NCBI RefSeq assembly: GCF_024105655.1
Contig: NZ_JAAAMH010000005.1
Coordinates: 186,001 to 250,000, forward strand
Source of the DNA: Aliihoeflea sp. 40Bstr573
GTDB lineage: Bacteria > Pseudomonadota > Alphaproteobacteria > Rhizobiales > Rhizobiaceae
Reading direction: 5' to 3'
Length of the DNA stretch: 64,000 nt
The stretch's first letter is position 1; each line of letters starts with the position of its first letter. Below, piece after piece: positions 1-64,000 of the stretch. A program made the translations under genes and the position numbers. Under the pieces are notes generated by a model, which was given only the letters and a program-made list of their open reading frames with translations, had not been told where the DNA came from and ran no database searches.

Positions 1-1279
1 GCAGGGCAGCCTGCATTCGCGCCCGGTCTATCACGGCTCGTTGGTTGCCATCTGGACGCTCGCCCCGGCACTTCTGGTCCTGGCGCTCTGGGCACTGTTC
101 GGCAGCACGGCCTCGCGCGCGTTCATCATTGCCAACCTGCCGGCAGAAATTGTCGATCAGGGCGGGCCGGCGCTCCAGTCGGCTATCCAGCGTGTTCGCC
201 AGATCGCATCCGGCTTCGGCGTCGCTGGCGACGCTCAGCCGTACGAAGCGGCTGCGGGGCAGGCGCTGCGCCAGTTTCAGGTGATCACCTCCGCAACCGT
301 CCTGGCCGCCATCACGGCCTTTGCCGCGGTGTCGCTCTATTTCGCCCGCCGGCGCGTGGCGCCAGAGCTGCGCGCGCGCAACGAGGTCGAGCGACTGGTC
401 AGCTACCTGCTCCTCGCCTGCTCGGCCGTCGCCGTCCTGACCACGCTCGGCATCGTCCTTTCGCTGGTCTTCGAGGCCGCGCGATTCTTCACCTTCGTCA
501 GTCCGGTCGACTTCTTCTTCGGCACGGTCTGGAACCCGCGCTTTTCGACCACCGGCTCCGGCAGCGGCGAGTACGGCCTGCTCCCTCTCTTGTGGGGCAC
601 CGTCATGGTCGCGGCGATTGCCATGTTCGTCGCGCTGCCGATCGGCCTGATGACCGCGATCTATCTGTCGCAATATGCAAGGCCGCGCGTGCGCAACGTC
701 GTCAAGCCGGTGATCGAGATTCTCGCGGGAATCCCGACCATCGTCTACGGCTTCTTCGCGCTGGTCACTGTGGGCCCGTTCCTCGCCTCGGCCGGCGCTG
801 CGGTCGGCATCGACATCCGCGCCACCTCGGCGCTGACGGCGGGCATCGTGATGGGGATCATGATCATTCCCTTCATCTCCTCGCTTTCCGACGACATTCT
901 TCGCCAGGTTCCGCGCGCCATGATCGACGGCTCGATCGGGCTCGGCGCGACGCGGTCGGAGACCATCAAGCGCGTCGTCCTGCCCGCCGCGCTGCCCGGC
1001 ATCGTCGGCGCGTTCCTGCTGGCGGTCAGCCGCGCGATCGGCGAGACGATGATCGTGGTCCTCGCGGCCGGCAACAGCCCGTTCCTGCGCGCCAATCCGG
1101 GCGAGCCGATCTCGACGGTAACGGTGACGATCGTCAATCAGCTTACCGGCGACCAGGATTTCGCCTCGCCGCAGTCGCTCGTCGCCTTCGCGCTCGGTCT
1201 GACGCTTTTCGTCATGACCCTCTTCCTCAACATGGCCGCGCTCTACATCGTCCGCCGCTTCCGGGAGCAGTACGAATAG
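1..1279 (+). CDS. pstC: Phosphate ABC transporter permease PstC, 5' end outside window
   Basis: Inner-membrane permease half of the high-affinity phosphate importer PstSCAB. The frame is already open at base 2, reading QGSLHSRPVYHG before the first possible TTG at base 41, so the true start is upstream and this is the C-terminal part. About 420 residues are present. They include an N-terminal extension with membrane segments typical of alphaproteobacterial PstC, then the permease core. The EAA loop, GSIGLGATRSETIKRVVLPAALPG, lies around residues 300-325 and contacts the ATPase. pstA follows after 2 bases, so the two permeases are cotranscribed. pstS, and any Pho box, would lie upstream and out of view. 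Confidence 0.95.
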   Translation, partial: QGSLHSRPVYHGSLVAIWTLAPALLVLALWALFGSTASRAFIIANLPAEIVDQGGPALQSAIQRVRQIASGFGVAGDAQPYEAAAGQALRQFQVITSATVLAAITAFAAVSLYFARRRVAPELRARNEVERLVSYLLLACSAVAVLTTLGIVLSLVFEAARFFTFVSPVDFFFGTVWNPRFSTTGSGSGEYGLLPLLWGTVMVAAIAMFVALPIGLMTAIYLSQYARPRVRNVVKPVIEILAGIPTIVYGFFALVTVGPFLASAGAAVGIDIRATSALTAGIVMGIMIIPFISSLSDDILRQVPRAMIDGSIGLGATRSETIKRVVLPAALPGIVGAFLLAVSRAIGETMIVVLAAGNSPFLRANPGEPISTVTVTIVNQLTGDQDFASPQSLVAFALGLTLFVMTLFLNMAALYIVRRFREQYE

Positions 1280-1281
1280 CC

Positions 1282-2652
1282 ATGAACGACTTGTTCTCGA
1301 CCAAGCCCGACGTCCCGCAGGAAAGCGAAGCGCGACTGGATCGCATCCGCGCCGGGCTTAGCCGGCGCCACGCACGCGAAAAGCGCTTCCGCCTCTACGG
1401 CGTCCTCGCGATCGCCGCCGCACTCGCTTTCGTCGCGATCCTGTTCACGATGATCCTGTCGAAAGGGTTGCCGGCCTTCCAGCAGGCGACGCTGTCGCTG
1501 CCGGTCACCTTCAGCGAGGAACTGATCGATGTCGACCCTCAGCCGGTGCGCGAGGCCGGACAGTCGGCGGCCGATTTCCAGGCCGCGTCGCTGCGCTGGC
1601 AGCGCGATGTGACACTCATCAATTGGAACCGTGTGCTCGAAAACGCCGTGCGCCAGATCGCGCCCGATGTCGAGATCGAGACACGCGACCTGCAGTCGAT
1701 CATCGACAATGGCGAGCGCTTCAAGCTGCGCGACGCCTTCGTCGCCGACCCCTCGATCCTCGGCAGGACGATCCAGATGGACGTTCTCGCCTCGGCCAAT
1801 GTCGACAACTGGCTTAAGGGCAATATCGATCGCGACCTGCCCGACGCGCAGCAGCAGCTTTCGGCCGATGCGCGGGCTCTGGCGGACCGTCTCTACGAGG
1901 AGGGCCATATACGCATGGCCTTCGCGTGGCACATCTTCACGAATGTGGACTCCCGTTCCGCTCCGGCGAGCGCTGGTCTTGCCGGTGCCTTCATGGGCTC
2001 GCTCTACATGATGCTGGTGGTGATCGTTCTCGCCGTGCCGATCGGCGTCGCAAGCGCGATCTATCTGGAAGAGTTCGCGCCGAAGAACCGCCTGACCGAC
2101 CTGATCGAGGTCAATATCAACAACCTCGCCGCCGTGCCCTCGATCGTGTTTGGTCTTCTGGGAGCGGCGGTGTTCATCAACTATTTCCGCCTGCCGCTCT
2201 CCGCGCCGATCGTCGGCGGCCTCGTCCTCACGCTGATGACGCTGCCGACTATCATCATCGCGACCCGCTCTGCGCTGCGCGCGGTGCCGCCCTCGCTTCG
2301 CCAGGCCGCGCTCGGCCTTGGTGCATCGAAGACGCAGACCGTCTTCCACCATGTTTTGCCGGTCACCTATCCGGGCATCCTGACGGCGACCATCATCGGC
2401 GTCGCACAGGCGCTCGGCGAAACGGCGCCGCTGCTTCTGATCGGCATGAACGCGTTCGTCGCGGCGGTTCCCGGTTCGCCCTTCGAGCAATCCACCGCCC
2501 TGCCGGTCCAGATTTTCCTGTGGCAGGGAAACGAGAACCGCAACTTCTTTGAGGCGCGCACCTCGGCCGCAATTATCGTTCTCCTCGGCCTCATGATAAG
2601 CCTGAACGCGATCGCCATCTTCCTTCGCAGCCGATTGGAGCGCCGTCGATGA
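1282..2652 (+). CDS. pstA: Phosphate ABC transporter permease PstA
   Basis: Second permease of the phosphate importer, 456 residues. I start it at ATG 1282 ([12 protein letters not shown]), 2 bases after pstC stops; the longer open frame upstream is a shadow of pstC. Enterobacterial PstA is about 296 residues. The extra N-terminal 150-170 residues, with one membrane segment followed by a soluble region, match the DUF3333 extension known from alphaproteobacterial PstA. The permease core begins near the [17 protein letters not shown] segment. The EAA loop is recognisable as [17 protein letters not shown]. Its stop overlaps the pstB start (ATGA at 2649-2652), so translation is probably coupled. 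Confidence 0.95.
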
Positions 2653-3506
2653 CCCACAACCAGGAAACGGAGACCGCTGCCATGAACATGTCGTCCAGCC
2701 AATTCGTTCAAGACCAGCTCAACGCTTCTGAACCCCGTTCCAATGAGATGAAGACGCGCGTCATCGCCAAGGACGTCAACGTCTTCTACGGCGCAAAGCA
2801 GGCGCTCTTCGACGTCTCCGTGAACGTGCCGGATAAGGCGGTCATCGCCTTCATCGGTCCGTCGGGCTGCGGCAAGTCGACCTTCCTGCGCTGTCTCAAC
2901 CGCATGAACGACACGATCGAGGGCTGCCGCGTCGAAGGCGAGATCCGCCTCGACGGCCAGGACGTTTACGACCCGAAGATCGACGTCGTGGAGCTTCGCG
3001 CCCGCGTCGGAATGGTGTTCCAGAAGCCGAACCCATTCCCGAAGTCGATCTTCGAGAACGTCGCCTACGGGCCGAAGATCCACGGTCTGGCGAGCAACAA
3101 GACCGAGCTGGAAGAGATCGTCGTCACCAGCTTGAAGAAGGCGGGCCTGTTCGAGGAGGTGAAGGACCGCCTGCGCGAGCCGGGCACCGGACTTTCCGGC
3201 GGCCAGCAGCAGCGGCTTTGCATCGCGCGTGCGATAGCCGTCTCTCCCGAGGTGATCCTGATGGATGAACCCTGTTCGGCGCTCGACCCGATCGCGACGG
3301 CGAAGATCGAGGAGCTGATCGACGAGCTGCGCGCGAACTTCACCATCGCGATCGTGACGCACTCGATGCAGCAGGCGGCGCGCGTTTCGCAGCGCACGGC
3401 CTTCTTCCATCTGGGGGTCCTCGTCGAGGAAGGACCGACGGAGCAGATATTCACCGCGCCGTCGGACAAGCGCACGCAGGACTACGTCACTGGCCGCTTC
3501 GGCTGA
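2649..3506 (+). CDS. pstB: Phosphate ABC transporter ATP-binding protein PstB
   Basis: ATPase that powers phosphate import, 285 residues. The Walker A motif GPSGCGKS is at residues 70-77, the ABC signature LSGGQQQ at 182-188 and Walker B VILMDE at 202-207. The C-terminal part is typical of PstB. The first 34 residues are polar and probably unstructured; ATG codons at residues 12 and 34 are alternative starts. I keep 2649 because it overlaps the pstA stop in an ATGA arrangement. phoU follows after 26 bases. Expected to be a PhoB-activated operon, but the operon promoter lies outside the window. Confidence 0.97.
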
Positions 3507-3532
3507 CCGGCACAGGAAGAGGGGCAGGGACA

Positions 3533-4243
3533 ATGGCGGGACAACATATCGTAGCGTCCTTCGACGAGGAACTCGGCCGGATCGACCGGCTGATCCGCGA
3601 CATGGGCGACCTCGCGCAGGCGATGCTCACGGCGGCGACGCAGTCACTGCTCGACAACGACGTGCCGCTCGCCCAGCGCGTCATTTCCGACGATGTCGTG
3701 ATGGATGCGCGCCAGCGCGAGCTCGACGAGCGGGCCATCGCACTGATCGCCAAGCGCCAGCCGATGGCGCAGGATTTGCGTGCCGTCGTCGGCGCGATCC
3801 GGATGGCCAGCGACCTCGAACGCATCGGCGACCTCGCCAAGAACATCTCAAAGCGCGTCAGCGCGGTTGGCTCGGGCACCATGCAGCGCAAGCTGTCGCA
3901 CTCGATCGACACGATGGCGCAAATGGTAGGCAAGCAGCTTGCGGGGGTCATCGACAACTATGTCGCTCGAAACCCGAACGAACTGGTGACGCTGAGGGCC
4001 GACGACGAGAACATCGACGTGCAGTACACCGCCGTCTTCCGCGAGCTCCTGACCTACATGATGGAAGACCCGCGCAACATCACCGCCTGCACCCATCTTC
4101 TGTTCTGCGCCAAGAACCTCGAGCGGATCGGCGACCACGCGACCAACATCGCCGAGAACGCCTACTACGTGATGGTGGGCCAGCAATTGCCGCTCCACCG
4201 GCCGAAGCTCGACGAGACGTCGATCTCCGGCGGACAGGCGTAG
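3533..4243 (+). CDS. phoU: Phosphate signalling protein PhoU
   Basis: Cytoplasmic adaptor thought to relay the state of PstSCAB to the PhoR kinase, keeping the Pho regulon off when phosphate is plentiful. The 236 residues comprise two homologous three-helix PhoU repeats. Each repeat carries the characteristic acidic/helical signature: RMASDLERIGDLAKN at about residues 84-98 and CAKNLERIGDHATNIAE at about 190-206. These acidic clusters bind metal in characterised PhoU proteins. The length is normal. A purine-rich stretch (GGAAGAGGGGCAGGGA) precedes the ATG. It sits between pstB and phoB and is probably cotranscribed with both. Confidence 0.97.
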   Translation: MAGQHIVASFDEELGRIDRLIRDMGDLAQAMLTAATQSLLDNDVPLAQRVISDDVVMDARQRELDERAIALIAKRQPMAQDLRAVVGAIRMASDLERIGDLAKNISKRVSAVGSGTMQRKLSHSIDTMAQMVGKQLAGVIDNYVARNPNELVTLRADDENIDVQYTAVFRELLTYMMEDPRNITACTHLLFCAKNLERIGDHATNIAENAYYVMVGQQLPLHRPKLDETSISGGQA

Positions 4244-4253
4244 GGGCCGGCCC

Positions 4254-4943
4254 ATGATCGCGCCGAAGATCATTGTGGTCGAGGACGAGGAGCCGCTGGG
4301 CGTCCTCATCAAGTACAATCTGGAAGCCGAGGGCTACAAGGTCGAGGTGATCGCGCGCGGCGACGAAGCGGAAATCCGCCTGCAGGAAACCGTGCCGGAC
4401 CTGCTCGTGCTCGACTGGATGGTGCCTGCCGTGTCCGGCATCGAGCTTTGCCGCCGGCTGCGCATGCGTGCCGAGACCGAACGCCTGCCGATCATCATGT
4501 TGACCGCCCGCGGCGAGGAGAGCGATCGGGTGAGGGGGCTTTCGACGGGCGCGGACGACTATCTCGTCAAGCCGTTCTCGACGCCCGAATTCGTCGCCCG
4601 CGTGCGCGCCCTCCTGCGCAGGGCGAAGCCTGAAGTTCTCTCGAGCGTGCTCAAGGTTGGCGACATCGTGCTCGATCGGGAATCGCACCGGGTCTATCGG
4701 GGACCCACCGAGGTCCATCTCGGTCCCACCGAGTTCCGGCTGCTGGAATTCTTGATGCAGCATCCTGGGCGGGTCTTCTCACGCGGGCAGTTGCTCGACA
4801 ATGTCTGGGGCGAGACGATCTATATCGACGAGCGCACGGTCGACGTTCACGTCGGGCGATTGCGCAAGGCGGTCAATCCAGGAAATGCGCCGGATGTGAT
4901 CCGCACCATTCGCGGCGCAGGCTACTCGATCAACGAAAGCTGA
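4254..4943 (+). CDS. phoB: Phosphate regulon response regulator PhoB
   Basis: DNA-binding response regulator that activates phosphate-starvation genes. The receiver domain spans residues 5-120, with the acidic pocket VVEDEE, phospho-acceptor Asp54 (LVLDWMVP) and conserved Lys106 (LVKPFS). An OmpR/PhoB winged-helix domain spans about 135-227, with the recognition region RTVDVHVGRLRKAV. Length 229 residues, as expected. It is the last gene of the pst-phoU-phoB run. No phoR follows; in rhizobia phoR usually lies upstream of pst, out of view here. Its stop is 3 bases from the stop of the convergent ROK gene, leaving no room for a conventional terminator. Confidence 0.96.
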   Translation: MIAPKIIVVEDEEPLGVLIKYNLEAEGYKVEVIARGDEAEIRLQETVPDLLVLDWMVPAVSGIELCRRLRMRAETERLPIIMLTARGEESDRVRGLSTGADDYLVKPFSTPEFVARVRALLRRAKPEVLSSVLKVGDIVLDRESHRVYRGPTEVHLGPTEFRLLEFLMQHPGRVFSRGQLLDNVWGETIYIDERTVDVHVGRLRKAVNPGNAPDVIRTIRGAGYSINES

Positions 4944-4946
4944 CGG

Positions 4947-6182
4947 TCACGACGTCGCCTGCATGGTGGCGATGTAGCCCGGCGCAAAGAGTTCGTTGTC
5001 GACGGCCTCCAGCGCGCGCCGCGCAGAGCCTTCGAGGATCAGCGGCATCTCGTCCGTCTCCAGGTCGAACGAGATTGCCGCATCGTGCTGTCCGCCGGCA
5101 GTCTGTGCGATGGCGTCGCGAATGGACGGCTCCATCATGTCGAAGGCGAGCGTCCCCGGACCGACGATCGCCACCGGCGCTGGGTCGATCAGCGCGAAGA
5201 GCGATCCGAGCCCGTATCCGATCGCCTCGCCCGCCCGCCGGAACGCGTCGCGGGCAGGGCCTTCCCCGGCGCGCGCATCGTTTGCCAGTTCGAGCATGGT
5301 TTGCGGATCGACGTCGGCATCAGCCGCCGTCTGGTCGCTGCGTCCGGCTGCCTCGCGCAAGATTGCATAATTGCCGGCATAGGCCTCGATGCAGCCACGG
5401 CGCCCGCAGCGACACAGCGCACCGCCCGGCCGATGGACCATGTGTCCGAACTCGCCGCCCGAGGAATAGGCGCCGGTGAAAAGCTCGCCGCGCAGCACCA
5501 GCCCCATGCCGATGCCGTTGGACAGGAGCAGGGTGACGAAATTGTCGCGATAGCGCTCCGGATCGCGTGCGCGCAGTGCGACCGCGATCATGTTGCAGTC
5601 GTTTTGCACCGTGACCGGGAAGGCGAAGTGCTTTTCAAGAATATCGGCGAAGGGAATGTCGCTTTCGGGCGTGATCGGCGTCCACAACATCGTGCGGGCG
5701 TCTGAATCCGTAATGCCCTGCACGGCCATCGTCATGCGCATGATGTCTTTTGGCACCCGTCCGGCATCCCCGAGTACAGCTGCGATCATGCGCATCACGC
5801 TGCCGACGAGATCGTCGCGTGTGGCGCCAAGTGTCGCGAGCCGCTCGCGCCGCTGCGCCACGATCTGGCCGGCGTAGTCGAAGACGGTCGCTGAGAGGGT
5901 GTTGAGAAGAAGCACTACGGTCAGGACGGTGGCGGCCTTGGGCTCGAGGCCGAGCGAGACCTGCGGCCGACCGCGCCGCACGATCTCGTTTTCCCCGGTC
6001 TTGACCGGGCGCAGCACGCCTTCTGCGATCAAGTCAGAAGAGATGGCCGAGATCGTCGAATGGCTGAGGCCGGTGCGGCTGACGAGATCGGTGCGCGAGG
6101 GCTGTCCTTCGCGCCGGATGGCAGCGATGACCATGGCGCGATTGCGCCTGCGCAAATCGTCGTGGCGCACGCCCAAAGTCAT
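4947..6182 (-). CDS. ROK-family transcriptional repressor (probable xylose-operon regulator)
   Basis: Predicted sugar-responsive repressor of 411 residues. I start at ATG 6182 (MTLGVRHDDLRRRN) because GGGAGG lies 8 bases upstream; a longer frame from 6233 adds 17 unconserved residues. An N-terminal MarR-like winged helix (about residues 10-65, RTDLVSRTGLSHSTISAISSDL) is followed by a ROK fold. The zinc motif is CRCGRRGCIE. No obvious sugar-kinase activity is implied: this is the regulator branch of the family (NagC/XylR type). It diverges from the xylFHG operon, which suggests it controls it, with the sugar or a derivative as inducer. The leader has a 7-bp inverted repeat (6197-6216) covering the bases just before its ribosome-binding site. 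Confidence 0.88.
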   Translation of the reverse strand: MTLGVRHDDLRRRNRAMVIAAIRREGQPSRTDLVSRTGLSHSTISAISSDLIAEGVLRPVKTGENEIVRRGRPQVSLGLEPKAATVLTVVLLLNTLSATVFDYAGQIVAQRRERLATLGATRDDLVGSVMRMIAAVLGDAGRVPKDIMRMTMAVQGITDSDARTMLWTPITPESDIPFADILEKHFAFPVTVQNDCNMIAVALRARDPERYRDNFVTLLLSNGIGMGLVLRGELFTGAYSSGGEFGHMVHRPGGALCRCGRRGCIEAYAGNYAILREAAGRSDQTAADADVDPQTMLELANDARAGEGPARDAFRRAGEAIGYGLGSLFALIDPAPVAIVGPGTLAFDMMEPSIRDAIAQTAGGQHDAAISFDLETDEMPLILEGSARRALEAVDNELFAPGYIATMQATS

Positions 6183-6226
6183 CGTACGATCCTCCCAAGG
6201 TGCCTTGAAGCACCTTTGAAAGGATA

Positions 6227-6255
6227 TTGACACACGGAATTTCCCGAGTCATTAT
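6227..6255 (+). promoter_or_regulatory. Sigma-70-type promoter of xylF
   Basis: A consensus -35 box TTGACA (6227-6232) and a -10-like CATTAT (6250-6255) are separated by exactly 17 bases. They lie about 85 bases upstream of the xylF ATG and point at it. The -35 box also sits just upstream of the ROK gene start, so the divergent regulator promoter must overlap this region. Confidence 0.7.
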
Positions 6256-6277
6256 TTTTTTCGAGGCTCGAAAAAAA
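6255..6277. promoter_or_regulatory. Perfect 23-bp palindrome, candidate ROK operator
   Basis: TTTTTTTCGAG (6255-6265), a central G, then CTCGAAAAAAA (6267-6277): two perfect 11-base arms around one base. It begins at the last base of the -10 box and would cover the transcription start of xylF, an ideal position for repression. T-rich/A-rich arms around a C/G core resemble operators described for ROK repressors of the NagC/XylR type. The long A and T runs could also make it a weak hairpin, but its position favours an operator. Confidence 0.65.
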
Positions 6278-6340
6278 AGAGCTTCCCGCTGCCGAGAGGC
6301 AATCTGAGGAGGCGCCGCGCGCGGCGCAGGGAGGAACATC

Positions 6341-7384
6341 ATGAAGAATTTCGCAACCGCCTTGCTGGCGGGTGTCGCGCTTTCGCTCACGTTGTCGGCC
6401 GCCGCGAAGGCCGAAGGCAAGATCATTGGCGTTTCCTGGTCGAATTTCCAGGAGGAGCGCTGGAAGACCGACGAGGCCGCGATGAAGGCCGCGATCGAGG
6501 CCGCCGGCAACAGCTACATTTCCGCGGACGCGACGTCGTCCGCCGCCAAGCAGCTCACCGACGTCGAGTCGCTGATCAGCCAGGGCGCGGACGCCCTGAT
6601 CATTCTCGCGCAGGACTCCTCGGCCATCGGGCCTGCCGTGGAGAATGCTGTTGCCGAAGGCATTCCGGTCGTCGGCTATGACCGCCTGATCGAGAATCCC
6701 AACTCCTTCTACCTGACCTTCGACAACAAGGAAGTCGGCCGCTTGCAGGCGCAGGCCGTGATGGAGGTGCAGCCGGAAGGCAACTACGTCTTCATCAAGG
6801 GCTCTTCGGCTGATCCGAACGCGGACTTCCTGTTCTCCGGCCAGATGGAAGTGCTGCAGGAGGCGATTGACGCCGGCACGATCAAGAATGTCGGCGAGGC
6901 CTATACGGATGGCTGGCTGCCCGCCAATGCGCAGCGCAACATGGAACAGATCCTGACCCAGAACAACAACGAGGTCGACGCGGTCGTCGCCTCGAACGAC
7001 GGCACGGCGGGTGGCGCGATCGCGGCGCTCGATGCGCAGGGTCTTGCGGGTTCGGTTCCGGTTTCCGGCCAGGACGCCGACCACGCCGCGCTCAATCGCA
7101 TCGCGCTCGGCACGCAGACCGTCTCCGTCTGGAAGGATTCGCGCGAACTCGGCAAGACGGCGGCGGAGATTGCCAACGAACTCGCCGAAGGCACCGCGAT
7201 GACCGAGATCGAGGGCGTTACCCAGTGGTCCGACGGCCCGAACGGCACCGAGATGAACGCCGTGTTCCTCGAGCCGCTGGCGATTACCAAAGACAATCTC
7301 GACGTCGTGATCGACGCCGGCTGGGTCACCAAGGACGTTGTTTGCCAGGGTGTCGCCGCCGGTTCCACGCCCGCCTGCGACTAA
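6341..7384 (+). CDS. xylF: D-xylose-type ABC transporter substrate-binding protein
   Basis: Periplasmic pentose-binding protein, 347 residues with a Sec signal peptide (about 1-24, ending AAAKA). It follows E. coli XylF closely through the whole fold. Examples are [11 protein letters not shown] near the N-terminus, [12 protein letters not shown] and [14 protein letters not shown] around the hinge, [14 protein letters not shown] and [22 protein letters not shown], and [19 protein letters not shown]. These match sugar-contacting regions of XylF. The start is preceded by GGAGG at 6331-6335 (AGGGAGGAACATC). First gene of xylFHG, under the promoter and palindrome just upstream. A related sugar as ligand cannot be excluded. 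Confidence 0.92.
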
Positions 7385-7498
7385 GGCGCGGCCACTCGAG
7401 CCATCGTGCGCCGCGGTTTGACGAAAGCCGCGGCGCATTCATAAGATGAACGGCGGTTCGCGGGCCCATGCCCTTTCGCGTCCGCGATGGAGGAGACG

Positions 7499-8812
7499 AT
7501 GTCGGACACGACGTCCCCCGCTGCGGCGGACACCGCCCGCGCATCCCAGCAGAGCGCGCTCGCACGCTTCATGAAGGCCACCGAACTCGACACGCGCATG
7601 CTCGGCATGCTGGGTGCGCTGGTGGTTATCTGGGTCGCGTTCCACATCATGTCGGGCGGCCTGTTCCTGACCCCGCGCAATCTGTGGAACCTGTCGGTGC
7701 AGTCCTCCTCCGTCGCGGTCATGGCCACGGGCATGGTGCTCGTCATCGTCACCCGCAACATCGACCTGTCGGTGGGCTCCGTGCTCGGCGTCACCGGCAT
7801 GATCATCGCCGTCACGCAGGTGCGGATCCTGCCTGACTATCTGGAGTTTGGTCACCCGGCGATCTGGGCGATCGCAATTCTCGTCGGCCTTGCCGCCGGC
7901 ATCGCCATCGGCGCCCTGCAGGGCTTCATCATCGCCTATATGCAGGTGCCCGCCTTCATCGTCACGCTCGGCGGCCTCCTCGTCTGGCGCGGCGCGGCCT
8001 GGTGGGTCACGAGCGGTCAGACCGTCGCGCCGATGGATGCGCGGTTCCGGCTTCTGGGCGGAGGTCCCGAAGGCGCTATCGGCGCGCAATGGAGCTGGGT
8101 CGTCGGCATCGTCGCGTGTCTGGCCGTTCTGTTCTTCATCTGGAACGCGCGCAAGCAGCGCCGTCGCTTTCACTTCCCGCTGCGTCCGGTCTGGGCCGAA
8201 GGGTTCCTGTCCGGCGTTGCCTGCCTCGTCATCCTCGGCGCCGTGGCCGTCGCGAATGCTTATCCGTGGCCGGCCGGTACCGTTCGCCGCTATGCGGAGC
8301 TCAACAACATCACGGTGCCGGAAGGCGGGCTCTTCATACCGCACGGCATCGCGATACCGGTTCTGATCGCGATCGCGGTCGGCGTCGTCATGACGTTCGT
8401 GACGACCCGCACCCGGTTTGGCCGTTACGTCTTTGCGATCGGCGGCAACCCGGAAGCGGCAGCCCTGGCCGGCATCAACACGCGCTGGGTCACCATGAAG
8501 ATCTTCATGCTGATGGGCGCTCTCGCCGCCATCGGCGCTGTCATCTCGACGGCGCGCCTCAACGCCGCAACGAACGCACAGGGCACGCTCGACGAACTGC
8601 TCGTCATCGCCGCAGCCGTCATCGGCGGTACGTCGCTTGCCGGCGGCGTGGGCACAATCGTGGGTGCGATGATCGGCGCGGTGCTGATGCAGTCGCTTGC
8701 CACCGGCATGATCCTGCTCGGAGTGGACTCGCCGCTGCAGAACATCGTCGTGGGCGTCGTCCTCGTCATCGCCGTCTGGCTCGACACCATCTACCGCCGC
8801 CGCGTGGGCTAG
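7499..8812 (+). CDS. xylH: Xylose-type ABC transporter permease
   Basis: Sugar permease of the AraH/RbsC/XylH family, 437 residues. I prefer ATG 7499 ([11 protein letters not shown]) over ATG 7487 because GGAGG at 7489-7493 is correctly spaced for the former. It has roughly ten or more membrane segments. Family motifs are [27 protein letters not shown] and [14 protein letters not shown], plus the [23 protein letters not shown] region near the C-terminus. A longer cytoplasmic loop around residues 185-225 ([14 protein letters not shown]) and an extra periplasmic segment make it larger than ribose permeases, as is usual for XylH. It lies 114 bases after xylF and 11 before the ATPase gene. Confidence 0.92.
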
Positions 8813-8823
8813 GGAGAACGATC

Positions 8824-9609
8824 ATGGAAACCCGCACGCCACTCGTCGACATGCGCAGCATCTCGATTTCCTTCGGCGGCATCCACGCCGTCGACAACGC
8901 CAGCGTCGATCTTTATCCCGGAGAGGTTGTCGCGCTCTTGGGCCATAACGGGGCCGGTAAGTCGACGCTGATCAAGATCCTCTCGGGTGCATACAAGCGC
9001 GATGCCGGTGAGATCTACGTCAATGGCAAGGAAGCGCAGATTTCCAATCCGCGCGACGCCAAGAAATACGGCATCGAGACCATCTACCAGACGCTCGCGC
9101 TGGCCGACAATGTCGATGCCGCCGCCAATCTTTTCCTCGGGCGCGAGTTGCGAACGGCCTGGGGCACGCTCGACGATGTCGCGATGGAATCGGAGACGCG
9201 CAAGGTGATGGGCCGGCTCAATCCGCGATTCCAGCGCTTCAAGGAGCCGGTGAGCAAGCTGTCGGGTGGCCAGCGCCAGTCCGTCGCCATCGCGCGCGCG
9301 ATCCATTTCAACGCGCGAATCCTGATCATGGACGAGCCGACCGCCGCGCTCGGCCCGCAGGAAACGCAGCAGGTTTCCGAACTCGTACTTCAACTCAAGC
9401 AGGACGGCATCGGCATCTTCCTGATCAGTCATGACATTCACGACGTGTTCGACCTCGCCGACCGCGTCGTGGTGATGAAGAACGGCCAGGTGGTCGGTAC
9501 GGCACGTACCAGCGACGTCGATCAGGAAGAGGTTTTGGGGATGATCATTCTCGGCAAATGCCCGCCGGGCGCCGTTCCGGGACCGGGCGCCCTGAAGATC
9601 GCCGCATAA
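8824..9609 (+). CDS. xylG: Xylose-type ABC transporter ATP-binding protein, single ATPase domain
   Basis: Sugar-import ATPase of 261 residues. I start at ATG 8824 ([10 protein letters not shown]), preceded by GGGAGAACGATC; the longer upstream frame is a shadow of xylH. Walker A GHNGAGKS is at residues 40-47, signature LSGGQRQ at 146-152 and Walker B ILIMDEP at 166-172. The odd point is that it carries one ABC domain, whereas E. coli XylG, RbsA and AraG carry two fused copies (about 500 residues). Single-domain versions such as FrcA are known in rhizobia. A working transporter would therefore use a homodimer. A terminator follows directly. Confidence 0.9.
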
Positions 9610-9610
9610 A

Positions 9611-9636
9611 AAAGGAGCGCCTTTCGGCGCTCCTTT
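9611..9636. terminator. Intrinsic terminator between xylG and the convergent lipoprotein gene
   Basis: Perfect 11-bp stem AAAGGAGCGCC (9611-9621) / GGCGCTCCTTT (9626-9636) with loop TTTC. It starts 2 bases after the xylG stop and is flanked by A-rich sequence on the left and T-rich on the right, so it can serve both convergent genes. Confidence 0.85.
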
Positions 9637-9658
9637 CCGTTTCAGCTCGAAGCTGATC

Positions 9659-9916
9659 TCAGCAGCGTGCTTCGTAGCGCTCACCCGTGCGGCGGTCGCG
9701 ATAGACGCACCAACCGTCGCGATCCTGCGAGCGGCCGACCAGGTAGCCGGCAGCGCCGCCGATGGCAGCACCGGCCAGAGCGCCGGACGCGCGGCCCGTA
9801 GCGATCGCGCCGACGCCTGCGCCGACTGCAGCGCCGCCGACGGCTGTCTGCTCAGCGGTCGTACAACCTGCAGCAATCATCATCGTTGCGGCGAGAGCCA
9901 TGAGTGTCTTCTTCAT
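9659..9916 (-). CDS. Small glycine-zipper lipoprotein
   Basis: An 85-residue predicted lipoprotein. The signal peptide (MKKTLMALAATMMIAAGC) ends in a lipobox with Cys18. A glycine/alanine zipper follows at about residues 26-62 (GGAAVGAGVGAIATG and GALAGAAIGGAAGYLVG), then a short tail with two cysteines (WCVYRDRRTGERYEARC). Glycine-zipper lipoproteins of this kind (YMGG / 17-kDa antigen-like) sit in the outer membrane and may oligomerise there. The two tail cysteines could form a disulfide. The function is not known. It is convergent with xylG and shares its terminator. Confidence 0.8.
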   Translation of the reverse strand: MKKTLMALAATMMIAAGCTTAEQTAVGGAAVGAGVGAIATGRASGALAGAAIGGAAGYLVGRSQDRDGWCVYRDRRTGERYEARC

Positions 9917-9988
9917 TTACAGCCTCCATAGGGATTGGCATGCCCTTCGGCGGGTAAATGAAGCGCATGCGGTTGATTAATCAAGTCT

Positions 9989-10315
9989 TTATTCCTGACG
10001 GTTCGTAACGGTATCGCCAAATGCCATGGCGACGGCCATGTTCGGTTCCACCCAAGGCTCGAGCGACGCGACCAGTTTTCCATCCTCGATTTCCCAAACC
10101 AGCTCGGCATCAGCCTCCACGAGCAGGGGATCGACGGTGATGCACTGGGCAAACATCTTCGGATGGCTGCCTTCGGCGGCGGATCGCACCGAAGGAAGGT
10201 CCGACCGGCATTCTTCGACCGTTTCATAGGCGACGACAGGGGCAGGGACTTCTTCGCACTGCGCGAGATCGCCCGAACAACCGATCATCAGAAGAATGGC
10301 AGCGATGTGTTCCAT
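9989..10315 (-). CDS. Small secreted protein of unknown function
   Basis: I do not recognise a named family. I take 108 residues from ATG 10315 (MEHIAAILLMIGCSGD), because the frame further upstream is antisense to xerD. The start has a hydrophobic segment followed by GCSGD, which could be a lipobox-like site or simply a signal sequence. The rest is acidic, with cysteines at about residues 20, 36 and 58 (AQCEEV, EECRSD, AQCITV) that could form disulfides in the periplasm. The SD-like GAGAGGG lies about 9-12 bases upstream. It diverges from xerD, about 110 bases between starts. Confidence 0.55.
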   Translation of the reverse strand: MEHIAAILLMIGCSGDLAQCEEVPAPVVAYETVEECRSDLPSVRSAAEGSHPKMFAQCITVDPLLVEADAELVWEIEDGKLVASLEPWVEPNMAVAMAFGDTVTNRQE

Positions 10316-10423
10316 GACCACGTCCCTCTCACGACCGACAAACGGCAAAGGAGGTCCGTTGGTTCCCGGCACTTCATCAATCGATAATGAATCTGGCCGA
10401 TGGTGGCCGATCGGAGGCTGCAC

Positions 10424-11347
10424 ATGTCGAGCGCGCTGAGGATCGAATCCTTCCTGGAAATGATGAGCGCGGAGCGGGGCGCAAGCGACAATACGCTCGC
10501 CGCCTATCGGCGCGACCTGGACGATGCACAACAGGTCCTCGCTGCACGGGGCGGACTTGTGAAGGCCGGCGCCGGCGACATCGCGTACTATCTCGAAGAT
10601 CTTTCGACGCGCGGCTTTGCCGCGTCCACGCAAGCGCGGCATCTGTCGGCGCTGCGCCAGTTCTACCGCTTCCTCTATGCAGAAGGCCTGCGTGGGGACG
10701 ATCCAACGACGACGGTCGATGCGCCGCGAAAGGCGCGCAGCCTGCCGAAGACGATGGGGGAAACGGTCGTCGACCGTCTTCTGGCGCGCGCGGAAGCGGA
10801 GGCGGGCGAGCCAGGCCTTTCCGACAACGAACGCGCCCTGCGCGTCAGGATGCAGGCGATCGTCGAGCTTCTGTATGCGACCGGCCTGCGTGTCTCCGAA
10901 CTCGTCCAGCTTCCCGTCACCGTCGCGGCGCGAAACGACCGCTTTTTCGCCGTCACGGGGAAGGGCGGCAAGGATAGGCTCGTGCCGCTGTCGCCAGTCG
11001 CCCGCGAGGCGATCAAGGCCTGGGCTGCGTTGCGCAATGCCGATCCGCAATGGGCGGACAGCCGTTTCCTCTTCCCTGCGCGGTCGAAGGAAGGCCATCT
11101 TGCGCGCCAGGTTCTGGCGCGGGAGCTGAAGGCGCTCGGAACGCGGGCAGGGATTCGCGCCGCTGACCTTTCACCTCACGTCCTGCGCCATGCCTTCGCC
11201 AGCCACCTCTTGCAGAACGGCGCCGACCTGCGCGCGGTCCAGCAACTCCTCGGCCATGCAGACATTTCAACAACGCAAATCTACACGCATGTGCTCGAAA
11301 AGACGCTGACCGACCTTGTCGCGAATCACCATCCGCTTGCCGATTAG
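10424..11347 (+). CDS. xerD: Site-specific tyrosine recombinase XerD
   Basis: Chromosome-dimer resolvase that acts at dif with XerC at the FtsK-bearing septum. 307 residues from ATG 10424 ([10 protein letters not shown]), preceded by GGAGG at a 7-base spacing; an in-frame start at 10400 would add 8 residues. A SAM-like core-binding domain covers residues 1-100 and the catalytic domain 110-300. The expected active-site residues are Arg156 (GLRVSEL), Lys180 (GKGGKDR), His252 and Arg255 (HVLRHAF), His278 (LGHADI) and nucleophile Tyr287 (IYTHV). Length and neighbours (accA) indicate the housekeeping recombinase, not a mobile-element integrase. Confidence 0.93.
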
Positions 11348-11426
11348 GCTTGTGACCGCTATGTGAAACCCGCATCCCGCAAGCGCGGATCGTCACGCCA
11401 TCCTTTCCCGGTAAGCCAGAGAGTCC

Positions 11427-12380
11427 ATGTATAATTATCTCGACTTCGAAAAGCCTGTCGCAGATCTGGAAGGCAAGATTCTCGAACTGAGGAAACTGGC
11501 CGATAGCGGCGAAGCGGTGGATGTCGGCGAGGAAATCTCCCGGCTCGAGAAGCGCTCGCGCGAGGCGTTGCGCGATCTCTATCGCCAACTGACGCCTTGG
11601 CAGAAGGCGCAGGTCGCCCGCCATCCCGACCGTCCGCACTGCGTCGACTACGTCGCCGGGCTGTTTACTGATTTCACGCCGCTGGCCGGCGACCGCGCCT
11701 TCGGCGAGGACAATGCCATCATTGGCGGGTTTGCACGCTTTCGTGGCCAGCCGGTGGCTGTTCTTGGCCAGGAGAAGGGCTCGGACACCAAGACGCGGCT
11801 GAAGCACAATTTCGGCATGGCGCGCCCGGAGGGCTACCGCAAGGCGGTGCGCATCATGGAACTGGCCGACCGCTTCAAGGTGCCGATGATCACTCTGGTC
11901 GACACGGCCGGCGCCTATCCTGGAATCGGTGCGGAAGAGCGCGGACAGGCTGAGGCCATCGCGCGCTCAACCTCGAAGTGCCTTGCCATGACCGTTCCGA
12001 CCGTTTCCGTCGTCATAGGCGAGGGTGGCTCTGGCGGTGCCATCGCGATTGCCACGGCCAACAAGGTCTACATGCTCGAGCACTCGATCTATTCGGTGAT
12101 CTCGCCGGAAGGCGCGGCATCGATCCTGTGGCACGATTCGACGCGCGCCAAGGATGCGGCGACGAACATGAAGATCACCGCGCAGGACCTCCTCGATCTG
12201 AAGATCATCGACGGTATCATCGCAGAGCCGCTCGGCGGAGCGCATCGTGGCCGCGAGAACGTGATCGAGGCGGCCGGCGAGCAGATTGCACGCGGCTTTT
12301 CCGAGCTTGAGGGCGCGAACATGGACTATCGCGAGCATCGCCGCGAGAAGTTCCTCGCTATCGGCCGCTCCCTCGCCTAG
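11427..12380 (+). CDS. accA: Acetyl-CoA carboxylase carboxyltransferase subunit alpha
   Basis: Alpha subunit of the carboxyltransferase that moves the carboxyl group from biotin to acetyl-CoA, making malonyl-CoA for fatty-acid synthesis. It works with AccD, encoded elsewhere. 317 residues, the normal length. The N-terminal helical segment has the family start ([14 protein letters not shown]). The crotonase-like core contains [16 protein letters not shown] (about residues 157-172), [11 protein letters not shown] and [13 protein letters not shown]. It lies 79 bases after xerD. The gap shows no terminator that I can recognise, so cotranscription is possible. Confidence 0.97.
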
Positions 12381-12518
12381 GCGACGCTGCGGCAGGACAA
12401 GAAAAATTTTCGATTGTGGTAACGGTTTTTCAAGGTTAACCAGTCTAGCGTCGGGTTTTGCGAGGCTTGGTGCGCTATGCGTTGGGCTTCGCGGGGGATC
12501 ACAGAGAGCCGTCGACGA

Positions 12519-13682
12519 ATGAAGCTTCGCCTTGTCCATGCCGCCCTTCTTGCCGCTGCCACCATGCTGGCCGGCTGCAACGCTTCGCTTGAGGACATCG
12601 CGCCGAAGGCCGAGCGGCAACTGCCGGCCAAGGTCGTGCAGACGATGAAGGCGAAGGGGATGAGCGTCACCTCGCCGATCATGGTGCGCCTCTTCAAGGA
12701 GGAGGCCGTCCTTGAGGTCTGGAAGCAGAAGGACAATGGCCGCTTCGACCTCGTGAAGAGCTATGACATCTGCAAATGGTCGGGCAAGCTCGGTCCGAAA
12801 TTCACCGAGGGCGACCGCCAGGCGCCGGAAGGGTTCTACGCGGTCGCGCCGCACCAGATGAACCCGCAGTCGAGCTATCACCTGTCGTTCAACATCGGCT
12901 TCCCGAACGCCTATGACCGCGCGCATGGCCGCTCGGGCCAGCACCTGATGGTCCATGGCGGCTGCTCATCCTCGGGCTGCTATTCGATGACGGACGAGCA
13001 GGTCGAGGAAATCTACGCTTTCGCGCGCGACGCCTTCAAGGGTGGCCAGCAGGCGTTCCAGTTGCAGGCCTATCCCTTCCGCATGACGCCCGCCAACATG
13101 GCGCGGTACAAGGGGGATTCGAACTACGAATTCTGGTCGATGTTGAAGGAAGGCTACGACCACTTCGAGATCACCAAAGTGCCACCGAAGGTGGATGTGT
13201 GCGAACGCCGCTACGTGTTCAACCAGTATACGGCTGACGGTCGCCCGTTCTCGCCGACCGGCGCGTGCCCTGCCGCGACGCAGCCCGAGGCGCTGCAGAC
13301 GGCCTACAAGACCTACAAATCGACCTTCGACGCCGCCTTCACCTCGGCGCTCGACTCCAGCGCCTTCTCCAAGCCGGCGCCATCGATCACTGGCGTCAAG
13401 GAAGCGGCGCTGGTCGCCGACTGGTCGCGCAAGCGCGCGCGCGGCGAGCGCGTCAGCCAGGAGCCGCCGAATTTCGAACAATCTGGCGTGATGGTTTCGA
13501 CGCGCCCGCCGAGCGAACGCCCCGCCGCCGCGGCCGTCGCCTACCAGTCGGCCCCGCAGCCCGTTCCCGCGCTGATGCCGGCACCCGTCGCCGAGCCGGC
13601 TCCGGTTGCCGTCGCGCCCGCGCCGCAGCCTGCCGAGCCGCCCTCGCGCCTCGGCCGCCTGATGACGCTGTTCGGCAACTAG
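12519..13682 (+). CDS. L,D-transpeptidase (YkuD-type) lipoprotein
   Basis: Predicted peptidoglycan-active lipoprotein, 387 residues from ATG 12519 (MKLRLVHAAL). The lipobox LAGC ends at Cys20. The YkuD/ErfK fold (residues about 50-175) resembles the YafK branch. Its active-site motif is HLMVHGGCSSSGCYSMT, with His146 and nucleophile Cys154. Such enzymes form 3-3 cross-links, attach lipoproteins, or (YafK/DpaA) cut the lipoprotein-peptidoglycan bond; which one applies cannot be read from sequence. The C-terminal 80 residues are proline/alanine-rich (APVAEPAPVAVAPAP) and probably disordered. The gap after accA contains GGTTAACC but no clear promoter. Confidence 0.82.
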   Translation: MKLRLVHAALLAAATMLAGCNASLEDIAPKAERQLPAKVVQTMKAKGMSVTSPIMVRLFKEEAVLEVWKQKDNGRFDLVKSYDICKWSGKLGPKFTEGDRQAPEGFYAVAPHQMNPQSSYHLSFNIGFPNAYDRAHGRSGQHLMVHGGCSSSGCYSMTDEQVEEIYAFARDAFKGGQQAFQLQAYPFRMTPANMARYKGDSNYEFWSMLKEGYDHFEITKVPPKVDVCERRYVFNQYTADGRPFSPTGACPAATQPEALQTAYKTYKSTFDAAFTSALDSSAFSKPAPSITGVKEAALVADWSRKRARGERVSQEPPNFEQSGVMVSTRPPSERPAAAAVAYQSAPQPVPALMPAPVAEPAPVAVAPAPQPAEPPSRLGRLMTLFGN

Positions 13683-13686
13683 AGAT

Positions 13687-13923
13687 TTGAGCGAGATCTA
13701 CGATCTGAGGGGGCTCAACTGCCCCCTTCCCGTGTTGAAGACCCGCAAGCGCCTGCAGTCGATGCGGGCCGGCGAGCGCCTGACGATCGAGACGACCGAT
13801 CTGCTCGCCGCTCTCGACATCCCCGCCTTCTGCCAGGAAGATGGCCACCGGCTGGTGGAAAGCACCGCTGCGAACGGTGGCCACCGCTTCGTAATCGAGA
13901 AGGGCCAGCCTCCGGCGGCCTGA
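13687..13923 (+). CDS. TusA-family sulfurtransferase
   Basis: Small sulfur-carrier-like protein, 78 residues, fold family TusA/SirA. The conserved CPxP motif is present with Cys12 (LRGLNCPLPVLKTRK). In TusA this cysteine carries a persulfide, for example for tRNA thiolation, but the family also includes proteins with other or unknown sulfur-transfer roles. The start is TTG 13687, as no ATG is available between the previous stop 4 bases upstream and the conserved first strand. Probably cotranscribed with the L,D-transpeptidase gene. Its 3' end converges on metA. Confidence 0.85.
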   Translation: MSEIYDLRGLNCPLPVLKTRKRLQSMRAGERLTIETTDLLAALDIPAFCQEDGHRLVESTAANGGHRFVIEKGQPPAA

Positions 13924-13972
13924 TCAGCGCGCCCTCCACCGCCTTCGGCGCGAGACGCGGGACATCCGAACG

Positions 13973-14905
13973 CTACCGCGCGGGCTGGTCCTCGCCGATG
14001 TCATCGAGCCGGTATGCCGTGGTCTGGTAGACCTGGTTGATCCAGTTTCCGAACAGCAGATGGGCGTGCGAGCGCCAGCGGTTCAACGGCGCGCGTGTGG
14101 GGTCGTCGTCGGGATAATAGGCGTGCGGCAGGCCGGTCTTGACGCCTGCGGCGACGTCGCGGTCGTATTCCTCCTTCAGCGAAGTGGAATCATATTCGAT
14201 GTGGTTGAACATATAGAGCCGGTTGCCGGCCTTTTCTGCGAGCATGCAGGGCCCGGTGACATCCGATTCCATTAGAAGTTCGAGGCCGGATTCCGGCCGG
14301 ATATCGGCCGAACGCACCTCCGTCCAGCGCGAAACCGGCACGGCGAAATCGTCCGAAACACCCGTGAGATAGGGCGATGCGGGCGCATTGTTGCGGTGGC
14401 GGAACACGCCGAATGCCTTCTCTTCGAGCGGGTATTTCGGAAGCTGGTGGAAATGCCAGGCCGCAGCCATCGCCCCCCAGCAGATGAAGAACGAGGAATG
14501 GACGTTGGTCGCCGTCCAATCGAGGATTTGCGTCAATTCCGACCAGTAGCCGACCTCCTCGAAGGGCAGCAGCTCGATCGGCGCGCCCGTGATGATGAAG
14601 CCGTCGAACTTGCGCTCGCGAACTTCCTCCCACGTCTGGTAGAAGGAGATCAGATGATCCTCGGACGTGTTCTTCGCCCTGTGATTGCTGATGCGCACCA
14701 GTGTCAGCTCGATTTGCAGCGGCGTCGCGCCGATCAGCCGCGCGAACTGCGTCTCGGTGCGGATCTTGTTCGGCATGAGGTTGAGCAGACCGATCTGCAG
14801 CGGGCGGATGTCCTGCCTGAGTGCCGTCCGTTCGTCCATGATGGACACGCCCTCGCGCACGAGAACGTCGCGGGCGGGCAACTGATCGGGGATCTTGATT
14901 GGCAT
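13973..14905 (-). CDS. metA: Homoserine O-acyltransferase MetA, probably acetyl-CoA specific
   Basis: First committed step of methionine synthesis: acylates homoserine. 310 residues, standard for the MetA/HTS family. Nucleophile Cys142 lies in [10 protein letters not shown], with His235 and Glu237 in FNHIEY. Residue 111 is Glu ([12 protein letters not shown]). In characterised MetA enzymes Glu111 goes with acetyl-CoA and Gly111 (E. coli) with succinyl-CoA, so I predict homoserine O-acetyltransferase. Expression is likely controlled by the SAM-II riboswitch in its leader and a sigma-70-type promoter just before it. Divergent from hisC. Confidence 0.95.
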
Positions 14906-14969
14906 GGCATACTCCAGAACGCAAAAGACCGGCGGCGGATTCGCGGCCGGTCCAAACGGACTGTTGCAG

Positions 14970-15030
14970 GCGGCCCCTTAGCGACTTTTTTAACGTGGCT
15001 GCAAGCCGACCGGCTAAATCACCACGGGTT
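14970..15030 (-). ncRNA. SAM-II riboswitch upstream of metA
   Basis: On the minus strand the metA leader matches the SAM-II (metA) aptamer of alphaproteobacteria. Stem P1 is CGTGGT (complement of 15021-15026) pairing with GCCACG. The loop starts with the conserved GATTTA and ends in GGCTTGCA. The A-rich linker GTTAAAAAAGTC follows, then the pseudoknot strand CGCTAAGGGG (to about 14973). SAM binding stabilises the pseudoknot and is known to lower expression. The aptamer ends about 65 bases before the metA ATG, so how it is coupled to the ribosome-binding site is not obvious. Confidence 0.9.
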
Positions 15031-15038
15031 CACGCGCG

Positions 15039-15067
15039 CATTTAGGCACACACGCCCTTTGCGTCAA
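15039..15067 (-). promoter_or_regulatory. Promoter of the metA riboswitch transcript
   Basis: On the minus strand TTGACG (15067-15062) and TAAATG (15044-15039) are spaced by 17 bases. The predicted start falls about 5-10 bases before the SAM-II aptamer, exactly where a riboswitch transcript should begin. Confidence 0.65.
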
Positions 15068-15075
15068 TCGCAAAG
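15057..15075. repeat. Inverted repeat over the metA -35 box
   Basis: CTTTGCG (15057-15063), TCAAT, CGCAAAG (15069-15075): perfect 7-base arms. It covers the metA -35 element and lies 43 bases before the hisC start, so it could be an operator for either gene. No regulator can be named. Confidence 0.45.
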
Positions 15076-15118
15076 CTTGGTAGATGAGGCCGCATTCCCC
15101 AAAGTGGACCAGTCGACG

Positions 15119-16216
15119 ATGAATGAGAAGCTCCGCCCGCAACCGCGCCCCGGCGTGATGGAAATTGCAGCCTACGTGCCGGGAAAGCACGGCGATTCGT
15201 CGAAGGGCAAGGTTCACAAGCTCTCCTCCAACGAAACCCCGCTCGGCGCCTCGCCAGCGGCCATCGACGCGGCCGCGCAGGTGCTTGCCCATGCCGAGCT
15301 TTATCCGGACGGCCAGTCGAGCGAGTTGCGCGCGGCCATCGCCGAAGTTCACGGCCTCAATGCCGAGAACATCCTGTGCTCGAACGGCTCCGACGAGCTG
15401 CTGGGCCTACTCGCACAAACCTATCTGACCGCGGGCGACGAAGGCATATTCACCGAGCACGGCTTCCTCGTATACCGCATCCAGATCCTGGCGGCCGGCG
15501 GCGTGCCGGTCGTCGTCAAGGAGACCGGCGAGCGCGCCGATGTCGACGCGATCCTCGAGGCCGTGAGCGAACGCACGAAGATCGTCTTCCTTGCCAATCC
15601 GAACAACCCGACCGGTACTTACATTCCGTTCGAAGAAGTGCGGCGCCTCCACGCCGGCCTGCCGTCCCATGTCGTGCTCGTTCTCGACGCGGCCTACGCC
15701 GAATATGTCCGGCGCAACGACTACGAGTCCGGCATCGAGCTTGTCTCGTCGGCGCAGAACGTCGTCATGACCCGCACCTTCTCCAAGATCCATGGCCTTG
15801 CCGGTTTGCGCATCGGCTGGATGTACGCGCCGGCGGGCATCATCGATGCATTGAACCGCGTGCGCGGCCCGTTCAACGTCAACGCCATGGCGATCGCCGC
15901 AGGGGCTGCCGCGATCCGCGACCGCGGCCATGTCGAGGAAGCTGTCGCTTTCAACGAGGCGTGGCTGCCCTGGGTCGCGGATGAACTGACGAAAATCGGA
16001 CTTCGCGTCACGCCGAGCGTCGGCAATTTCGTCCTGATCCATTTCCCGGACGACAAGCGTTCGGCGGAAGCCGCCGACGCCTACCTCACCGAGCGCGGCT
16101 TCATCCTGCGCCGCGTGACGGGCTATGGTTTTCCCAACGCGCTGCGCATGACGATCGGCTCCGAGGAGGCCAATCGCGGCGTCGTCGATGCGCTGACTTC
16201 ATTCATGAAGGCATGA
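15119..16216 (+). CDS. hisC: Histidinol-phosphate aminotransferase HisC
   Basis: PLP enzyme of histidine synthesis, converting imidazole-acetol phosphate and glutamate to histidinol phosphate. In rhizobia such enzymes often also act on aromatic amino-acid precursors. 365 residues from ATG 15119 ([10 protein letters not shown]); the much longer upstream frame is antisense to metA. Fold-type I aminotransferase, with LSSNETPLG near the N-terminus, [13 protein letters not shown] at about 157-169, the Asp190-Ala-Ala-Tyr strand, and PLP lysine Lys223 ([16 protein letters not shown]). tyrA begins 1 base after its stop, suggesting a joint role in tyrosine/phenylalanine or histidine synthesis. Confidence 0.93.
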
Positions 16217-16217
16217 C

Positions 16218-17141
16218 GTGAAACCCCATTTCGACCGTATCGCCTTCATCGGCATCGGCCTCATCGGGTCCTCGCTCGCCCGTGTCGTGCGGCGCGAGGG
16301 GCTTGCCGGCCATCTCGTCGTCTCCACCCGCAGCGCCGACACGCTCGCCCGCGCCGAGGAACTCGGCCTTGGGGACAGCTACGTCGCCGATGCCGGCGAA
16401 GCCGTGCGCGAGGCCGACCTTGTCATCGTGTCCGTGCCGGTCGGCGCTTCCGAGGCCGTCGCGATCGCGATCAAGGATCACCTGAAACCCGGCGCGATCG
16501 TCACCGATGTCGGTTCGACCAAGGCCTCGGTGATTGCGCAGATGGCGCCGTATCTGCCGGAAGGCGTGCACTTCATTCCCGGCCACCCGCTGGCCGGCAC
16601 CGAGAGGTCGGGGCCCGATGCCGGCTTTGCGGAGCTCTTCACCAATCGCTGGTGCATCCTGACGCCCGTCGAGGGCACCGATCCGGACGCGCTGGAGCGG
16701 CTTTCAGATTTCTGGCGCGCCTGCGGCTCCAACATCGATACGATGGACCCGCAACACCACGACATGGTACTCGCCATCGTCTCGCACCTGCCGCACATCA
16801 TCGCCTACAACATCGTCGGCACGGCGGACGATCTGGCCACCGTGACCGAGAGCGAGGTCATCAAGTATTCGGCCTCGGGCTTTCGCGATTTCACGCGTCT
16901 GGCTGCATCCGATCCGACCATGTGGCGCGACGTTTGCCTGCATAACAAGGACGCAATCCTTGAGATGCTGGCGCGCTTTTCCGAGGACCTGGCGTCGCTG
17001 CAGCGCGCGATCCGTTGGGGCGACGGCGACAAGCTCTTCGATCTCTTCACGCGCACACGCCACATCCGCCGCTCGATCATCGAGGCCGGCCAGGAAGTCG
17101 ACGTGCCCGATTTCGGCCGTCAGGCGGCGAAGAAAGACTAG
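16218..17141 (+). CDS. tyrA: Prephenate/arogenate dehydrogenase
   Basis: NAD(P)-dependent dehydrogenase of tyrosine synthesis, 307 residues. The N-terminal Rossmann domain carries GIGLIGSS at residues 12-19 and VTDVGSTKASV at about 95-105. The substrate region has HFIPGHPLAGTERSGP, with the catalytic His and Arg region typical of TyrA, followed by a helical dimerisation domain. No fused chorismate mutase or ACT domain, so it is the stand-alone form. GTG start, 1 base after hisC. The stop codon shares a CTAG with the stop of the convergent DUF2125 gene (17138-17141). Confidence 0.93.
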   Translation: MKPHFDRIAFIGIGLIGSSLARVVRREGLAGHLVVSTRSADTLARAEELGLGDSYVADAGEAVREADLVIVSVPVGASEAVAIAIKDHLKPGAIVTDVGSTKASVIAQMAPYLPEGVHFIPGHPLAGTERSGPDAGFAELFTNRWCILTPVEGTDPDALERLSDFWRACGSNIDTMDPQHHDMVLAIVSHLPHIIAYNIVGTADDLATVTESEVIKYSASGFRDFTRLAASDPTMWRDVCLHNKDAILEMLARFSEDLASLQRAIRWGDGDKLFDLFTRTRHIRRSIIEAGQEVDVPDFGRQAAKKD

Positions 17142-18133
17142 AGCGGCGGCAGCGTCCCGAGCTTCAGGAAGCCGATCGAGACATCGCCCTTGGATATGCG
17201 CATGGGCAGCGTCGGGTTGTCGCCCAGCATCGAAACGCCCGCGAAGGCGAGCCGGATCTGGTCACGGGCGGCCGGGAACAACTCGGCCATGATCTGCGCA
17301 AAGACCTGCGGATTTTCCACGGAAAGGGACAGTTCCGCATCGATCAGGCCCGCTTCGTCGATCGAGAATGGTCCTTCGACGCGCGCGGCGGTCTCGTCGC
17401 CTGCGGTGCGGATCACCATCGAATTGACGACCATGGCCAGACCGCGCAATCCCTGGCCGGAGAAGGCCGGCGCCGGATCGACGGGGAAATGCAGGTCGGC
17501 CTCGCCGCTGAGCAGCGGCAACGTGCCGTCGCCCAGAAGATCCGGGTCGAGCGACAGGCGCTCGAACCGCCAGGCGACGTCCGAGCCTGGGCCGGACGGA
17601 CGCATGTGGAATTCGGCGCTTTGCGCCGATGCGGCCGGGCGCTCGCCGGCCGGGGCGGAATCGGGACCGACCGCGATGCCGGTTGCCTCGACGGAGAGGA
17701 TGTCCGGCCGCGGCGAGGCGAGACGTGAACTGGCCCGCAATGCGTCCCAGGTCACCTCGAGCGCATTGATGCCCGGGAATTCGACGATCGCCGGACCCTC
17801 GAGTTCGCCGACAACGCGCTGCGGCTGGTAGACCTGTGCGGCCGAACGGAACGCGCCTGCGCGCACCGCGACGCCCGAGGGTGCGTCGACATACATGATC
17901 GAGCGGCAAAAGAGCCCGATGCGGAAGGGATAGCCACGCGCTTCGGCGTTCTCGCAATTCGCCCTGCGCCCGCTCGCGTTGAGCGCTGCAACGCGCGCAT
18001 TCGCCTCCCCCACCAGCCGGTGGGCGGCATAGTTCCAGCCAAAGGTGTAGCCTACGATGGCAACGCCGATCGCAAGTGCGAGGAGAAGGATGCGGCGGGT
18101 GTAGCCCGATCCGCCGGATTTTCTTGACGCCAT
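17138..18133 (-). CDS. DUF2125-family membrane-anchored protein
   Basis: Conserved alphaproteobacterial protein of unknown function, 331 residues. One N-terminal membrane segment (about residues 14-34, ILLLALAIGVAIVGYTFGWNY) is followed by a large periplasmic domain. That domain is rich in beta strands, with the CENAEARGYPFRIGLFC segment carrying two cysteines that may pair. The repeated 'level' architecture resembles AsmA/YhdP-like envelope proteins, but I would not go beyond DUF2125. ATG start at 18133. Its 3' end overlaps tyrA by 4 bases. Confidence 0.85.
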   Translation of the reverse strand: MASRKSGGSGYTRRILLLALAIGVAIVGYTFGWNYAAHRLVGEANARVAALNASGRRANCENAEARGYPFRIGLFCRSIMYVDAPSGVAVRAGAFRSAAQVYQPQRVVGELEGPAIVEFPGINALEVTWDALRASSRLASPRPDILSVEATGIAVGPDSAPAGERPAASAQSAEFHMRPSGPGSDVAWRFERLSLDPDLLGDGTLPLLSGEADLHFPVDPAPAFSGQGLRGLAMVVNSMVIRTAGDETAARVEGPFSIDEAGLIDAELSLSVENPQVFAQIMAELFPAARDQIRLAFAGVSMLGDNPTLPMRISKGDVSIGFLKLGTLPPL

Positions 18134-18197
18134 GCCCCGTGCCTCGCTACCCCGGTTCGGCCGAACTGACCGGCAAGCGAACTAAACTGACGGCGAT

Positions 18198-18713
18198 ATG
18201 GGCGATTTTTGGGTCTTTGGCTATGGCTCCCTGATGTGGCGGCCGGGCTTTGCGCATACGGAAACGCATCGCGCGCGACTTCACGGCTACCGCCGGGCGC
18301 TGTGCGTGCGTTCATTCGTGCATCGCGGCACGGAGGCGCGGCCGGGGCTCGTCCTCGGGCTCGACCGGGGCGGCTCTTGCATCGGAATGGCGTTTCGCGT
18401 GCCGGACGCGCTGCGCGACGAGGTGGTCGACTATCTGCGCGAGCGTGAACTCGTCACCAACGTCTATCTGGAACGGCGCCTGCCGGTCAGGCTCGAAGGC
18501 GGCCCGGTCGTGGAAGCGGTGACCTATGTCGTCGACCGCGCCCATCAGCAATATGCCGGCCGGATGGACGCGGAGGATGCGGCGCGCGCAGTCAACGGCG
18601 CGGTCGGCCAGTCGGGACCGAACGAGGAATACGTCCTCAACACCGTCGCCCATCTCGAAGCGCTCGGCATTCGCGACCACTGGCTCGAAAGCGTGGCAGC
18701 GAAGATCAGCTAG
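18198..18713 (+). CDS. Gamma-glutamylcyclotransferase, ChaC-like
   Basis: Predicted enzyme that releases 5-oxoproline from glutathione or other gamma-glutamyl compounds, 171 residues. It starts with the hallmark FGYGSLMWRPGF (residues 7-18), the substrate-binding loop of the ChaC/GGCT fold. YVVDRAHQQYAG and GQSGPNEEYVLNT near the end match ChaC family members. ChaC-type enzymes usually prefer glutathione, so a role in glutathione turnover is likely but not proven. The 3' end overlaps the convergent plsC gene by 8 bases. Confidence 0.88.
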   Translation: MGDFWVFGYGSLMWRPGFAHTETHRARLHGYRRALCVRSFVHRGTEARPGLVLGLDRGGSCIGMAFRVPDALRDEVVDYLRERELVTNVYLERRLPVRLEGGPVVEAVTYVVDRAHQQYAGRMDAEDAARAVNGAVGQSGPNEEYVLNTVAHLEALGIRDHWLESVAAKIS

Positions 18714-19524
18714 CCTTGCGCGGCGCAGGCTCGACGCCGAGCGCCTTCAGCCGATCGAGCGCGGTCGGCGGCAAGGGCGGGCCCGCCGGATTCCGCGCGA
18801 CCTCGACCAGCAACTCGTCGCACGCCTGTTCCGTTTCGCGGACCAGGCGCTCGAGAAAAACCTGCTTGTCCAGCCCCGGCTCGATCGGAGGCAGGAACTT
18901 CGCGTGGATCGTACCGGGATAGCGCAGGAACTTGCGACGCGGCCAGTAGAGCCCGGCGACATGCGCGACGGGAACGACGGGAACATTGAGCGAGGCATAG
19001 AGCTCAGCGATGCCGTATTTGTAGGCCGGTTCCGCTCCGGGCGGACGGCGCGTGCCTTCGGGATAGATGATCAACTGGCGGCCCTCCGCCATGCGCTCGC
19101 GCGCCACCCTCACAGCCTGCTTCAGCGCCTTGGAGCGGCTGCCGCGGTGGATCGGGATCATCTTCATCTTGGCGATATACCAGCCGAACAGGGGAATCCA
19201 CATCAGCTCGCGCTTCAGGATGTAGACCGGGTCCGGCATGTAGGGGAAAAACGCGATCGTGTCCCAGAAGGACTGGTGCTTGGGCGCCAGGATGTAGCCG
19301 CCTTCAGGCAGGTTCTCGAGGCCTTCGATCTTCCGGTCGGTGCCTGCGATAACCTTCATCAGCCACATGCTCGAGTGCGACCAGTTTCGCGGCACGAACC
19401 AGGCGAGACGGCGCGGCAGGATGAAATAGATCGGCGTAAAGACGATCATCTGGACGATCAGGCTCGCATAGAAGGCCACGTTGAAGGCCAGCGAACGAAT
19501 TTGCAGCATGAGGCGGGCTCGCAT
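18706..19524 (-). CDS. plsC: 1-acyl-sn-glycerol-3-phosphate acyltransferase
   Basis: Acylates lysophosphatidic acid to phosphatidic acid in membrane lipid synthesis. 272 residues with an N-terminal membrane anchor (about 12-38). Motif I HQSFWD (His83, Asp88) is the catalytic HX4D, the motif around IHRGSR serves for substrate binding, and IIYPEGTRRPPG is motif III. ATG 19524 and an ATG 5 codons later are both possible; neither has a clear SD. Other PLSC-family acyltransferases are possible alternatives. It lies 49 bases downstream of the YdcF-family gene on the same strand. Confidence 0.88.
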   Translation of the reverse strand: MRARLMLQIRSLAFNVAFYASLIVQMIVFTPIYFILPRRLAWFVPRNWSHSSMWLMKVIAGTDRKIEGLENLPEGGYILAPKHQSFWDTIAFFPYMPDPVYILKRELMWIPLFGWYIAKMKMIPIHRGSRSKALKQAVRVARERMAEGRQLIIYPEGTRRPPGAEPAYKYGIAELYASLNVPVVPVAHVAGLYWPRRKFLRYPGTIHAKFLPPIEPGLDKQVFLERLVRETEQACDELLVEVARNPAGPPLPPTALDRLKALGVEPAPRKAS

Positions 19525-19573
19525 CGAAATGGTCGGTCGCTGGTTACACCATGGGGCTCGAAAGGCAAACGCT

Positions 19574-20290
19574 CTATCGCTCGACCGGGCCGCTGCCTGC
19601 GCCTGCCTCGACGATCACCGCCGGAACGTCGCCCGAGCGCGACGGCATCACCGTGGTGCGGGCGAGGGCAGCGAGGTATTTCGTGTATTCGGTGAAGAGT
19701 ACGCGCAGCGCATTGCGGCTTGCCAGCCATTGGCCGCCGTCCAGCCGGTTCGTGACGACGGGGTAGGGCGTCAGGCGGGCGTTCTGAAGCGCGTGGCTCA
19801 TTTCCAGAAGGCTGCGCGGCATGTGGTAGTTGTTGGTCACCACGATTGCGCTGCGGAAGGCGTTCTGCTCCAGCCATTTGGCGCTTTCGGCGGCGTTGCC
19901 GATCGTGTCGAGCGCATCGCGGTCGATGTCGACACAGCAGGCGAAGAGGTCTTCGTTGGCGCCGGTGGCGCGCTGGATGTCGAGCGGTCGGGCGACCGGA
20001 TTGACGCCGGAAATCAGAAGCCGCTGGCCGCGTCCTTCCTGCAGGAGCTGGACGGCCGCGTCGAGCCGCGCAACGCCGCCGGTCAGGACGATGATCGCAT
20101 CGGCGCTGCCGGGGTCAATTGGCGTCTGCAGGCGGCCGACATGGGTGGCAAAGACCAGGAAGCCGCCGGCGAAGACGAAGCCGAGGCACAGGACCACGAT
20201 GATTCCGGCGCGAACGATCGCCGGCAGGCCCCGCCTTCCGACTTCGCGCTCAAATCCTCGCGCGCTCGTTCTTCGCATGTTCTTCAGCAC
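19574..20290 (-). CDS. YdcF-family (DUF218) membrane protein
   Basis: Single-pass protein with a DUF218 domain, 238 residues if GTG 20290 is used, or 234 from ATG 20278. The membrane segment lies at about residues 27-50, then the DUF218 fold begins with ADAIIVLTGGVARLDAA. Typical later motifs are LLISGVNP, TIGNAAESAKWL and VVTNNYHMPRSLLEMSHAL. The family includes ElyC/SanA, linked to envelope synthesis; the reaction is not established. It lies between ftsX (95-base gap) and plsC, on the same strand, and may extend an envelope operon. Confidence 0.87.
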   Translation of the reverse strand: MLKNMRRTSARGFEREVGRRGLPAIVRAGIIVVLCLGFVFAGGFLVFATHVGRLQTPIDPGSADAIIVLTGGVARLDAAVQLLQEGRGQRLLISGVNPVARPLDIQRATGANEDLFACCVDIDRDALDTIGNAAESAKWLEQNAFRSAIVVTNNYHMPRSLLEMSHALQNARLTPYPVVTNRLDGGQWLASRNALRVLFTEYTKYLAALARTTVMPSRSGDVPAVIVEAGAGSGPVER

Positions 20291-20385
20291 CAGATAATGT
20301 CGCCCATCGTTACGCGCCGAAGGGACCCAAGGGTAGTGCCTTTAAACGCAAGATCACACAAAGGTTTCCAACCGCATGCCGCCGC

Positions 20386-21348
20386 TTAGTCGTGCTGGCG
20401 CCCGTCGAGTTCGGATAGATAGGCGGCAACGGTGAAATGGGTCGTTGCGCCGGTCAGGATCGTTACGGTCGCGGCGACGAGCGCGACGCCCAGATAGCCG
20501 GTCAGCCCGATGGCGAAATTGCCGAAAAGCGCGGCGGCCTGATCGCCCTGCGGCGTCGCCAGATTGGCGGAGGACCAGATGGAGAAGCCGACAAAGACGA
20601 TGATGGCGGCGGCCCCGCCGATCGCTGCCCCTTTCAGCCCCGTCACGAGGAAATGGCGACGGAACTCCCGTGCGATGAAGCGGGCTTCGGCCCCGACGAA
20701 ATGCAGCACCTCGATGATGTGGCCGTTGCCGTCCATCGCGCCGCGCGTGGCGAAAACGACGGTCAGAACCGTCGCCGCCAGCATCAGGCCCAGGATCGCG
20801 ATGCCGATTGCGACGGTCGTGCGGGCCATGGCAACCAGGCGGTCGGCCCAGGTGCGATGGTCGTCGAGGGCTGCGCCGGGGACTTGCTCTGCCAGAAGCG
20901 TTCGCATGGTGGCGAAATCGGGCGGCGACGTCGGATCGATGGTCACGATCACGAGGCGCGGAACGGGCAGTTCGTCGAGATCGAGACCGGAGCCGAGCCA
21001 CGGCTCGAGAAGGCGGGCCGTCGCATCCTCATCGAGGATCGAGGCGCTGCGCACGCCGGCAAAGCCGGCAGCGAGCCCCTGCGCCGCGACAAGCGCGGAA
21101 TCCATGTCGACGCCGTCGGCCGGTTTGATCTGGATGGTCGCCTCGCGGGAGATCTCCGTCTGCCAGGCGGCAGACGAATCGCGCACCAGCGTAACGGCGC
21201 CGAGCGTCAGGCAGGAGAGGAACGTCATGATCGCGATGACGACCACGAGCGCTGTGCCGGCGACGTTCTGCGCCGGGACGATCGGCGTCGGCGCGCGCCG
21301 GAGGGAGCGCGCGGCCATGACGGGGGCGCGTTCGGCGATCTCAGTCAT
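20386..21348 (-). CDS. ftsX: Cell-division ABC transporter permease FtsX
   Basis: Membrane half of the FtsEX complex, which controls peptidoglycan hydrolases during division. 320 residues. One N-terminal membrane segment (about 29-53) is followed by an extracytoplasmic domain (about 60-165). Three more membrane segments at about 175-200, 230-255 and 280-305 complete the four-pass FtsX topology. In many alphaproteobacteria FtsX is divergent, and here too similarity is mainly in overall layout. Its ATG lies inside the end of ftsE (8-base overlap). Confidence 0.88.
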   Translation of the reverse strand: MTEIAERAPVMAARSLRRAPTPIVPAQNVAGTALVVVIAIMTFLSCLTLGAVTLVRDSSAAWQTEISREATIQIKPADGVDMDSALVAAQGLAAGFAGVRSASILDEDATARLLEPWLGSGLDLDELPVPRLVIVTIDPTSPPDFATMRTLLAEQVPGAALDDHRTWADRLVAMARTTVAIGIAILGLMLAATVLTVVFATRGAMDGNGHIIEVLHFVGAEARFIAREFRRHFLVTGLKGAAIGGAAAIIVFVGFSIWSSANLATPQGDQAAALFGNFAIGLTGYLGVALVAATVTILTGATTHFTVAAYLSELDGRQHD

Positions 21349-22000
21349 AGATGTCGAGCCTGCCGCCAGTCAGCACCATGCGGCGCGCGTCGACCTGGTC
21401 CATCAGGGTCAGGTCGTGGGTTGCGATGACGACGGCCGTGCCGAGCCGGTTCAATTCCATGAAAAGCCGTAGCAAGCGGCGGGCGAGCGGCGGGTCGACA
21501 TTGCCGGTAGGCTCGTCGGCCAAAAGCACGTCGGGCTGCTCGATCAGGGCGCGGGCGATGGCTGCGCGCTGCTTTTCTCCACCGGAAAGAACCGGCGGCA
21601 GCACATGCATGCGCTCGCCGAGCCCGACCCATTTCAAGAGTTCTATGACGTCCTGGCGGTAGCTGGTCTCGTCGCGCCCACGCACGCGCAGCGGCAGCGC
21701 AACGTTCTCGTAGGTGGTCAGATGGTCGAGCAGGCGAAAATCCTGGAACACCACGCCGATGCGCCGACGCATCAGCGGCAGTTCGCGCGGCGAGATGCGC
21801 GCGCGGTCCTTGCCAAACACCGAGATCAGCCCGCGCGTCGGTTTTAGCGACATGAAAAGCAGGCGCAGGAGCGTTGTCTTGCCGGCACCCGAAGGGCCAG
21901 TGAGGAACTGGAACGAGCGTGGCGGCACTTGAAACGAGACATCACGCAGAACTTCCGTGCCCATCCCGTAGCGCAAGCCGACATTTTCGAATTGAATCAC
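21341..22000 (-). CDS. ftsE: Cell-division ATP-binding protein FtsE
   Basis: ATPase of FtsEX, 219 residues. I choose GTG 22000 (reading MIQFENVGLRYGMG), the usual FtsE start, preceded by GAAGG at a good distance. The frame extends to 22033 but with no family match. Walker A GPSGAGKTT, signature LSGGEKQRAAIARAL and Walker B VLLADEPTGNVDP are all present. A candidate CtrA box lies 69 bases upstream of this start, consistent with cell-cycle control of division genes. Confidence 0.93.
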   Translation of the reverse strand: MIQFENVGLRYGMGTEVLRDVSFQVPPRSFQFLTGPSGAGKTTLLRLLFMSLKPTRGLISVFGKDRARISPRELPLMRRRIGVVFQDFRLLDHLTTYENVALPLRVRGRDETSYRQDVIELLKWVGLGERMHVLPPVLSGGEKQRAAIARALIEQPDVLLADEPTGNVDPPLARRLLRLFMELNRLGTAVVIATHDLTLMDQVDARRMVLTGGRLDIYD

Positions 22001-22068
22001 CGCACCGACCTTCACCGGAATCACGAACCACACACAGCCAGGCCCCAGACGACCTTGGTCCGCTATGG

Positions 22069-22083
22069 TTAACGAGCCGTTAA
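22069..22083. promoter_or_regulatory. Candidate CtrA-binding site (TTAA-N7-TTAA)
   Basis: TTAA (22069-22072), seven bases CGAGCCG, TTAA (22080-22083): the full consensus of the alphaproteobacterial cell-cycle regulator CtrA. It lies between the divergent ftsE (69 bases from its start) and DUF-hpt-cpdR (about 79 bases from its start). A TTAACC half site follows at 22118. TTAA is rare in such GC-rich DNA, which strengthens the call. Confidence 0.65.
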
Positions 22084-22161
22084 GAAATGATCCGGCAGAC
22101 AGGCCCCGAGCGAAGCCTTAACCATTTGGCCGTAGACGATTGGCGATCAGTGTCGTAGGAG

Positions 22162-22737
22162 ATGAGCGCGCGCATGCAGGGCGTTCCCGATCAGCCAAGG
22201 CTCGTCGCGGGTGAAATCCTGCCCGCGCAGACCGTCGCGCGCGCCAGTCCGCCAGCGACCGAGCCATCTGCCGCGGCCTTGCCGTCGCCTGGTTTTTCCG
22301 GCTTCGGCGCGGACGACCGGCGCCAGGCCAAGGCCGGGCCGCTTCTTTTCTGGTCGACCGTCGTCCTGGCAGTTTTCCTCGTTTTCTGGATCGCGGGCGG
22401 GCATCGGCTGGTGCTGGACCCGCTCGCAGAGACGATCAGAAACTCGCCTGCCCAGGCGTTGCAGATCGAGGACGTGGCAAGCCGCATCGAACGGCACGAA
22501 GGGCGCGCGTTTCTTGTCGTCGACGGCGCGGCGCGCAACAATGGCGGCGAGCCACTGTTGCTGCCCTCGATCGTCATTTCCGTCGCAGAGACCGACGGAC
22601 CGACGCTGCGCTATTATCTCGAGACGAATCAGGTCGTTCTGGGGCCGGGGCAGGCTCACGACTTTTCCAGCCGCCTCGACGCGCCCAGCAAGGGCGTTGC
22701 GTCCGTGTCGATCACTTTTCAGGAAGGAAGCCGCTAA
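22162..22737 (+). CDS. DUF3426-like single-pass membrane protein
   Basis: 191 residues. A proline/alanine-rich cytoplasmic start is followed by one membrane segment (about 63-87, LLFWSTVVLAVFLVFWIAGG) and an extracytoplasmic domain (about 95-190) like DUF3426. Related rhizobial proteins begin with an MJ0042-type zinc finger; none is visible here, and a TAG two codons upstream of ATG 22162 rules out a longer start, so the finger is absent. AGGAG abuts ATG 22162, which may mean ATG 22174 is used. The stop overlaps the hpt start (TAATG). Function unknown; it is the first gene of an operon with hpt and cpdR. Confidence 0.75.
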   Translation: MSARMQGVPDQPRLVAGEILPAQTVARASPPATEPSAAALPSPGFSGFGADDRRQAKAGPLLFWSTVVLAVFLVFWIAGGHRLVLDPLAETIRNSPAQALQIEDVASRIERHEGRAFLVVDGAARNNGGEPLLLPSIVISVAETDGPTLRYYLETNQVVLGPGQAHDFSSRLDAPSKGVASVSITFQEGSR

Positions 22738-23282
22738 TGCCTGTCGTCCGCGGCAAGGATATCGAAGTTCTTTACTCCGCCTCCGCCATCGCGCGGCGCA
22801 ATCTGGAACTGGCCAAGGAAATCGCCGAGCGTCACTATGACGATCTGCTCGTGATCTCCATTCTCAAGGGCTCGTTCATCTTCGCAGCCGATCTCATCCG
22901 CGCGATGCACGACACCGGCCTTTCGCCGGAGGTCGAGTTCATCTTCATCTCGAGCTACGGCGCCGGCACGACGAGCGGCGAAGTGCGCGTGCTGCGCGAC
23001 ATCGACAACGAGGTCGCCGGGCGCGACGTGCTCCTGATCGACGACATCCTCGAATCCGGCAAGACGCTGAAATTCACGCGAGAGTTGATGCTGTCGCGCG
23101 GCGCCAAGAGCGTTTCCATCGCCGTTCTTCTGGACAAGACGATGCGCCGGCAGACCGATCTCGACGCCGACTTCACCGGCTTCGAGTGCCCGGACTATTT
23201 CGTCGTCGGCTACGGCATGGATGTCGCGCACGCATTCCGCGAACTGCCCTTCGTGGGCGTGGTCAAGGGAGATGTCGAATGA
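22737..23282 (+). CDS. hpt: Hypoxanthine phosphoribosyltransferase
   Basis: Purine-salvage enzyme making IMP (and probably GMP) from hypoxanthine/guanine and PRPP. 181 residues, normal length. The PRPP-binding signature VLLIDDILESGKT is at about residues 98-110. SILKGSFIFAADL (about 40-52) and FISSYGAGTTSGEV supply the loop and pyrophosphate-binding regions, and the C-terminal DYFVVGYGMD binds the purine. The ATG overlaps the preceding stop by one base, and its own stop overlaps the cpdR ATG (ATGA at 23279-23282), so translation is likely coupled through all three genes. Confidence 0.95.
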   Translation: MPVVRGKDIEVLYSASAIARRNLELAKEIAERHYDDLLVISILKGSFIFAADLIRAMHDTGLSPEVEFIFISSYGAGTTSGEVRVLRDIDNEVAGRDVLLIDDILESGKTLKFTRELMLSRGAKSVSIAVLLDKTMRRQTDLDADFTGFECPDYFVVGYGMDVAHAFRELPFVGVVKGDVE

Positions 23283-23644
23283 AGCGCATTCTCATCGTCG
23301 AGGACGATGCCTCGGTGCGCGCCTTCACGGCGCGTGCGCTTTCCGTCGATGGCCATCAAGTCGAGATGGCCGAGGACGGCATGGAGGGGCTGGAGATCAT
23401 CACACGTGATGGCGGCAGCTTCGACCTCGTCCTTTCCGACATCCGCATGCCGGCCATGGACGGCATCGAAATGGCGAAGGAGGCGAAGGCCTCGTTCCCA
23501 TCGCTGCGCATCCTGTTGATGACCGGCTTTGCCGACCAGCGCGAGCGCGCGAGCGATCTGGAACGGGTGGTGATCGACGTCGTCGACAAGCCGTTCACGC
23601 TCGCCGACATCCGTTCCGCGGTGTTGCGGGCGCTGACGCACTGA
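23279..23644 (+). CDS. cpdR: Single-domain response regulator CpdR
   Basis: Receiver-only regulator of 121 residues. Acidic pocket VEDDAS, phospho-acceptor Asp54 (LVLSDIRMP), Thr82 (MTGFADQ) and Lys104 (DKPFT). The MKRILIVEDDASVRAFTARAL start and GFADQRERASDLE segment are characteristic of CpdR. In Caulobacter and Sinorhizobium, unphosphorylated CpdR delivers substrates such as CtrA-pathway regulators to ClpXP, and phosphorylation through CckA-ChpT switches it off. It lies behind hpt in an operon preceded by a candidate CtrA site. It ends one base before the convergent TIGR02302 gene. Confidence 0.9.
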   Translation: MKRILIVEDDASVRAFTARALSVDGHQVEMAEDGMEGLEIITRDGGSFDLVLSDIRMPAMDGIEMAKEAKASFPSLRILLMTGFADQRERASDLERVVIDVVDKPFTLADIRSAVLRALTH

Positions 23645-23645
23645 T

Positions 23646-26201
23646 TCAGCGCATTTCCAGCAGCCGTTCGAGGTAGTCCCGCTCCAGTTCGGGGCTGAGC
23701 GCGTTGCCCAGCCGCTTGCGGATCGCCTCGAGGATGCGGCGGGCGCGCTGCACGTCGATCTCGTCGGGCACGCGCACCGTGTCGCCGAAATCGGGACCGG
23801 TCGTGGCGCGCGGACGGCCGAGGGGATCGCGGTCCGCGCCCTGCCGGCTGCGCCCGCCTGGCTGCTGGCCGCCGCCTTCGCCTTCCATCGCCTGCTGCAT
23901 CTGCTGCATCATGTCCTGCGCGCCGCGGCGCAGCGCCTCGAGTGCTTGCCCCTGCTCGCCGACGGCCCGCTCACCCTGGCCTTCGCCAAGCGAACTGCCT
24001 GCCCGGCCCATCGCCTCGCCGGATTCCGAAAAGCCTTCTCCTGGCTGGAGGCCCATACCCTCGAGCGCTTCCATCATCGACTGCAGGTCCTGCCGAAGCT
24101 GGCCCTGGCCCTCCTGCAACTGGCGCATGGCCTCGGCGAATTCCTCCGGCGACATCTGGCCGCCCTGGCCCTGTTCGCCCTGTTGCCCCTGCTGGCCGGG
24201 CTGCTGCTGGCCCTGCTGCATCTGGAACGTCTCGTTCATCAGTTCCTGCTGGCGGCGCATGATTTCGCCGAGCTGGTCCATCTGCTGGCGCATTTCGCTC
24301 TCCTCGCCGCCGTCCTGCTGCTGTTGCTGGCGGCCGGCCTGCAGGTTGTTCATCATGTCCTGAAGCTGCGAGAGCAGCTGCTGCGCCTCGTCGCGCGCGC
24401 CCGATTTTGCCAGTTCCTCGATCTGGTCCATCATCCGTTCGAGGTCGCTTTGACGCATTTCCTGGCCGTTCTGGGGCATGGGCATGGCCTGCTCGGGATT
24501 TTGCATGGCGCGTTCGGCGAATTCGCGCAGGAACTCCTGCATCGCCTCTCGCAGCTCGGCCATGAGCTGTTCGATCTCCTCGTCGGACGCGCCTTCCTCC
24601 AGCGCCTCGCGCAGCGCTTCCTGCGCCATGCGCAGGCGACGCTCCGCGTCGGTCAGCGAGCCATCCTCGATGGTGACGGCGATTTCCCACAGATAGTCGA
24701 CGACATCGCGCAACTGGTCGTCGCTCGTCGCTTCGTCGAGCCGGGAGCGCGCAGCCGTGATGCCGAGATAGTGCGTCAGCTCGGGAATCGTTTCCTCGGG
24801 CCACAGCGTTATGGCATCCATCAGGTCGAGGACGCGCTGCTTGGCGTTCGCATCAAGGGCGAGAAGCTGGCGCTGCTCGACCAGCGCCAGCGCCAGCGGA
24901 TTGATGAAGGGACGCTCCGGCAGGGTGATGCGCTCGGTCCCGCTGCGGCCCGTCTGCCCCGCGCCGTCATCGGCTTCCAGCGTCAGGTCGACCAGTGTTC
25001 CCGCCCATGGATGCTCGGTCAGGTCGCGCGACGTGCGCGCGACGATCTCGTCGCCACGCCGGCGTGGCAGGGTCAGGCGCATTTCCGGCGCCTCATAGAG
25101 CGGGCGTGCGTCGGATGCAGGATCGGCGGGCTCGAACAGGGCCTGTGCCGAGACCGCGCCGTAATCGTCCTCGATTTCGTAGGTCAGTTGCAGAGCGCCA
25201 TTGACGGCTCGGGTCGGCTCTTCCGCAAAACGGATCTGCGGTGCGTCGTCGGGCGTGACGGTGAACGACCAGTTGGTGATCTCCTCGCCATCATCGCCTC
25301 GGCGCAGCGACAGGAGCCCGTCCGCGCTGAGTGGACCGGAAAACTGGCTTACAGTGTGCGCCGCACCCGCCCGGCTCGACGCCGTTGCCGGCGCTGTCGG
25401 GGTTGCGGGTTCGAAGGCCGTTTCCTCCGCCGTGTGCGCGTCGAGATAGCTCAATCTTTCGTCGCCGCTGCCGCCGGTCACGCGCACCGCGACGACCGAG
25501 CCTTCCGGCACGGTGAAATGGTTCTGGTTCTGATTGGCGTCGGCGGTCATGTAGAGCGGCGCCTTGCCTGTATAGGCGGGCGGTGTCACCCAGGCGTCGA
25601 TGCGCGGGGGAACTGTTTGCGGGCCTGCCGCGGCGAGAAACCCGTCGGTCAGCGAACCGCCGCCTGGCCCGAGCGAATAGGCAAAGGCGACGACGAGGAG
25701 GAGCGGCGCTATGGCGCGCAGCGCCCACGGATCGCGATCAGGAACGCCGGTGCGCGGAAATTCGCCCTTAAGGCTCCTGAGATCGCGCGCAAGGCGCTTG
25801 CGATGCTCCTGCCAGAGCGCGGCCGCGAATGGATCGTCCTTGCCGGCTAGCCGGTCGTCCTGGCTGCGCAGCGGGGTATGACGCAGCGCGTTTGCCGTCT
25901 CGATGCGGCGATCCACCTCTCCGGCGCCCGGACGGCGGAAATGGCGCAACGGCCAAAGCGCCGCGAGCGCGGCGATGGCGAAGAGTGCCATGAGGCCGAG
26001 GCGCGGCCAGTCCGGCAGGATACGGAAGACCCCGAGCCAGGAGAGGCTGACGAAGAGAGTGATCGCGATGACCAGAGGCAAGACGAGCGGCCAGAGCCGT
26101 TCGACGAGCATCGTCGCCCGCGTCGCCGCGCGCGTGCGGCGCAAGCCCACAATCGGGCCGCCCTTGAGGAAGTCGCTCAGTCCCTTGAGGTCAATTGCCA
26201 T
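23646..26201 (-). CDS. TIGR02302-family large membrane protein (DUF4175-like)
   Basis: Conserved alphaproteobacterial protein of unknown function, 851 residues. Two membrane segments near the N-terminus (about 32-55 and 60-85) and a third near 170 precede an extracytoplasmic region with Ig-like beta segments (about 200-430). The last third is helical and strikingly rich in Gln, Met and Glu. From about residue 590 to 800 it carries QQ-, MMQQMQQAM- and GQQGQQGEQGQGG-type low-complexity runs. That predicts extended or coiled-coil behaviour. It is downstream of lysA on the same strand (105-base gap), the usual rhizobial arrangement. The long open frame antisense to it is a codon shadow. Confidence 0.85.
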   Translation of the reverse strand: MAIDLKGLSDFLKGGPIVGLRRTRAATRATMLVERLWPLVLPLVIAITLFVSLSWLGVFRILPDWPRLGLMALFAIAALAALWPLRHFRRPGAGEVDRRIETANALRHTPLRSQDDRLAGKDDPFAAALWQEHRKRLARDLRSLKGEFPRTGVPDRDPWALRAIAPLLLVVAFAYSLGPGGGSLTDGFLAAAGPQTVPPRIDAWVTPPAYTGKAPLYMTADANQNQNHFTVPEGSVVAVRVTGGSGDERLSYLDAHTAEETAFEPATPTAPATASSRAGAAHTVSQFSGPLSADGLLSLRRGDDGEEITNWSFTVTPDDAPQIRFAEEPTRAVNGALQLTYEIEDDYGAVSAQALFEPADPASDARPLYEAPEMRLTLPRRRGDEIVARTSRDLTEHPWAGTLVDLTLEADDGAGQTGRSGTERITLPERPFINPLALALVEQRQLLALDANAKQRVLDLMDAITLWPEETIPELTHYLGITAARSRLDEATSDDQLRDVVDYLWEIAVTIEDGSLTDAERRLRMAQEALREALEEGASDEEIEQLMAELREAMQEFLREFAERAMQNPEQAMPMPQNGQEMRQSDLERMMDQIEELAKSGARDEAQQLLSQLQDMMNNLQAGRQQQQQDGGEESEMRQQMDQLGEIMRRQQELMNETFQMQQGQQQPGQQGQQGEQGQGGQMSPEEFAEAMRQLQEGQGQLRQDLQSMMEALEGMGLQPGEGFSESGEAMGRAGSSLGEGQGERAVGEQGQALEALRRGAQDMMQQMQQAMEGEGGGQQPGGRSRQGADRDPLGRPRATTGPDFGDTVRVPDEIDVQRARRILEAIRKRLGNALSPELERDYLERLLEMR

Positions 26202-26306
26202 CAGCCGTCCGGTTCATCCGCTTCGGGCGGTAACGGTGTCAGGATAGCAGCAAACGCGGCGAAGGCGAGGCCGGCCACCAAAACGTGAAACCGGCCCGTA
26301 AATCGC

Positions 26307-27572
26307 TCATAGCCAGTCGGGAATCGAATCGAGGCCGATCAGGTCGTCATAAGTCGGGCGCGGCCGCACAACGTGGAAGCGGTCGCCGGATACCAGCACC
26401 TCGGGCACGAGAAGGCGCGTGTTGTAGGTGCCCGCCTGAACCGCGCCATAGGCGCCTGCCGTCGACACGCAGATCAGGTCGCCGGCCTTCATCCTGGGCA
26501 GGTCGCGATCCTGGCCCAGATAGTCGCCGGTTTCGCAGACCGGACCGACGATGTCGACCTTCATGCGCGGCGCCTCTTGCGGCTGTTCGACGACGGGACG
26601 GATGTCGTGGAAGGCGTCGTAGAGCGTCGGGCGGATCAGGTCGTTCATCGCCGCGTCGACGATGACGAAGTTCTTCGCGTCGCCTTCCTTCACATACACG
26701 ACCTGGCTGGCCAGAATGCCGGCATTGCCGGCGATCAGGCGGCCGGGCTCGAAAATGACCTTGAGGCCGAGCGGCTTCAGCCGGCGGCGCACCATCTGCG
26801 CATAGGCGTCCGGCAGGGGGGGCGGGGCGTTGTCCACCCGGTAGGGGATGCCGAGCCCGCCGCCGACATCGATGTGTTCGAGCGCATGGCCGTCCGCCTG
26901 CAACTGGCCGACGAGCTCGACCATCAGCGCGATTGCGTCATCGAACGGCTGCAGGTCGGTGATCTGGCTGCCTATATGGGTATCGACGCCGACGATCCGC
27001 AGCCCGGGCAACTTGGCGGCGCGGCGATACGCGTCGCGTGCCCGCGTCAGCGCGATGCCGAACTTGTTCTCCGCCTTGCCGGTCGAAATCTTCCTGTGCG
27101 TCTTGGCATCGACATCGGGATTGATGCGCAGCGAGATGGGCGCGGTCTTGCCGGCCATCTGCGCGCGCTCCGACAGAAGCTCGAGCTCAGGCTCCGATTC
27201 GACGTTGAAGCAGTGGATGCCGGCTTCAAGGGCGAAATCCATCTCGCGCGCGGTCTTGCCGACGCCGGAAAAGACGATCTTCTGCGCCGGAATGCCCGCA
27301 GCGAGCGCGCGGCGCAGTTCGCCTTCGGACACGACATCCGCGCCGGCGCCGAGCCTGGCCAAAGTCTTCAGGACTGCCTGGTTGGAATTCGCCTTCATCG
27401 CGTAGCAGACGAGCGCATCCATGTCGGCGAACGCGTCGGCAAAGACAGTGTAGTGACGTTCCAGTGTCGCGGTCGAATAACAGTAGAACGGCGTGCCGAC
27501 CTCGGCGGCGATGTCGAGCAGCGAGACGTCTTCGGCGTGGAGGACGCCGTTTTTATATTCGAAGTGGTTCAC
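26307..27572 (-). CDS. lysA: Diaminopimelate decarboxylase
   Basis: Last step of lysine synthesis: decarboxylates meso-diaminopimelate. 421 residues, fold-type III PLP enzyme. PLP lysine Lys60 lies in YAMKANSN, HIGSQI follows in the barrel, the glycine-rich DVGGGLGIPY binds phosphate, and VGPVCETGDYLGQDR supplies the catalytic Cys of the beta domain. GTG start at 27572 (reading MNHFEYKNGVLH); no strong SD. It lies 12 bases after the small lipoprotein gene and is part of the argH-lipoprotein-lysA run. Confidence 0.95.
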   Translation of the reverse strand: MNHFEYKNGVLHAEDVSLLDIAAEVGTPFYCYSTATLERHYTVFADAFADMDALVCYAMKANSNQAVLKTLARLGAGADVVSEGELRRALAAGIPAQKIVFSGVGKTAREMDFALEAGIHCFNVESEPELELLSERAQMAGKTAPISLRINPDVDAKTHRKISTGKAENKFGIALTRARDAYRRAAKLPGLRIVGVDTHIGSQITDLQPFDDAIALMVELVGQLQADGHALEHIDVGGGLGIPYRVDNAPPPLPDAYAQMVRRRLKPLGLKVIFEPGRLIAGNAGILASQVVYVKEGDAKNFVIVDAAMNDLIRPTLYDAFHDIRPVVEQPQEAPRMKVDIVGPVCETGDYLGQDRDLPRMKAGDLICVSTAGAYGAVQAGTYNTRLLVPEVLVSGDRFHVVRPRPTYDDLIGLDSIPDWL

Positions 27573-27584
27573 GATCGTTTGTTT

Positions 27585-27797
27585 CTAGAGAAGGCGGTCG
27601 AGGATGAACGGACGATCCGCGACCGGGGGCGTGGGCTCCGGCGGAACCGGCTGCCGATCATTGTCGATGGCCTCCTGCCGTGCTTCGACCGCTGCTTCAT
27701 AAGGCGTGTCGAGGGGACCACGACGCCCGCAGGCCGCGACGCTTATGGCGATGACCGTCACAAGCGCGACGGATGCGAAGAATCTGCCAGATGCCAT
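27585..27797 (-). CDS. Small LptM/YifL-like lipoprotein
   Basis: A 70-residue lipoprotein from ATG 27797 (MASGRFFASVALVTV). The signal peptide ends in a lipobox with Cys22, followed at once by CGRRGPLDTP. This resembles the CGxxGPLxxP start of LptM (YifL), which helps mature the LptD lipopolysaccharide translocon in enterobacteria. The tail is proline-rich and charged. Whether it does the same in alphaproteobacteria is inference. Position between argH and lysA is common in rhizobia. An in-frame upstream start would add 29 residues and bury the signal peptide. Confidence 0.8.
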   Translation of the reverse strand: MASGRFFASVALVTVIAISVAACGRRGPLDTPYEAAVEARQEAIDNDRQPVPPEPTPPVADRPFILDRLL

Positions 27798-27835
27798 GAA
27801 GTCCGTCCGGATCGATGCGATTTTGATGGTTCTCT

Positions 27836-29257
27836 TTAGCGGCTTTTGCGGCGCGATGCATCCTGTTTCAGGCGCTTCGTCCAATAGCGGATCTGGCGGC
27901 GCACTTCCTGCGGGGCGGTGCCACCGAACGAGGTGCGGCTCTTCACCGAGGCCTGCACGGACAGCACCTGGAAGATGCCGTCGGTGATGCGCTCGTCGAT
28001 CGACTTCAATTCGTCGATCGTCAATCTGTCGAGCGTCACCTTGCGGCTCTCGGCCAGCGCGACGGCGCGGCCGGTCACGTGATGGGCCTCGCGGAAGGGC
28101 AGGCCGGCCTCGCGCACCAGCCAGTCGGCAAGGTCGGTCGCGGTCGAGTAGCCCGCCCCGGCGGCTTTCTTCATCGCCGCGGTCTGGATTTCCATGTCGG
28201 CGATCATGCCGGTCATGGCGGCGATCATCAGGTCGAGCGTCTCGGCCGCGTCGAAGACGGCTTCCTTGTCTTCCTGCATGTCCTTGGAATAGGCGAGCGG
28301 CAGGCCCTTCATGACCGTCAGGAGCGCGATCATGTGGCCGTTGATGCGGCCGGTCTTGGCGCGGATCAGCTCGGCGGCGTCAGGGTTTTTCTTCTGCGGC
28401 ATGATCGAGGAGCCGGTCGAGAACTGATCCGACAGGCGCACGAAACCGAACTGCGGCGTCGACCAGATGACGATCTCCTCGGCCAGCCGCGACAGGTGCG
28501 TGGCGCAGATCGACGCCGTGGACAGGAATTCGAGCGCGAAATCACGGTCTGACACGGTGTCGATCGAATTGCGCGTCGGCTCGCGGAAGCCGAGCGCCGT
28601 GGCTGTCATGGCGCGGTCGATCGGGAAACCGGTGCCCGCGAGCGCGGCTGCGCCGAGCGGGCTTTCGTCCATGCGCTCGATGGCGTCGCGCACGCGCGAC
28701 AGGTCGCGGCCGAACATCTCGACATAGGCCATGCAGTGATGGCCGAAGGTCACCGGCTGGGCCGTCTGGAGATGGGTGAATCCGGGCATGACCGTCGCGG
28801 CATGTTCTTCCGCGCGCTTCAGGAACGTCTCGATCAGGCGGACGAGGCCGGCGTCGGTGCGCTGCAACTCCTCCTTGACCCAAAGGCGGAAATCCGTCGC
28901 CACCTGGTCGTTGCGCGAGCGCGCCGTGTGGAGCCGCCCGCCGGCCGGTCCGATCATGTCGGCAAGCCTCGCCTCCACATTCATGTGGATGTCTTCGAGC
29001 CGGGCAGAGAACTCGAACGTGCCGGCCTCGATTTCGCCGAGGATCTGGTTCAGCCCTTGCGCGATCTTGTCGCGGTCCTCGGTCGAAATGATGCCCGTCT
29101 TCGCCAGCATGTCGGCCTGGGCGAGCGAGCCGCGGATATCCTGCGCGTAGAGCTTCTTGTCGAAGCCGATCGAGGCGTTGATCGCTTCCATGATGGCGGC
29201 GGGACCCGAGGCAAATCGTCCGCCCCACATCTGGTTGCTGGCCTTCTTTTCGCTCAT
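27836..29257 (-). CDS. argH: Argininosuccinate lyase
   Basis: Final step of arginine synthesis: splits argininosuccinate to arginine and fumarate. 473 residues from ATG 29257 ([13 protein letters not shown]). The frame runs on to 29995, but that part is antisense to the tlpA-like gene. Fumarase/aspartase superfamily signatures are present: [12 protein letters not shown] (about 110-121), [16 protein letters not shown] (catalytic His region), and the mobile loop [12 protein letters not shown] with the catalytic Ser. Only 30 bases separate its start from the divergent start of the TlpA-like gene. Confidence 0.96.
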
Positions 29258-29287
29258 CGTGATATCCGCATCCCCGGAGATAGACAT

Positions 29288-29962
29288 ATGGCAAATGGCA
29301 AATCGAACCTTCCGGCGGGCCGGCTCATCGGTATCGCGGCCGTCGCCGGCGTTCTTGCCGGTGCGCTCGGCGTATACGTGATGGGTGGGCCGTCTGGCAA
29401 CAACGCGCCGATGGTGGCGGGCGGTGCGCCCGATCCCCAGGCCGTCGCTGCCTGCGAGGCGAAGACGGACGCGGTCGCCGCCATCGATCCGATGATCGCC
29501 GGCGAAGTCGCAGCAATGCTGCCGGCCGACCCGCCGCGCCTCGTCTCCGACCTCGCCTTTAACGACCCGGAAGGCCAGCCGATGCGGCTCGGCGATCTGG
29601 GCAAGGTGACGCTGGTCAATCTGTGGGCGACCTGGTGCGCGCCCTGCCGCGAGGAGATGCCGGCGCTGAACCAGCTTCAGGCCGACATGGGTGGAGAGGA
29701 TTTCGAGGTCGTCGCCGTCAACATCGACACCGGAGACGACACCAAGCCGAAGGCGTTTCTTCAGGAAACCGGCGTCGACCGGCTCGCCTACTACCGCGAC
29801 AACACGCTCGGTCTCTTCAACGATCTCAAGCGCCGCAACCTCGCTCTTGGCCTGCCGGTGACGCTCCTCGTCGATGAAGATGGCTGCCTGCTCGGCCACA
29901 TGAACGGCCCGGCGGAATGGGCGGGCGATGACGCTCGCAAGCTGATCGAAGCGGCGATGTGA
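29288..29962 (+). CDS. tlpA: TlpA-like thiol:disulfide interchange protein
   Basis: Membrane-anchored periplasmic thioredoxin, 224 residues from ATG 29288 ([13 protein letters not shown]), preceded by GGAG. An N-terminal anchor (about 12-33) is followed by a thioredoxin-like domain with active site WCAPC (Cys117, Cys120) in [15 protein letters not shown], and the cis-Pro region [12 protein letters not shown]. TlpA in Bradyrhizobium reduces cytochrome oxidase assembly factors, so a role in cytochrome or copper-centre maturation is likely. An additional cysteine pair (Cys56 and the one in DEDGC) may form a structural bond. A terminator lies 36 bases beyond the stop. Confidence 0.9.
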
Positions 29963-29997
29963 TCTCGCCGGGGCTTCGCGCGGCAGCGCATACAAGG

Positions 29998-30026
29998 AAA
30001 CGGGCGCTGCGCGGCGCCCGTTTTTT
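29998..30026. terminator. Bidirectional terminator between tlpA and livM
   Basis: CGGGCGC (30001-30007) pairs with GCGCCCG (30014-30020) around a 6-base loop, followed by six T residues and preceded by three A residues. It lies between convergent genes and ends only a few bases before the livM stop, so it can serve both. Confidence 0.85.
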
Positions 30027-30031
30027 CATGT

Positions 30032-31351
30032 TCAATGCTTGGCTCTGGCGACCCGCTCGGGGATCAGCCCGCGCGGGCTGAACCTCAGGCACAAAAGCAG
30101 GATCAGGCCCATCACCAGTGGCCGCATGTAGGGTGCGGCGTCGATGAGTTGCAGCCGGATCGGGTTGGACGCGTCCATGCCCGACGTCAAGACCGACATC
30201 AACCAACCGCCGACCGGTTCCGCCTCGACCCAGACGAACCAGATCAGGAAGCCGCCGAGCACCGCGCCCCAGTTGTTGCCGGAGCCGCCGACGATCACCA
30301 TCACCCAGATCAGGAAGGTGAAGCGCAGAGGCTGGTACTGGCCGGGCGTGAACTGGCCGTCGAGCGTCGTCAGCATGGCGCCGGCGATGCCAACCACAGC
30401 AGAGCCCAGGATGAAGACCTGCAGATGGCGGCGCGTCACGTCCTTGCCCATCGCTTCGGCCGCGTCGCGATTGTCGCGGATCGCGCGCATCATGCGTCCC
30501 CAGGGCGAATTCAATGCGCGCTCGGCAAGCCACATGATGATGATCAGCACGATGGCGAACAGGATCGCGTAGGAAAGCCGCACATAAAGCGCCGAGGCGA
30601 AGATCGGATTCAAGTTCAGCGTCGTCGCGAGGTCGAGGAACCACGGTGCCTGCTGCAATTGCACCTCGTAGGCGACGGGGCGCGGCAGGCCCGAGACGTT
30701 CTTGACGCCGCGGGTCAGCCATTCCTCGTTGCGCAGGACGGCAATGATGATCTCCGAAATGCCGAGCGTGGCGATCGCCAGATAGTCGGCGCGAAGGCCG
30801 AGCGCGATCTTGCCCACCATCCAGGCCGCGCCTGCGGCGAAGACGCCGCCGACCAGCCAAGAGAAGATGATCGGCAGGCCGAGGCCGCCCAGATAGCCGG
30901 TGCGGGCGGCGTCATAGCCCTCGATCGCGGCGACCGCCGGGTCGAAGAAATGACGGATGACGAAATAGCCCGCCACCGCGATCAGGATCGCGACGAAATT
31001 GCCCTTTTTGCCGTGGATCTTCTTGCGGGCAAGGACGATCAGGCCGATCGTGCCGATGAGCGCGACGATCGTCAGGCCGATGCCCGTCCCGCCCGCCTCC
31101 CATGCGCCGGGAACGGGCGGCATGGAGATGACGATGCCGGCGAGGCCGCCCAGCGCCGCGAAGCCCATGATGCCGACGTTGAAGAGGCCGGCATAGCCCC
31201 ACTGGATGTTGACGCCCAGCGCCATGATCGCGGAAATCAGGCACAGGTTCAAAATGGTGAGGCTGAGCGTCCAGCTCTGACCGAAACCGACGAGCAAGAG
31301 CAGGCCCGCCATGATCGAATAAAGGACGATGATGCGGTTTCGATTGCTCAC
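30032..31351 (-). CDS. livM: Branched-chain amino acid-type ABC transporter permease LivM
   Basis: Inner-membrane permease, 439 residues. GTG start at 31351 overlapping the livH stop (GTGA), with GGGAGAG upstream. Multiple membrane segments. Family motifs are NIQWGYAGLFNVGIMGFAALGG near the N-terminus, the EAA-like region GRMMRAIRDNRDAAEAMGKDV, and VIVGGSGNNWGAVLGGF. A region around residues 85-125 (KKIHGKKGNFVAILIAVAGYFV) is longer than in E. coli LivM, as is common in alphaproteobacteria. Last gene of livG-livF-livH-livM. Confidence 0.93.
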   Translation of the reverse strand: MSNRNRIIVLYSIMAGLLLLVGFGQSWTLSLTILNLCLISAIMALGVNIQWGYAGLFNVGIMGFAALGGLAGIVISMPPVPGAWEAGGTGIGLTIVALIGTIGLIVLARKKIHGKKGNFVAILIAVAGYFVIRHFFDPAVAAIEGYDAARTGYLGGLGLPIIFSWLVGGVFAAGAAWMVGKIALGLRADYLAIATLGISEIIIAVLRNEEWLTRGVKNVSGLPRPVAYEVQLQQAPWFLDLATTLNLNPIFASALYVRLSYAILFAIVLIIIMWLAERALNSPWGRMMRAIRDNRDAAEAMGKDVTRRHLQVFILGSAVVGIAGAMLTTLDGQFTPGQYQPLRFTFLIWVMVIVGGSGNNWGAVLGGFLIWFVWVEAEPVGGWLMSVLTSGMDASNPIRLQLIDAAPYMRPLVMGLILLLCLRFSPRGLIPERVARAKH

Positions 31352-32352
31352 AGCACTCTCCCCCGGAAAATGCCCGTCGGTCTAATCAACAGGACGATGA
31401 CGAGGATCACGAAGGAAATCGCGAATTTGTATTCGGTCGACAGGAGCTGGACGAGCCCGTCGGGCGCAAAGCCCATATATTCCAGCACGCGCTTGTAGGC
31501 GTAGGTCAGCGTCACTTCCGAGAAGGCGACGACGAACCCGCCAGCGATCGCGCCGATGGGTTGTCCGATGCCGCCGACGATGGCGGCCGCGAACATCGGC
31601 AGCAGGAGCTGGAAGTAGGTGAAGGGACGGAAGCTCTTGTCGAGGCCGTAGAGGACGCCGGCGATCGTCGCCAGCGCTGCGGCGATCACCCAGGTCACGC
31701 GCACGACCTTGTCGGGATTGATGCCAGACAGCAGCGCCAGGTCCTCGTTGTCCGAATAGGCGCGCATGGCTTTGCCGGTGCGCGAATAGGTGAGAAACCA
31801 GAAGAGCGCGACGACGACGACAACGGCCACGACGACCGTGATCGCGACGGGCAGGCGGATCGCCAGACCTTCGGCGAGCCCCGTCCATTCACGGAACTCG
31901 CGAACGGTGATCAGGAAGCGTTCGCCATCGGCAAAGCGCTGGTCGTTGGGGCCGATGACGAGGCGGACGATGCCATTCAGCATGAACATGACGCCGACCG
32001 AGGCCATGACGAGCACGATCGAGGCCGAATGCTGCTGGCGATAGAAGCGGAAGACGGTCCGGTCGATGATCAGCGCCATGATCACCGCGCCGATGATGCC
32101 GATCGGCAGCGCGAGCAGCGCTGTCGGCAACGGCCCCAGCGTGACCCCCATGCCGATCAGCCACCAGGTCACCAGGATGGTGATCATCGTGCCGAACGCC
32201 ATCAGGTCGCCATGGGCGAAGTTGGAAAAACGCAGGATGCCGAAGACGAGCGTGATTCCGAGCGCGCCGAGCGCGAGCTGCGCGCCATAGGCGAGGCCCG
32301 GCAGGAACACGAAATTGGCAAACATCACGAGGGCATTGAGAAAGTCGATCAT
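31348..32352 (-). CDS. livH: Branched-chain amino acid-type ABC transporter permease LivH
   Basis: Second permease of the importer, 334 residues. I start at ATG 32352 (MIDFLNALVMFANF) because GGGAGG sits 6 bases before it; a TTG two codons upstream is less likely. About eight membrane segments. Characteristic motifs are LGALGITLVFGILRFSNFAHGDLMAFG near the N-terminus, the EAA region GKAMRAYSDNEDLALLSGINPDKV, and VGGIGQPIGAIAGG. 2 bases after livF and overlapping livM by 4 bases, so it is tightly coupled. Confidence 0.93.
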   Translation of the reverse strand: MIDFLNALVMFANFVFLPGLAYGAQLALGALGITLVFGILRFSNFAHGDLMAFGTMITILVTWWLIGMGVTLGPLPTALLALPIGIIGAVIMALIIDRTVFRFYRQQHSASIVLVMASVGVMFMLNGIVRLVIGPNDQRFADGERFLITVREFREWTGLAEGLAIRLPVAITVVVAVVVVVALFWFLTYSRTGKAMRAYSDNEDLALLSGINPDKVVRVTWVIAAALATIAGVLYGLDKSFRPFTYFQLLLPMFAAAIVGGIGQPIGAIAGGFVVAFSEVTLTYAYKRVLEYMGFAPDGLVQLLSTEYKFAISFVILVIVLLIRPTGIFRGRVL

Positions 32353-32354
32353 CG

Positions 32355-33059
32355 TCAACCTCCCAGGAACGAGGCGCGAACCTCGGGGTTGGCGAGAAGG
32401 GCTTCGCCGGTATCGGTGAAGCGGTTGCGGCCCTGGACGAGCACATAGCCGCGATCTGCGATGGCGAGCGCCTGGCGCGCATTCTGCTCGACCATCATCA
32501 CGGCGATGCCGGTGGCGGCGACGTCGAGGATGCGGTCGAACAGTTCGTCCATGACGATCGGCGAGACGCCGGCGGTCGGCTCGTCGAGCATCAGCACCGA
32601 AGGCTGCGTCATCAGGGCGCGGCCGACGGCCACCTGCTGGCGCTGGCCGCCCGACAATTCGCCGGCCGGCTGCTTGCGCTTCTCCTTCAGGATCGGGAAC
32701 AGGTCGAAGACCTGCGCCATCGTGTCGGAAAAGTCGTCATTGCGAATATAGGCGCCCATCTCCAGGTTCTCCTGGACGGTCATCGTGACGAAGACGTTGG
32801 AGGTCTGCGGCACGAAGCCCATGCCGGCGACGACGCGGTCCTGCGGCGACAGTTTCGTGATGTCCTTTTCGCCGAGGCGAACCTGGCCCTCGCGCAGGCT
32901 GAGCATCCCGAACATCGCCTTCATTGCGGTCGACTTGCCGGCGCCGTTGGGGCCGACGATGACCGCGATCTCGCCTTTTTCGACGGCGATGGTGCAGGAG
33001 TGGAGAATGTCCGCGCCGCCATAGCCGCCGGTCATGTTCTCACCGATGAGGAAGCTCAT
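32355..33059 (-). CDS. livF: Branched-chain amino acid-type ABC transporter ATP-binding protein LivF
   Basis: One of two ATPases of the importer, 234 residues from ATG 33059 (MSFLIGENMTGGYGG). The longer frame upstream is a shadow of livG. Walker A GPNGAGKST at about residues 38-46, FVPQTSNVFVTMTVQENL as the Q-loop region, signature LSGGQRQQVAVGRAL and Walker B VLMLDEP. The C-terminus VMMVEQNARQALAIADRGYVL is the LivF signature. Its ATG overlaps the livG stop (ATGA). Confidence 0.94.
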   Translation of the reverse strand: MSFLIGENMTGGYGGADILHSCTIAVEKGEIAVIVGPNGAGKSTAMKAMFGMLSLREGQVRLGEKDITKLSPQDRVVAGMGFVPQTSNVFVTMTVQENLEMGAYIRNDDFSDTMAQVFDLFPILKEKRKQPAGELSGGQRQQVAVGRALMTQPSVLMLDEPTAGVSPIVMDELFDRILDVAATGIAVMMVEQNARQALAIADRGYVLVQGRNRFTDTGEALLANPEVRASFLGG

Positions 33060-33853
33060 GCTACGCCTCCCTGCTTGACCTTGGGCGGGCGCTGCCTGAG
33101 CCCGGTGCCGAGATAGGCCTCGATGACCTGCTCGTTGGCCTTGACCTCGTCGACCTTGCCCTCGACCAGCACGCGGCCCTCGGCCATGACGATCACCGGG
33201 TCGCAAAGGCGGCCGATGAAGTCCATGTCGTGCTCGATCATGCAGAAGGTGTAGCCGCGTTCCTTGTTGAGGCGCACGATGGCGTCTCCCAGCGTATTGA
33301 GGAGCGTGCGGTTGACGCCCGCGCCGACCTCGTCGAGGAAGACGATCTTGGCGTCGACCATCATCGTGCGGCCGAGTTCCAGAAGCTTCTTCTGGCCGCC
33401 CGACAGGTTCCCGGCGAGTTCGTCCGCGACATGGCTGATTTCGAGGAACTCGATAACCTCGTCGGCGCGCCTGCGCACCTCCGCCTCGCGCTCGCGCACC
33501 TTGGAAGGGCGCAGCCATACATCGACCAGCGTCTCGCCGGGCTGGGCCGGCGGGACCATCATCAGGTTTTCGCGCACGGTCAGCGTTGAAAACTCATGCG
33601 CGATCTGGAAGGTGCGCAAAAGCCCCATGTGAAAGAGCTCGTGCGGCGGCAAACCGGTGATGTCCTGACCGTCGAGCCAGACTTTTCCGGAGGTGGGTTT
33701 GTAATGGCCTGCGATCACGTTGAAGAGCGTCGTCTTGCCGGCGCCATTCGGGCCGATCAGGCCCGTGATGGAGCCCTCGGCGATTTCGATGCTTGCGCCA
33801 TCGACCGCCTTGATGCCTCCAAAGTGCATATGCAGATCGTCTACCTTGATCAT
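33056..33853 (-). CDS. livG: Branched-chain amino acid-type ABC transporter ATP-binding protein LivG
   Basis: Second ATPase, 265 residues from ATG 33853 (MIKVDDLHMHFGG), preceded by AGGGGAA. Walker A GPNGAGKTT, the LivG-type FQIAHEFSTLTVRENLMM, signature LSGGQKKLLELGRTM and Walker B IVFLDE, then CMIEHDMDFIGRLCDPVIVM. One variation is that the usual DEPxAGxN after Walker B reads DEVGAGVN, with Val replacing Pro; the catalytic Glu is retained. First gene after the binding-protein gene livK, separated by 292 bases that hold a hairpin. Confidence 0.93.
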   Translation of the reverse strand: MIKVDDLHMHFGGIKAVDGASIEIAEGSITGLIGPNGAGKTTLFNVIAGHYKPTSGKVWLDGQDITGLPPHELFHMGLLRTFQIAHEFSTLTVRENLMMVPPAQPGETLVDVWLRPSKVREREAEVRRRADEVIEFLEISHVADELAGNLSGGQKKLLELGRTMMVDAKIVFLDEVGAGVNRTLLNTLGDAIVRLNKERGYTFCMIEHDMDFIGRLCDPVIVMAEGRVLVEGKVDEVKANEQVIEAYLGTGLRQRPPKVKQGGVA

Positions 33854-34094
33854 GCAATTCCCCTGGGCCGCGTTTTTGTGATTGTACCGTCGTAAGAGGC
33901 TCGCGTCCGCTAGCCAGCCTGATCGCGCGCATGCGCAGTCGGCGTCCGCCACGGTTCCCGACGCCCCCTCGTCGGATCTGCAGGGCTACGGCTGACGCCC
34001 CGCAATTCGTGGGAGCGCCAATAACGAGTGAAAACACAAAAGTCGAGTGCGTGACTCATACAGTCCCGTGAGTGCGACCATTTTGAAGGACAAA

Positions 34095-34121
34095 TGGCCC
34101 GGCGATGTCCTCGCCGGGCCA
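34095..34121 (-). terminator. Hairpin after livK (partial terminator or mRNA stabiliser)
   Basis: Perfect 11-bp stem TGGCCCGGCGA (34095-34105) / TCGCCGGGCCA (34111-34121) with a 5-base loop, 25 bases after the livK stop on the minus strand. Only three T residues follow, so it may terminate weakly and allow some read-through to livGFHM, or protect the abundant livK message. The rest of the 33854-34145 gap shows no gene I can support. Confidence 0.65.
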
Positions 34122-34145
34122 TAATCTTACACGACTGCCGTCAGA

Positions 34146-35348
34146 TCAGCGATAGCCGACAGTCTTGAACGCGCCGTCTTCGACGATGTATTCGCGATAG
34201 CTGCCGGCTGCTTCGCCGGGGCCGATCAGCTCGACATTGGTGACGCCGACATAGTCGACATCGCCGCCGTCCTTGAGGATTTCCAGACCCTTGGCGAGTT
34301 CACCCGGCAGGATCGGCTCGCCGGGGCCGTTGGCCACTTCCAGCATCGCGTCGCGGATGGCGGTGCGGTCGGCCGAGCCGGCCTTCTGGATGGCGAGCGC
34401 GATCAGCGCGCCGGCGTCATAGCTTTCGCCGGTATACGAGCTGGTCGGGTCGATGTCGGCCGCCTCGGCGAGCGTTGCGAACATCTCCGAGCCTTCACCC
34501 TCGACGCCTGGCAGGACGCCGATCGTGCCTTCGAGGTCTTCGCCGATCGCGTCGATCAGGCTCTGGCCGTACATGCCGTCGCCGAGTGCGAAGCGGTCGA
34601 ACGCGCCAGTGTCGATCGCCGAGCGAATGATGCCGACGCCGCCCTGGTCGACATAGCCAAGAACGACGAGGACATCGCCGCCGGCTGCGGCGAGCGCGCC
34701 GACCTCTGCCGAATAGTCGCCCTTGCCGTCGTCATGCGGAGCGGCGATCGTCACCGTGCCGCCGGCAGCTTCGAAGGCCGCCACGAAGGCGTCCGAGAAG
34801 CCCTTGCCGTAGTCGTTGTTGGTGTAGGACACGGCGACCGACGTGATGTCGTTGTCGGTCAGGACCTCGGTCAGCACTTCGCCCTGGCGGGCGTCGGACG
34901 GGGCGGTGCGGAAGAAGTAGTCGTTGTCCTCGATGGTCGAGAGCGCCGGCGAGGTAGCCGAGGGCGACACCATGACCAGGCCGTTCGGGACGGCGACGCC
35001 GTTGGCGATGCCGATCGTCACGCCCGAACAGTCGGCGCCCATGATGGCGGCGACGTTGTCAGTCGTCACGAGGCGCTCGGCGGCGGCCGTCGCGGCGGCG
35101 TTGTCGATGCAGGTGGAATCGGCGCGGACCGGCTTCAGCGTAGCACCGTCGAGCAGCATGCCGCTCTCGTTGACTTCGGAGAAGGCGAGTTCGGCGCTGG
35201 CGGCCATGCCGGGCGTAATGCTTTCCAGCGGGCCGGTGAAGCCAAGAATGATGCCGACGTTGATCTCTTCCTGCGCCGAAGCTGCACCAGCGGCGAGAAG
35301 CGCTGCGCCAGCTACCGAAGCGGCAAAGATCTTGCGGATATTGGACAT
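34146..35348 (-). CDS. livK: Branched-chain amino acid-type ABC transporter substrate-binding protein
   Basis: Periplasmic type I binding protein, 400 residues. Sec signal peptide about 1-25 (ending AGAASA), GGGAGG before the ATG. It has the Leu/Ile/Val-binding family fold: INVGIILGFTGPLESITPGMA at the start, ADSTCIDNAAATAAAERLV and GADCSGVTIGIANGVAVPNGLVMVSPSATSPAL forming the ligand cleft. The two cysteines in these segments may pair. Many members of this family bind other amino acids or amides, so the substrate is not certain. It is separated from livGFHM by a hairpin, giving the expected excess of binding protein. Confidence 0.9.
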   Translation of the reverse strand: MSNIRKIFAASVAGAALLAAGAASAQEEINVGIILGFTGPLESITPGMAASAELAFSEVNESGMLLDGATLKPVRADSTCIDNAAATAAAERLVTTDNVAAIMGADCSGVTIGIANGVAVPNGLVMVSPSATSPALSTIEDNDYFFRTAPSDARQGEVLTEVLTDNDITSVAVSYTNNDYGKGFSDAFVAAFEAAGGTVTIAAPHDDGKGDYSAEVGALAAAGGDVLVVLGYVDQGGVGIIRSAIDTGAFDRFALGDGMYGQSLIDAIGEDLEGTIGVLPGVEGEGSEMFATLAEAADIDPTSSYTGESYDAGALIALAIQKAGSADRTAIRDAMLEVANGPGEPILPGELAKGLEILKDGGDVDYVGVTNVELIGPGEAAGSYREYIVEDGAFKTVGYR

Positions 35349-35585
35349 TGATATGCCTCCCTTTGGAGAGTGTTCCTGAGTTTGAAGTTCGCCCGGATCT
35401 GGACTAGCCCGGATTGGCGGCGATATTCCAACCTGCGTTTCGGTTTGTAAAGCCTACAGAATCTGGATTTTGGCGGCCGGTTAACGCCAAGACGTCCAGC
35501 CTTCGTAAAAGTGCAATGCAAGTCTAACCGAATGTTCACTCGTCTCGCTTATTGAAGAGACAAGCTGACGTTGGAGGACACCGGC

Positions 35586-36392
35586 TTGAACCACACCGAC
35601 CGCGCCTTTGCCGGCAAGCCGCGCATATCGCGACGAGGTGCCCGGATGCTCGCCCGGTGGACGGTTCTGGGCACGCTCGGTTGCCTTTCGATCTCGCTGG
35701 CCTGGAACTGGCTCGCCTTCCGCGACATGGATGCCACGGCGCTGCGGCAGGGGCTTTTAAGCGCAACCGTGCTGCCGATCATCCTTGCTGGGCCGCTCTT
35801 CTTCTACCTCACCTTGAAACTGCGCGAACTGGCGGGCGCCAATCACAAACTCGCCGAACTCGCTTCCACCGACGATCTGACGAAATGCCTTAATCGCCGT
35901 GCGCTGATCGCGAATGTCGAGCGGATACTCGAGCAGCGCGACCGGACCGCGCAGGGTGCCCTTCTCGTCATCGATGCCGACCATTTCAAGCAGGTCAACG
36001 ATCGCTACGGACACCACCAGGGCGATCTCGCGCTGATCCGGATCGCCTCGATCGTCCGAAGCTGCGTGCGTCAGGGCGACCTCGTCGGACGCATGGGCGG
36101 CGAGGAATTTGCCGTACTTCTCGAGGGCGTAGGGGCTGACCAGGCGGTGCACATCGCAGAACGCATACGCCGGGCGGCCGAGGCGACACCGCTGCGCATC
36201 GACGGATCGGAGCACCGGCTGACGATCAGCGTCGGCTGCGCGGCTTTTTCGGGGCCCGCCAGGTTCCGCGACCTTTTCTCGCTGGCCGACCAGCGGCTTT
36301 ACGACGCCAAGCGCCAGGGCAGAAACCGGGTCGAGGCCGATGGGGACCGAGGGTCGGGCACACTAGCCGGTGAAACGAAAAAGGCCGGCTGA
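35586..36392 (+). CDS. Membrane-bound diguanylate cyclase (GGDEF)
   Basis: Makes the second messenger cyclic di-GMP. 268 residues from TTG 35586, chosen because GGAGG lies 8 bases upstream; a TTG at 35571 is the alternative. Two membrane segments (about 27-45 and 55-77) and a short linker lead to the GGDEF domain (about 95-255). The active-site motif is intact as GGEEF (RMGGEEFAVLLEG). Its substrate-binding partners DDLTKCLNRRAL and VIDADHFKQVNDRYGHHQGD are present. No RxxD inhibitory site precedes GGEEF; the residues are CVRQGDLVGR. No sensory domain beyond the membrane part. The stop codon lies inside the terminator hairpin. Confidence 0.9.
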   Translation: MNHTDRAFAGKPRISRRGARMLARWTVLGTLGCLSISLAWNWLAFRDMDATALRQGLLSATVLPIILAGPLFFYLTLKLRELAGANHKLAELASTDDLTKCLNRRALIANVERILEQRDRTAQGALLVIDADHFKQVNDRYGHHQGDLALIRIASIVRSCVRQGDLVGRMGGEEFAVLLEGVGADQAVHIAERIRRAAEATPLRIDGSEHRLTISVGCAAFSGPARFRDLFSLADQRLYDAKRQGRNRVEADGDRGSGTLAGETKKAG

Positions 36393-36410
36393 AAAGCCGG
36401 CCTTCTTGTT
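36378..36410. terminator. Bidirectional terminator overlapping the GGDEF stop codon
   Basis: AAGGCCGGCT (36381-36390) and AGCCGGCCTT (36395-36404) form a perfect 10-bp stem with loop GAAA, flanked by an A run on the left and CTTGTTT on the right. The TGA stop of the GGDEF gene spans the stem-loop junction. It also serves the convergent outer-membrane protein gene. Confidence 0.85.
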
Positions 36411-36424
36411 TCGTACTGGGAAGA

Positions 36425-37252
36425 TCAGAAGCGGTAGGAAATCTTCGCGGTAACCGTGTGGAAATCGAAATCGCCGTCGGTGCCAGTCAAATTCGTGCCG
36501 CCGGGATTGCTTCCCGCGCCGCCACCTGCGCCGCCGAAAGGACCGCCCTGCAGGTTTGCCTGGAAGTCGTTGTCGCCGAGGTTGGTGTAGAGATATTCGA
36601 GGCCGATCGACCAGTTCTGCGTCAGGCGCGCTTCGACGCCGCCGCCGACCGTATAGCCGAAATCACTGTCCTGACCGCCGGAGGTAGTGACCGTCGTTGC
36701 CGGCGACCGCGCGCCCTGCCGATAGTTGAAATCGACGTCGCCATAGGCCAGACCGCCGGTGACGTAGCCGAGGAAGTTCTCGCTGAATGCGTAACCGAGA
36801 CGGCCACGCAGCGTCGCCAGATAGTCGAGATCGCGCGAGATCACATACTCGGCCGGCGAACGCGAGAAGGCGCGCTGTTCGTCGCCGATATCCGTGTAGT
36901 TCACGTCAAGAATGGCGCCGTAGACGATGTTGCCTGCCTGCCAGTCATAACCGACATGGACGCCGCCGACGAAGCCGTCCTCGAAGTCGCCATTGGCGTT
37001 GAAGCCGCCGGGAGGATCTCCTGCTACGCCCGGGGAGAACGGGGTTACCAGCGCCGCTGTGAACGGATCGAGCTGGACCTGTCCGGTCGAACCGAAGCCA
37101 TAGCCGGCCTGGATGCCGGCGTAGAAACCGGCCCAGCTCACATTGGACACCACGTCCATCGGCATCGGGGCCGGTTCGTTGTAGATGACGTCGGCGGCCA
37201 TTGCCGAGCTGGCAGCGAAAGTCGCGGGCAGTGCAAGTAGAATACGCTTCAT
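36425..37252 (-). CDS. Outer-membrane beta-barrel protein (Omp25/31-like)
   Basis: Predicted small surface barrel of 275 residues from ATG 37252 (MKRILLALPATFA), preceded by GGAGG; the frame extends upstream without support. The signal peptide ends ASSAMAA. Then follow ADVIYNEPAPMP and alternating amphipathic strands such as WAGFYAGIQAGYGFG, FVGGVHVGYDWQAG, LRGRLGYAF and WSIGLEYLYTNLG. The last residues are TVTAKISYRF, ending in Phe as needed for BAM assembly. Resembles rhizobial/Brucella Omp25/Omp31 family proteins. A glycine-rich loop (GGPFGGAGGGAGSNPGG) near residue 250 is probably surface exposed. Shares the terminator of the GGDEF gene. Confidence 0.85.
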   Translation of the reverse strand: MKRILLALPATFAASSAMAADVIYNEPAPMPMDVVSNVSWAGFYAGIQAGYGFGSTGQVQLDPFTAALVTPFSPGVAGDPPGGFNANGDFEDGFVGGVHVGYDWQAGNIVYGAILDVNYTDIGDEQRAFSRSPAEYVISRDLDYLATLRGRLGYAFSENFLGYVTGGLAYGDVDFNYRQGARSPATTVTTSGGQDSDFGYTVGGGVEARLTQNWSIGLEYLYTNLGDNDFQANLQGGPFGGAGGGAGSNPGGTNLTGTDGDFDFHTVTAKISYRF

Positions 37253-37391
37253 GAATTTGCCCTCCAGTTGAGACGATGCAGCAACGAAGGGGTAGGCGGG
37301 GAGTTGCACAACCCCAAGTAAACTAAGACGTGATCGCGTTCGAAATCGGGCAACGTGACAAAATTGCCATAATTTAGAAAACGCGCGGAAA

Positions 37392-38273
37392 TCAACGCGT
37401 TGGCACGGGGTGCTCGCCGCGGTAGTCGTAGAATCCGCGGCCCGACTTGCGGCCGAGCCAGCCGGCTTCGACATATTTCACCAGGAGCGGGCAGGGCCGG
37501 TACTTGGAATCCGCAAGCCCGTCATGAAGCACCTGCATGATCGAGAGGCAGGTGTCGAGGCCGATGAAATCGGCCAGTTGCAGCGGGCCCATCGGATGAT
37601 TTGCGCCCAGTTTCATGGCCGTGTCGATCGCCTCGACCGAGCCAACACCCTCATAGAGCGTGTAGATCGCCTCGTTGATCATCGGCAGGAGAATCCGGTT
37701 GACGATGAAGGCCGGGAAATCCTCGGCGACCGTGATCGTCTTGTCCAGACTGGCGACGAATGCGCGGGCGGTCTCGAAGGTCGAATCCTCGGTCGCGATG
37801 CCGCGCACGAGTTCGACCAGCTTCATTACCGGCACCGGGTTCATGAAATGGATGCCGATGAAGCGTTCCGGCCGGTCGGTCTGTGCCGCAAGGCGCGTGA
37901 TGGAGATCGACGAGGTGTTGGTCGCGAGGATGGCCTCGGGATTGAGGAGCGGGCATAGCTGCGCATAGATCTTGCGCTTGATCGTCTCGTCCTCGCTCGC
38001 CGCTTCGATGACGAGGTCGCAATCCGCGAGTTCTTGAAGGCTGGAGGCGGGCAGGATCGAGTCGAGCGCCTTGCGGCGGCTTTCCTCATCCAGCTTGCCG
38101 GAATGCACCTGCCGGGCAAGGTTGCCGCTGATCGTGGCGATGCCCGACTCGATCCGCTCGGACGAGATGTCGTAGACCTTCACCTTGTACCCTGAGATCG
38201 CCGCGACATGCGCGATACCGCCACCCATCTGGCCAGCGCCGATCACGCCGATCGTCCTGATTGTACCCGTCAT
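37392..38273 (-). CDS. 3-hydroxybutyryl-CoA dehydrogenase
   Basis: NAD(P)-dependent dehydrogenase of 293 residues, acting on short-chain 3-hydroxyacyl-CoA in fatty-acid or poly-hydroxybutyrate/butyrate metabolism. Rossmann motif GVIGAGQMGGGIA at residues 9-21. TNTSSISITRLA, the catalytic His region FIGIHFMNPVPVMKLVE, and the C-terminal domain NRILLPMINEAIYTLYEGVGSVEAIDTAMKLG are all typical. It ends with GRGFYDY. It follows etfBA after an intrinsic terminator, an association often seen for acyl-CoA oxidation genes in rhizobia. Confidence 0.92.
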   Translation of the reverse strand: MTGTIRTIGVIGAGQMGGGIAHVAAISGYKVKVYDISSERIESGIATISGNLARQVHSGKLDEESRRKALDSILPASSLQELADCDLVIEAASEDETIKRKIYAQLCPLLNPEAILATNTSSISITRLAAQTDRPERFIGIHFMNPVPVMKLVELVRGIATEDSTFETARAFVASLDKTITVAEDFPAFIVNRILLPMINEAIYTLYEGVGSVEAIDTAMKLGANHPMGPLQLADFIGLDTCLSIMQVLHDGLADSKYRPCPLLVKYVEAGWLGRKSGRGFYDYRGEHPVPTR

Positions 38274-38337
38274 CGTGATGTAATCCCGTCGAGCCGCCTT
38301 CGTATGGGCGTCTTCACTTCATATTGCGGTGCAAAGT

Positions 38338-38370
38338 AAAAGGGCGAGACTGGTTCGTCCAGTCCCGCCC
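38338..38370 (-). terminator. Terminator of the etfBA operon
   Basis: On the minus strand GGGCGGGACTGG pairs with CCAGTCTCGCCC (one G-U pair) around a 5-base loop, followed by TTTT. It lies 33-65 bases after the etfA stop and before the hbd start, so hbd probably has its own promoter as well. Confidence 0.8.
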
Positions 38371-38402
38371 GCTGTCATTTGCAACAATTCCCGACGGCTG
38401 TG

Positions 38403-39332
38403 TCAGAGCGCCTTTTCGAGCTCCGGAAGCACGGTGAAGAGATCGCCGACGAGGCCGTAATCGGCGACCTGGAAAATCGGCGCTTCCTCGTCCTTGTTGA
38501 TGGCGACGATGACTTTCGAGTCCTTCATGCCGGCAAGATGCTGGATCGCGCCGGAAATGCCGGCTGCGATGTAGAGCTCGGGGGCGACGACCTTGCCGGT
38601 CTGGCCGACCTGCCAGTCGTTCGGTGCGTAGCCGGCGTCGACGGCCGCGCGGCTTGCGCCGACGGCAGCGCCGAGCTTGTCGGCGATCGGCAGCATGACC
38701 TCCTCGAACTTCTCCTTCGAGCCCAGCGCGCGTCCGCCCGAGATGATGATCTTCGCCGAGGTCAGTTCGGGGCGATCGGACGCAGCGATGCGGTTTTCGA
38801 CGAAGGTCGAAAGGCCCGGATTGTCGGCGGCCGAAACGCTTTCCACCGAAGCCGAACCGCCTTCGCCGGCGGCCTGGAAGGAGGCGGTGCGAACGGTGAT
38901 CACGCGCTTGGCGTCAGTCGACTGCACGGTCTGGATCGCGTTGCCGGCATAGATCGGGCGCTTGAACGTATCGGCGGAGACGACCTCGACGATGTCGGAA
39001 AGCTGCATCACGTCGAGGAGGGCGGCGACGCGCGGCATCACGTTCTTGGCCATGGTGGTGGCCGGCGCGATGATCGTGTCGTAGCCGTCGGCTAGCTTGA
39101 CGATAAGGGCGGCGAGCGGCTCGGCAAGGCGCTCGGCGAGCTCGTCGGCCTCGGCCAGCAGAACCTTGCGCACGCCGGCCAGCTTGCCGGCGGCATCGGC
39201 CGCAGCCTGCGCGCCCTTGCCCGCCACCAGCACGTCGACGTCGCCGCCGATCTGGGAAGCTGCCGAGAGCGCCTTGACGGTCTGGTCCGACAGGGTCGCG
39301 TTGTCGTGTTCGGCAATCAGAAGAATAGCCAT
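38403..39332 (-). CDS. etfA: Electron-transfer flavoprotein subunit alpha
   Basis: Alpha subunit of ETF, which takes electrons from acyl-CoA and other dehydrogenases to the ubiquinone pool. 309 residues. The N-terminal domain is followed by the FAD-binding C-terminal domain. Its conserved signature is [47 protein letters not shown] (near residues 240-290). [12 protein letters not shown] and VGQTGKVV are also diagnostic. 25 bases after etfB. Confidence 0.95.
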
Positions 39333-39357
39333 GTTGTCTGTTCCTTTTGCCTTGAAA

Positions 39358-40104
39358 TTACAGAACGCCGGCGGACTTGAGGCTCGCCACCAGTTCGGCG
39401 ACGTCCTTGACCTTGACGCCCGCCTTGCGGCCGGCCGGCTCCTCGGTCTTCAAGACCTTCAGATGCTGCTTGACTTCCACGCCGTAATCGGCGGCGGACT
39501 TCTCGTCGAGCGGCTTCTTCTTGGCCTTCATGATGTTCGGCAGCGAAGCATAGCGCGGCTGGTTGAGGCGAAGATCGGTGGTCACGATTGCCGGCATCTT
39601 GGCCTCGATCGTCTGCAGGCCGCCATCGACCTCGCGCGTGACCTTGGCTTTGTCGCCCTCGATCTCGATCTTGGAGGCGAAGGTCGCCTGGCTCCAGCCG
39701 AGCAGGGCGGCGAGCATCTGGCCGGTCTGGTTGGCGTCGTCGTCGATCGCCTGCTTGCCCAGGATGACGAGGCCAGGATTTTCCTCTCCCACGACGCCCT
39801 TCAGGATCTTGGCGACGGTCAGCGGTTCGGTGGTCTCGTCGACCTTGACGAGGATCGCACGGTCGGCGCCCATCGCAAGGGCGGTGCGCAGCGTTTCCTG
39901 GGCCTGCTGCGGTCCGATCGAGACGACGACGATCTCTTCGGCCTTGCCGGCTTCCTTGAGACGGATCGCCTCTTCGACGGCGATTTCGTCAAACGGGTTC
40001 ATCGACATCTTCACATTGGCGAGGTCGACGCCCGAGCCGTCCGCCTTGACGCGGATCTTGACGTTGTAATCCACCACCCGCTTGACGGGGACCAGAACTT
40101 TCAT
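39358..40104 (-). CDS. etfB: Electron-transfer flavoprotein subunit beta
   Basis: Beta subunit of ETF, binds AMP and completes the FAD site. 248 residues from ATG 40104 ([15 protein letters not shown]), preceded by AAAGG; a longer frame upstream has no match. Beta-subunit motifs [18 protein letters not shown] and the AMP-binding [22 protein letters not shown] are clear, and the C-terminal arm is lysine-rich ([18 protein letters not shown]). Transcribed before etfA in a two-gene operon ended by the terminator at 38338-38370. Confidence 0.96.
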
Positions 40105-40271
40105 TCGCTTGAGACCTTTCCCTTGGATGCAGCGTCTGCATCTAACAATGTGCACGGCTCGGCACTTGTCAGAAATCGACATTCCGGGGCTGCCCGGCAC
40201 AATCGCGGCGGACCGTAGTTTGTGGCGGAATGAGCGTCAATAGCGCGCTCGGCCCTCAAAACGGTTGAATT

Positions 40272-41030
40272 TCACTGGTCCCAGGGACCGCGTGGCCGCG
40301 CCGGATCGCCGGCAACCGGCGCGACGATCGCCGCTTGCGGCGTGACGATCCGGCGGTCGAGCAGCGGCACCTCCGGTCGTTTCAGCGCGACCAGCAGGAC
40401 GGCGCCGGCGAGGATGCCGCCGATATGGGCGGCCCAGGAAATCTGGTCCTCCCCTGCCAGCGCGAACATGATGAACTGGAACCCGATCCACAGCGCCAGG
40501 ACGATCCAGGCGGGGATGCGCAAGGGAAGCCGGCCGAAAGCCAGCACCCAGATCTTCACGCGCGGGTGGAGCAGGAGGTAGGCCGAGACGATGCCGGCGA
40601 CGGCACCCGAGGCGCCGATCAGCGGAACTTCCGAAAGGGGCGCCATCATTCCATGGAACCACGCGCCGGCGACCGCGCAAAGAAGGTAGAAGGCGAGGAA
40701 TTTCCAATGTCCCATAGCGTCCTCGACATTGTCGCCGAAGACCCAGAGGAACAGCATGTTGCCGCCAAGATGCAGAAGATCGCCATGCAGGAAGGCGTAG
40801 GTGACGTAGGACGCCTTGCCGGGAAGAATGGCGAGTTCAGGCGGCAGTTCGACATGGTCGAAGGCAACGGAGGGAATGTAGCCGTAGGAATAGGCAGCGG
40901 CCTGCGTCGCCTCCCACCCGCCGGCCACGCTCCAGAAATAGACAATGACGTTCACCGCGATCAGGCCGACCGTGACATACTGCGCCTTGATGAAACGGAG
41001 GCGGTTGGCGTCGTGGAGCGGAATGAACAT
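40272..41030 (-). CDS. Rhomboid-family intramembrane serine protease
   Basis: Membrane protease of 252 residues. Catalytic dyad Ser141 in GASGAVAG and His202 in AAHIGG. The HGDLLHLGGNMLFLWVFGDNVEDAMG segment (82-107) matches the conserved HxxxHxxxN region, with Asn91. Six membrane segments expected. The substrate is unknown. Third gene of the HIG1 / adenosyltransferase / rhomboid run (6-base gap), which probably forms an operon. Confidence 0.9.
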   Translation of the reverse strand: MFIPLHDANRLRFIKAQYVTVGLIAVNVIVYFWSVAGGWEATQAAAYSYGYIPSVAFDHVELPPELAILPGKASYVTYAFLHGDLLHLGGNMLFLWVFGDNVEDAMGHWKFLAFYLLCAVAGAWFHGMMAPLSEVPLIGASGAVAGIVSAYLLLHPRVKIWVLAFGRLPLRIPAWIVLALWIGFQFIMFALAGEDQISWAAHIGGILAGAVLLVALKRPEVPLLDRRIVTPQAAIVAPVAGDPARPRGPWDQ

Positions 41031-41036
41031 GCGTCG

Positions 41037-41618
41037 TCAGCGGTTCTGTCCGGGCACCCACAGGACGTCGGCTCGGCCGTCGTCGTTGACGGCGCGGGCG
41101 GCCACGAAGAGGAAGTCGGAAACGCGATTGATGTAGCGTATCGCGTCGGCGCCGACGATCTCGCCCTCCACCCGCGACAGTTCCACCATCATCCGTTCGG
41201 CGCGGCGCGTGACAGTGCGCGCAAGGTGAAGCGCGGCCGCGGCGGGCGAGCCGCCCGGCAGGACGAACGTGCGCAGCGGCTCGAGGCGCTTGTTCAGGAC
41301 GTCGATATCGGCTTCGACGCGCGCGACCTGCGACGCGACGATACGCAGCGGCTCGTAGGGCAGGGGCTTGCCGGTGTCGGGCGCGGCCAGATCGGCGCCG
41401 AGGTCGAACATGTCGTTCTGGATGCGCACGAGCATGGCGTCGATTTCGCGATGGGCGGTCTCGGTGTGGACGCGCGCCATGCCGATGCAGGCATTGGCCT
41501 CGTCCACCGTGCCGTAGGAGGCGACGCGCAGGTCGTATTTTGGCCGACGCTCCCCCGAACCCAATGCCGTCGTGCCGTCATCGCCGGTGCGGGTATAGAT
41601 GCGGTTCAAGATGACCAA
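41037..41618 (-). CDS. Cob(I)alamin adenosyltransferase, PduO type
   Basis: Transfers the adenosyl group of ATP to cob(I)alamin or its precursor, making the B12 coenzyme. 193 residues, trimeric PduO/MMAB family. ATP-binding motif YTRTGDDGTTALGSGERRPKYD at the start, LNKRLEPLRTFVLPGGSPAAAALHLARTVTRRAER in the middle, and a C-terminal NRVSDFLFVAAR. TTG start at 41618 with GGAGG 5 bases upstream, inside the end of the preceding gene; no other start fits the family N-terminus (MVxLNxIYT). Confidence 0.92.
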   Translation of the reverse strand: MVILNRIYTRTGDDGTTALGSGERRPKYDLRVASYGTVDEANACIGMARVHTETAHREIDAMLVRIQNDMFDLGADLAAPDTGKPLPYEPLRIVASQVARVEADIDVLNKRLEPLRTFVLPGGSPAAAALHLARTVTRRAERMMVELSRVEGEIVGADAIRYINRVSDFLFVAARAVNDDGRADVLWVPGQNR

Positions 41619-41619
41619 G

Positions 41620-41820
41620 TCAGCCTCCGGACTGGCGGGAGAAATAGAGCGCCAGCATGACGAAGACGAGCGCCAGGAACTGCAGGACGACGCGCGCCTG
41701 CATCAGCTTGTTGGACGTGTTGCCGGAGCCGCCGCGCATCATGTTGATCAGGCCGCGCACAAGAACGAAGGCGACCGCGACCATGAACAGGACGGCAATG
41801 ACGTTGAAGACGGTGGACAT
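41620..41820 (-). CDS. HIG1-domain twin-transmembrane protein
   Basis: A 66-residue membrane protein from ATG 41820 (MSTVFNVIAVLFM). Two membrane segments (about 4-24 and 42-60) flank a conserved loop (GLINMMRGGSGNTSNKLMQARVVLQ), the hallmark of the HIG1_N family. Mitochondrial relatives modulate cytochrome c oxidase, so a respiratory role is plausible but unproven here. It is one base upstream of the adenosyltransferase gene; the ribosome-binding site of that gene overlaps its last codons. The 41821-42082 gap upstream shows no feature I can name. Confidence 0.78.
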   Translation of the reverse strand: MSTVFNVIAVLFMVAVAFVLVRGLINMMRGGSGNTSNKLMQARVVLQFLALVFVMLALYFSRQSGG

Positions 41821-42082
41821 CTGAATTCCCGATTTGGAAAGAAAAGCGCCGCAAGACGTTGAGGAATGCGCGGCGCGCATTTGGACATGAGGTTGGCATG
41901 CATTATGGAGCGCAGCCGTGCAATCTTCCAGTGGCGGCGGCCGATTGCCTCACGGCTATCGAGTTTCGGGCAAGCCGGCCGCTCTAGAAGTGAAACCGGA
42001 AGTTGGCTGAAACCGTATCGTCAACTGATCTGGAACAACGTTTCGAGGCTCGGGATTGGTCGATGTCTTTGCTGGTCCGACG

Positions 42083-42937
42083 ATGATCCGACAGGTTGTC
42101 GCGACGAAGCGGGTGCTGGGTGACGCACTCGGGCATTTCAACAATGACGACGGCTGGGCGATGGCGAGCCATCTGGCCCTGTCGGCGCTGCTGGCGTTGT
42201 TTCCGTTCCTGATCTTCGCCACGTCGCTCGCCAGCTTCCTCGGTGCCAAGGCGTTTGCGGACACCGCCGTCCATCTCGTCTTCGACACCTGGCCGGATGA
42301 AATCGCTTCCCCGATCGCCTATGAGGTGACCAGCGTGCTCACCGTCCAGCGCGGCGATTTCCTTACTCTCGGCGTCATCATCGCTGCCTTCTTCGCGTCC
42401 AACGGCATCGAGGCCTTGCGCGTCTCGCTCAATCGCGCCTACCGGGTCAGCGAAACGCGGTCGATCTTCACGTTGCGGCTGCAGAGCCTCGCCTTCGTCT
42501 TCATCGCGACGGTCGGATTCGTCGTCGTCTCGGCGCTGCTCGTCGTCGCGCCGCTGATCGCAGACCTTGCCCAGGAGCATGTCCCCTGGCTTGAGCCCTA
42601 TATGGGCACCATCACGATCTGGCGATTCGTTGTTGCGTCACTGGTCATCGTGACTGGTCTGGTCGCCGTGCATTTCTGGCTGCCGGCCGGCAAACGGCGC
42701 TTCGTCGACATCGTGCCCGGCATCATCTTCACGCTGATCGGCTGGGTGATCGGGTCGACGGCATTTGCGAACTACCTGTCGCAATTCTCGTCCTATGCCA
42801 CGACCTATGCGGGCCTTGCCTCGATCATGATCGCGCTGGTGTTCCTTTACATCGTCTCGGTGATCTTCATCATGGGCGGCGAGCTCAATGCCGCGATGAA
42901 GCGCTATTTCGAGGCCCGCGCGCGCGTTCCGGGCTGA
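42083..42937 (+). CDS. YihY/BrkB-family membrane protein
   Basis: Polytopic inner-membrane protein of 284 residues from ATG 42083 (MIRQVVATKRVLGD); a TTG at 42056 would add nine residues. Six membrane segments expected. Family-typical parts are DDGWAMASHLALSALLALFPFLIF, FFASNGIEALRVSLNRAYRV, and FWLPAGKRRFVDIVPG, with YAGLASIMIALVFLYIVSVIFIMGGELNAAM at the end. The family was once called ribonuclease BN in error; its real function is not established. The last 34 bases overlap the end of the convergent EamA gene. Confidence 0.88.
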   Translation: MIRQVVATKRVLGDALGHFNNDDGWAMASHLALSALLALFPFLIFATSLASFLGAKAFADTAVHLVFDTWPDEIASPIAYEVTSVLTVQRGDFLTLGVIIAAFFASNGIEALRVSLNRAYRVSETRSIFTLRLQSLAFVFIATVGFVVVSALLVVAPLIADLAQEHVPWLEPYMGTITIWRFVVASLVIVTGLVAVHFWLPAGKRRFVDIVPGIIFTLIGWVIGSTAFANYLSQFSSYATTYAGLASIMIALVFLYIVSVIFIMGGELNAAMKRYFEARARVPG

Positions 42938-43797
42938 GCCCTTCTCGTCGCCACGGCCACACCGATGGTCGTCAGCACCATGCCGCCGATCTGCAGCGCG
43001 TTGAGCGTCTCGCCAAACAGCACCCAGGCGATGAGCGCCGTCACGGACGGCACGAGGTAGAAGAGCGACGACACCTTCGCCACCTCGCCCTCGCGGATGA
43101 GATACATCAGCAGGAAAATCGCGCCAACCGAAAGGACCAGCACCAGCCAGGCCATGGCGAAGACCAGATCGCCGGTGAGGCGATAGGTCTGCGTTTCGAA
43201 TGCGAAGGTCGCGACGAGCATCAGCGCGGCGCCGCCGACATATTGCCAGATCGTACCGACGACGAGATCCCCGCTCGCCACGAAACGCTTTTGCCAAACC
43301 GTTCCGGCACTGATCGCAAGCATGGCGACGAATGCTGAAACGAGCGTCGCCGCCGTCACGCCGCCGAGCGCGCCGAGCTTGGGCGCAAGCACGATGGCGA
43401 CGCCGGCAACGCCGAGCGCCATGCCTGCCCAGTGTCTGCCCGTTAGCCGTTCACTCAGGAACGCTGCCGCCATCATCGCGGTTGCGAGCGGTTGCAGGCC
43501 GACGATCAGTGCCGAAAGTCCCGCCGGCATGCCGTTGTGGATCGCCCAGAAGACACCGCCCAGATAGACGCCGTGGATCAGCGCGCCAGCAATCATTGCG
43601 TGCGCCGCCTGCCGGCGATCCATCGCGCGCCAGCGGATGGCGATGAGCAACAGCCCCAGGAGAGCGATCGTCAGGGCGAAGCGGACCGCGAGGAAGACGA
43701 AGGGCTCGGCCCACGGCATCGCATAACGCGCGCCGATGAAGCCAGTTGACCAGAGCAGTACGAAGACGATTGGGACGAGGCGGATCAGGAGCGGCAT
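42904..43797 (-). CDS. EamA-family (drug/metabolite) transporter
   Basis: Ten-segment inner-membrane transporter made of two EamA repeats of five segments each, 297 residues. The first repeat starts PIVFVLLWSTGFIGARYAMPWAEPF, and the second carries SAGTVWQKRF and ALIAWVLFGETLNALQIGGMVLTTIGVAVATRR near the C-terminus. Substrates of the family range from amino acids to metabolites and drugs; none can be assigned here. The 3' end overlaps the convergent BrkB-like gene by 34 bases. Confidence 0.88.
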   Translation of the reverse strand: MPLLIRLVPIVFVLLWSTGFIGARYAMPWAEPFVFLAVRFALTIALLGLLLIAIRWRAMDRRQAAHAMIAGALIHGVYLGGVFWAIHNGMPAGLSALIVGLQPLATAMMAAAFLSERLTGRHWAGMALGVAGVAIVLAPKLGALGGVTAATLVSAFVAMLAISAGTVWQKRFVASGDLVVGTIWQYVGGAALMLVATFAFETQTYRLTGDLVFAMAWLVLVLSVGAIFLLMYLIREGEVAKVSSLFYLVPSVTALIAWVLFGETLNALQIGGMVLTTIGVAVATRRAQPGTRARASK

Positions 43798-43942
43798 TAA
43801 AACTCGCGCGGTTCTTGTGCAGTCGCTCTAATTGCGTTGCGATGCGCAAGCAATTCGAAAGAATTGAAGCGCACTCTTATGTTCGATGCGGGTGAATGCA
43901 GACGGGGCGCATCCTTGACCCTTGGAGGGAAAGGATAATCGC

Positions 43943-44236
43943 ATGCTTTGGAATCTGAGTTTCATCTGGCTGTGCATGGCGGTGGCATCGGTTGCGATCC
44001 TGTCGTTTCTGCTCGGGCTTTGCATGGACGCGATCATGGGCCCCGACGGCTTCGGGCCGATCGGCAATACGGTCGTGCTCATCGCCGGCTTCTTCCTGAC
44101 GATCGCGCTCTACAACCATGTCGGTCATAAGTTCGTCGATCTGCGGATCGCGACGACCCATGGGCTCGGGGGCGCATTCGTGACGGTGGCGCTTCTGGCG
44201 GGACTGAAGGCGATCGGGAGCCGGATGCGGCTCTAG
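43943..44236 (+). CDS. Small three-pass membrane protein of unknown function
   Basis: 97 residues from ATG 43943 (MLWNLSFIWLCMAV), with AAGGA 8 bases upstream. Three predicted membrane segments (about 3-28, 40-58, 73-90). Short polar turns (MDAIMGPDGFGPIG and HVGHKFVDLRIATTHG) contain two His and charged residues. I do not recognise a family. The gene is flanked by EamA (divergent) and gluQRS (convergent). Its stop shares CTAG with the gluQRS stop (44233-44236). Confidence 0.6.
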   Translation: MLWNLSFIWLCMAVASVAILSFLLGLCMDAIMGPDGFGPIGNTVVLIAGFFLTIALYNHVGHKFVDLRIATTHGLGGAFVTVALLAGLKAIGSRMRL

Positions 44237-45108
44237 AGCCCGACCATCCGCCGGATGTCGTTCGGGGTCAGGCCAGCCGTGCGCAGGGCTTCGAGCCCGG
44301 TGTCGCCGCGGCTCTTGGACAATTTGCGTCCATCCTCGCCCAGGATGAGATCATGATGCAGATAGACCGGCGGCGACAAGCCGAGCAGTTCCTGCAACAG
44401 CCGCTGGCCCGACGTCGCATGGAAAAGATCGCGTCCGCGCACGACATGGGTGACGTCCTGGATCGCGTCGTCGACGACGACCGATAGTTGGTAGCTCGTC
44501 GGCACGTCCTTGCGCGCGACGATGAAATCGCCCCAGACGCGCGGATCAGCCGATATCAGGCCGGTCTCGCCTTGCGGGCCCGAGCCCTGCTCCTGCCAGT
44601 CGAGCTTGCCCGAAACGCGCTCCATCGCCGCGTCGATGTCGAGCCGCCATGCAAAAGGCGCGCCCGCCTCGATGCGCGCGCGGCGCTCGTCTTCCGGCAA
44701 TTCGCGCTCGATCGTCGGATAGAGCGGCGCGCCGTCCGGATCGCGCGGCCAGTCCGCCCCTCGCGCTTCCTCCTCGGCGATGACAGCGCGGACGTCGCCG
44801 CGCGACAGGAACGCGGGATAGACGAGTTCGGCCTCGACAAGGCGGTCGAGCGCCTCCCGGTAGTCGTCGAGATGGCCGGACTGGCGGCGCACCGGTTCCT
44901 CCCACTCGAGCCCCAGCCATTCGAGATCGTCGAGGATCGCGCGCTCGAACCGCGGCCGGCAGCGCTCGCGATCGATGTCCTCGATCCGCAGCAGGAAACG
45001 GCCGCCAACCTGTCGCGCCAGATCGTGGTTCAAGAGCGCGGAATAAGCGTGGCCGAGATGGAGCGGGCCATTGGGGCTCGGCGCGAAGCGGAAGACGGGT
45101 TGCGACAT
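44233..45108 (-). CDS. gluQ: Glutamyl-Q tRNA(Asp) synthetase
   Basis: Catalytic-domain paralogue of GluRS that attaches glutamate to the queuosine at position 34 of tRNA(Asp). 291 residues, no anticodon-binding domain. The class I signatures are HLGHAYSA (HIGH) near residue 17 and KLSKSRGD (KMSKS) near 266. Glutamate-recognition parts are FRFAPSPNGPLHLGH and RIEDIDRERCRP. E. coli GluQ-RS has a cysteine zinc knuckle; here the equivalent YPAFLSRGDVRAVI lacks the cysteines, so the zinc site is probably absent. Confidence 0.92.
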   Translation of the reverse strand: MSQPVFRFAPSPNGPLHLGHAYSALLNHDLARQVGGRFLLRIEDIDRERCRPRFERAILDDLEWLGLEWEEPVRRQSGHLDDYREALDRLVEAELVYPAFLSRGDVRAVIAEEEARGADWPRDPDGAPLYPTIERELPEDERRARIEAGAPFAWRLDIDAAMERVSGKLDWQEQGSGPQGETGLISADPRVWGDFIVARKDVPTSYQLSVVVDDAIQDVTHVVRGRDLFHATSGQRLLQELLGLSPPVYLHHDLILGEDGRKLSKSRGDTGLEALRTAGLTPNDIRRMVGL

Positions 45109-45178
45109 TGACAGGTGAAGAGCGTTGCAGGGTTGATCGTGCGATTGCTACGCTGGATCGGTGAGGAGGACAAATGCC

Positions 45179-45859
45179 ATGCGCCGTATCGACACGCCGG
45201 ACGACATCGCCGAGGGGCTGAGCGCGCTTGTCGCCGCAGATCCGCGCCTGGCGGACGTCATCCAGACCGCCGAAGAGGTGACGCTTCGGCGCAGTGAGCC
45301 GGGTTTCGCCAGCCTCGTCTCCATCATCGTGTCGCAACAGGTGTCGCGCGCCAGCGCGCAGGCGATGATGCGCAGGCTTACCGCGCTCGCCGACCCGCTG
45401 ACACCACACGCTGTCGCCATGGGCGGGCCGGACATGCTGCGCGAGGCCGGTATCTCGCGGCCGAAGCAGCGCGCGATCCTGGCGCTTGCCGAAGCGCTGG
45501 ACGCCAGGACCATCGACCTCGAAGCACTGTGCCTGCTTGATGCCGAGGAGGCGATCGGCCATCTGACGGTGCTGCCGGGCATCGGTCCGTGGACGGCGCA
45601 GATCTATCTTCTCTTCTCCGCCGGCCATCCCGACATCTTCCCGGTCAAGGACGTCGCGCTGCAGAATGCCGTCGGGCGCGCCTTCGCCATGGACGTGCGG
45701 CCGAGCGAGCGCGAGCTGCACGCTATCGCCGCAGCATGGAGCCCGTGGCGCGGGGTCGCGGCGCGGCTGTTCTGGGCCTATCACCATGCCACGATCGGGC
45801 GGAGTGCCGCGCCGATGCTGACGCCCGCCGACGCCGACCCGCAAACGCGCTTGGGATAA
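45179..45859 (+). CDS. DNA-3-methyladenine glycosylase, AlkA-like
   Basis: Base-excision repair enzyme removing alkylated purines, 226 residues from ATG 45179 (MRRIDTPDDIAEG), with GAGGAGG upstream. Helix-hairpin-helix plus Gly-Pro-Asp (HhH-GPD) fold. The HhH is LPGIGPWTAQIYLLF (about residues 139-153), followed by the catalytic Asp region GHPDIFPVKDVALQ. SIIVSQQVSRASAQAM is the conserved first helix. It lacks the N-terminal beta domain of E. coli AlkA. Divergent from gluQRS. Confidence 0.88.
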   Translation: MRRIDTPDDIAEGLSALVAADPRLADVIQTAEEVTLRRSEPGFASLVSIIVSQQVSRASAQAMMRRLTALADPLTPHAVAMGGPDMLREAGISRPKQRAILALAEALDARTIDLEALCLLDAEEAIGHLTVLPGIGPWTAQIYLLFSAGHPDIFPVKDVALQNAVGRAFAMDVRPSERELHAIAAAWSPWRGVAARLFWAYHHATIGRSAAPMLTPADADPQTRLG

Positions 45860-45952
45860 GCGACGCAGCGTCAACAAGTCGCTTCACATCCCTGTCACGT
45901 CGGGCTTACATTGTCGGCGAAGGATCGCTGTCGACTCGAAGGAGATCAGGTC

Positions 45953-46510
45953 TTGACGGTTGCCGTCTCGCCGGATGGCTTGCCTGCACTGGTGCTGAAT
46001 GCGGACTACCGCCCGCTCAGCTATTACCCCTTGTCGCTCTGGTCCTGGCAGGATGCGATCAAGGCCGTCTTCCTCGACCGCGTGAATATCGTGGCCGAAT
46101 ACGAGCACGCCGTATCCTCGCCCACCTTCAGCATGAAGCTGCCGAGCGTGGTGTGCCTCAAGAGCTACGTGAAGCCTTCGCGCCACCCCGCCTTCACTCG
46201 CTTCAACGTCTTCCTGCGCGACCGTTTCCAGTGTCAGTATTGCGGCACGCACGAGGACCTGACCTTCGACCACGTCACGCCGCGTCGCTGCGGCGGCGCC
46301 ACAACCTGGGAAAACGTCGTCGCGGCCTGTTCGCCGTGCAATCTGAGGAAAGGCGGCATGCTGCCGAGCCAGGCCCGGATGTGGCCGCGGCAAAAGCCCT
46401 ACCAGCCGACCGTTCACGACCTGCACAATAACGGCCGGCTCTTCCCGCCCAACTATCTGCACGAAAGCTGGATCGACTATCTCTACTGGGATGTCGAGCT
46501 GGAGCCCTGA
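45953..46510 (+). CDS. HNH endonuclease
   Basis: 185 residues from TTG 45953 (reading MTVAVSPDGLPALVLNADYRPL), with AAGGAG about 9 bases upstream; a longer frame from 45911 lacks an SD. Zinc-finger HNH core: Cys94 and Cys97 (CQYCGTHEDL), His107 (FDHVTPRRCGG), Asn121 (WENVVAACSPCN), Cys126 and Cys129. The beta-beta-alpha-metal fold should cleave DNA; HNH proteins of this type are widespread in alphaproteobacterial chromosomes and probably act in DNA repair or processing. The location after an AlkA-like gene fits this, but the role is unknown. Confidence 0.85.
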   Translation: MTVAVSPDGLPALVLNADYRPLSYYPLSLWSWQDAIKAVFLDRVNIVAEYEHAVSSPTFSMKLPSVVCLKSYVKPSRHPAFTRFNVFLRDRFQCQYCGTHEDLTFDHVTPRRCGGATTWENVVAACSPCNLRKGGMLPSQARMWPRQKPYQPTVHDLHNNGRLFPPNYLHESWIDYLYWDVELEP

Positions 46511-46537
46511 CGGACGACTTTTCGAGCCATTGCGCGG

Positions 46538-47044
46538 CTACGCTTTCCTGAACGCGGCAACGTAGCCGATCGCGGCGAGGACGAAACTCGCCACCGCGTT
46601 CCATCCTGCGAAGGACAGGCCGAGGAAGCGGCCCGCCGCCTGGTCGCAGGAGGGCGGGATGACGCTGTTTAGCGAATCGAGCAGGCTGCCGCCGCTTGGC
46701 GCGGGCGCCACGACGCCGCAATCGGACGGCCCCAGCCACCAGCCCCATTCGACGCCGGCATGGAAGACGCCGAGATATAGGCTCCAGGTCATCAACAGTG
46801 CGCCGGCGAGCAGGATGCCTCGAACGAGGATGGGCGGCGCCTTGGCAAAGGCTGCGATAAGCCCCGCGATCATGACCGGAGCGCCGATATAATAGGGCGT
46901 GCGCTGTTCCAGGCACAGCTTGCAGGGGATGTAGCCGGCCAGGTGTTGAAATCCGAGCGCGGTCCCGACCGTTACGGTCATGCCGACCGCCAGAACCGCG
47001 AGCGCGCCCTGTTGCAAACGTCCGATCGGGTCGGTCAGAGCCAT
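46538..47044 (-). CDS. Disulfide bond formation protein, DsbB family
   Basis: Inner-membrane quinone-linked oxidase for DsbA, 168 residues from ATG 47044 (MALTDPIGRLQQ). Four membrane segments. The first redox pair is Cys41-Lys-Leu-Cys44 in the LCLEQR region, and the second is Cys109 (PSDCG) with Cys133 (PPSCDQ). This is the four-cysteine pattern of DsbB. The longer frame upstream is a shadow of the following gene. Eleven bases after the DedA-like gene on the same strand. Confidence 0.9.
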   Translation of the reverse strand: MALTDPIGRLQQGALAVLAVGMTVTVGTALGFQHLAGYIPCKLCLEQRTPYYIGAPVMIAGLIAAFAKAPPILVRGILLAGALLMTWSLYLGVFHAGVEWGWWLGPSDCGVVAPAPSGGSLLDSLNSVIPPSCDQAAGRFLGLSFAGWNAVASFVLAAIGYVAAFRKA

Positions 47045-47055
47045 GTTGCGTCCTC

Positions 47056-47637
47056 TTAGAACATATAGCGCACGGCGACGAAGCCGCCGATCAGCAGAAC
47101 CACGAATGCGGTGAACAAAAGGCCGAGATGCCTTTCGATGAAGAGGCGGATCGGCTCGCCGATGCGATAGAGCAGCCAGGCAACGAGGAAGAAGCGCAGG
47201 CCGCGTCCGATGATCGAGACGACGATGAAGATTGCAAGGTTGAAACCGGTGGCGCCGGAAAAGATCGTCAGAACCTTGTAGGGGAAGGGCGTGACCGCGC
47301 CGAAGAGGATGCCCCAGGCGCCCCATTCATTGTACCAGTTCGCCATCTGATCGAAGGCGTCTTCCTTGCCGTAGAAAGCGAGGATCGGCCTGCCGACTGC
47401 CTCGAACAGCCAGGCGCCGATGGCGTAGCCCAGAAGTGCGCCCAGCACGGATGCGATGGTGCAGATCAGCGCATAGCGCAGCCAGCGGCGGCGCTCGGCG
47501 AGCACCATGGGGATGAGGATCGTATCCGGCGGGATCGGAAAGAACGAGCTTTCGATGAAGGAGACGCCGCCGAGCGCCCGTTCGGCATGGCGCGTGCGCG
47601 CCAGCGACATGGTCCAGTCGTAGAGCTTTCGAAGCAT
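47056..47637 (-). CDS. DedA/YqaA-family membrane protein
   Basis: Predicted membrane protein of 193 residues from ATG 47637 (MLRKLYDWTMSLA), for which GAGGGG is well placed; ATG 47649 is the alternative. VTT-domain (SNARE-associated) features are FIESSFFPIPPDTILIPMVLAERRR and IGAWLFEAVGRPILAF with FYGKEDAFDQMANWYNEWGAWGILFGAVTPFPYKVLTI. DedA-family proteins are scramblase/flippase-like and affect membrane lipid balance and stress resistance. Upstream partner of dsbB in a two-gene operon. Confidence 0.87.
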   Translation of the reverse strand: MLRKLYDWTMSLARTRHAERALGGVSFIESSFFPIPPDTILIPMVLAERRRWLRYALICTIASVLGALLGYAIGAWLFEAVGRPILAFYGKEDAFDQMANWYNEWGAWGILFGAVTPFPYKVLTIFSGATGFNLAIFIVVSIIGRGLRFFLVAWLLYRIGEPIRLFIERHLGLLFTAFVVLLIGGFVAVRYMF

Positions 47638-47725
47638 CTTGCCCCTCATTGCAGTCCGGCAGAGCTAGAGCCAAACGGCAACCAGTGCAACGCGTTTTCA
47701 CTATTGCACAGGGGCGATATTCCGG

Positions 47726-47753
47726 TTGACGGGTTTGGGTCTGACCGTATAGT
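47726..47753 (+). promoter_or_regulatory. Promoter of tRNA-Leu
   Basis: TTGACG (47726-47731) and TATAGT (47748-47753) with a 16-base spacer, 34 bases upstream of the mature tRNA-Leu 5' end. Strong near-consensus elements, as usual for tRNA genes. Confidence 0.65.
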
Positions 47754-47787
47754 CCGCAGCCATCCCGAGGCGCTTCGCGCCTTTTGG

Positions 47788-47872
47788 GCCCCTGTGGCGG
47801 AATTGGTAGACGCGCTCGACTCAAAATCGAGTTCCGCAAGGAGTGCTGGTTCGATCCCGGCCAGGGGCACCA
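47788..47872 (+). tRNA. tRNA-Leu (CAA)
   Basis: 85 bases with an encoded CCA end. The acceptor stem GCCCCTG / CAGGGGC is perfect. The anticodon stem CTCGA/TCGAG encloses CTCAAAA, giving anticodon CAA for the UUG codon. The long variable arm expected of tRNA-Leu follows (TTCCGCAAGGAG), and the T arm contains GGTTCGATCC. Flanked by its own promoter upstream. Confidence 0.95.
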
Positions 47873-47912
47873 CGATTTCTTCCAGACATCGAGCGCGCAA
47901 GCAGCACGGCGA

Positions 47913-48698
47913 TCAGCCGGCGGTGAGCGGCTGCGCCTCGGACAGGTAGCCTGCGACCACCGAAGGTATCTGGGCTGAAGCCCAATCGTAGGTGCCGCAG
48001 CTTCCAAGGAGTTTTCGCAAGTCTGGATGGGTGCCGTCGAAACGCCAGATCATACGCGATGCGTAGGGCTGGTTGTCCTTGCGCCAGGAGATGCCCATGG
48101 TGAGCCCGCGCAGATAAAGACGCTGATGGATTTCGAGCGGCAGCATGATCGTCTGCCCGAAAGTCGGCGCATCGCCGCGGGTGCGCTCCGTCACGAAGAT
48201 CCGACCGCGGCGATAGGCGGCCAGACCATCGTAGCGCGACCGCTGCCGGATGCCGCTTGCCGCGTCCTCGATCCGCTCCAGCGACGTCACCGCGACCTTG
48301 CCCTCGTGTTCGCGCAAATGGGTGCACGAGCAGACGACCTGGCCCGGCCACGAAAGCGAGACGTGCCAGGTCTGGTAGAAGCCGAGATATCTGCGCAGTT
48401 CGGCAATGTCGCCGGGAAACGCGTCGTCGAGCGGTGGCGCAGGCGCAGCGGTGGCCACCCGGCGTCTGGCCATGACAGCCCTGAATTCTTCTGGACCCCG
48501 CTCGAAATCGACCGGATCGAGTTCGAACGCATGCGCGATTCTTGCAAGATTGTAGGGCGAGGGGCGAGACTGTCCGGAAATGTAGCGGTTGAACTGCTGG
48601 CGATTGAAGCCGTGCGTGCGGCAGAAGTGGGAGACGGACGGCATCGTGGCGCAGGCCTGGCGCAGGTTCAGGGCGAGCACTGTCGTATCGATTGGCAT
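47913..48698 (-). CDS. XRE-type HTH transcriptional regulator with unknown C-terminal domain
   Basis: 261 residues from ATG 48698 (a GTG lies one codon upstream). The N-terminal helix-turn-helix (about residues 18-62, VSHFCRTHGFNRQQFNRYISGQSRPSPYNLARIAHAF) is of the XRE/Cro type. The C-terminal 170 residues (YLGFYQTWHVSLSWPGQVVCSCTHL onward) are beta-rich and may sense a ligand; I do not recognise the family. It diverges from the binding-protein / hydrolase pair (110 bases between starts), suggesting it controls it. Its 3' end lies 40 bases from the tRNA-Leu gene. Confidence 0.75.
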   Translation of the reverse strand: MPIDTTVLALNLRQACATMPSVSHFCRTHGFNRQQFNRYISGQSRPSPYNLARIAHAFELDPVDFERGPEEFRAVMARRRVATAAPAPPLDDAFPGDIAELRRYLGFYQTWHVSLSWPGQVVCSCTHLREHEGKVAVTSLERIEDAASGIRQRSRYDGLAAYRRGRIFVTERTRGDAPTFGQTIMLPLEIHQRLYLRGLTMGISWRKDNQPYASRMIWRFDGTHPDLRKLLGSCGTYDWASAQIPSVVAGYLSEAQPLTAG

Positions 48699-48807
48699 CA
48701 CGGTAGCGTAAAGTAGCTCAAGTCCGCGTCAAGGCGCGAAATTGTCTTGCTCGATCGTTTCTCCAAGAATGCCCCCATCTCAGCATCGACCCGGAAGGAT
48801 TATCGCC

Positions 48808-50382
48808 ATGACGCTCGACCTGTCCAAGAGACGCGCTCCGTTCAAGCTCGATCGCCGCGGCTTTCTCCATGGCAGCGCGCTGGTCGGCATTGCCGCCGTG
48901 TCCGGCATTCTTGGCGGTCCGGCAAGCGCGCAGGAACCCAAGCGCGGCGGGACGCTGCGGCTGGGTCTTGATGGCGGGTCGACGGCCGATACGCTCGATC
49001 CGGCTATTGCCGCCGCCACCTTCGCATTCGTCCTGTGCCACTGTTGGGGCGACACGCTGGTCGAATCCCATCCCGAGACGGGCGAGGCGCTTCCATCGCT
49101 TGCGAAATCCTGGGACGTCTCCGATGACGGTATCACCTGGACGTTCCAGATACGCGAGGGGGTCGAGTTCCATGACGGCAAGCCGCTGACCGTCGACGAT
49201 GTCGTCGAGACCCTGCGGCGCCACGCCGACGAAGGCTCGCAGTCCGGCGCGCTCGGGCTCATCGGCGATATCGAGCGCATCGAGGGCGAAGGAAACGAAC
49301 TCGTCATCACCTTGAGCGAACCGAATGCCGATTTGCCGCTGGTCCTGACCGACTATCACCTGCAAATCCAGCCCGGCGGCGGGCGCGACGACCCCAATGC
49401 CGCGATCGGCACCGGCCCCTTCAAGCTGACCAACTTCACGCCGGGCGTGCGCGCGACTTTCGAGAAGAACGCCAATGACTGGCGCGACGACCGCGGTTTC
49501 GTCGATGCCGTCGAAATCACCGTCATGAACGATGCCACGGCCCGCAACAGCGCGCTTACCTCCGGCCAGGTCGATCTGATCAACACGGTCGACCCCAATA
49601 CGGCAACGTTTCTGGGACGCGCGCCGAATGTCGAGATCCTGCGCACCGCCGGCAAGGGGTTCTATTCCTTCCTGATGCATTGCGATACGGCGCCCTTCGA
49701 CAACAACGAGCTGCGCCTCGCCCTCAAATACGCGATCGACCGCGAAGCGATCCTGCGGCAGGTCGTCGGCGGCTTCGGCACCATCGGCAACGATTATCCG
49801 GTCAACGAGAACTACGCGCTCGCACCGACCGATATCGAGCAGCGCGTCTACGATCCGGAAAAGGCGGCCTTCCATTTCAGGCAGTCCGGCCATGAAGGGC
49901 CGATCCTGCTGCGCACGTCCGAGGCCGCGTTCCCCGGCGCGGTCGAGGCCGCACAGCTATTCCAGCAAAGCGCGGCGGCGGCCGACATTCCTCTGCAGGT
50001 GCAGCGCGAGCCTGATGACGGCTACTGGTCCGAGGTCTGGAACGTCCAGCCCTTCTGCGCTTCCTATTGGGGCGGTCGCCCGACGCAGGACGCGCGTTAC
50101 ATGACCTCCTACGTGTCCAACGCTGAATGGAACGACACGCGGTTCAAGCGGCCCGAATTCGACAGGATGGTACGCGAGGCGCGCGCCGAACTCGACGAGG
50201 ATCGCCGCCGGGCCCTCTATCGGGAGATGGCGCTCATGATTCACAATGAGGGCGGGGCGATCATCCCGGTCTTCAACGACTATGTGAATGCCGCGGGCAA
50301 GCATGTGCGCAACTACGTTCACGACATCGGCAACGACCTTTGCAACGGACGTGTCGCAAGCGTGGTCTGGCTCGACGCCTGA
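48808..50382 (+). CDS. ABC transporter substrate-binding protein, family 5 (peptide type), Tat-exported
   Basis: Periplasmic binding protein of the DppA/OppA family, 524 residues from ATG 48808 with GGAAGGATT upstream. Twin-arginine signal: DRRGFLHG with Arg16-Arg17, cleavage likely after ASA (residue 41). SBP_bac_5 fold: KRGGTLRLGLDGGST, ESWDVSDDGITWTFQIREGVEFHDGKPLTVDDVVETLRRH and GTGPFKLTNF. No permease or ATPase gene lies nearby, so it either works with an unlinked transporter or has another role. The next gene encodes a CocE/NonD hydrolase. Ligand unknown (peptides, opines, nickel and sugars are all known for the family). Confidence 0.88.
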   Translation: MTLDLSKRRAPFKLDRRGFLHGSALVGIAAVSGILGGPASAQEPKRGGTLRLGLDGGSTADTLDPAIAAATFAFVLCHCWGDTLVESHPETGEALPSLAKSWDVSDDGITWTFQIREGVEFHDGKPLTVDDVVETLRRHADEGSQSGALGLIGDIERIEGEGNELVITLSEPNADLPLVLTDYHLQIQPGGGRDDPNAAIGTGPFKLTNFTPGVRATFEKNANDWRDDRGFVDAVEITVMNDATARNSALTSGQVDLINTVDPNTATFLGRAPNVEILRTAGKGFYSFLMHCDTAPFDNNELRLALKYAIDREAILRQVVGGFGTIGNDYPVNENYALAPTDIEQRVYDPEKAAFHFRQSGHEGPILLRTSEAAFPGAVEAAQLFQQSAAAADIPLQVQREPDDGYWSEVWNVQPFCASYWGGRPTQDARYMTSYVSNAEWNDTRFKRPEFDRMVREARAELDEDRRRALYREMALMIHNEGGAIIPVFNDYVNAAGKHVRNYVHDIGNDLCNGRVASVVWLDA

Positions 50383-50467
50383 TCCGTCACCCAAGACGAA
50401 ACCGTCAGCCTGCGCGGACGTGATCCGCGCAGGGCTTCCTGCCGCATTGCCCATCGAGGCCAGCAAA

Positions 50468-52462
50468 ATGACAGAACGCAACTTCACCGTCATCGAGAAC
50501 GAATGGATCTACCTGAAGGACGGCACCCGCCTTGCGGCGCGCATCTGGATGCCGGACGACGCCACGAGCGCGCCCGTTCCCGCGGTGCTGGAATTCCTGC
50601 CCTATCGAAAGCGGATCGGCACGGCGCCGCGCGATGAATCCACCTATCCGGTCTTTGCTGCGGCCGGCATTGCCGGCGTGCGCGTCGACATTCGCGGCTC
50701 GGGCGAATCCGACGGTGTCATCGACGGGGAATACACGCCTCTCGAATTGGCCAATGCCTTGGAACTGATCGAGTGGATCGCGTCGCAGCCATGGTCGAAT
50801 GGCAGCGTCGGCATGATGGGGATTTCATGGGGCGGGTTCAACTGCCTGCAGGTCGCGGCGCTGAAACCGCCTGCGCTCAAGGCGGTCATCTCGATCGCCT
50901 CGACCGTCGATCGCTACAATGACGACATCCACTACAAGAACGGAACGCAGCTCGCCGCTCAACTTTCCTGGGCGGGCACGATGCTGGCCTATCAGTCCCG
51001 ATCTCCAGATCCCGCGGTCGTCGGCGAACGATGGAAGGAGATGTGGCTCGAAAGGCTGGAGAACGAGCCGTTCTTCATGGAGGACTGGCTGTCCCATCAG
51101 CGTCGCGACGACTTCTGGCGGCATGGTTCCATTTGCGAAGATTTCGACAGCTTCCCCGTTCCCGCGCTCGTCATCGCCGGTTGGGCGGACGGCTATCGCA
51201 ACACGCCCCTGAAGGCCGTCGAGGGAATGCCCGGCAAAGCAAAGGCGCTGATCGGTCCCTGGGTCCACAAATATCCCCATTTCGCCTACCCCAAGCCGCG
51301 CGCCGATTTCCATGGCGAGGCGATCGCCTGGTGGAATCGCTGGCTTCGCGATGGCGGTGATGCGGCGGAAGAAACGCCGCAGGTCCGCGCGTTCATTCTC
51401 GACGGCCCGCGACCGGCATTGTGGCGCGAAAGCGATCCGGGCTACTGGGTTGCAAAGGATCGGTGGGCAGCACCCGCCATGCTCGAACTGCAACTAGACG
51501 AGGCGCATCGGCTGGTGGCCAGCCCGCAGCAGCGGGCTGCAGGGCGCGCGCTCTTGCGCTCGCCGCTCGACACAGGCACGGCAGCCGGCGAGTGGTTCAC
51601 GAGCAGCCCCGATGCGGAACTGGCGGGCGATCAGCGCACCGACGATGCCGGGTCCCTCGTTGTCGAAGGCGATGTTCTGGACGACGAACTCGTCATTCTC
51701 GGCCGCCCGGTCCTGCGTATCCGGCTGGCAAGCGACAGCCCGCTCGCAAACCTCGCCGTCCGTCTGGTCGACGTTCATCCGGACGGCACGGCAACGCGCG
51801 TTTCGTACGGCGTGCTCAATCTGGCGCATCGCAATGGCAATGCGCAGCCAGAACCGCTGACGCCCGGCGAAGACCATGCGTGTGCGGTCGAACTCGATGC
51901 GTGCGGCTACCGGTTCGCACCCGGCCACCGCATCCGCCTGTCGATCTCGACCGCCTACTGGCCGACCATTTTGCCGCCGCCCTTCGATGCGAAACTCGAC
52001 ATCGATCTGTCCGCGCTTGCGTTTTCCCTGCCGCTCATCGGCGCGCATGAGCGGATCGATCTTCCGGCGCCGCCGAATCCCGACCCGCTGCCGAAATACG
52101 AGCCGGTGTCGCCTGGCGAATCCAGACGGTGGGTGGAGCGCGATCTCCAGAACGGCGTCACGCGTTATCGCATCGTCGATGATGGCGGCCTCAACCGTCA
52201 CCCCAAAAACGGACTCGCCTCGCGCGACCGCCGGGACGAAACATGGACGATCGCCGCGAACGATCCCTTGTCGATGACCGGCGAAACACGCTGGACCTGC
52301 GTTCTGTCCCGCGAAGGATGGGAGACGGTGACGCACTGCGTGTCGACTATTGCCTGCGACGAAGGGCACTGGCTGATCAGCGACAGCGTCGATGCCTCCC
52401 ACGATGGCGAGACGGTGTTTTCGCGCCGCCGGGAGCGTCGAATTCCCCGCGACCACATGTAG
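50468..52462 (+). CDS. CocE/NonD-family hydrolase (S15 acyl-peptidase/esterase)
   Basis: Predicted serine hydrolase of 664 residues from ATG 50468 (MTERNFTVIENEWIYLKDGTRLAARIWMP). The alpha/beta-hydrolase domain has nucleophile Ser120 in MGISWGGF, with the Asp in the VIAGWADGYRNTPLKA region and His in PWVHKYPHFAYPK. The C-terminal X-Pro dipeptidyl-peptidase-like jelly roll starts about residue 320 (residues ADLEWFTS to the SGYRFAPGHRIRLSIST region). Family members cleave esters, cocaine, glutaryl-7-ACA or X-Pro dipeptides. No signal peptide, so it acts in the cytoplasm. It follows the peptide-type binding protein by 85 bases. Confidence 0.87.
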   Translation: MTERNFTVIENEWIYLKDGTRLAARIWMPDDATSAPVPAVLEFLPYRKRIGTAPRDESTYPVFAAAGIAGVRVDIRGSGESDGVIDGEYTPLELANALELIEWIASQPWSNGSVGMMGISWGGFNCLQVAALKPPALKAVISIASTVDRYNDDIHYKNGTQLAAQLSWAGTMLAYQSRSPDPAVVGERWKEMWLERLENEPFFMEDWLSHQRRDDFWRHGSICEDFDSFPVPALVIAGWADGYRNTPLKAVEGMPGKAKALIGPWVHKYPHFAYPKPRADFHGEAIAWWNRWLRDGGDAAEETPQVRAFILDGPRPALWRESDPGYWVAKDRWAAPAMLELQLDEAHRLVASPQQRAAGRALLRSPLDTGTAAGEWFTSSPDAELAGDQRTDDAGSLVVEGDVLDDELVILGRPVLRIRLASDSPLANLAVRLVDVHPDGTATRVSYGVLNLAHRNGNAQPEPLTPGEDHACAVELDACGYRFAPGHRIRLSISTAYWPTILPPPFDAKLDIDLSALAFSLPLIGAHERIDLPAPPNPDPLPKYEPVSPGESRRWVERDLQNGVTRYRIVDDGGLNRHPKNGLASRDRRDETWTIAANDPLSMTGETRWTCVLSREGWETVTHCVSTIACDEGHWLISDSVDASHDGETVFSRRRERRIPRDHM

Positions 52463-52666
52463 GAAAACCGCCGCGCCGGGCATGTGCGGTGGTGCTCGCT
52501 TGTCGCGCCACCGCTTCAAATCCGTTCCGGGTGCATTTTGCCCTACAACTGGGCGCTCAAGCATGTGAGAAAGAGCAAGTCACCCGCCGTCGTATCGACA
52601 GCGCGGCGGATGACGGTCCGATGCTGCGCTTTGCAGCCCTATCCCGATCCGTTGGAGAGTTGTCCG

Positions 52667-53650
52667 TTGATAAAGCGTAGTCTTGGCAGAGATGGTCCTG
52701 AAATTGGCGCAGTCGGACTGGGCTGCATGAGCTTCGGCGGCATTTACGGGGCGACTGACATGGCCGAGAGCCACCGCACGCTCGCCCGAGCTCTCGATCT
52801 TGGCGTCGACCATCTCGACACAGCGAACATCTACGGCGAAGGCGTTGCCGAGGAAGTGATCGGCGCGTTCATCAAGGATCATCCGAACCGCTTCACCATC
52901 GCCACCAAGGCGGGAATCAAGAACCGGCCGGTGCGCGGCTTCGACAATTCGCCCGAGCATCTGCGCTCTTCGCTCGAAGCCTCGCTGAAGCGCCTTGGCG
53001 TCGACCATGTCGCGCTGTTCTACGTCCATCGGCGCGAGCAGTCGCGGCCGATCGAGGACGTGATGGAGACGCTCGTCCGCCTGAAAGACGAAGGCAAGAT
53101 CGGTGCGATCGGCCTGTCGGAGATCGCGCCGTCGACGCTGGAACGCGCCAGTGCCGTTCATCACGTGGCCGCCGTCCAGAACGAGTATTCGCTGTGGACA
53201 CGGCTTCCCGAGCTTGGCCTTTTGCAGGCGACGAAACGTCTGGGCACAGCGCTGGTCGCGTTCTCTCCCGTCGGCCGAGGCGTATTTTCCTCACCTGCCG
53301 TCGATCCCTCGAAATTTCGGGAGGGCGACTTCCGACGCCTCAACCCGCGCTTCATCGAGCCGAATTTCGGCTACAACAGCGCCTATATCGCCAGGTTCGC
53401 GGAGTTTGCGAAAGCGCGCGGCCTCTCGCCGGCGACGCTCGCCATCGCCTGGACCCTGGCGCGGGGGGACCACGTCATCCCGATTCCCGGAACGCGCAGC
53501 GCCGCGCATCTGGAAGAAGACGCCGCCGCGGCGGACGTCGTGCTCTCACCTGCGGACCTCGAGGCTATCGAGACGATCCTGCCGGTCGGCTTCGCGCATG
53601 GCGACCGCTACTCGGAGACCCAGGCCGTCGGCCCGGAGCGCTATTGCTAG
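52667..53650 (+). CDS. Aldo/keto reductase
   Basis: NAD(P)H-dependent oxidoreductase of 327 residues. I choose TTG 52667 (reading MIKRSLGRDGPEIGAVGLGCM) because GGAG lies 9 bases upstream; the frame to 52484 would add 61 residues without family match. TIM barrel with catalytic tetrad Asp51 (HLDTANIYG), Tyr56, Lys81 (ATKAG) and His121 (FYVHRRE). The C-terminal phosphate-binding loop IPIPGTRSAAHLEED favours NADP. Substrate unknown; resembles the YakC/AKR13 branch. It may belong to the upstream hydrolase gene cluster, although a 204-base gap separates them. Its stop lies 5 bases from the convergent small membrane-protein gene. Confidence 0.9.
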   Translation: MIKRSLGRDGPEIGAVGLGCMSFGGIYGATDMAESHRTLARALDLGVDHLDTANIYGEGVAEEVIGAFIKDHPNRFTIATKAGIKNRPVRGFDNSPEHLRSSLEASLKRLGVDHVALFYVHRREQSRPIEDVMETLVRLKDEGKIGAIGLSEIAPSTLERASAVHHVAAVQNEYSLWTRLPELGLLQATKRLGTALVAFSPVGRGVFSSPAVDPSKFREGDFRRLNPRFIEPNFGYNSAYIARFAEFAKARGLSPATLAIAWTLARGDHVIPIPGTRSAAHLEEDAAAADVVLSPADLEAIETILPVGFAHGDRYSETQAVGPERYC

Positions 53651-53655
53651 GGCGG

Positions 53656-53898
53656 TCAGCGCACGAATGCGGTGATTGAGGCGCCGACGAGCACGATGGC
53701 GATCAACAGCAGCACGAGATAGGCGCGCTTCTTGTCGAACATGACGGCAAAGGAGCAGAACCAGACCGACACCGCGCCGCCCAGCGCGTAGAGGAAGGTC
53801 GGCTTGTCGGTCCACATCAGCCCGGCAAGCATCAGCCCGCCTATGATGAGGCTGCCGAAGACGATCATCAGGCTAAGGGCGAATCTATCGGAATCCAT
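53656..53898 (-). CDS. Small three-pass membrane protein of unknown function
   Basis: 80 residues from ATG 53898 (a TTG one codon earlier is possible; GAGAG lies 9 bases upstream). Three hydrophobic segments at about 7-29, 36-52 and 59-77 with short polar joints (WTDKPTF, DKKRAY). I do not recognise a family. Located between an aldo/keto reductase and the acyltransferase-flippase pair. Confidence 0.55.
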   Translation of the reverse strand: MDSDRFALSLMIVFGSLIIGGLMLAGLMWTDKPTFLYALGGAVSVWFCSFAVMFDKKRAYLVLLLIAIVLVGASITAFVR

Positions 53899-53989
53899 CA
53901 ATCATCTCTCGTCGCACCGCATTCGACGCAGGCCTTGGCCTACCTTTCCTACATCGGCTGGCAGGGCCGAAAAAGCAAGCTTGCGGACA

Positions 53990-55228
53990 TCATCTCCGCA
54001 GCGTCCGCCGGACGCGCAAGCGTGCGCGGCGAAGAAGATCGCGCAACCGCGCCTCGCGCTCGATGCCAAGCGCGGCGGCGTTGACGAGCCTGTCCGCCTT
54101 CGGTTCCAGCCCGACGATCAGGGTCGCCAGCGTTGACCGCTCGCTCCACAGGCGCGCGAGCACGGGATGGTCGGGAACGGCGCAGGAATCGGTCACCGTT
54201 ACGTTGTAGTCGTCGAGGTGACGCTTCGTCACCTCGATCATGAGGAGCACACCGGGCGAATAGCCGGAGAATTCCTCGTCGAAAGCGGTCTTCCACGTAT
54301 AGGCGATGCCCGATTCGACGAAGACGACGAGCGAGGCGACCGGCCGCCCTGAGACCGTGAGCGTGTGGATGCGGCACATGGCGCGTTCGCTGAGCCCGGC
54401 AATCGCCTCGCGCACGAAGGCGGCGCGGAAGCGGTCGATCACCATTGCCGTGCCGGCGCGGCCCTTCCACCCGCTCGCTTCGATGGCCAGAAACGTCTCG
54501 ACGGCCAGCCGCGTTTCCTCGGGCGTTTCGGCGACCTCGTAGGCGATCCGCCCTTTCTCGGCGAGGCGGCGCTCCAGCCGGCGGTATTCGCGATAGTGCT
54601 TCTGGAGCGTTGCGGAGAGGTAGGCGTCGCCATCGAGGTCTGAGCGCAGCATGGGCCTTTCGCGCTCCCGCACCTTGGTTATCGGCAAGTTGAGCTCGGC
54701 GGCTGCGCTTTGCAGCGTCGCCGCGAAAATGCCGTCGGCGCGGATGTCGGCAAACTGGATCAGTTTCGGCAGGCCCTGTGCAGGTGCCGCCATCAGACGC
54801 AGGAAATCGGCGACGATGCCTTGCGGATCGTCGCGGTCGACGAGCGGCGTTCCGAGCGGGCCGAACGGGCTCGACCAGGTTCGGATCGCCGGCGGGCCGA
54901 GACGCAGCAGCGGGCGTTCGACCGAAAAGGGCACGAGCAGGCGCAGCCGGCTGCGCTTGTCGCGCTCGTCGCGCATGACCGCGAGCCGGACCTCGCGATC
55001 CTCCAGCCGCGGCATGGCCGGGGCAAGGAAGCGCGGGTTGAAGAAGACGTTCGGGTCGATCGCGCGCGCGGCCAGATGGTCGAGCTCGGTGACGAGGTCG
55101 TAGCCCGTCGAGGCTGGGTAGATGTCGAGCCGGCGCCCGCGCGCGATGGGCTCCCGGGCCTGTCCTGCGTCGCCGGCCAGATGATCGAGCATTGCGGCCG
55201 GATGCCGCCCTTGCGCCGTCGCGCCCAT
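53990..55228 (-). CDS. GNAT-type acyltransferase (BioF2/FemAB-like, PF13480)
   Basis: 412 residues from ATG 55228, which overlaps the flippase stop (TGATG); the upstream extension is a shadow of that gene. Two GNAT-like halves in the manner of FemAB proteins. The N-terminal part contains DELDHLAARAIDPNVFFNPRFLAPA, and the C-terminal PF13480-type part holds LQKHYREYRRLERRLAEKG, RAAFVREAIAGL and YTWKTAFDEEFSGYSPGVLL. PF13480 proteins transfer acyl or aminoacyl groups, often in polysaccharide or peptidoglycan modification. Translationally coupled to the flippase, so surface-polysaccharide decoration is the likely role. Confidence 0.8.
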   Translation of the reverse strand: MGATAQGRHPAAMLDHLAGDAGQAREPIARGRRLDIYPASTGYDLVTELDHLAARAIDPNVFFNPRFLAPAMPRLEDREVRLAVMRDERDKRSRLRLLVPFSVERPLLRLGPPAIRTWSSPFGPLGTPLVDRDDPQGIVADFLRLMAAPAQGLPKLIQFADIRADGIFAATLQSAAAELNLPITKVRERERPMLRSDLDGDAYLSATLQKHYREYRRLERRLAEKGRIAYEVAETPEETRLAVETFLAIEASGWKGRAGTAMVIDRFRAAFVREAIAGLSERAMCRIHTLTVSGRPVASLVVFVESGIAYTWKTAFDEEFSGYSPGVLLMIEVTKRHLDDYNVTVTDSCAVPDHPVLARLWSERSTLATLIVGLEPKADRLVNAAALGIEREARLRDLLRRARLRVRRTLRR

Positions 55229-56637
55229 CACGATCCCCTTACCGGGGGCGCGGCTGCGCCCATCCACATGTCGATGCCGATCTTGCGGCGTACCGTGAGG
55301 GCAAGAAGCGCCGCCTCGCATACCATCGCGACGGCCGTCGCGATGGCGGCACCCCAAAGCCCGTATCGCGGGATCAAGAGGCAGTTGAGCCCGACATTGA
55401 CGGCGAGCACGAGCGCATAGACCCGAGCGCATGCGTTCTGGTGCCCGCCCATGGTAAGCACGCTTTCTGCCGGCCCGACCACCGCTCGCGCGACGACGCC
55501 GGCGACGAGCACGAAGAGCAGCGGATAGCCGGCGGTGAACTCGGAGCCGAACAGCCTCAGCAGCGGCTCGCCCGCTGCCAGCAGAAGCGCGGCCATGGCG
55601 AGCGTCGGCCAGAATGTCCAGCGCACAGTGTCATGGGCGAATGCGGCGAGTTCGTCCGGACGGTCTCCATGCATCAGGCCGGCAAAGCGCTGCGCGACGC
55701 CGGCGCGGACTGCGAAATAGACGAAATGCACGAGCGCCAGCGTCTTCACGGTCGCGAAATAGACCGCGACGTCGGGCGGCGGCAGGAAGAAGCCGACCAT
55801 CAGCACGTCGGCGTTTGTCAGGATGTAGATGAAGCCCTCGATCAGGAAGACGGGCAGCGAAACCACTAGCCAGCCGCGCATGGCGAAGGCGCGCTTTACG
55901 GGCTGGGCCTCGCGCTCGGCGCGGTTGGAGACGGTCACGAGCTGGAAAAGCGTCGTCGCATAGGTCGCAACGATGGCGGCATACATGGCGGTTTCGGCGT
56001 TGGCCGGCGCGCCGGTCGCCACCGCTCCCACCATCAGCACCAAGAGCAGGAGCGGGCGCAGAATGTAGGTCGGCAGCATGGCGTGCAACGCCCAGGCATG
56101 GCCGCGGGCGACGCCCTGCATCAGGTCCGAAAGTCCCATCATCGGCAGGCAGATCATCCCGAGCAGGAAGGGCACGACATGGTGCGGCTCGATCCGGTCC
56201 GACAGGACATGGATCATCGCGGCGCCCGCAAGGGCAACGACCGTGGACGCGGCGAGCACGATCACCCGGCTTCCCAGAAGCACCCCGCGCAGGTCCGACT
56301 GGCGCCCCTGGCCGCGATATTCGGGAATGAAGCGGATCATGGCGGTGTTGAAGCCGAGGCACGACAGGCTGCCGAGGATCAGTATCGCGGTCCAGACGAG
56401 GACGAAGACGCCATACTCGAAGCCGCCCATCCATCGGGCGAGGAAGACCTGGCTGGCGAAGGCGATGACGGCGGAGGCGACGCGAACGACGAAGGCGGTC
56501 AGCGACATGCGCGCGGCATGGCTGCGCTCGCCGGTTCCGAATGCAAGCCGGTCGAAAGCTTCAAGATATGGCCGTGCACGGGCGGCCAGCCGCTCGGGCA
56601 GAATACGTTCGGCCGTCGTTGCAGCGGAGACTCGCAC
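55228..56637 (-). CDS. Polysaccharide-type flippase (MOP/Wzx-like)
   Basis: Multi-pass membrane protein of 469 residues with about 12-14 segments, from GTG 56637 (no better start visible). MOP-superfamily pattern: FVVRVASAVIAFASQVFLARWMGGFEYGVFVLVW at the start and repeated bundles containing LGFNTAMIRFIPEYRG. Wzx-like proteins move lipid-linked oligosaccharide units across the membrane. There are no glycosyltransferases or polymerase genes nearby, so the substrate is unknown. Overlaps the acyltransferase gene by one base. Confidence 0.83.
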   Translation of the reverse strand: MRVSAATTAERILPERLAARARPYLEAFDRLAFGTGERSHAARMSLTAFVVRVASAVIAFASQVFLARWMGGFEYGVFVLVWTAILILGSLSCLGFNTAMIRFIPEYRGQGRQSDLRGVLLGSRVIVLAASTVVALAGAAMIHVLSDRIEPHHVVPFLLGMICLPMMGLSDLMQGVARGHAWALHAMLPTYILRPLLLLVLMVGAVATGAPANAETAMYAAIVATYATTLFQLVTVSNRAEREAQPVKRAFAMRGWLVVSLPVFLIEGFIYILTNADVLMVGFFLPPPDVAVYFATVKTLALVHFVYFAVRAGVAQRFAGLMHGDRPDELAAFAHDTVRWTFWPTLAMAALLLAAGEPLLRLFGSEFTAGYPLLFVLVAGVVARAVVGPAESVLTMGGHQNACARVYALVLAVNVGLNCLLIPRYGLWGAAIATAVAMVCEAALLALTVRRKIGIDMWMGAAAPPVRGS

Positions 56638-56733
56638 GCTCTAACCTTTGATCTCGCGTCCAGCCCTACGGCATAGGGCACAACACTTTAAGAAACGGTT
56701 CGGCGCCCGCCGAAGCGCTGAACGGCCCGCCTC

Positions 56734-57954
56734 ATGTCCAAGCCTGCCCCGTCCGATTTCGTCATCGCCACCTTGATCGGCATCACCCAGACGATCGGCT
56801 ATGGCAGCCTCTATTACTCCTTCGGCGTCCTTGCCCCGTTCATGGCGGAAGACACCGGCCTGTCGCTCACCTTCGTCTACGGCCTTTTTTCAATCGCGCT
56901 TCTGGCATCGGGCTTTGTCGCGCCGCGCGCCGGACGCCTCTTCGACGGCAATGATCCGGCGCGCGTCATGGCTGTCGGCTCGTGCATCAGTGCCGCCGCG
57001 CTTGCTCTTTGGGGCCTGGCGCCAGGCAGGGTCGCCTTCGGCGCGTTCCTGATCGTGACCGAAATGAGCTCCGTCCTTGTCCTCTACGAGGCGGCCTTCG
57101 TGCTCGCGGCGCGGCTGTCGCCGGCCAATGCCCGGCGCACCATCACCGGCATCACGCTGATCGCCGGGTTCGCCTCGACGATCTTCTGGCCCCTGACGAG
57201 CTGGCTCGCCGGCTTCATCGAGTGGCGCACGATCCTGCTCATCTTCGCCGCGCTCAACCTTTTCGTCTGCGCGCCGCTGCACGTCTTCCTGATTCGCCGC
57301 ACGCCGCGCGCGATTCCGACGCAAGCCGATGCCGGGCAGAAGCTGGCGGAAGGCACGCTCACCTCGTCGCGCGACCGCACCGTGGCCTTTCGCCTTCTGC
57401 TGGTCGCCTTCGCGGCCAACGCGTTCGTCATGTCGGCGGTTCATCTTCACCTGATCGGGCTGCTGGGCGCTCTGGGGCTCGGCGCATCGGCGGCGCTGAT
57501 CGGCGCGCTGATCGGCCCGGCCCAGGTCGCCGGCCGCATCGCCGAATTCACCGCCGGGCCGCGCATCAGCGTCATGAGCGTCGCGCTGTTTGCCACCGGA
57601 GCGCTGCCGGCGGGCCTCGGCTTCCTGATCGGAGGATCGGGCTACCTGCCCGCCGCGGTCGTCTTCGCGCTGGTCTTCGGCGCGGGGCAGGGGCTTTCCT
57701 ACATCGTGCGCGGCGTCCTGCCGCTGACGCTCTTCGGCGCCAACGGCTATGGCGCGCGGACAGGCAGGATCAATTCGGTGCGCTTGTTCGTGTCGGCGGG
57801 CGCGCCGGTCCTGGCGGCGGCCATTTTCGAGCGGTTCGGCGCCCAGACGGCGCTCGGCGTCATCGCCGCCGCGGGTCTCGTCGGGTTCATCGCGGTCATC
57901 GCGATCGTTCCGATCCTGCGGCGCGCCGGTCAGCCCGGCACGCCGTCGATCTGA
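56734..57954 (+). CDS. MFS transporter
   Basis: Major-facilitator protein of 406 residues with 12 expected membrane segments. Start ATG 56734 (MSKPAPSDFVIATL). First-half features are GYGSLYYSFGVLAPFMAEDTGLSLTFVYGLFS, the loop GRLFDGNDPARVMAVG between segments 2 and 3, and ITLIAGFASTIFWPLTSWLAGFIEWRT. Substrate unknown. It diverges from the flippase gene and converges on secA with only 7 bases between stop codons, with no terminator between them. Confidence 0.85.
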   Translation: MSKPAPSDFVIATLIGITQTIGYGSLYYSFGVLAPFMAEDTGLSLTFVYGLFSIALLASGFVAPRAGRLFDGNDPARVMAVGSCISAAALALWGLAPGRVAFGAFLIVTEMSSVLVLYEAAFVLAARLSPANARRTITGITLIAGFASTIFWPLTSWLAGFIEWRTILLIFAALNLFVCAPLHVFLIRRTPRAIPTQADAGQKLAEGTLTSSRDRTVAFRLLLVAFAANAFVMSAVHLHLIGLLGALGLGASAALIGALIGPAQVAGRIAEFTAGPRISVMSVALFATGALPAGLGFLIGGSGYLPAAVVFALVFGAGQGLSYIVRGVLPLTLFGANGYGARTGRINSVRLFVSAGAPVLAAAIFERFGAQTALGVIAAAGLVGFIAVIAIVPILRRAGQPGTPSI

Positions 57955-57961
57955 GCATCCG

Positions 57962-60682
<2,721 letters not shown>

Positions 60683-60802
60683 CCAAGGTCCTTTCGAAAA
60701 GAAAGTTTCCGGTCTGGACCGGAGCGCCCGTCGAGGGGGTAACGGGCTTGTGAAAAGACAGAAAAGCGCCCGGAAAACGGTTCTGGACGCCAAGACGAAG
60801 GA

Positions 60803-60831
60803 CAGATAAGAGGGGGCACAAGCGATGTCAA
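60803..60831 (-). promoter_or_regulatory. Promoter of secA
   Basis: On the minus strand TTGACA (60831-60826) and TATCTG (60808-60803) with a 17-base spacer, upstream of the secA start. A transcript from here would carry a leader of about 110 bases that contains two inverted repeats (60708-60723 and 60726-60747). Confidence 0.7.
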
Positions 60832-60916
60832 CGCCGCCGCCTGTGGGCGCAAATGCGGAATTCCGCCACATTCGCAAGGGCTGGAAACAGCATCGAACCC
60901 TCACTGGAGTTTCTTC

Positions 60917-61897
60917 ATGAATGTTTTGTTTCGCCGCTTGTCCGCCGCCGTCGCGCTCGTCGCGCTGACTTCGGGCGCCGCCTTTGCGCAGGATACGACG
61001 CCTGCTGCGCCGGAACCCGCGGTCGCAGCCGACCCGTCCGCCATCGTCGCCACGGTCGAGGGGCAGGAGGTGACCGAGGGTGACCTGGCGCTCGCGCTCC
61101 AGGGCCTCGAGCAGCAGTTCGCGAACCTTTCGCCCGAACAGCGCCGCGCCGCCGCGCTTTCGGCGCTGATCGAAATCCGCCTCCTCGCCGCCAAGGCCGA
61201 AGAGGAAGGGCTCGACGACGCCGAAGAGTTCCAGCGCCAGATGGCGTTCCTGCGCGAGCGGGCTTTGCACAGCGCCTTCATCGAGCAGCAGGTCGCCGTC
61301 AGCGTGACGGATGAAGAGGTCCGCGCCCGCTACGACCAGGAGATCGCCAATACCCCGCCGACCAACGAAGTGCGCGCGCGCCACATCATCGTCGACAGCG
61401 AGGAGAAGGCGAAGGAACTGATCGCCGAGCTCGACGGCGGCGCCGATTTCGAGGAACTCGCCAAGGCGAACTCGACCGATGGCGCAGCTCAGCAGGGCGG
61501 CGACCTCGGCTATTTCGGCCAGGGCCAGATGGTTCCGGAGTTCGAAGAGGCGGCCTTCGCCATGGATGTCGGCGAGCACTCCGCCGAGCCGGTCCAGACG
61601 CAGTTCGGCTGGCACGTCATCAAGGTCGAAGACAAGCGCCAGCAGCAGCCGCCGGCTTTCGAGCAGGTCGGCCCGCAGATCCGATCGATCCTGCTGCGCG
61701 AGCGTTACTTCCAGACCGTCGAGGAAATCCGCGAGGCGGCTGACATCGAGATCTCCGATGCCGAACTGAAGGCGACGCTCGACGAGATGGAAGCGGCCGC
61801 ACAGCCGGGTGCGCAGTCGGAATCGGATGCTGAAGCCGGCGCTGATGGCGCCGTCGATGCGGCGCCTTCCGACGAGACGACCGACCCGGCCGAATAA
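60917..61897 (+). CDS. Periplasmic peptidyl-prolyl isomerase, parvulin/SurA-like
   Basis: Secreted folding factor of 326 residues. Signal peptide about 1-24 (ending SGAAFA). A SurA-like N-terminal helical domain spans about 40-140, the parvulin PPIase domain about 148-242 ([71 protein letters not shown]), and the C-terminal 60 residues are acidic and Ala-rich (low complexity). Likely helps fold exported proteins, fitting its place next to secA, from which it diverges. A homologue in brucellae is PpiC-like. Confidence 0.9.
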
Positions 61898-61921
61898 GCA
61901 GCAGACACAAAGACCAGCGCC

Positions 61922-63163
61922 ATGTCCGACGCCGTTTCTCCGCTCGCCCCGAAAAGCTACCCGAAGATGCCGCCCATCGATGGCGTGCGGATCGCGACGG
62001 CGGAGGCCGGCATCAAGTACAAAGGTCGCACCGACCTTCTGGCCATGGTCTTTGACGAGGGGACGACCGTGGCCGGCGTTTTCACCAAGTCGAAATGCCC
62101 GTCGGCTCCGGTCGACTTCTGCCGGGCGAATCTGCCCGGTGGATCGGCCCGCATTCTGGTCGTCAATTCGGGAAATGCGAACGCATTCACCGGAAAAAAG
62201 GGCCGTGAAACCACCGAAATGACGGCCGATCTGGCGTCAAAAGCGGCCGGTTCCAGCTCAAAAGAGGTGTTTTTGGCGTCAACTGGCGTCATTGGCGAGC
62301 CTCTTGACGCCAAAAAATTCGCCCATCTGCTCGACGACATGGTCGCCCGTGCCCAGCCCGGCCTGTGGGCCGAGGCCGGCAAGGCGATCATGACGACGGA
62401 CACCTATCCCAAATATCTGACCGCAACCTGCCAGATCGACGGTGTCGATGTGACGATCAACGGCATCGCCAAGGGCGCCGGCATGATCGCGCCGGACATG
62501 GCGACGATGCTCTCCTTCGTCGCGACCGACGCGCCGATCGGCGCGAAGGCGTTGCAGGATCTGCTTTCCAAGGGCGTCGGCATGACGTTCAATTCGGTGA
62601 CGGTCGACAGCGACACCTCGACTTCCGACACGCTGATGCTGTTCGCCACCGGCGCGGCTGAAAAGCGCGGAGCAGCGCGGATCGAGGACGCGGAAGATCC
62701 CCGGCTTTCCAATTTCCGCCGTGCGCTCAACAAGATGCTGAAGGCGCTCGCGCTTCAGGTCGTGCGCGACGGCGAGGGCGCGCGCAAGCAGATCGGCGTC
62801 ACCGTCACCGGCGCCAAGAATGCGCGTTCGGCCAAGCGTGTCGCGCTGTCCATCGCCAATTCGCCGCTGGTCAAGACGGCGGTCGCCGGCGAGGATGCCA
62901 ATTGGGGCCGTGTCGTCATGGCCGTCGGCAAGGCCGGCGAGCCGGCGGACCGCGATCTCCTGTCGATCTGGTTCGGCGACATCCGCGTCGCCCATAGCGG
63001 CGAGCGGGACCCGGATTATTCCGAGGCGGCGACGTCCGCCTACATGGAGGGCGACGAGATCGATATCCGCGTCGATCTCGGCCTCGGGCGCGGTCAGGCG
63101 ACGGTGTGGACCTGCGATTTGACCAAGGAATATGTCGCCATCAACGGCGACTACCGCAGCTAG
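61922..63163 (+). CDS. argJ: Bifunctional ornithine acetyltransferase / N-acetylglutamate synthase
   Basis: Arginine-synthesis enzyme that recycles the acetyl group from N-acetylornithine to glutamate. 413 residues. It is autocleaved before the nucleophile Thr195 in [10 protein letters not shown], with the canonical [11 protein letters not shown] motif. GANWGR-type [14 protein letters not shown] near residue 320 and the C-terminal [15 protein letters not shown] are typical. In many bacteria ArgJ also makes N-acetylglutamate from acetyl-CoA; which form applies here cannot be read from sequence. About 130 bases in the first third carry unusual codons and a 13-bp inverted repeat. It is followed by the GNAT gene after 1 base. 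Confidence 0.94.
62270..62316. repeat. Inverted repeat in an A+T-rich patch of argJ
   Basis: TTTTTGGCGTCAA (62270-62282) and TTGACGCCAAAAA (62304-62316): perfect 13-base arms 21 bases apart, within the coding frame of argJ. The motif TGGCGTCA also occurs at 62232-62239 and 62284-62291. The arms encode part of EVFLASTG and LDAKK. Confidence 0.75.
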
Positions 63164-63164
63164 G

Positions 63165-63926
63165 ATGGCAGACGCCGACCTGCCCACGGTCCGGCGTTTG
63201 GAAGCGGCGGGCTTTCGCGCCTGGCCGGCCGAAATCGTATCCTATGACGGCACGTGGTCGGTGCGCACGACGGCCGGTTTGCCGACGCGCAGATCGAACT
63301 CCGTGACCCCGCTCGACCGTTCCGATTGCGACGGGCTGGAGCGCCGATTGCCGGGCCTGCGCGCGCGCTTCGCCGCGGCAGGATTTCCGGTGACGTTTCG
63401 CATCACGCCGCTGACGGGGAGGCGCCTCGTCGAGCAGTTCGACGAGATGAACTGGCCGGTGATCACGCCCTCGCTCGTCATGCGTGCGGAACTGGGCTCG
63501 ACCTCCAGCGCGCAGCGGGAGGTCGAGATGGTGTCTCCGGCCTCGTTTTGTCGGGCAGGGATTGCGATCGGCGCCATCGACGCCGCGCGTGCTGCGCCGC
63601 TGCAAGCGCTTCTTGCGCGTGTCCCGGCGAAACTGGGCCTGTTCGTGCTGTCGGTCGATGGAGTTCCGGCCGCCAAGGCGATGTGCACTGTCGACGGTGC
63701 GATTGCCGGAATCTACGAGGTCGCGACCGCGCCGGCCTTTCGCTCGCAAGGGCTTGCCCGCAAGCTCGTATCGGCCGCGCTGGCCTTTGCCGCTGCGAGC
63801 GGCGCGTGCGGCAGCTTCCTGATGGTGGACAGGAACAATGCCCCCGCCATCGCGCTCTACGAATCCTTCGGCTTCACGGCGACCTACCCTTACGAATATC
63901 GTGCCGAACCGGAGGCGAGGACATGA
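63165..63926 (+). CDS. GNAT-family N-acetyltransferase
   Basis: 253 residues from ATG 63165 (MADADLPTVRRLEAAG), one base after argJ stops. The N-terminal half looks like a degenerate GNAT copy with DRSDCDGLERRLPGLRARFA. The C-terminal half holds the acetyl-CoA-binding motif GIYEVATAPAFRSQGLARKLVSAALAFAAASG and VDRNNAPAIALYESFGF. Substrate unknown. Placement between argJ and mutT is typical of rhizobial genomes, and it may be translated together with argJ. Its stop overlaps the start of mutT (ATGA). Confidence 0.85.
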   Translation: MADADLPTVRRLEAAGFRAWPAEIVSYDGTWSVRTTAGLPTRRSNSVTPLDRSDCDGLERRLPGLRARFAAAGFPVTFRITPLTGRRLVEQFDEMNWPVITPSLVMRAELGSTSSAQREVEMVSPASFCRAGIAIGAIDAARAAPLQALLARVPAKLGLFVLSVDGVPAAKAMCTVDGAIAGIYEVATAPAFRSQGLARKLVSAALAFAAASGACGSFLMVDRNNAPAIALYESFGFTATYPYEYRAEPEART

Positions 63927-64000
63927 CCGAAGCGGCGAATGCCGAACCGAAGCGCCTGTTGCTCGTCGCGGCCTGCGCGCTCGTCGACGCGGATGGGCGT
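63923..64000 (+). CDS. mutT: 8-oxo-dGTP diphosphatase MutT (5' fragment; truncated by window end)
   Basis: Only the first 26 codons are in the window, reading MTEAANAEPKRLLLVAACALVDADGR. The strand KRLLLVAACALVDADGR is the usual start of the Nudix domain of MutT, an enzyme that removes oxidised dGTP. The Nudix box itself lies outside. The ATG overlaps the GNAT stop by 4 bases. The call rests mainly on the gene order argJ-GNAT-mutT. Confidence 0.7.
   Translation, partial: MTEAANAEPKRLLLVAACALVDADGR

What the first reader, a model, noticed from the sequence alone, without database searches (positions are those of the whole stretch)
47913..53650. Regulator / orphan Tat binding protein / CocE hydrolase cluster
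A HTH regulator with an unrecognised 170-residue C-terminal domain diverges from a Tat-exported peptide-type binding protein and a cytoplasmic CocE/NonD hydrolase; an aldo/keto reductase follows. No permease or ATPase is present. The set could capture and hydrolyse a specific acylated compound (peptide, ester or lactone), with the regulator sensing it. I cannot name the substrate.
Basis: inference. Interest (0 to 1): 0.55.

Follow-up and report, generated by a model that had tools for sequence, protein, structure and literature searches.

The report
Orphan receptor–hydrolase module borrowing a permease
A small, conserved three-gene unit in soil bacteria – a dedicated switch, a receptor that seems to borrow another transporter's channel, and an enzyme that cuts its cargo – probably lets them eat esters of betaines such as carnitine, though the cargo has not been proved.

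Summary
In detail: a helix-turn-helix regulator (REG, 47913-48701 -), a Tat-type SBP_bac_5 receptor (48808-50382 +) and a cytoplasmic CocE/NonD hydrolase (50468-52462 +), no permease beside them. REG-receptor-CocE is a conserved unit; the aldo/keto reductase is not. REG's C-terminal domain has no Pfam match. New: a 39-bp array of four direct repeats at a 10-bp period (48706-48744), whose last TTG fits the -35 of the receptor promoter; it is conserved across families, recovered in 12 of 12 further close loci (not in 3 distant ones), and the only such site (up to 3 mismatches) in the 4.2-Mb genome. Relatives carry receptor and CocE in complete ABC operons; all 12 permease-less genomes tested hold one close PermB/fused-ATPase module elsewhere (own genome: contig 23), so the receptor probably borrows that permease. 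In Rhizobium and Sinorhizobium (7 of 15 plasmid loci read) the trio abuts the carnitine catabolic operon and its transporter, which locus order matches to S. meliloti Prb (proline betaine). Best reading: induced uptake and cytoplasmic hydrolysis of a betaine/carnitine ester. The substrate is inferred; five of six sampled genomes with a complete REG operon lack carnitine genes, which counts against carnitine itself.

The parts
47913..48701 (-). REG: XRE-type helix-turn-helix regulator with an undescribed, probably beta-rich C-terminal domain
48706..48744 (+). Predicted REG operator: three GCGTAAANNN-like repeats plus GCGAAATTG at a 10-bp period
48742..48770 (+). Possible receptor promoter: -35 TTGTCT (48742-48747), 17-bp spacer, -10 AAGAAT (48765-48770); the -35 TTG is the end of the last repeat
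   Evidence: by comparison of 18 loci; the -10 is poorly conserved; not tested
48808..50382 (+). Orphan Tat-type SBP_bac_5 receptor (SBP_A); twin arginines are residues 16-17
50468..52462 (+). Cytoplasmic CocE/NonD (S15 family) hydrolase; predicted triad S120, D241, H267 and oxyanion Y46

Best explanation
The trio is an induced uptake-and-hydrolysis unit. The Tat-exported receptor SBP_A captures an ester (less likely an amide) of a betaine-type compound, most likely an acylated carnitine or a related quaternary-ammonium ester. SBP_A docks on the non-adjacent Prb-like permease PermB/PermC with its fused ATPase (own genome G000:C23:17248-20684), which also serves its own receptor. CocE hydrolyses the imported ester in the cytoplasm, and the freed betaine can enter carnitine catabolism (genes present on contig 23). 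REG binds the four-repeat array beside the -35 of the SBP_A promoter and switches the pair on (activator more likely than repressor) in response to the substrate or its product. Shown: gene conservation, catalytic residues, conservation of the array, presence of the module. Inferred: REG binding, docking, substrate, sign of regulation.
For: (1) REG lies within 10 kb of CocE in 13 of 18 sampled genomes that have both (REG list = the 28 strongest places). (2) Complete operon REG<>SBP-PermB-PermC-ATPase-CocE in L082, L084-L088, L228. (3) PermB 61-78% and ATPase 66-78% identical elsewhere in 12 of 12 permease-less genomes; next best PermB 49% or less. (4) Relatives with three receptors around one permease module: L160, L161, L167; two in L170, L172-L175. 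In P. aeruginosa DppA5 is unlinked and about 50% identical to its fellows (PMC4206461, passages); SBP_A is 54% identical to the contig-23 receptor. (5) ATPase family within 15 kb of carnitine dehydrogenase in 8 of 34 genomes with both, 4 families, about 0.2 expected. (6) In 7 of 15 plasmid loci read the trio abuts the transporter-plus-carnitine operon. (7) That transporter matches SMc01642-44, described as proline-betaine transport / PrbA (PMC3596328, PMC4941405, passages): SMc01639 is an acyl-CoA dehydrogenase (PMC12542648, passage), which is the same distance from the receptor as in L217. (8) S/D/H and Y46 invariant in 39 of 39 CocE rows, window included. (9) Array results. (10) dN/dS of the receptor 0.03-0.07, lowest of the three genes in 3 of 4 pairs and 0.069 vs 0.065 (REG) in the fourth.
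Against: Five of six order-sample genomes with a complete REG operon (G271, G239, G219, G273, G175) have no carnitine dehydrogenase, no carnitine-type acyl-CoA dehydrogenase and no close BKACE at the thresholds used; G260 (complete, no REG) and G041 and G081 (REG beside CocE) have no BKACE or acyl-CoA dehydrogenase hit either. REG is near carnitine dehydrogenase in 0 of 11 sampled genomes with both. Module B of the window's genome adjoins ureide genes as well as carnitine genes. L228 is a complete operon with no carnitine genes in the stretch read. No binding, transport or hydrolysis was measured. The receptor fold failed (pLDDT 46), so its pocket was not examined. The Prb match rests on locus numbers and gene order, not sequence. 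L081 and L224 have REG and receptor but no CocE beside them.
Confidence: 0.5

Rival explanations
1. Same architecture, but the substrate is a peptide, acyl-amino acid or other amide; CocE acts as an amidase/peptidase.
For: CocE belongs to the S15/PepX family. Distant REG relatives stand beside a C69 dipeptidase and ArgE/DapE deacylase (L231) or an amidohydrolase and an M81 metallopeptidase (L229, L230). Five complete REG operons are in genomes without carnitine genes.
Against: In Rhizobium/Sinorhizobium the trio abuts the carnitine operon (7 of 15 loci) and the permease family is linked to carnitine genes in several families.
Confidence: 0.27
2. SBP_A docks on another Opp/Dpp-type permease of the genome, not on the contig-23 module.
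For: The genome has 15 SBP_bac_5 matches and three further PermB relatives at E<=1e-40.
Against: Those are only 33-35% identical to the PermB of the complete operon, against 62% for the contig-23 one; the close module is present in 12 of 12 permease-less genomes.
Confidence: 0.13
3. SBP_A no longer serves transport: it is a periplasmic sensor or scavenger, and CocE acts on an internally made ester.
For: No permease is encoded beside it in the permease-less form.
Against: The receptor is under strong purifying selection (dN/dS 0.03-0.07) and belongs to a clade that also holds receptors of complete transporters.
Confidence: 0.1

Closest known systems
Prb, Opp-like proline-betaine ABC transporter of Sinorhizobium meliloti (SMc01642-44, PrbA)
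   Same: By locus order, the module beside the trio in S. meliloti matches this transporter: SBP_bac_5 receptor, two permeases, fused ATPase. Module B of the window's genome is its relative. 'Opp-like' is recalled.
   Different: The window has only a receptor paralogue with a hydrolase and its own regulator, no permease. Sequence identity to SMc01642 was not tested.
Pseudomonas aeruginosa caiX-cdhCAB-hocS with divergent cdhR, using CbcWV
   Same: Works alike: a receptor without its own permease uses a shared transporter; an acylcarnitine hydrolase and a divergent regulator are linked (PMC5806209, passages).
   Different: Different parts: the regulator is REG (XRE type), the hydrolase is CocE type and the receptor is SBP_bac_5; the carnitine enzymes are on another contig in the window's genome. 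That CaiX, HocS and CdhR belong to other families is recalled.
P. aeruginosa DppA1-A5 sharing DppBCDF
   Same: Several SBP_bac_5-type receptors, one of them unlinked, serve one permease (PMC4206461, passages).
   Different: Dipeptides; no REG or linked hydrolase is mentioned in what I read.
Cocaine esterase (CocE, PDB 1ju3 and others)
   Same: Same family; nucleophile and downstream motifs align.
   Different: The window protein is about 80 residues longer, mostly at the C-terminus; its substrate is unknown.

Membership tests
CocE/NonD hydrolase (TIGR00976) | Score above the curated cut-off | tested here: met
   222.3 vs 66.3 bits
CocE/NonD hydrolase (TIGR00976) | Ser-Asp-His triad and oxyanion Tyr (roles in CocE recalled) | tested here: met
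   S120, D241, H267, Y46 in 39 of 39 rows; alignment to CocE
SBP_bac_5 receptor of Opp/Dpp type | Score above the Pfam cut-off | tested here: met
   248 vs 32.4 bits
Complete Opp/Dpp/Prb-type ABC importer | Linked permeases and ATPase | tested here: not met
   None beside the receptor; one non-adjacent candidate set
Prb (proline betaine) | Sequence orthology to SMc01642 and following, and betaine binding | not tested
   No Prb sequence at hand; locus order and papers only
Tat substrate | Twin-arginine signal | tested here: inconclusive
   16.3 vs 16.7 bits; RR invariant in 11 of 11
XRE (Cro/C1) regulator | HTH domain | tested here: met
   Window protein is below Pfam cut-offs (HTH_3 16.7 vs 23), but 21 of 22 members match HTH_26 at E<=0.05 and the model's N-terminus aligns to HTH repressors, Z up to 10.4
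XRE (Cro/C1) regulator | Dimers on palindromic motifs (said of the family in the abstract of PMC12565409, listing) | tested here: inconclusive
   The conserved site is a direct-repeat array; binding not measured

The most novel reading that the evidence does not exclude
REG founds a family of one-component regulators (XRE-type HTH plus a beta-barrel ligand domain) that bind four head-to-tail 10-bp repeats against the -35 and each control a 'receptor plus hydrolase' unit; here the unit is a betaine/carnitine-ester scavenger whose receptor has lost its own permease and lives on a shared Prb-like one.
Probability: 0.33. Interest if true: 0.7.

Novelty: new variant of a known kind. Interest (0 to 1): 0.55.

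Why it matters
It gives testable partners and a ligand class to an orphan receptor and to a CocE-type hydrolase, both members of large families with few known substrates (recalled); it names an operator and a regulator family with an undescribed sensor domain; and it suggests how rhizobia and relatives could use acylated betaines from plants or urine (inference). Carnitine-type amines do show up as reporter metabolites of R. leguminosarum in the rhizosphere (PMC8751395, passage).

Tried and rejected
Aldo/keto reductase as part of the unit: rejected; next to CocE in 0 of the 10 other permease-less loci, although a distant reductase (28-30%) is convergent to CocE in 3 of 6 complete operons (L084-L086). 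Receptor fold from 11 sequences: pLDDT 46, not used. REG fold: pLDDT 67.6, pTM 0.50; Foldseek gave nothing at E<=0.001; the VIA rows that cover residues 98-245 were designed beta barrels and quinohemoprotein amine dehydrogenases, Z 7.6-8.7, so a small beta barrel is only a lead. Link of REG to carnitine genes in the order sample: not found (0 of 11); found only in Rhizobium/Sinorhizobium plasmid records. A short two-repeat pattern near distant REG relatives: 4 near vs 8 elsewhere, p=6e-5, but in only 4 of 24 loci, two of them close kin. The array in the most distant REG loci L229-L231: best 17.1 bits, none convincing. Papers: searches showed no description of this unit in their listings (top rows only; one search looked for the DppA precedent). 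PMC8407117 and PMC12143400 were looked into by passage and gave nothing of use.
Full report
OBSERVATION. The four genes are present as described. A tRNA-Leu lies just beyond REG. The receptor is an SBP_bac_5 protein with a twin-arginine leader slightly under the model's cut-off; the pair RR is invariant in 11 of 11 aligned sequences. CocE starts directly with the family's N-terminus and shows no signal peptide by eye, so an ester from outside would need an importer. The reductase is a normal aldo/keto reductase starting 204 bp after CocE (TTG start; 264 bp if an ATG is taken). It is next to CocE in none of the 10 other permease-less loci examined; in 3 of 6 complete operons (L084-L086, one genus) a distant reductase, 28-30% identical, is convergent to CocE.

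A CONSERVED TRIO. REG was sought in 297 genomes of the order: 49 have a match at E<=0.001. CocE at E<=1e-100 is in 55 of 297. Taking the 28 strongest REG places, 18 genomes have both and 13 have them within 10 kb (about 0.1 expected for a 4.8-Mb genome). The permease-less trio is in the window, L069, L070, L072-L078 and L083. L071 ends just after the receptor and cannot be judged; L081 has REG and receptor without CocE. Between close relatives (four pairs) the receptor has dN/dS 0.03-0.07, CocE 0.11-0.14, REG 0.07-0.14: nothing looks like decay, and the 'orphan' receptor is among the most constrained.

WHERE THE PERMEASE WENT. In L082 and L084-L088 the same genes form a complete divergent operon: REG <> SBP, PermB, PermC, fused ATPase, CocE; L107-L110 have it with no REG match in the 19-kb stretch. 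The PermB of L082 was searched in 18 genomes and its ATPase in the same 18. All 12 genomes with the permease-less form (G000, G229, G248, G265, G281 and G297-G303; G229 without CocE beside it) hold one non-adjacent module at 61-78% (PermB) and 66-78% (ATPase); their next PermB is at most 49%. In G281 the module is about 42 kb away on the same contig, with a receptor and the start of a CocE of its own (L163); in G297 it is also on the trio's contig, far away. In the window's genome it is on contig 23: ATPase 17248-18870, PermB 19734-20684, next to its own receptor (L008; 54% identical to SBP_A). L160, L161 and L167 have three receptors around one such module, L170 and L172-L175 two, so sharing is plausible within this family. 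Receptor trees put the window in a clade of 12 permease-less rows (100/100, 69 rows; 100/99, 57 rows, being a part of the 69 chosen by me plus plasmid rows) inside a REG-linked clade (100/98, 19 rows; 95/90, 29 rows) that also holds the complete operons. One search warns of a long branch (L179) at the root, which does not bear on these clades. The simplest history is loss of a linked permease where a close module existed; the direction was not tested formally.

WHAT IT MAY IMPORT. Neighbours of the module were called with a simple codon-score gene finder and compared with a panel. In G281 (L163) one strand carries BKACE, carnitine 3-dehydrogenase (933 bits, cut-off 592), acyl-CoA dehydrogenase, CoA ligase, a hydratase whose best model is crotonobetainyl-CoA hydratase (302 bits, below its cut-off of 500), receptor, PermB, PermC, ATPase and the start of CocE. 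Similar linkage appears in L108, L164, L176-L180 and L191. Order-wide, the ATPase (53 of 297 genomes, E<=1e-180) and carnitine dehydrogenase (55 of 297, E<=1e-90) co-occur in 34 and lie within 15 kb in 8, from 4 families; ATPase and CocE co-occur in 44 and lie within 15 kb in 22, from 9 families. An Abhydrolase_3 esterase (EST14) recurs at these loci. Module B of the window's genome also adjoins a ureide-degradation operon (L159; (S)-ureidoglycine aminohydrolase and ureidoglycolate lyase were identified in the homologous L166), so more than one ligand is likely for that module.

The strongest link came from plasmid records: 139 of 72,556 match REG; I read 15 of the 139. In 7 of 15 (L217, L219-L223, L225; Rhizobium and Sinorhizobium) the order is EST14, CocE, SBP_A, REG, ATPase, PermC, PermB, second receptor, hydratase, CoA ligase, acyl-CoA dehydrogenase, and where the stretch reaches, carnitine dehydrogenase and BKACE (in L221 and L225 one further gene lies between REG and the ATPase; L217 and L220 have genes in pieces). 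L218, L226 and L227 have the trio elsewhere (the L218 receptor is in two frames), L224 lacks CocE, L228 is a complete operon with no carnitine genes in the stretch, and L229-L231 are distant REG loci with other hydrolases. In S. meliloti the neighbouring transporter matches SMc01642 and following: two papers call these proline-betaine transport and PrbA (passages), and SMc01639 is an acyl-CoA dehydrogenase (passage), three loci before, as in L217. The original Prb paper was not held and is recalled. The P. aeruginosa caiX-cdhCAB-hocS operon with CbcWV is a working analogue (passages).

AGAINST CARNITINE. Of six order-sample genomes with a complete REG operon, five have no carnitine dehydrogenase or carnitine-type acyl-CoA dehydrogenase hit, and no close BKACE (G271 has one at 41%, the other four none); G237 has all three. 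G260 (complete operon without REG) and G041 and G081 (REG beside CocE) have neither BKACE nor acyl-CoA dehydrogenase hits. In contrast 12 of 12 permease-less genomes have BKACE at 72-100% and 10 of 12 the acyl-CoA dehydrogenase (not G298, G303). REG was never near carnitine dehydrogenase in the order sample (0 of 11). So 'betaine-type ester' is safer than 'acylcarnitine', and a peptide or amide is not excluded.

THE SWITCH. The REG-receptor gaps of 18 loci share a 39-bp array, GCGTAAANNN three times then GCGAAATTG, at an exact 10-bp period. In the window it is 48706-48744, 4 bp from the REG start codon. A matrix from the 18 sites, run over all DNA then held (2.46 Mb with overlaps), gave 48 hits above 14 bits, by my count 27 distinct places: the 18 training sites, one close relative (L085), seven beside distant REG relatives (L089, L090, L091, L096, L097, L099, L101; 14.8-34.6 bits) and one upstream of CocE in L093, 2 kb from its REG. 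Trained on the five complete-operon sites alone, it ranks the window site first (32.0 bits, next 15.1, 127,924 positions). It is found in 12 of 12 further loci L217-L228 (40-58 bits) and not convincingly in L229-L231. Allowing three mismatches the genome has one site, a reversed control none. The last TTG is followed 17 bp on by ATTATC in 6 of 18 loci and by other A/T-rich hexamers in some (window AAGAAT), but not in all. The array therefore probably abuts the -35: an activator's place, although a repressor could also sit there. XRE proteins are described as dimers on palindromes (PMC12565409, abstract in the listing), so direct repeats would be unusual. In the window protein no Pfam match covers the C-terminal domain; among 22 members only HTH-type families and a weak HmuI/NUMOD-like match (2 members, E 0.015) appeared, with positions shown for the first member only.

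MECHANISM AND CATALYSIS. CocE keeps S120, D241, H267 and Y46 in 39 of 39 rows, window included, aligned with cocaine esterase (residue roles recalled). Proposed flow: SBP_A binds the ester, docks on the Prb-like permease of contig 23, CocE cuts the ester inside, the betaine goes to catabolism or osmoprotection, and REG responds to ester or product. Only the genetics is shown; REG binding, docking, ligand and sign of control are inferred.

Noticed in passing
window 47788-47872: tRNA-Leu(CAA) directly beyond the end of REG.
   Followed up: no
L229, L230, L231: Distant REG relatives stand divergent to other hydrolase-plus-importer units: CocE with amidohydrolase and M81 metallopeptidase (Ruegeria, Leisingera), C69 dipeptidase with ArgE-type deacylase (S. 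meliloti pSymA).
   Followed up: partly
L160, L161, L167: Three SBP_bac_5 receptors flank one PermB/PermC/ATPase module beside ureide genes and some carnitine-type genes.
   Followed up: partly
L159 (G000:C23:9001-29000): In the window's own genome a ureide-degradation operon, an Opp-type transporter and a carnitine-type catabolic cluster lie side by side.
   Followed up: partly
L084, L085, L086: A distant aldo/keto reductase (28-30% identical to the window's) is convergent to CocE in these three loci of one genus.
   Followed up: partly
L106, L114, L115, L117: Distant REG relatives share four further neighbour families that by eye look like aspartate/asparagine metabolism genes.
   Followed up: no
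L217 (CP090106.1): The record is titled pSymB but is 3.72 Mb long, which looks like a chromosome mislabelled (inference).
   Followed up: no
L218 7296-8742: The receptor of Shinella sp. HZN7 aligns in two pieces in different frames; decay or sequencing error not told apart.
   Followed up: no
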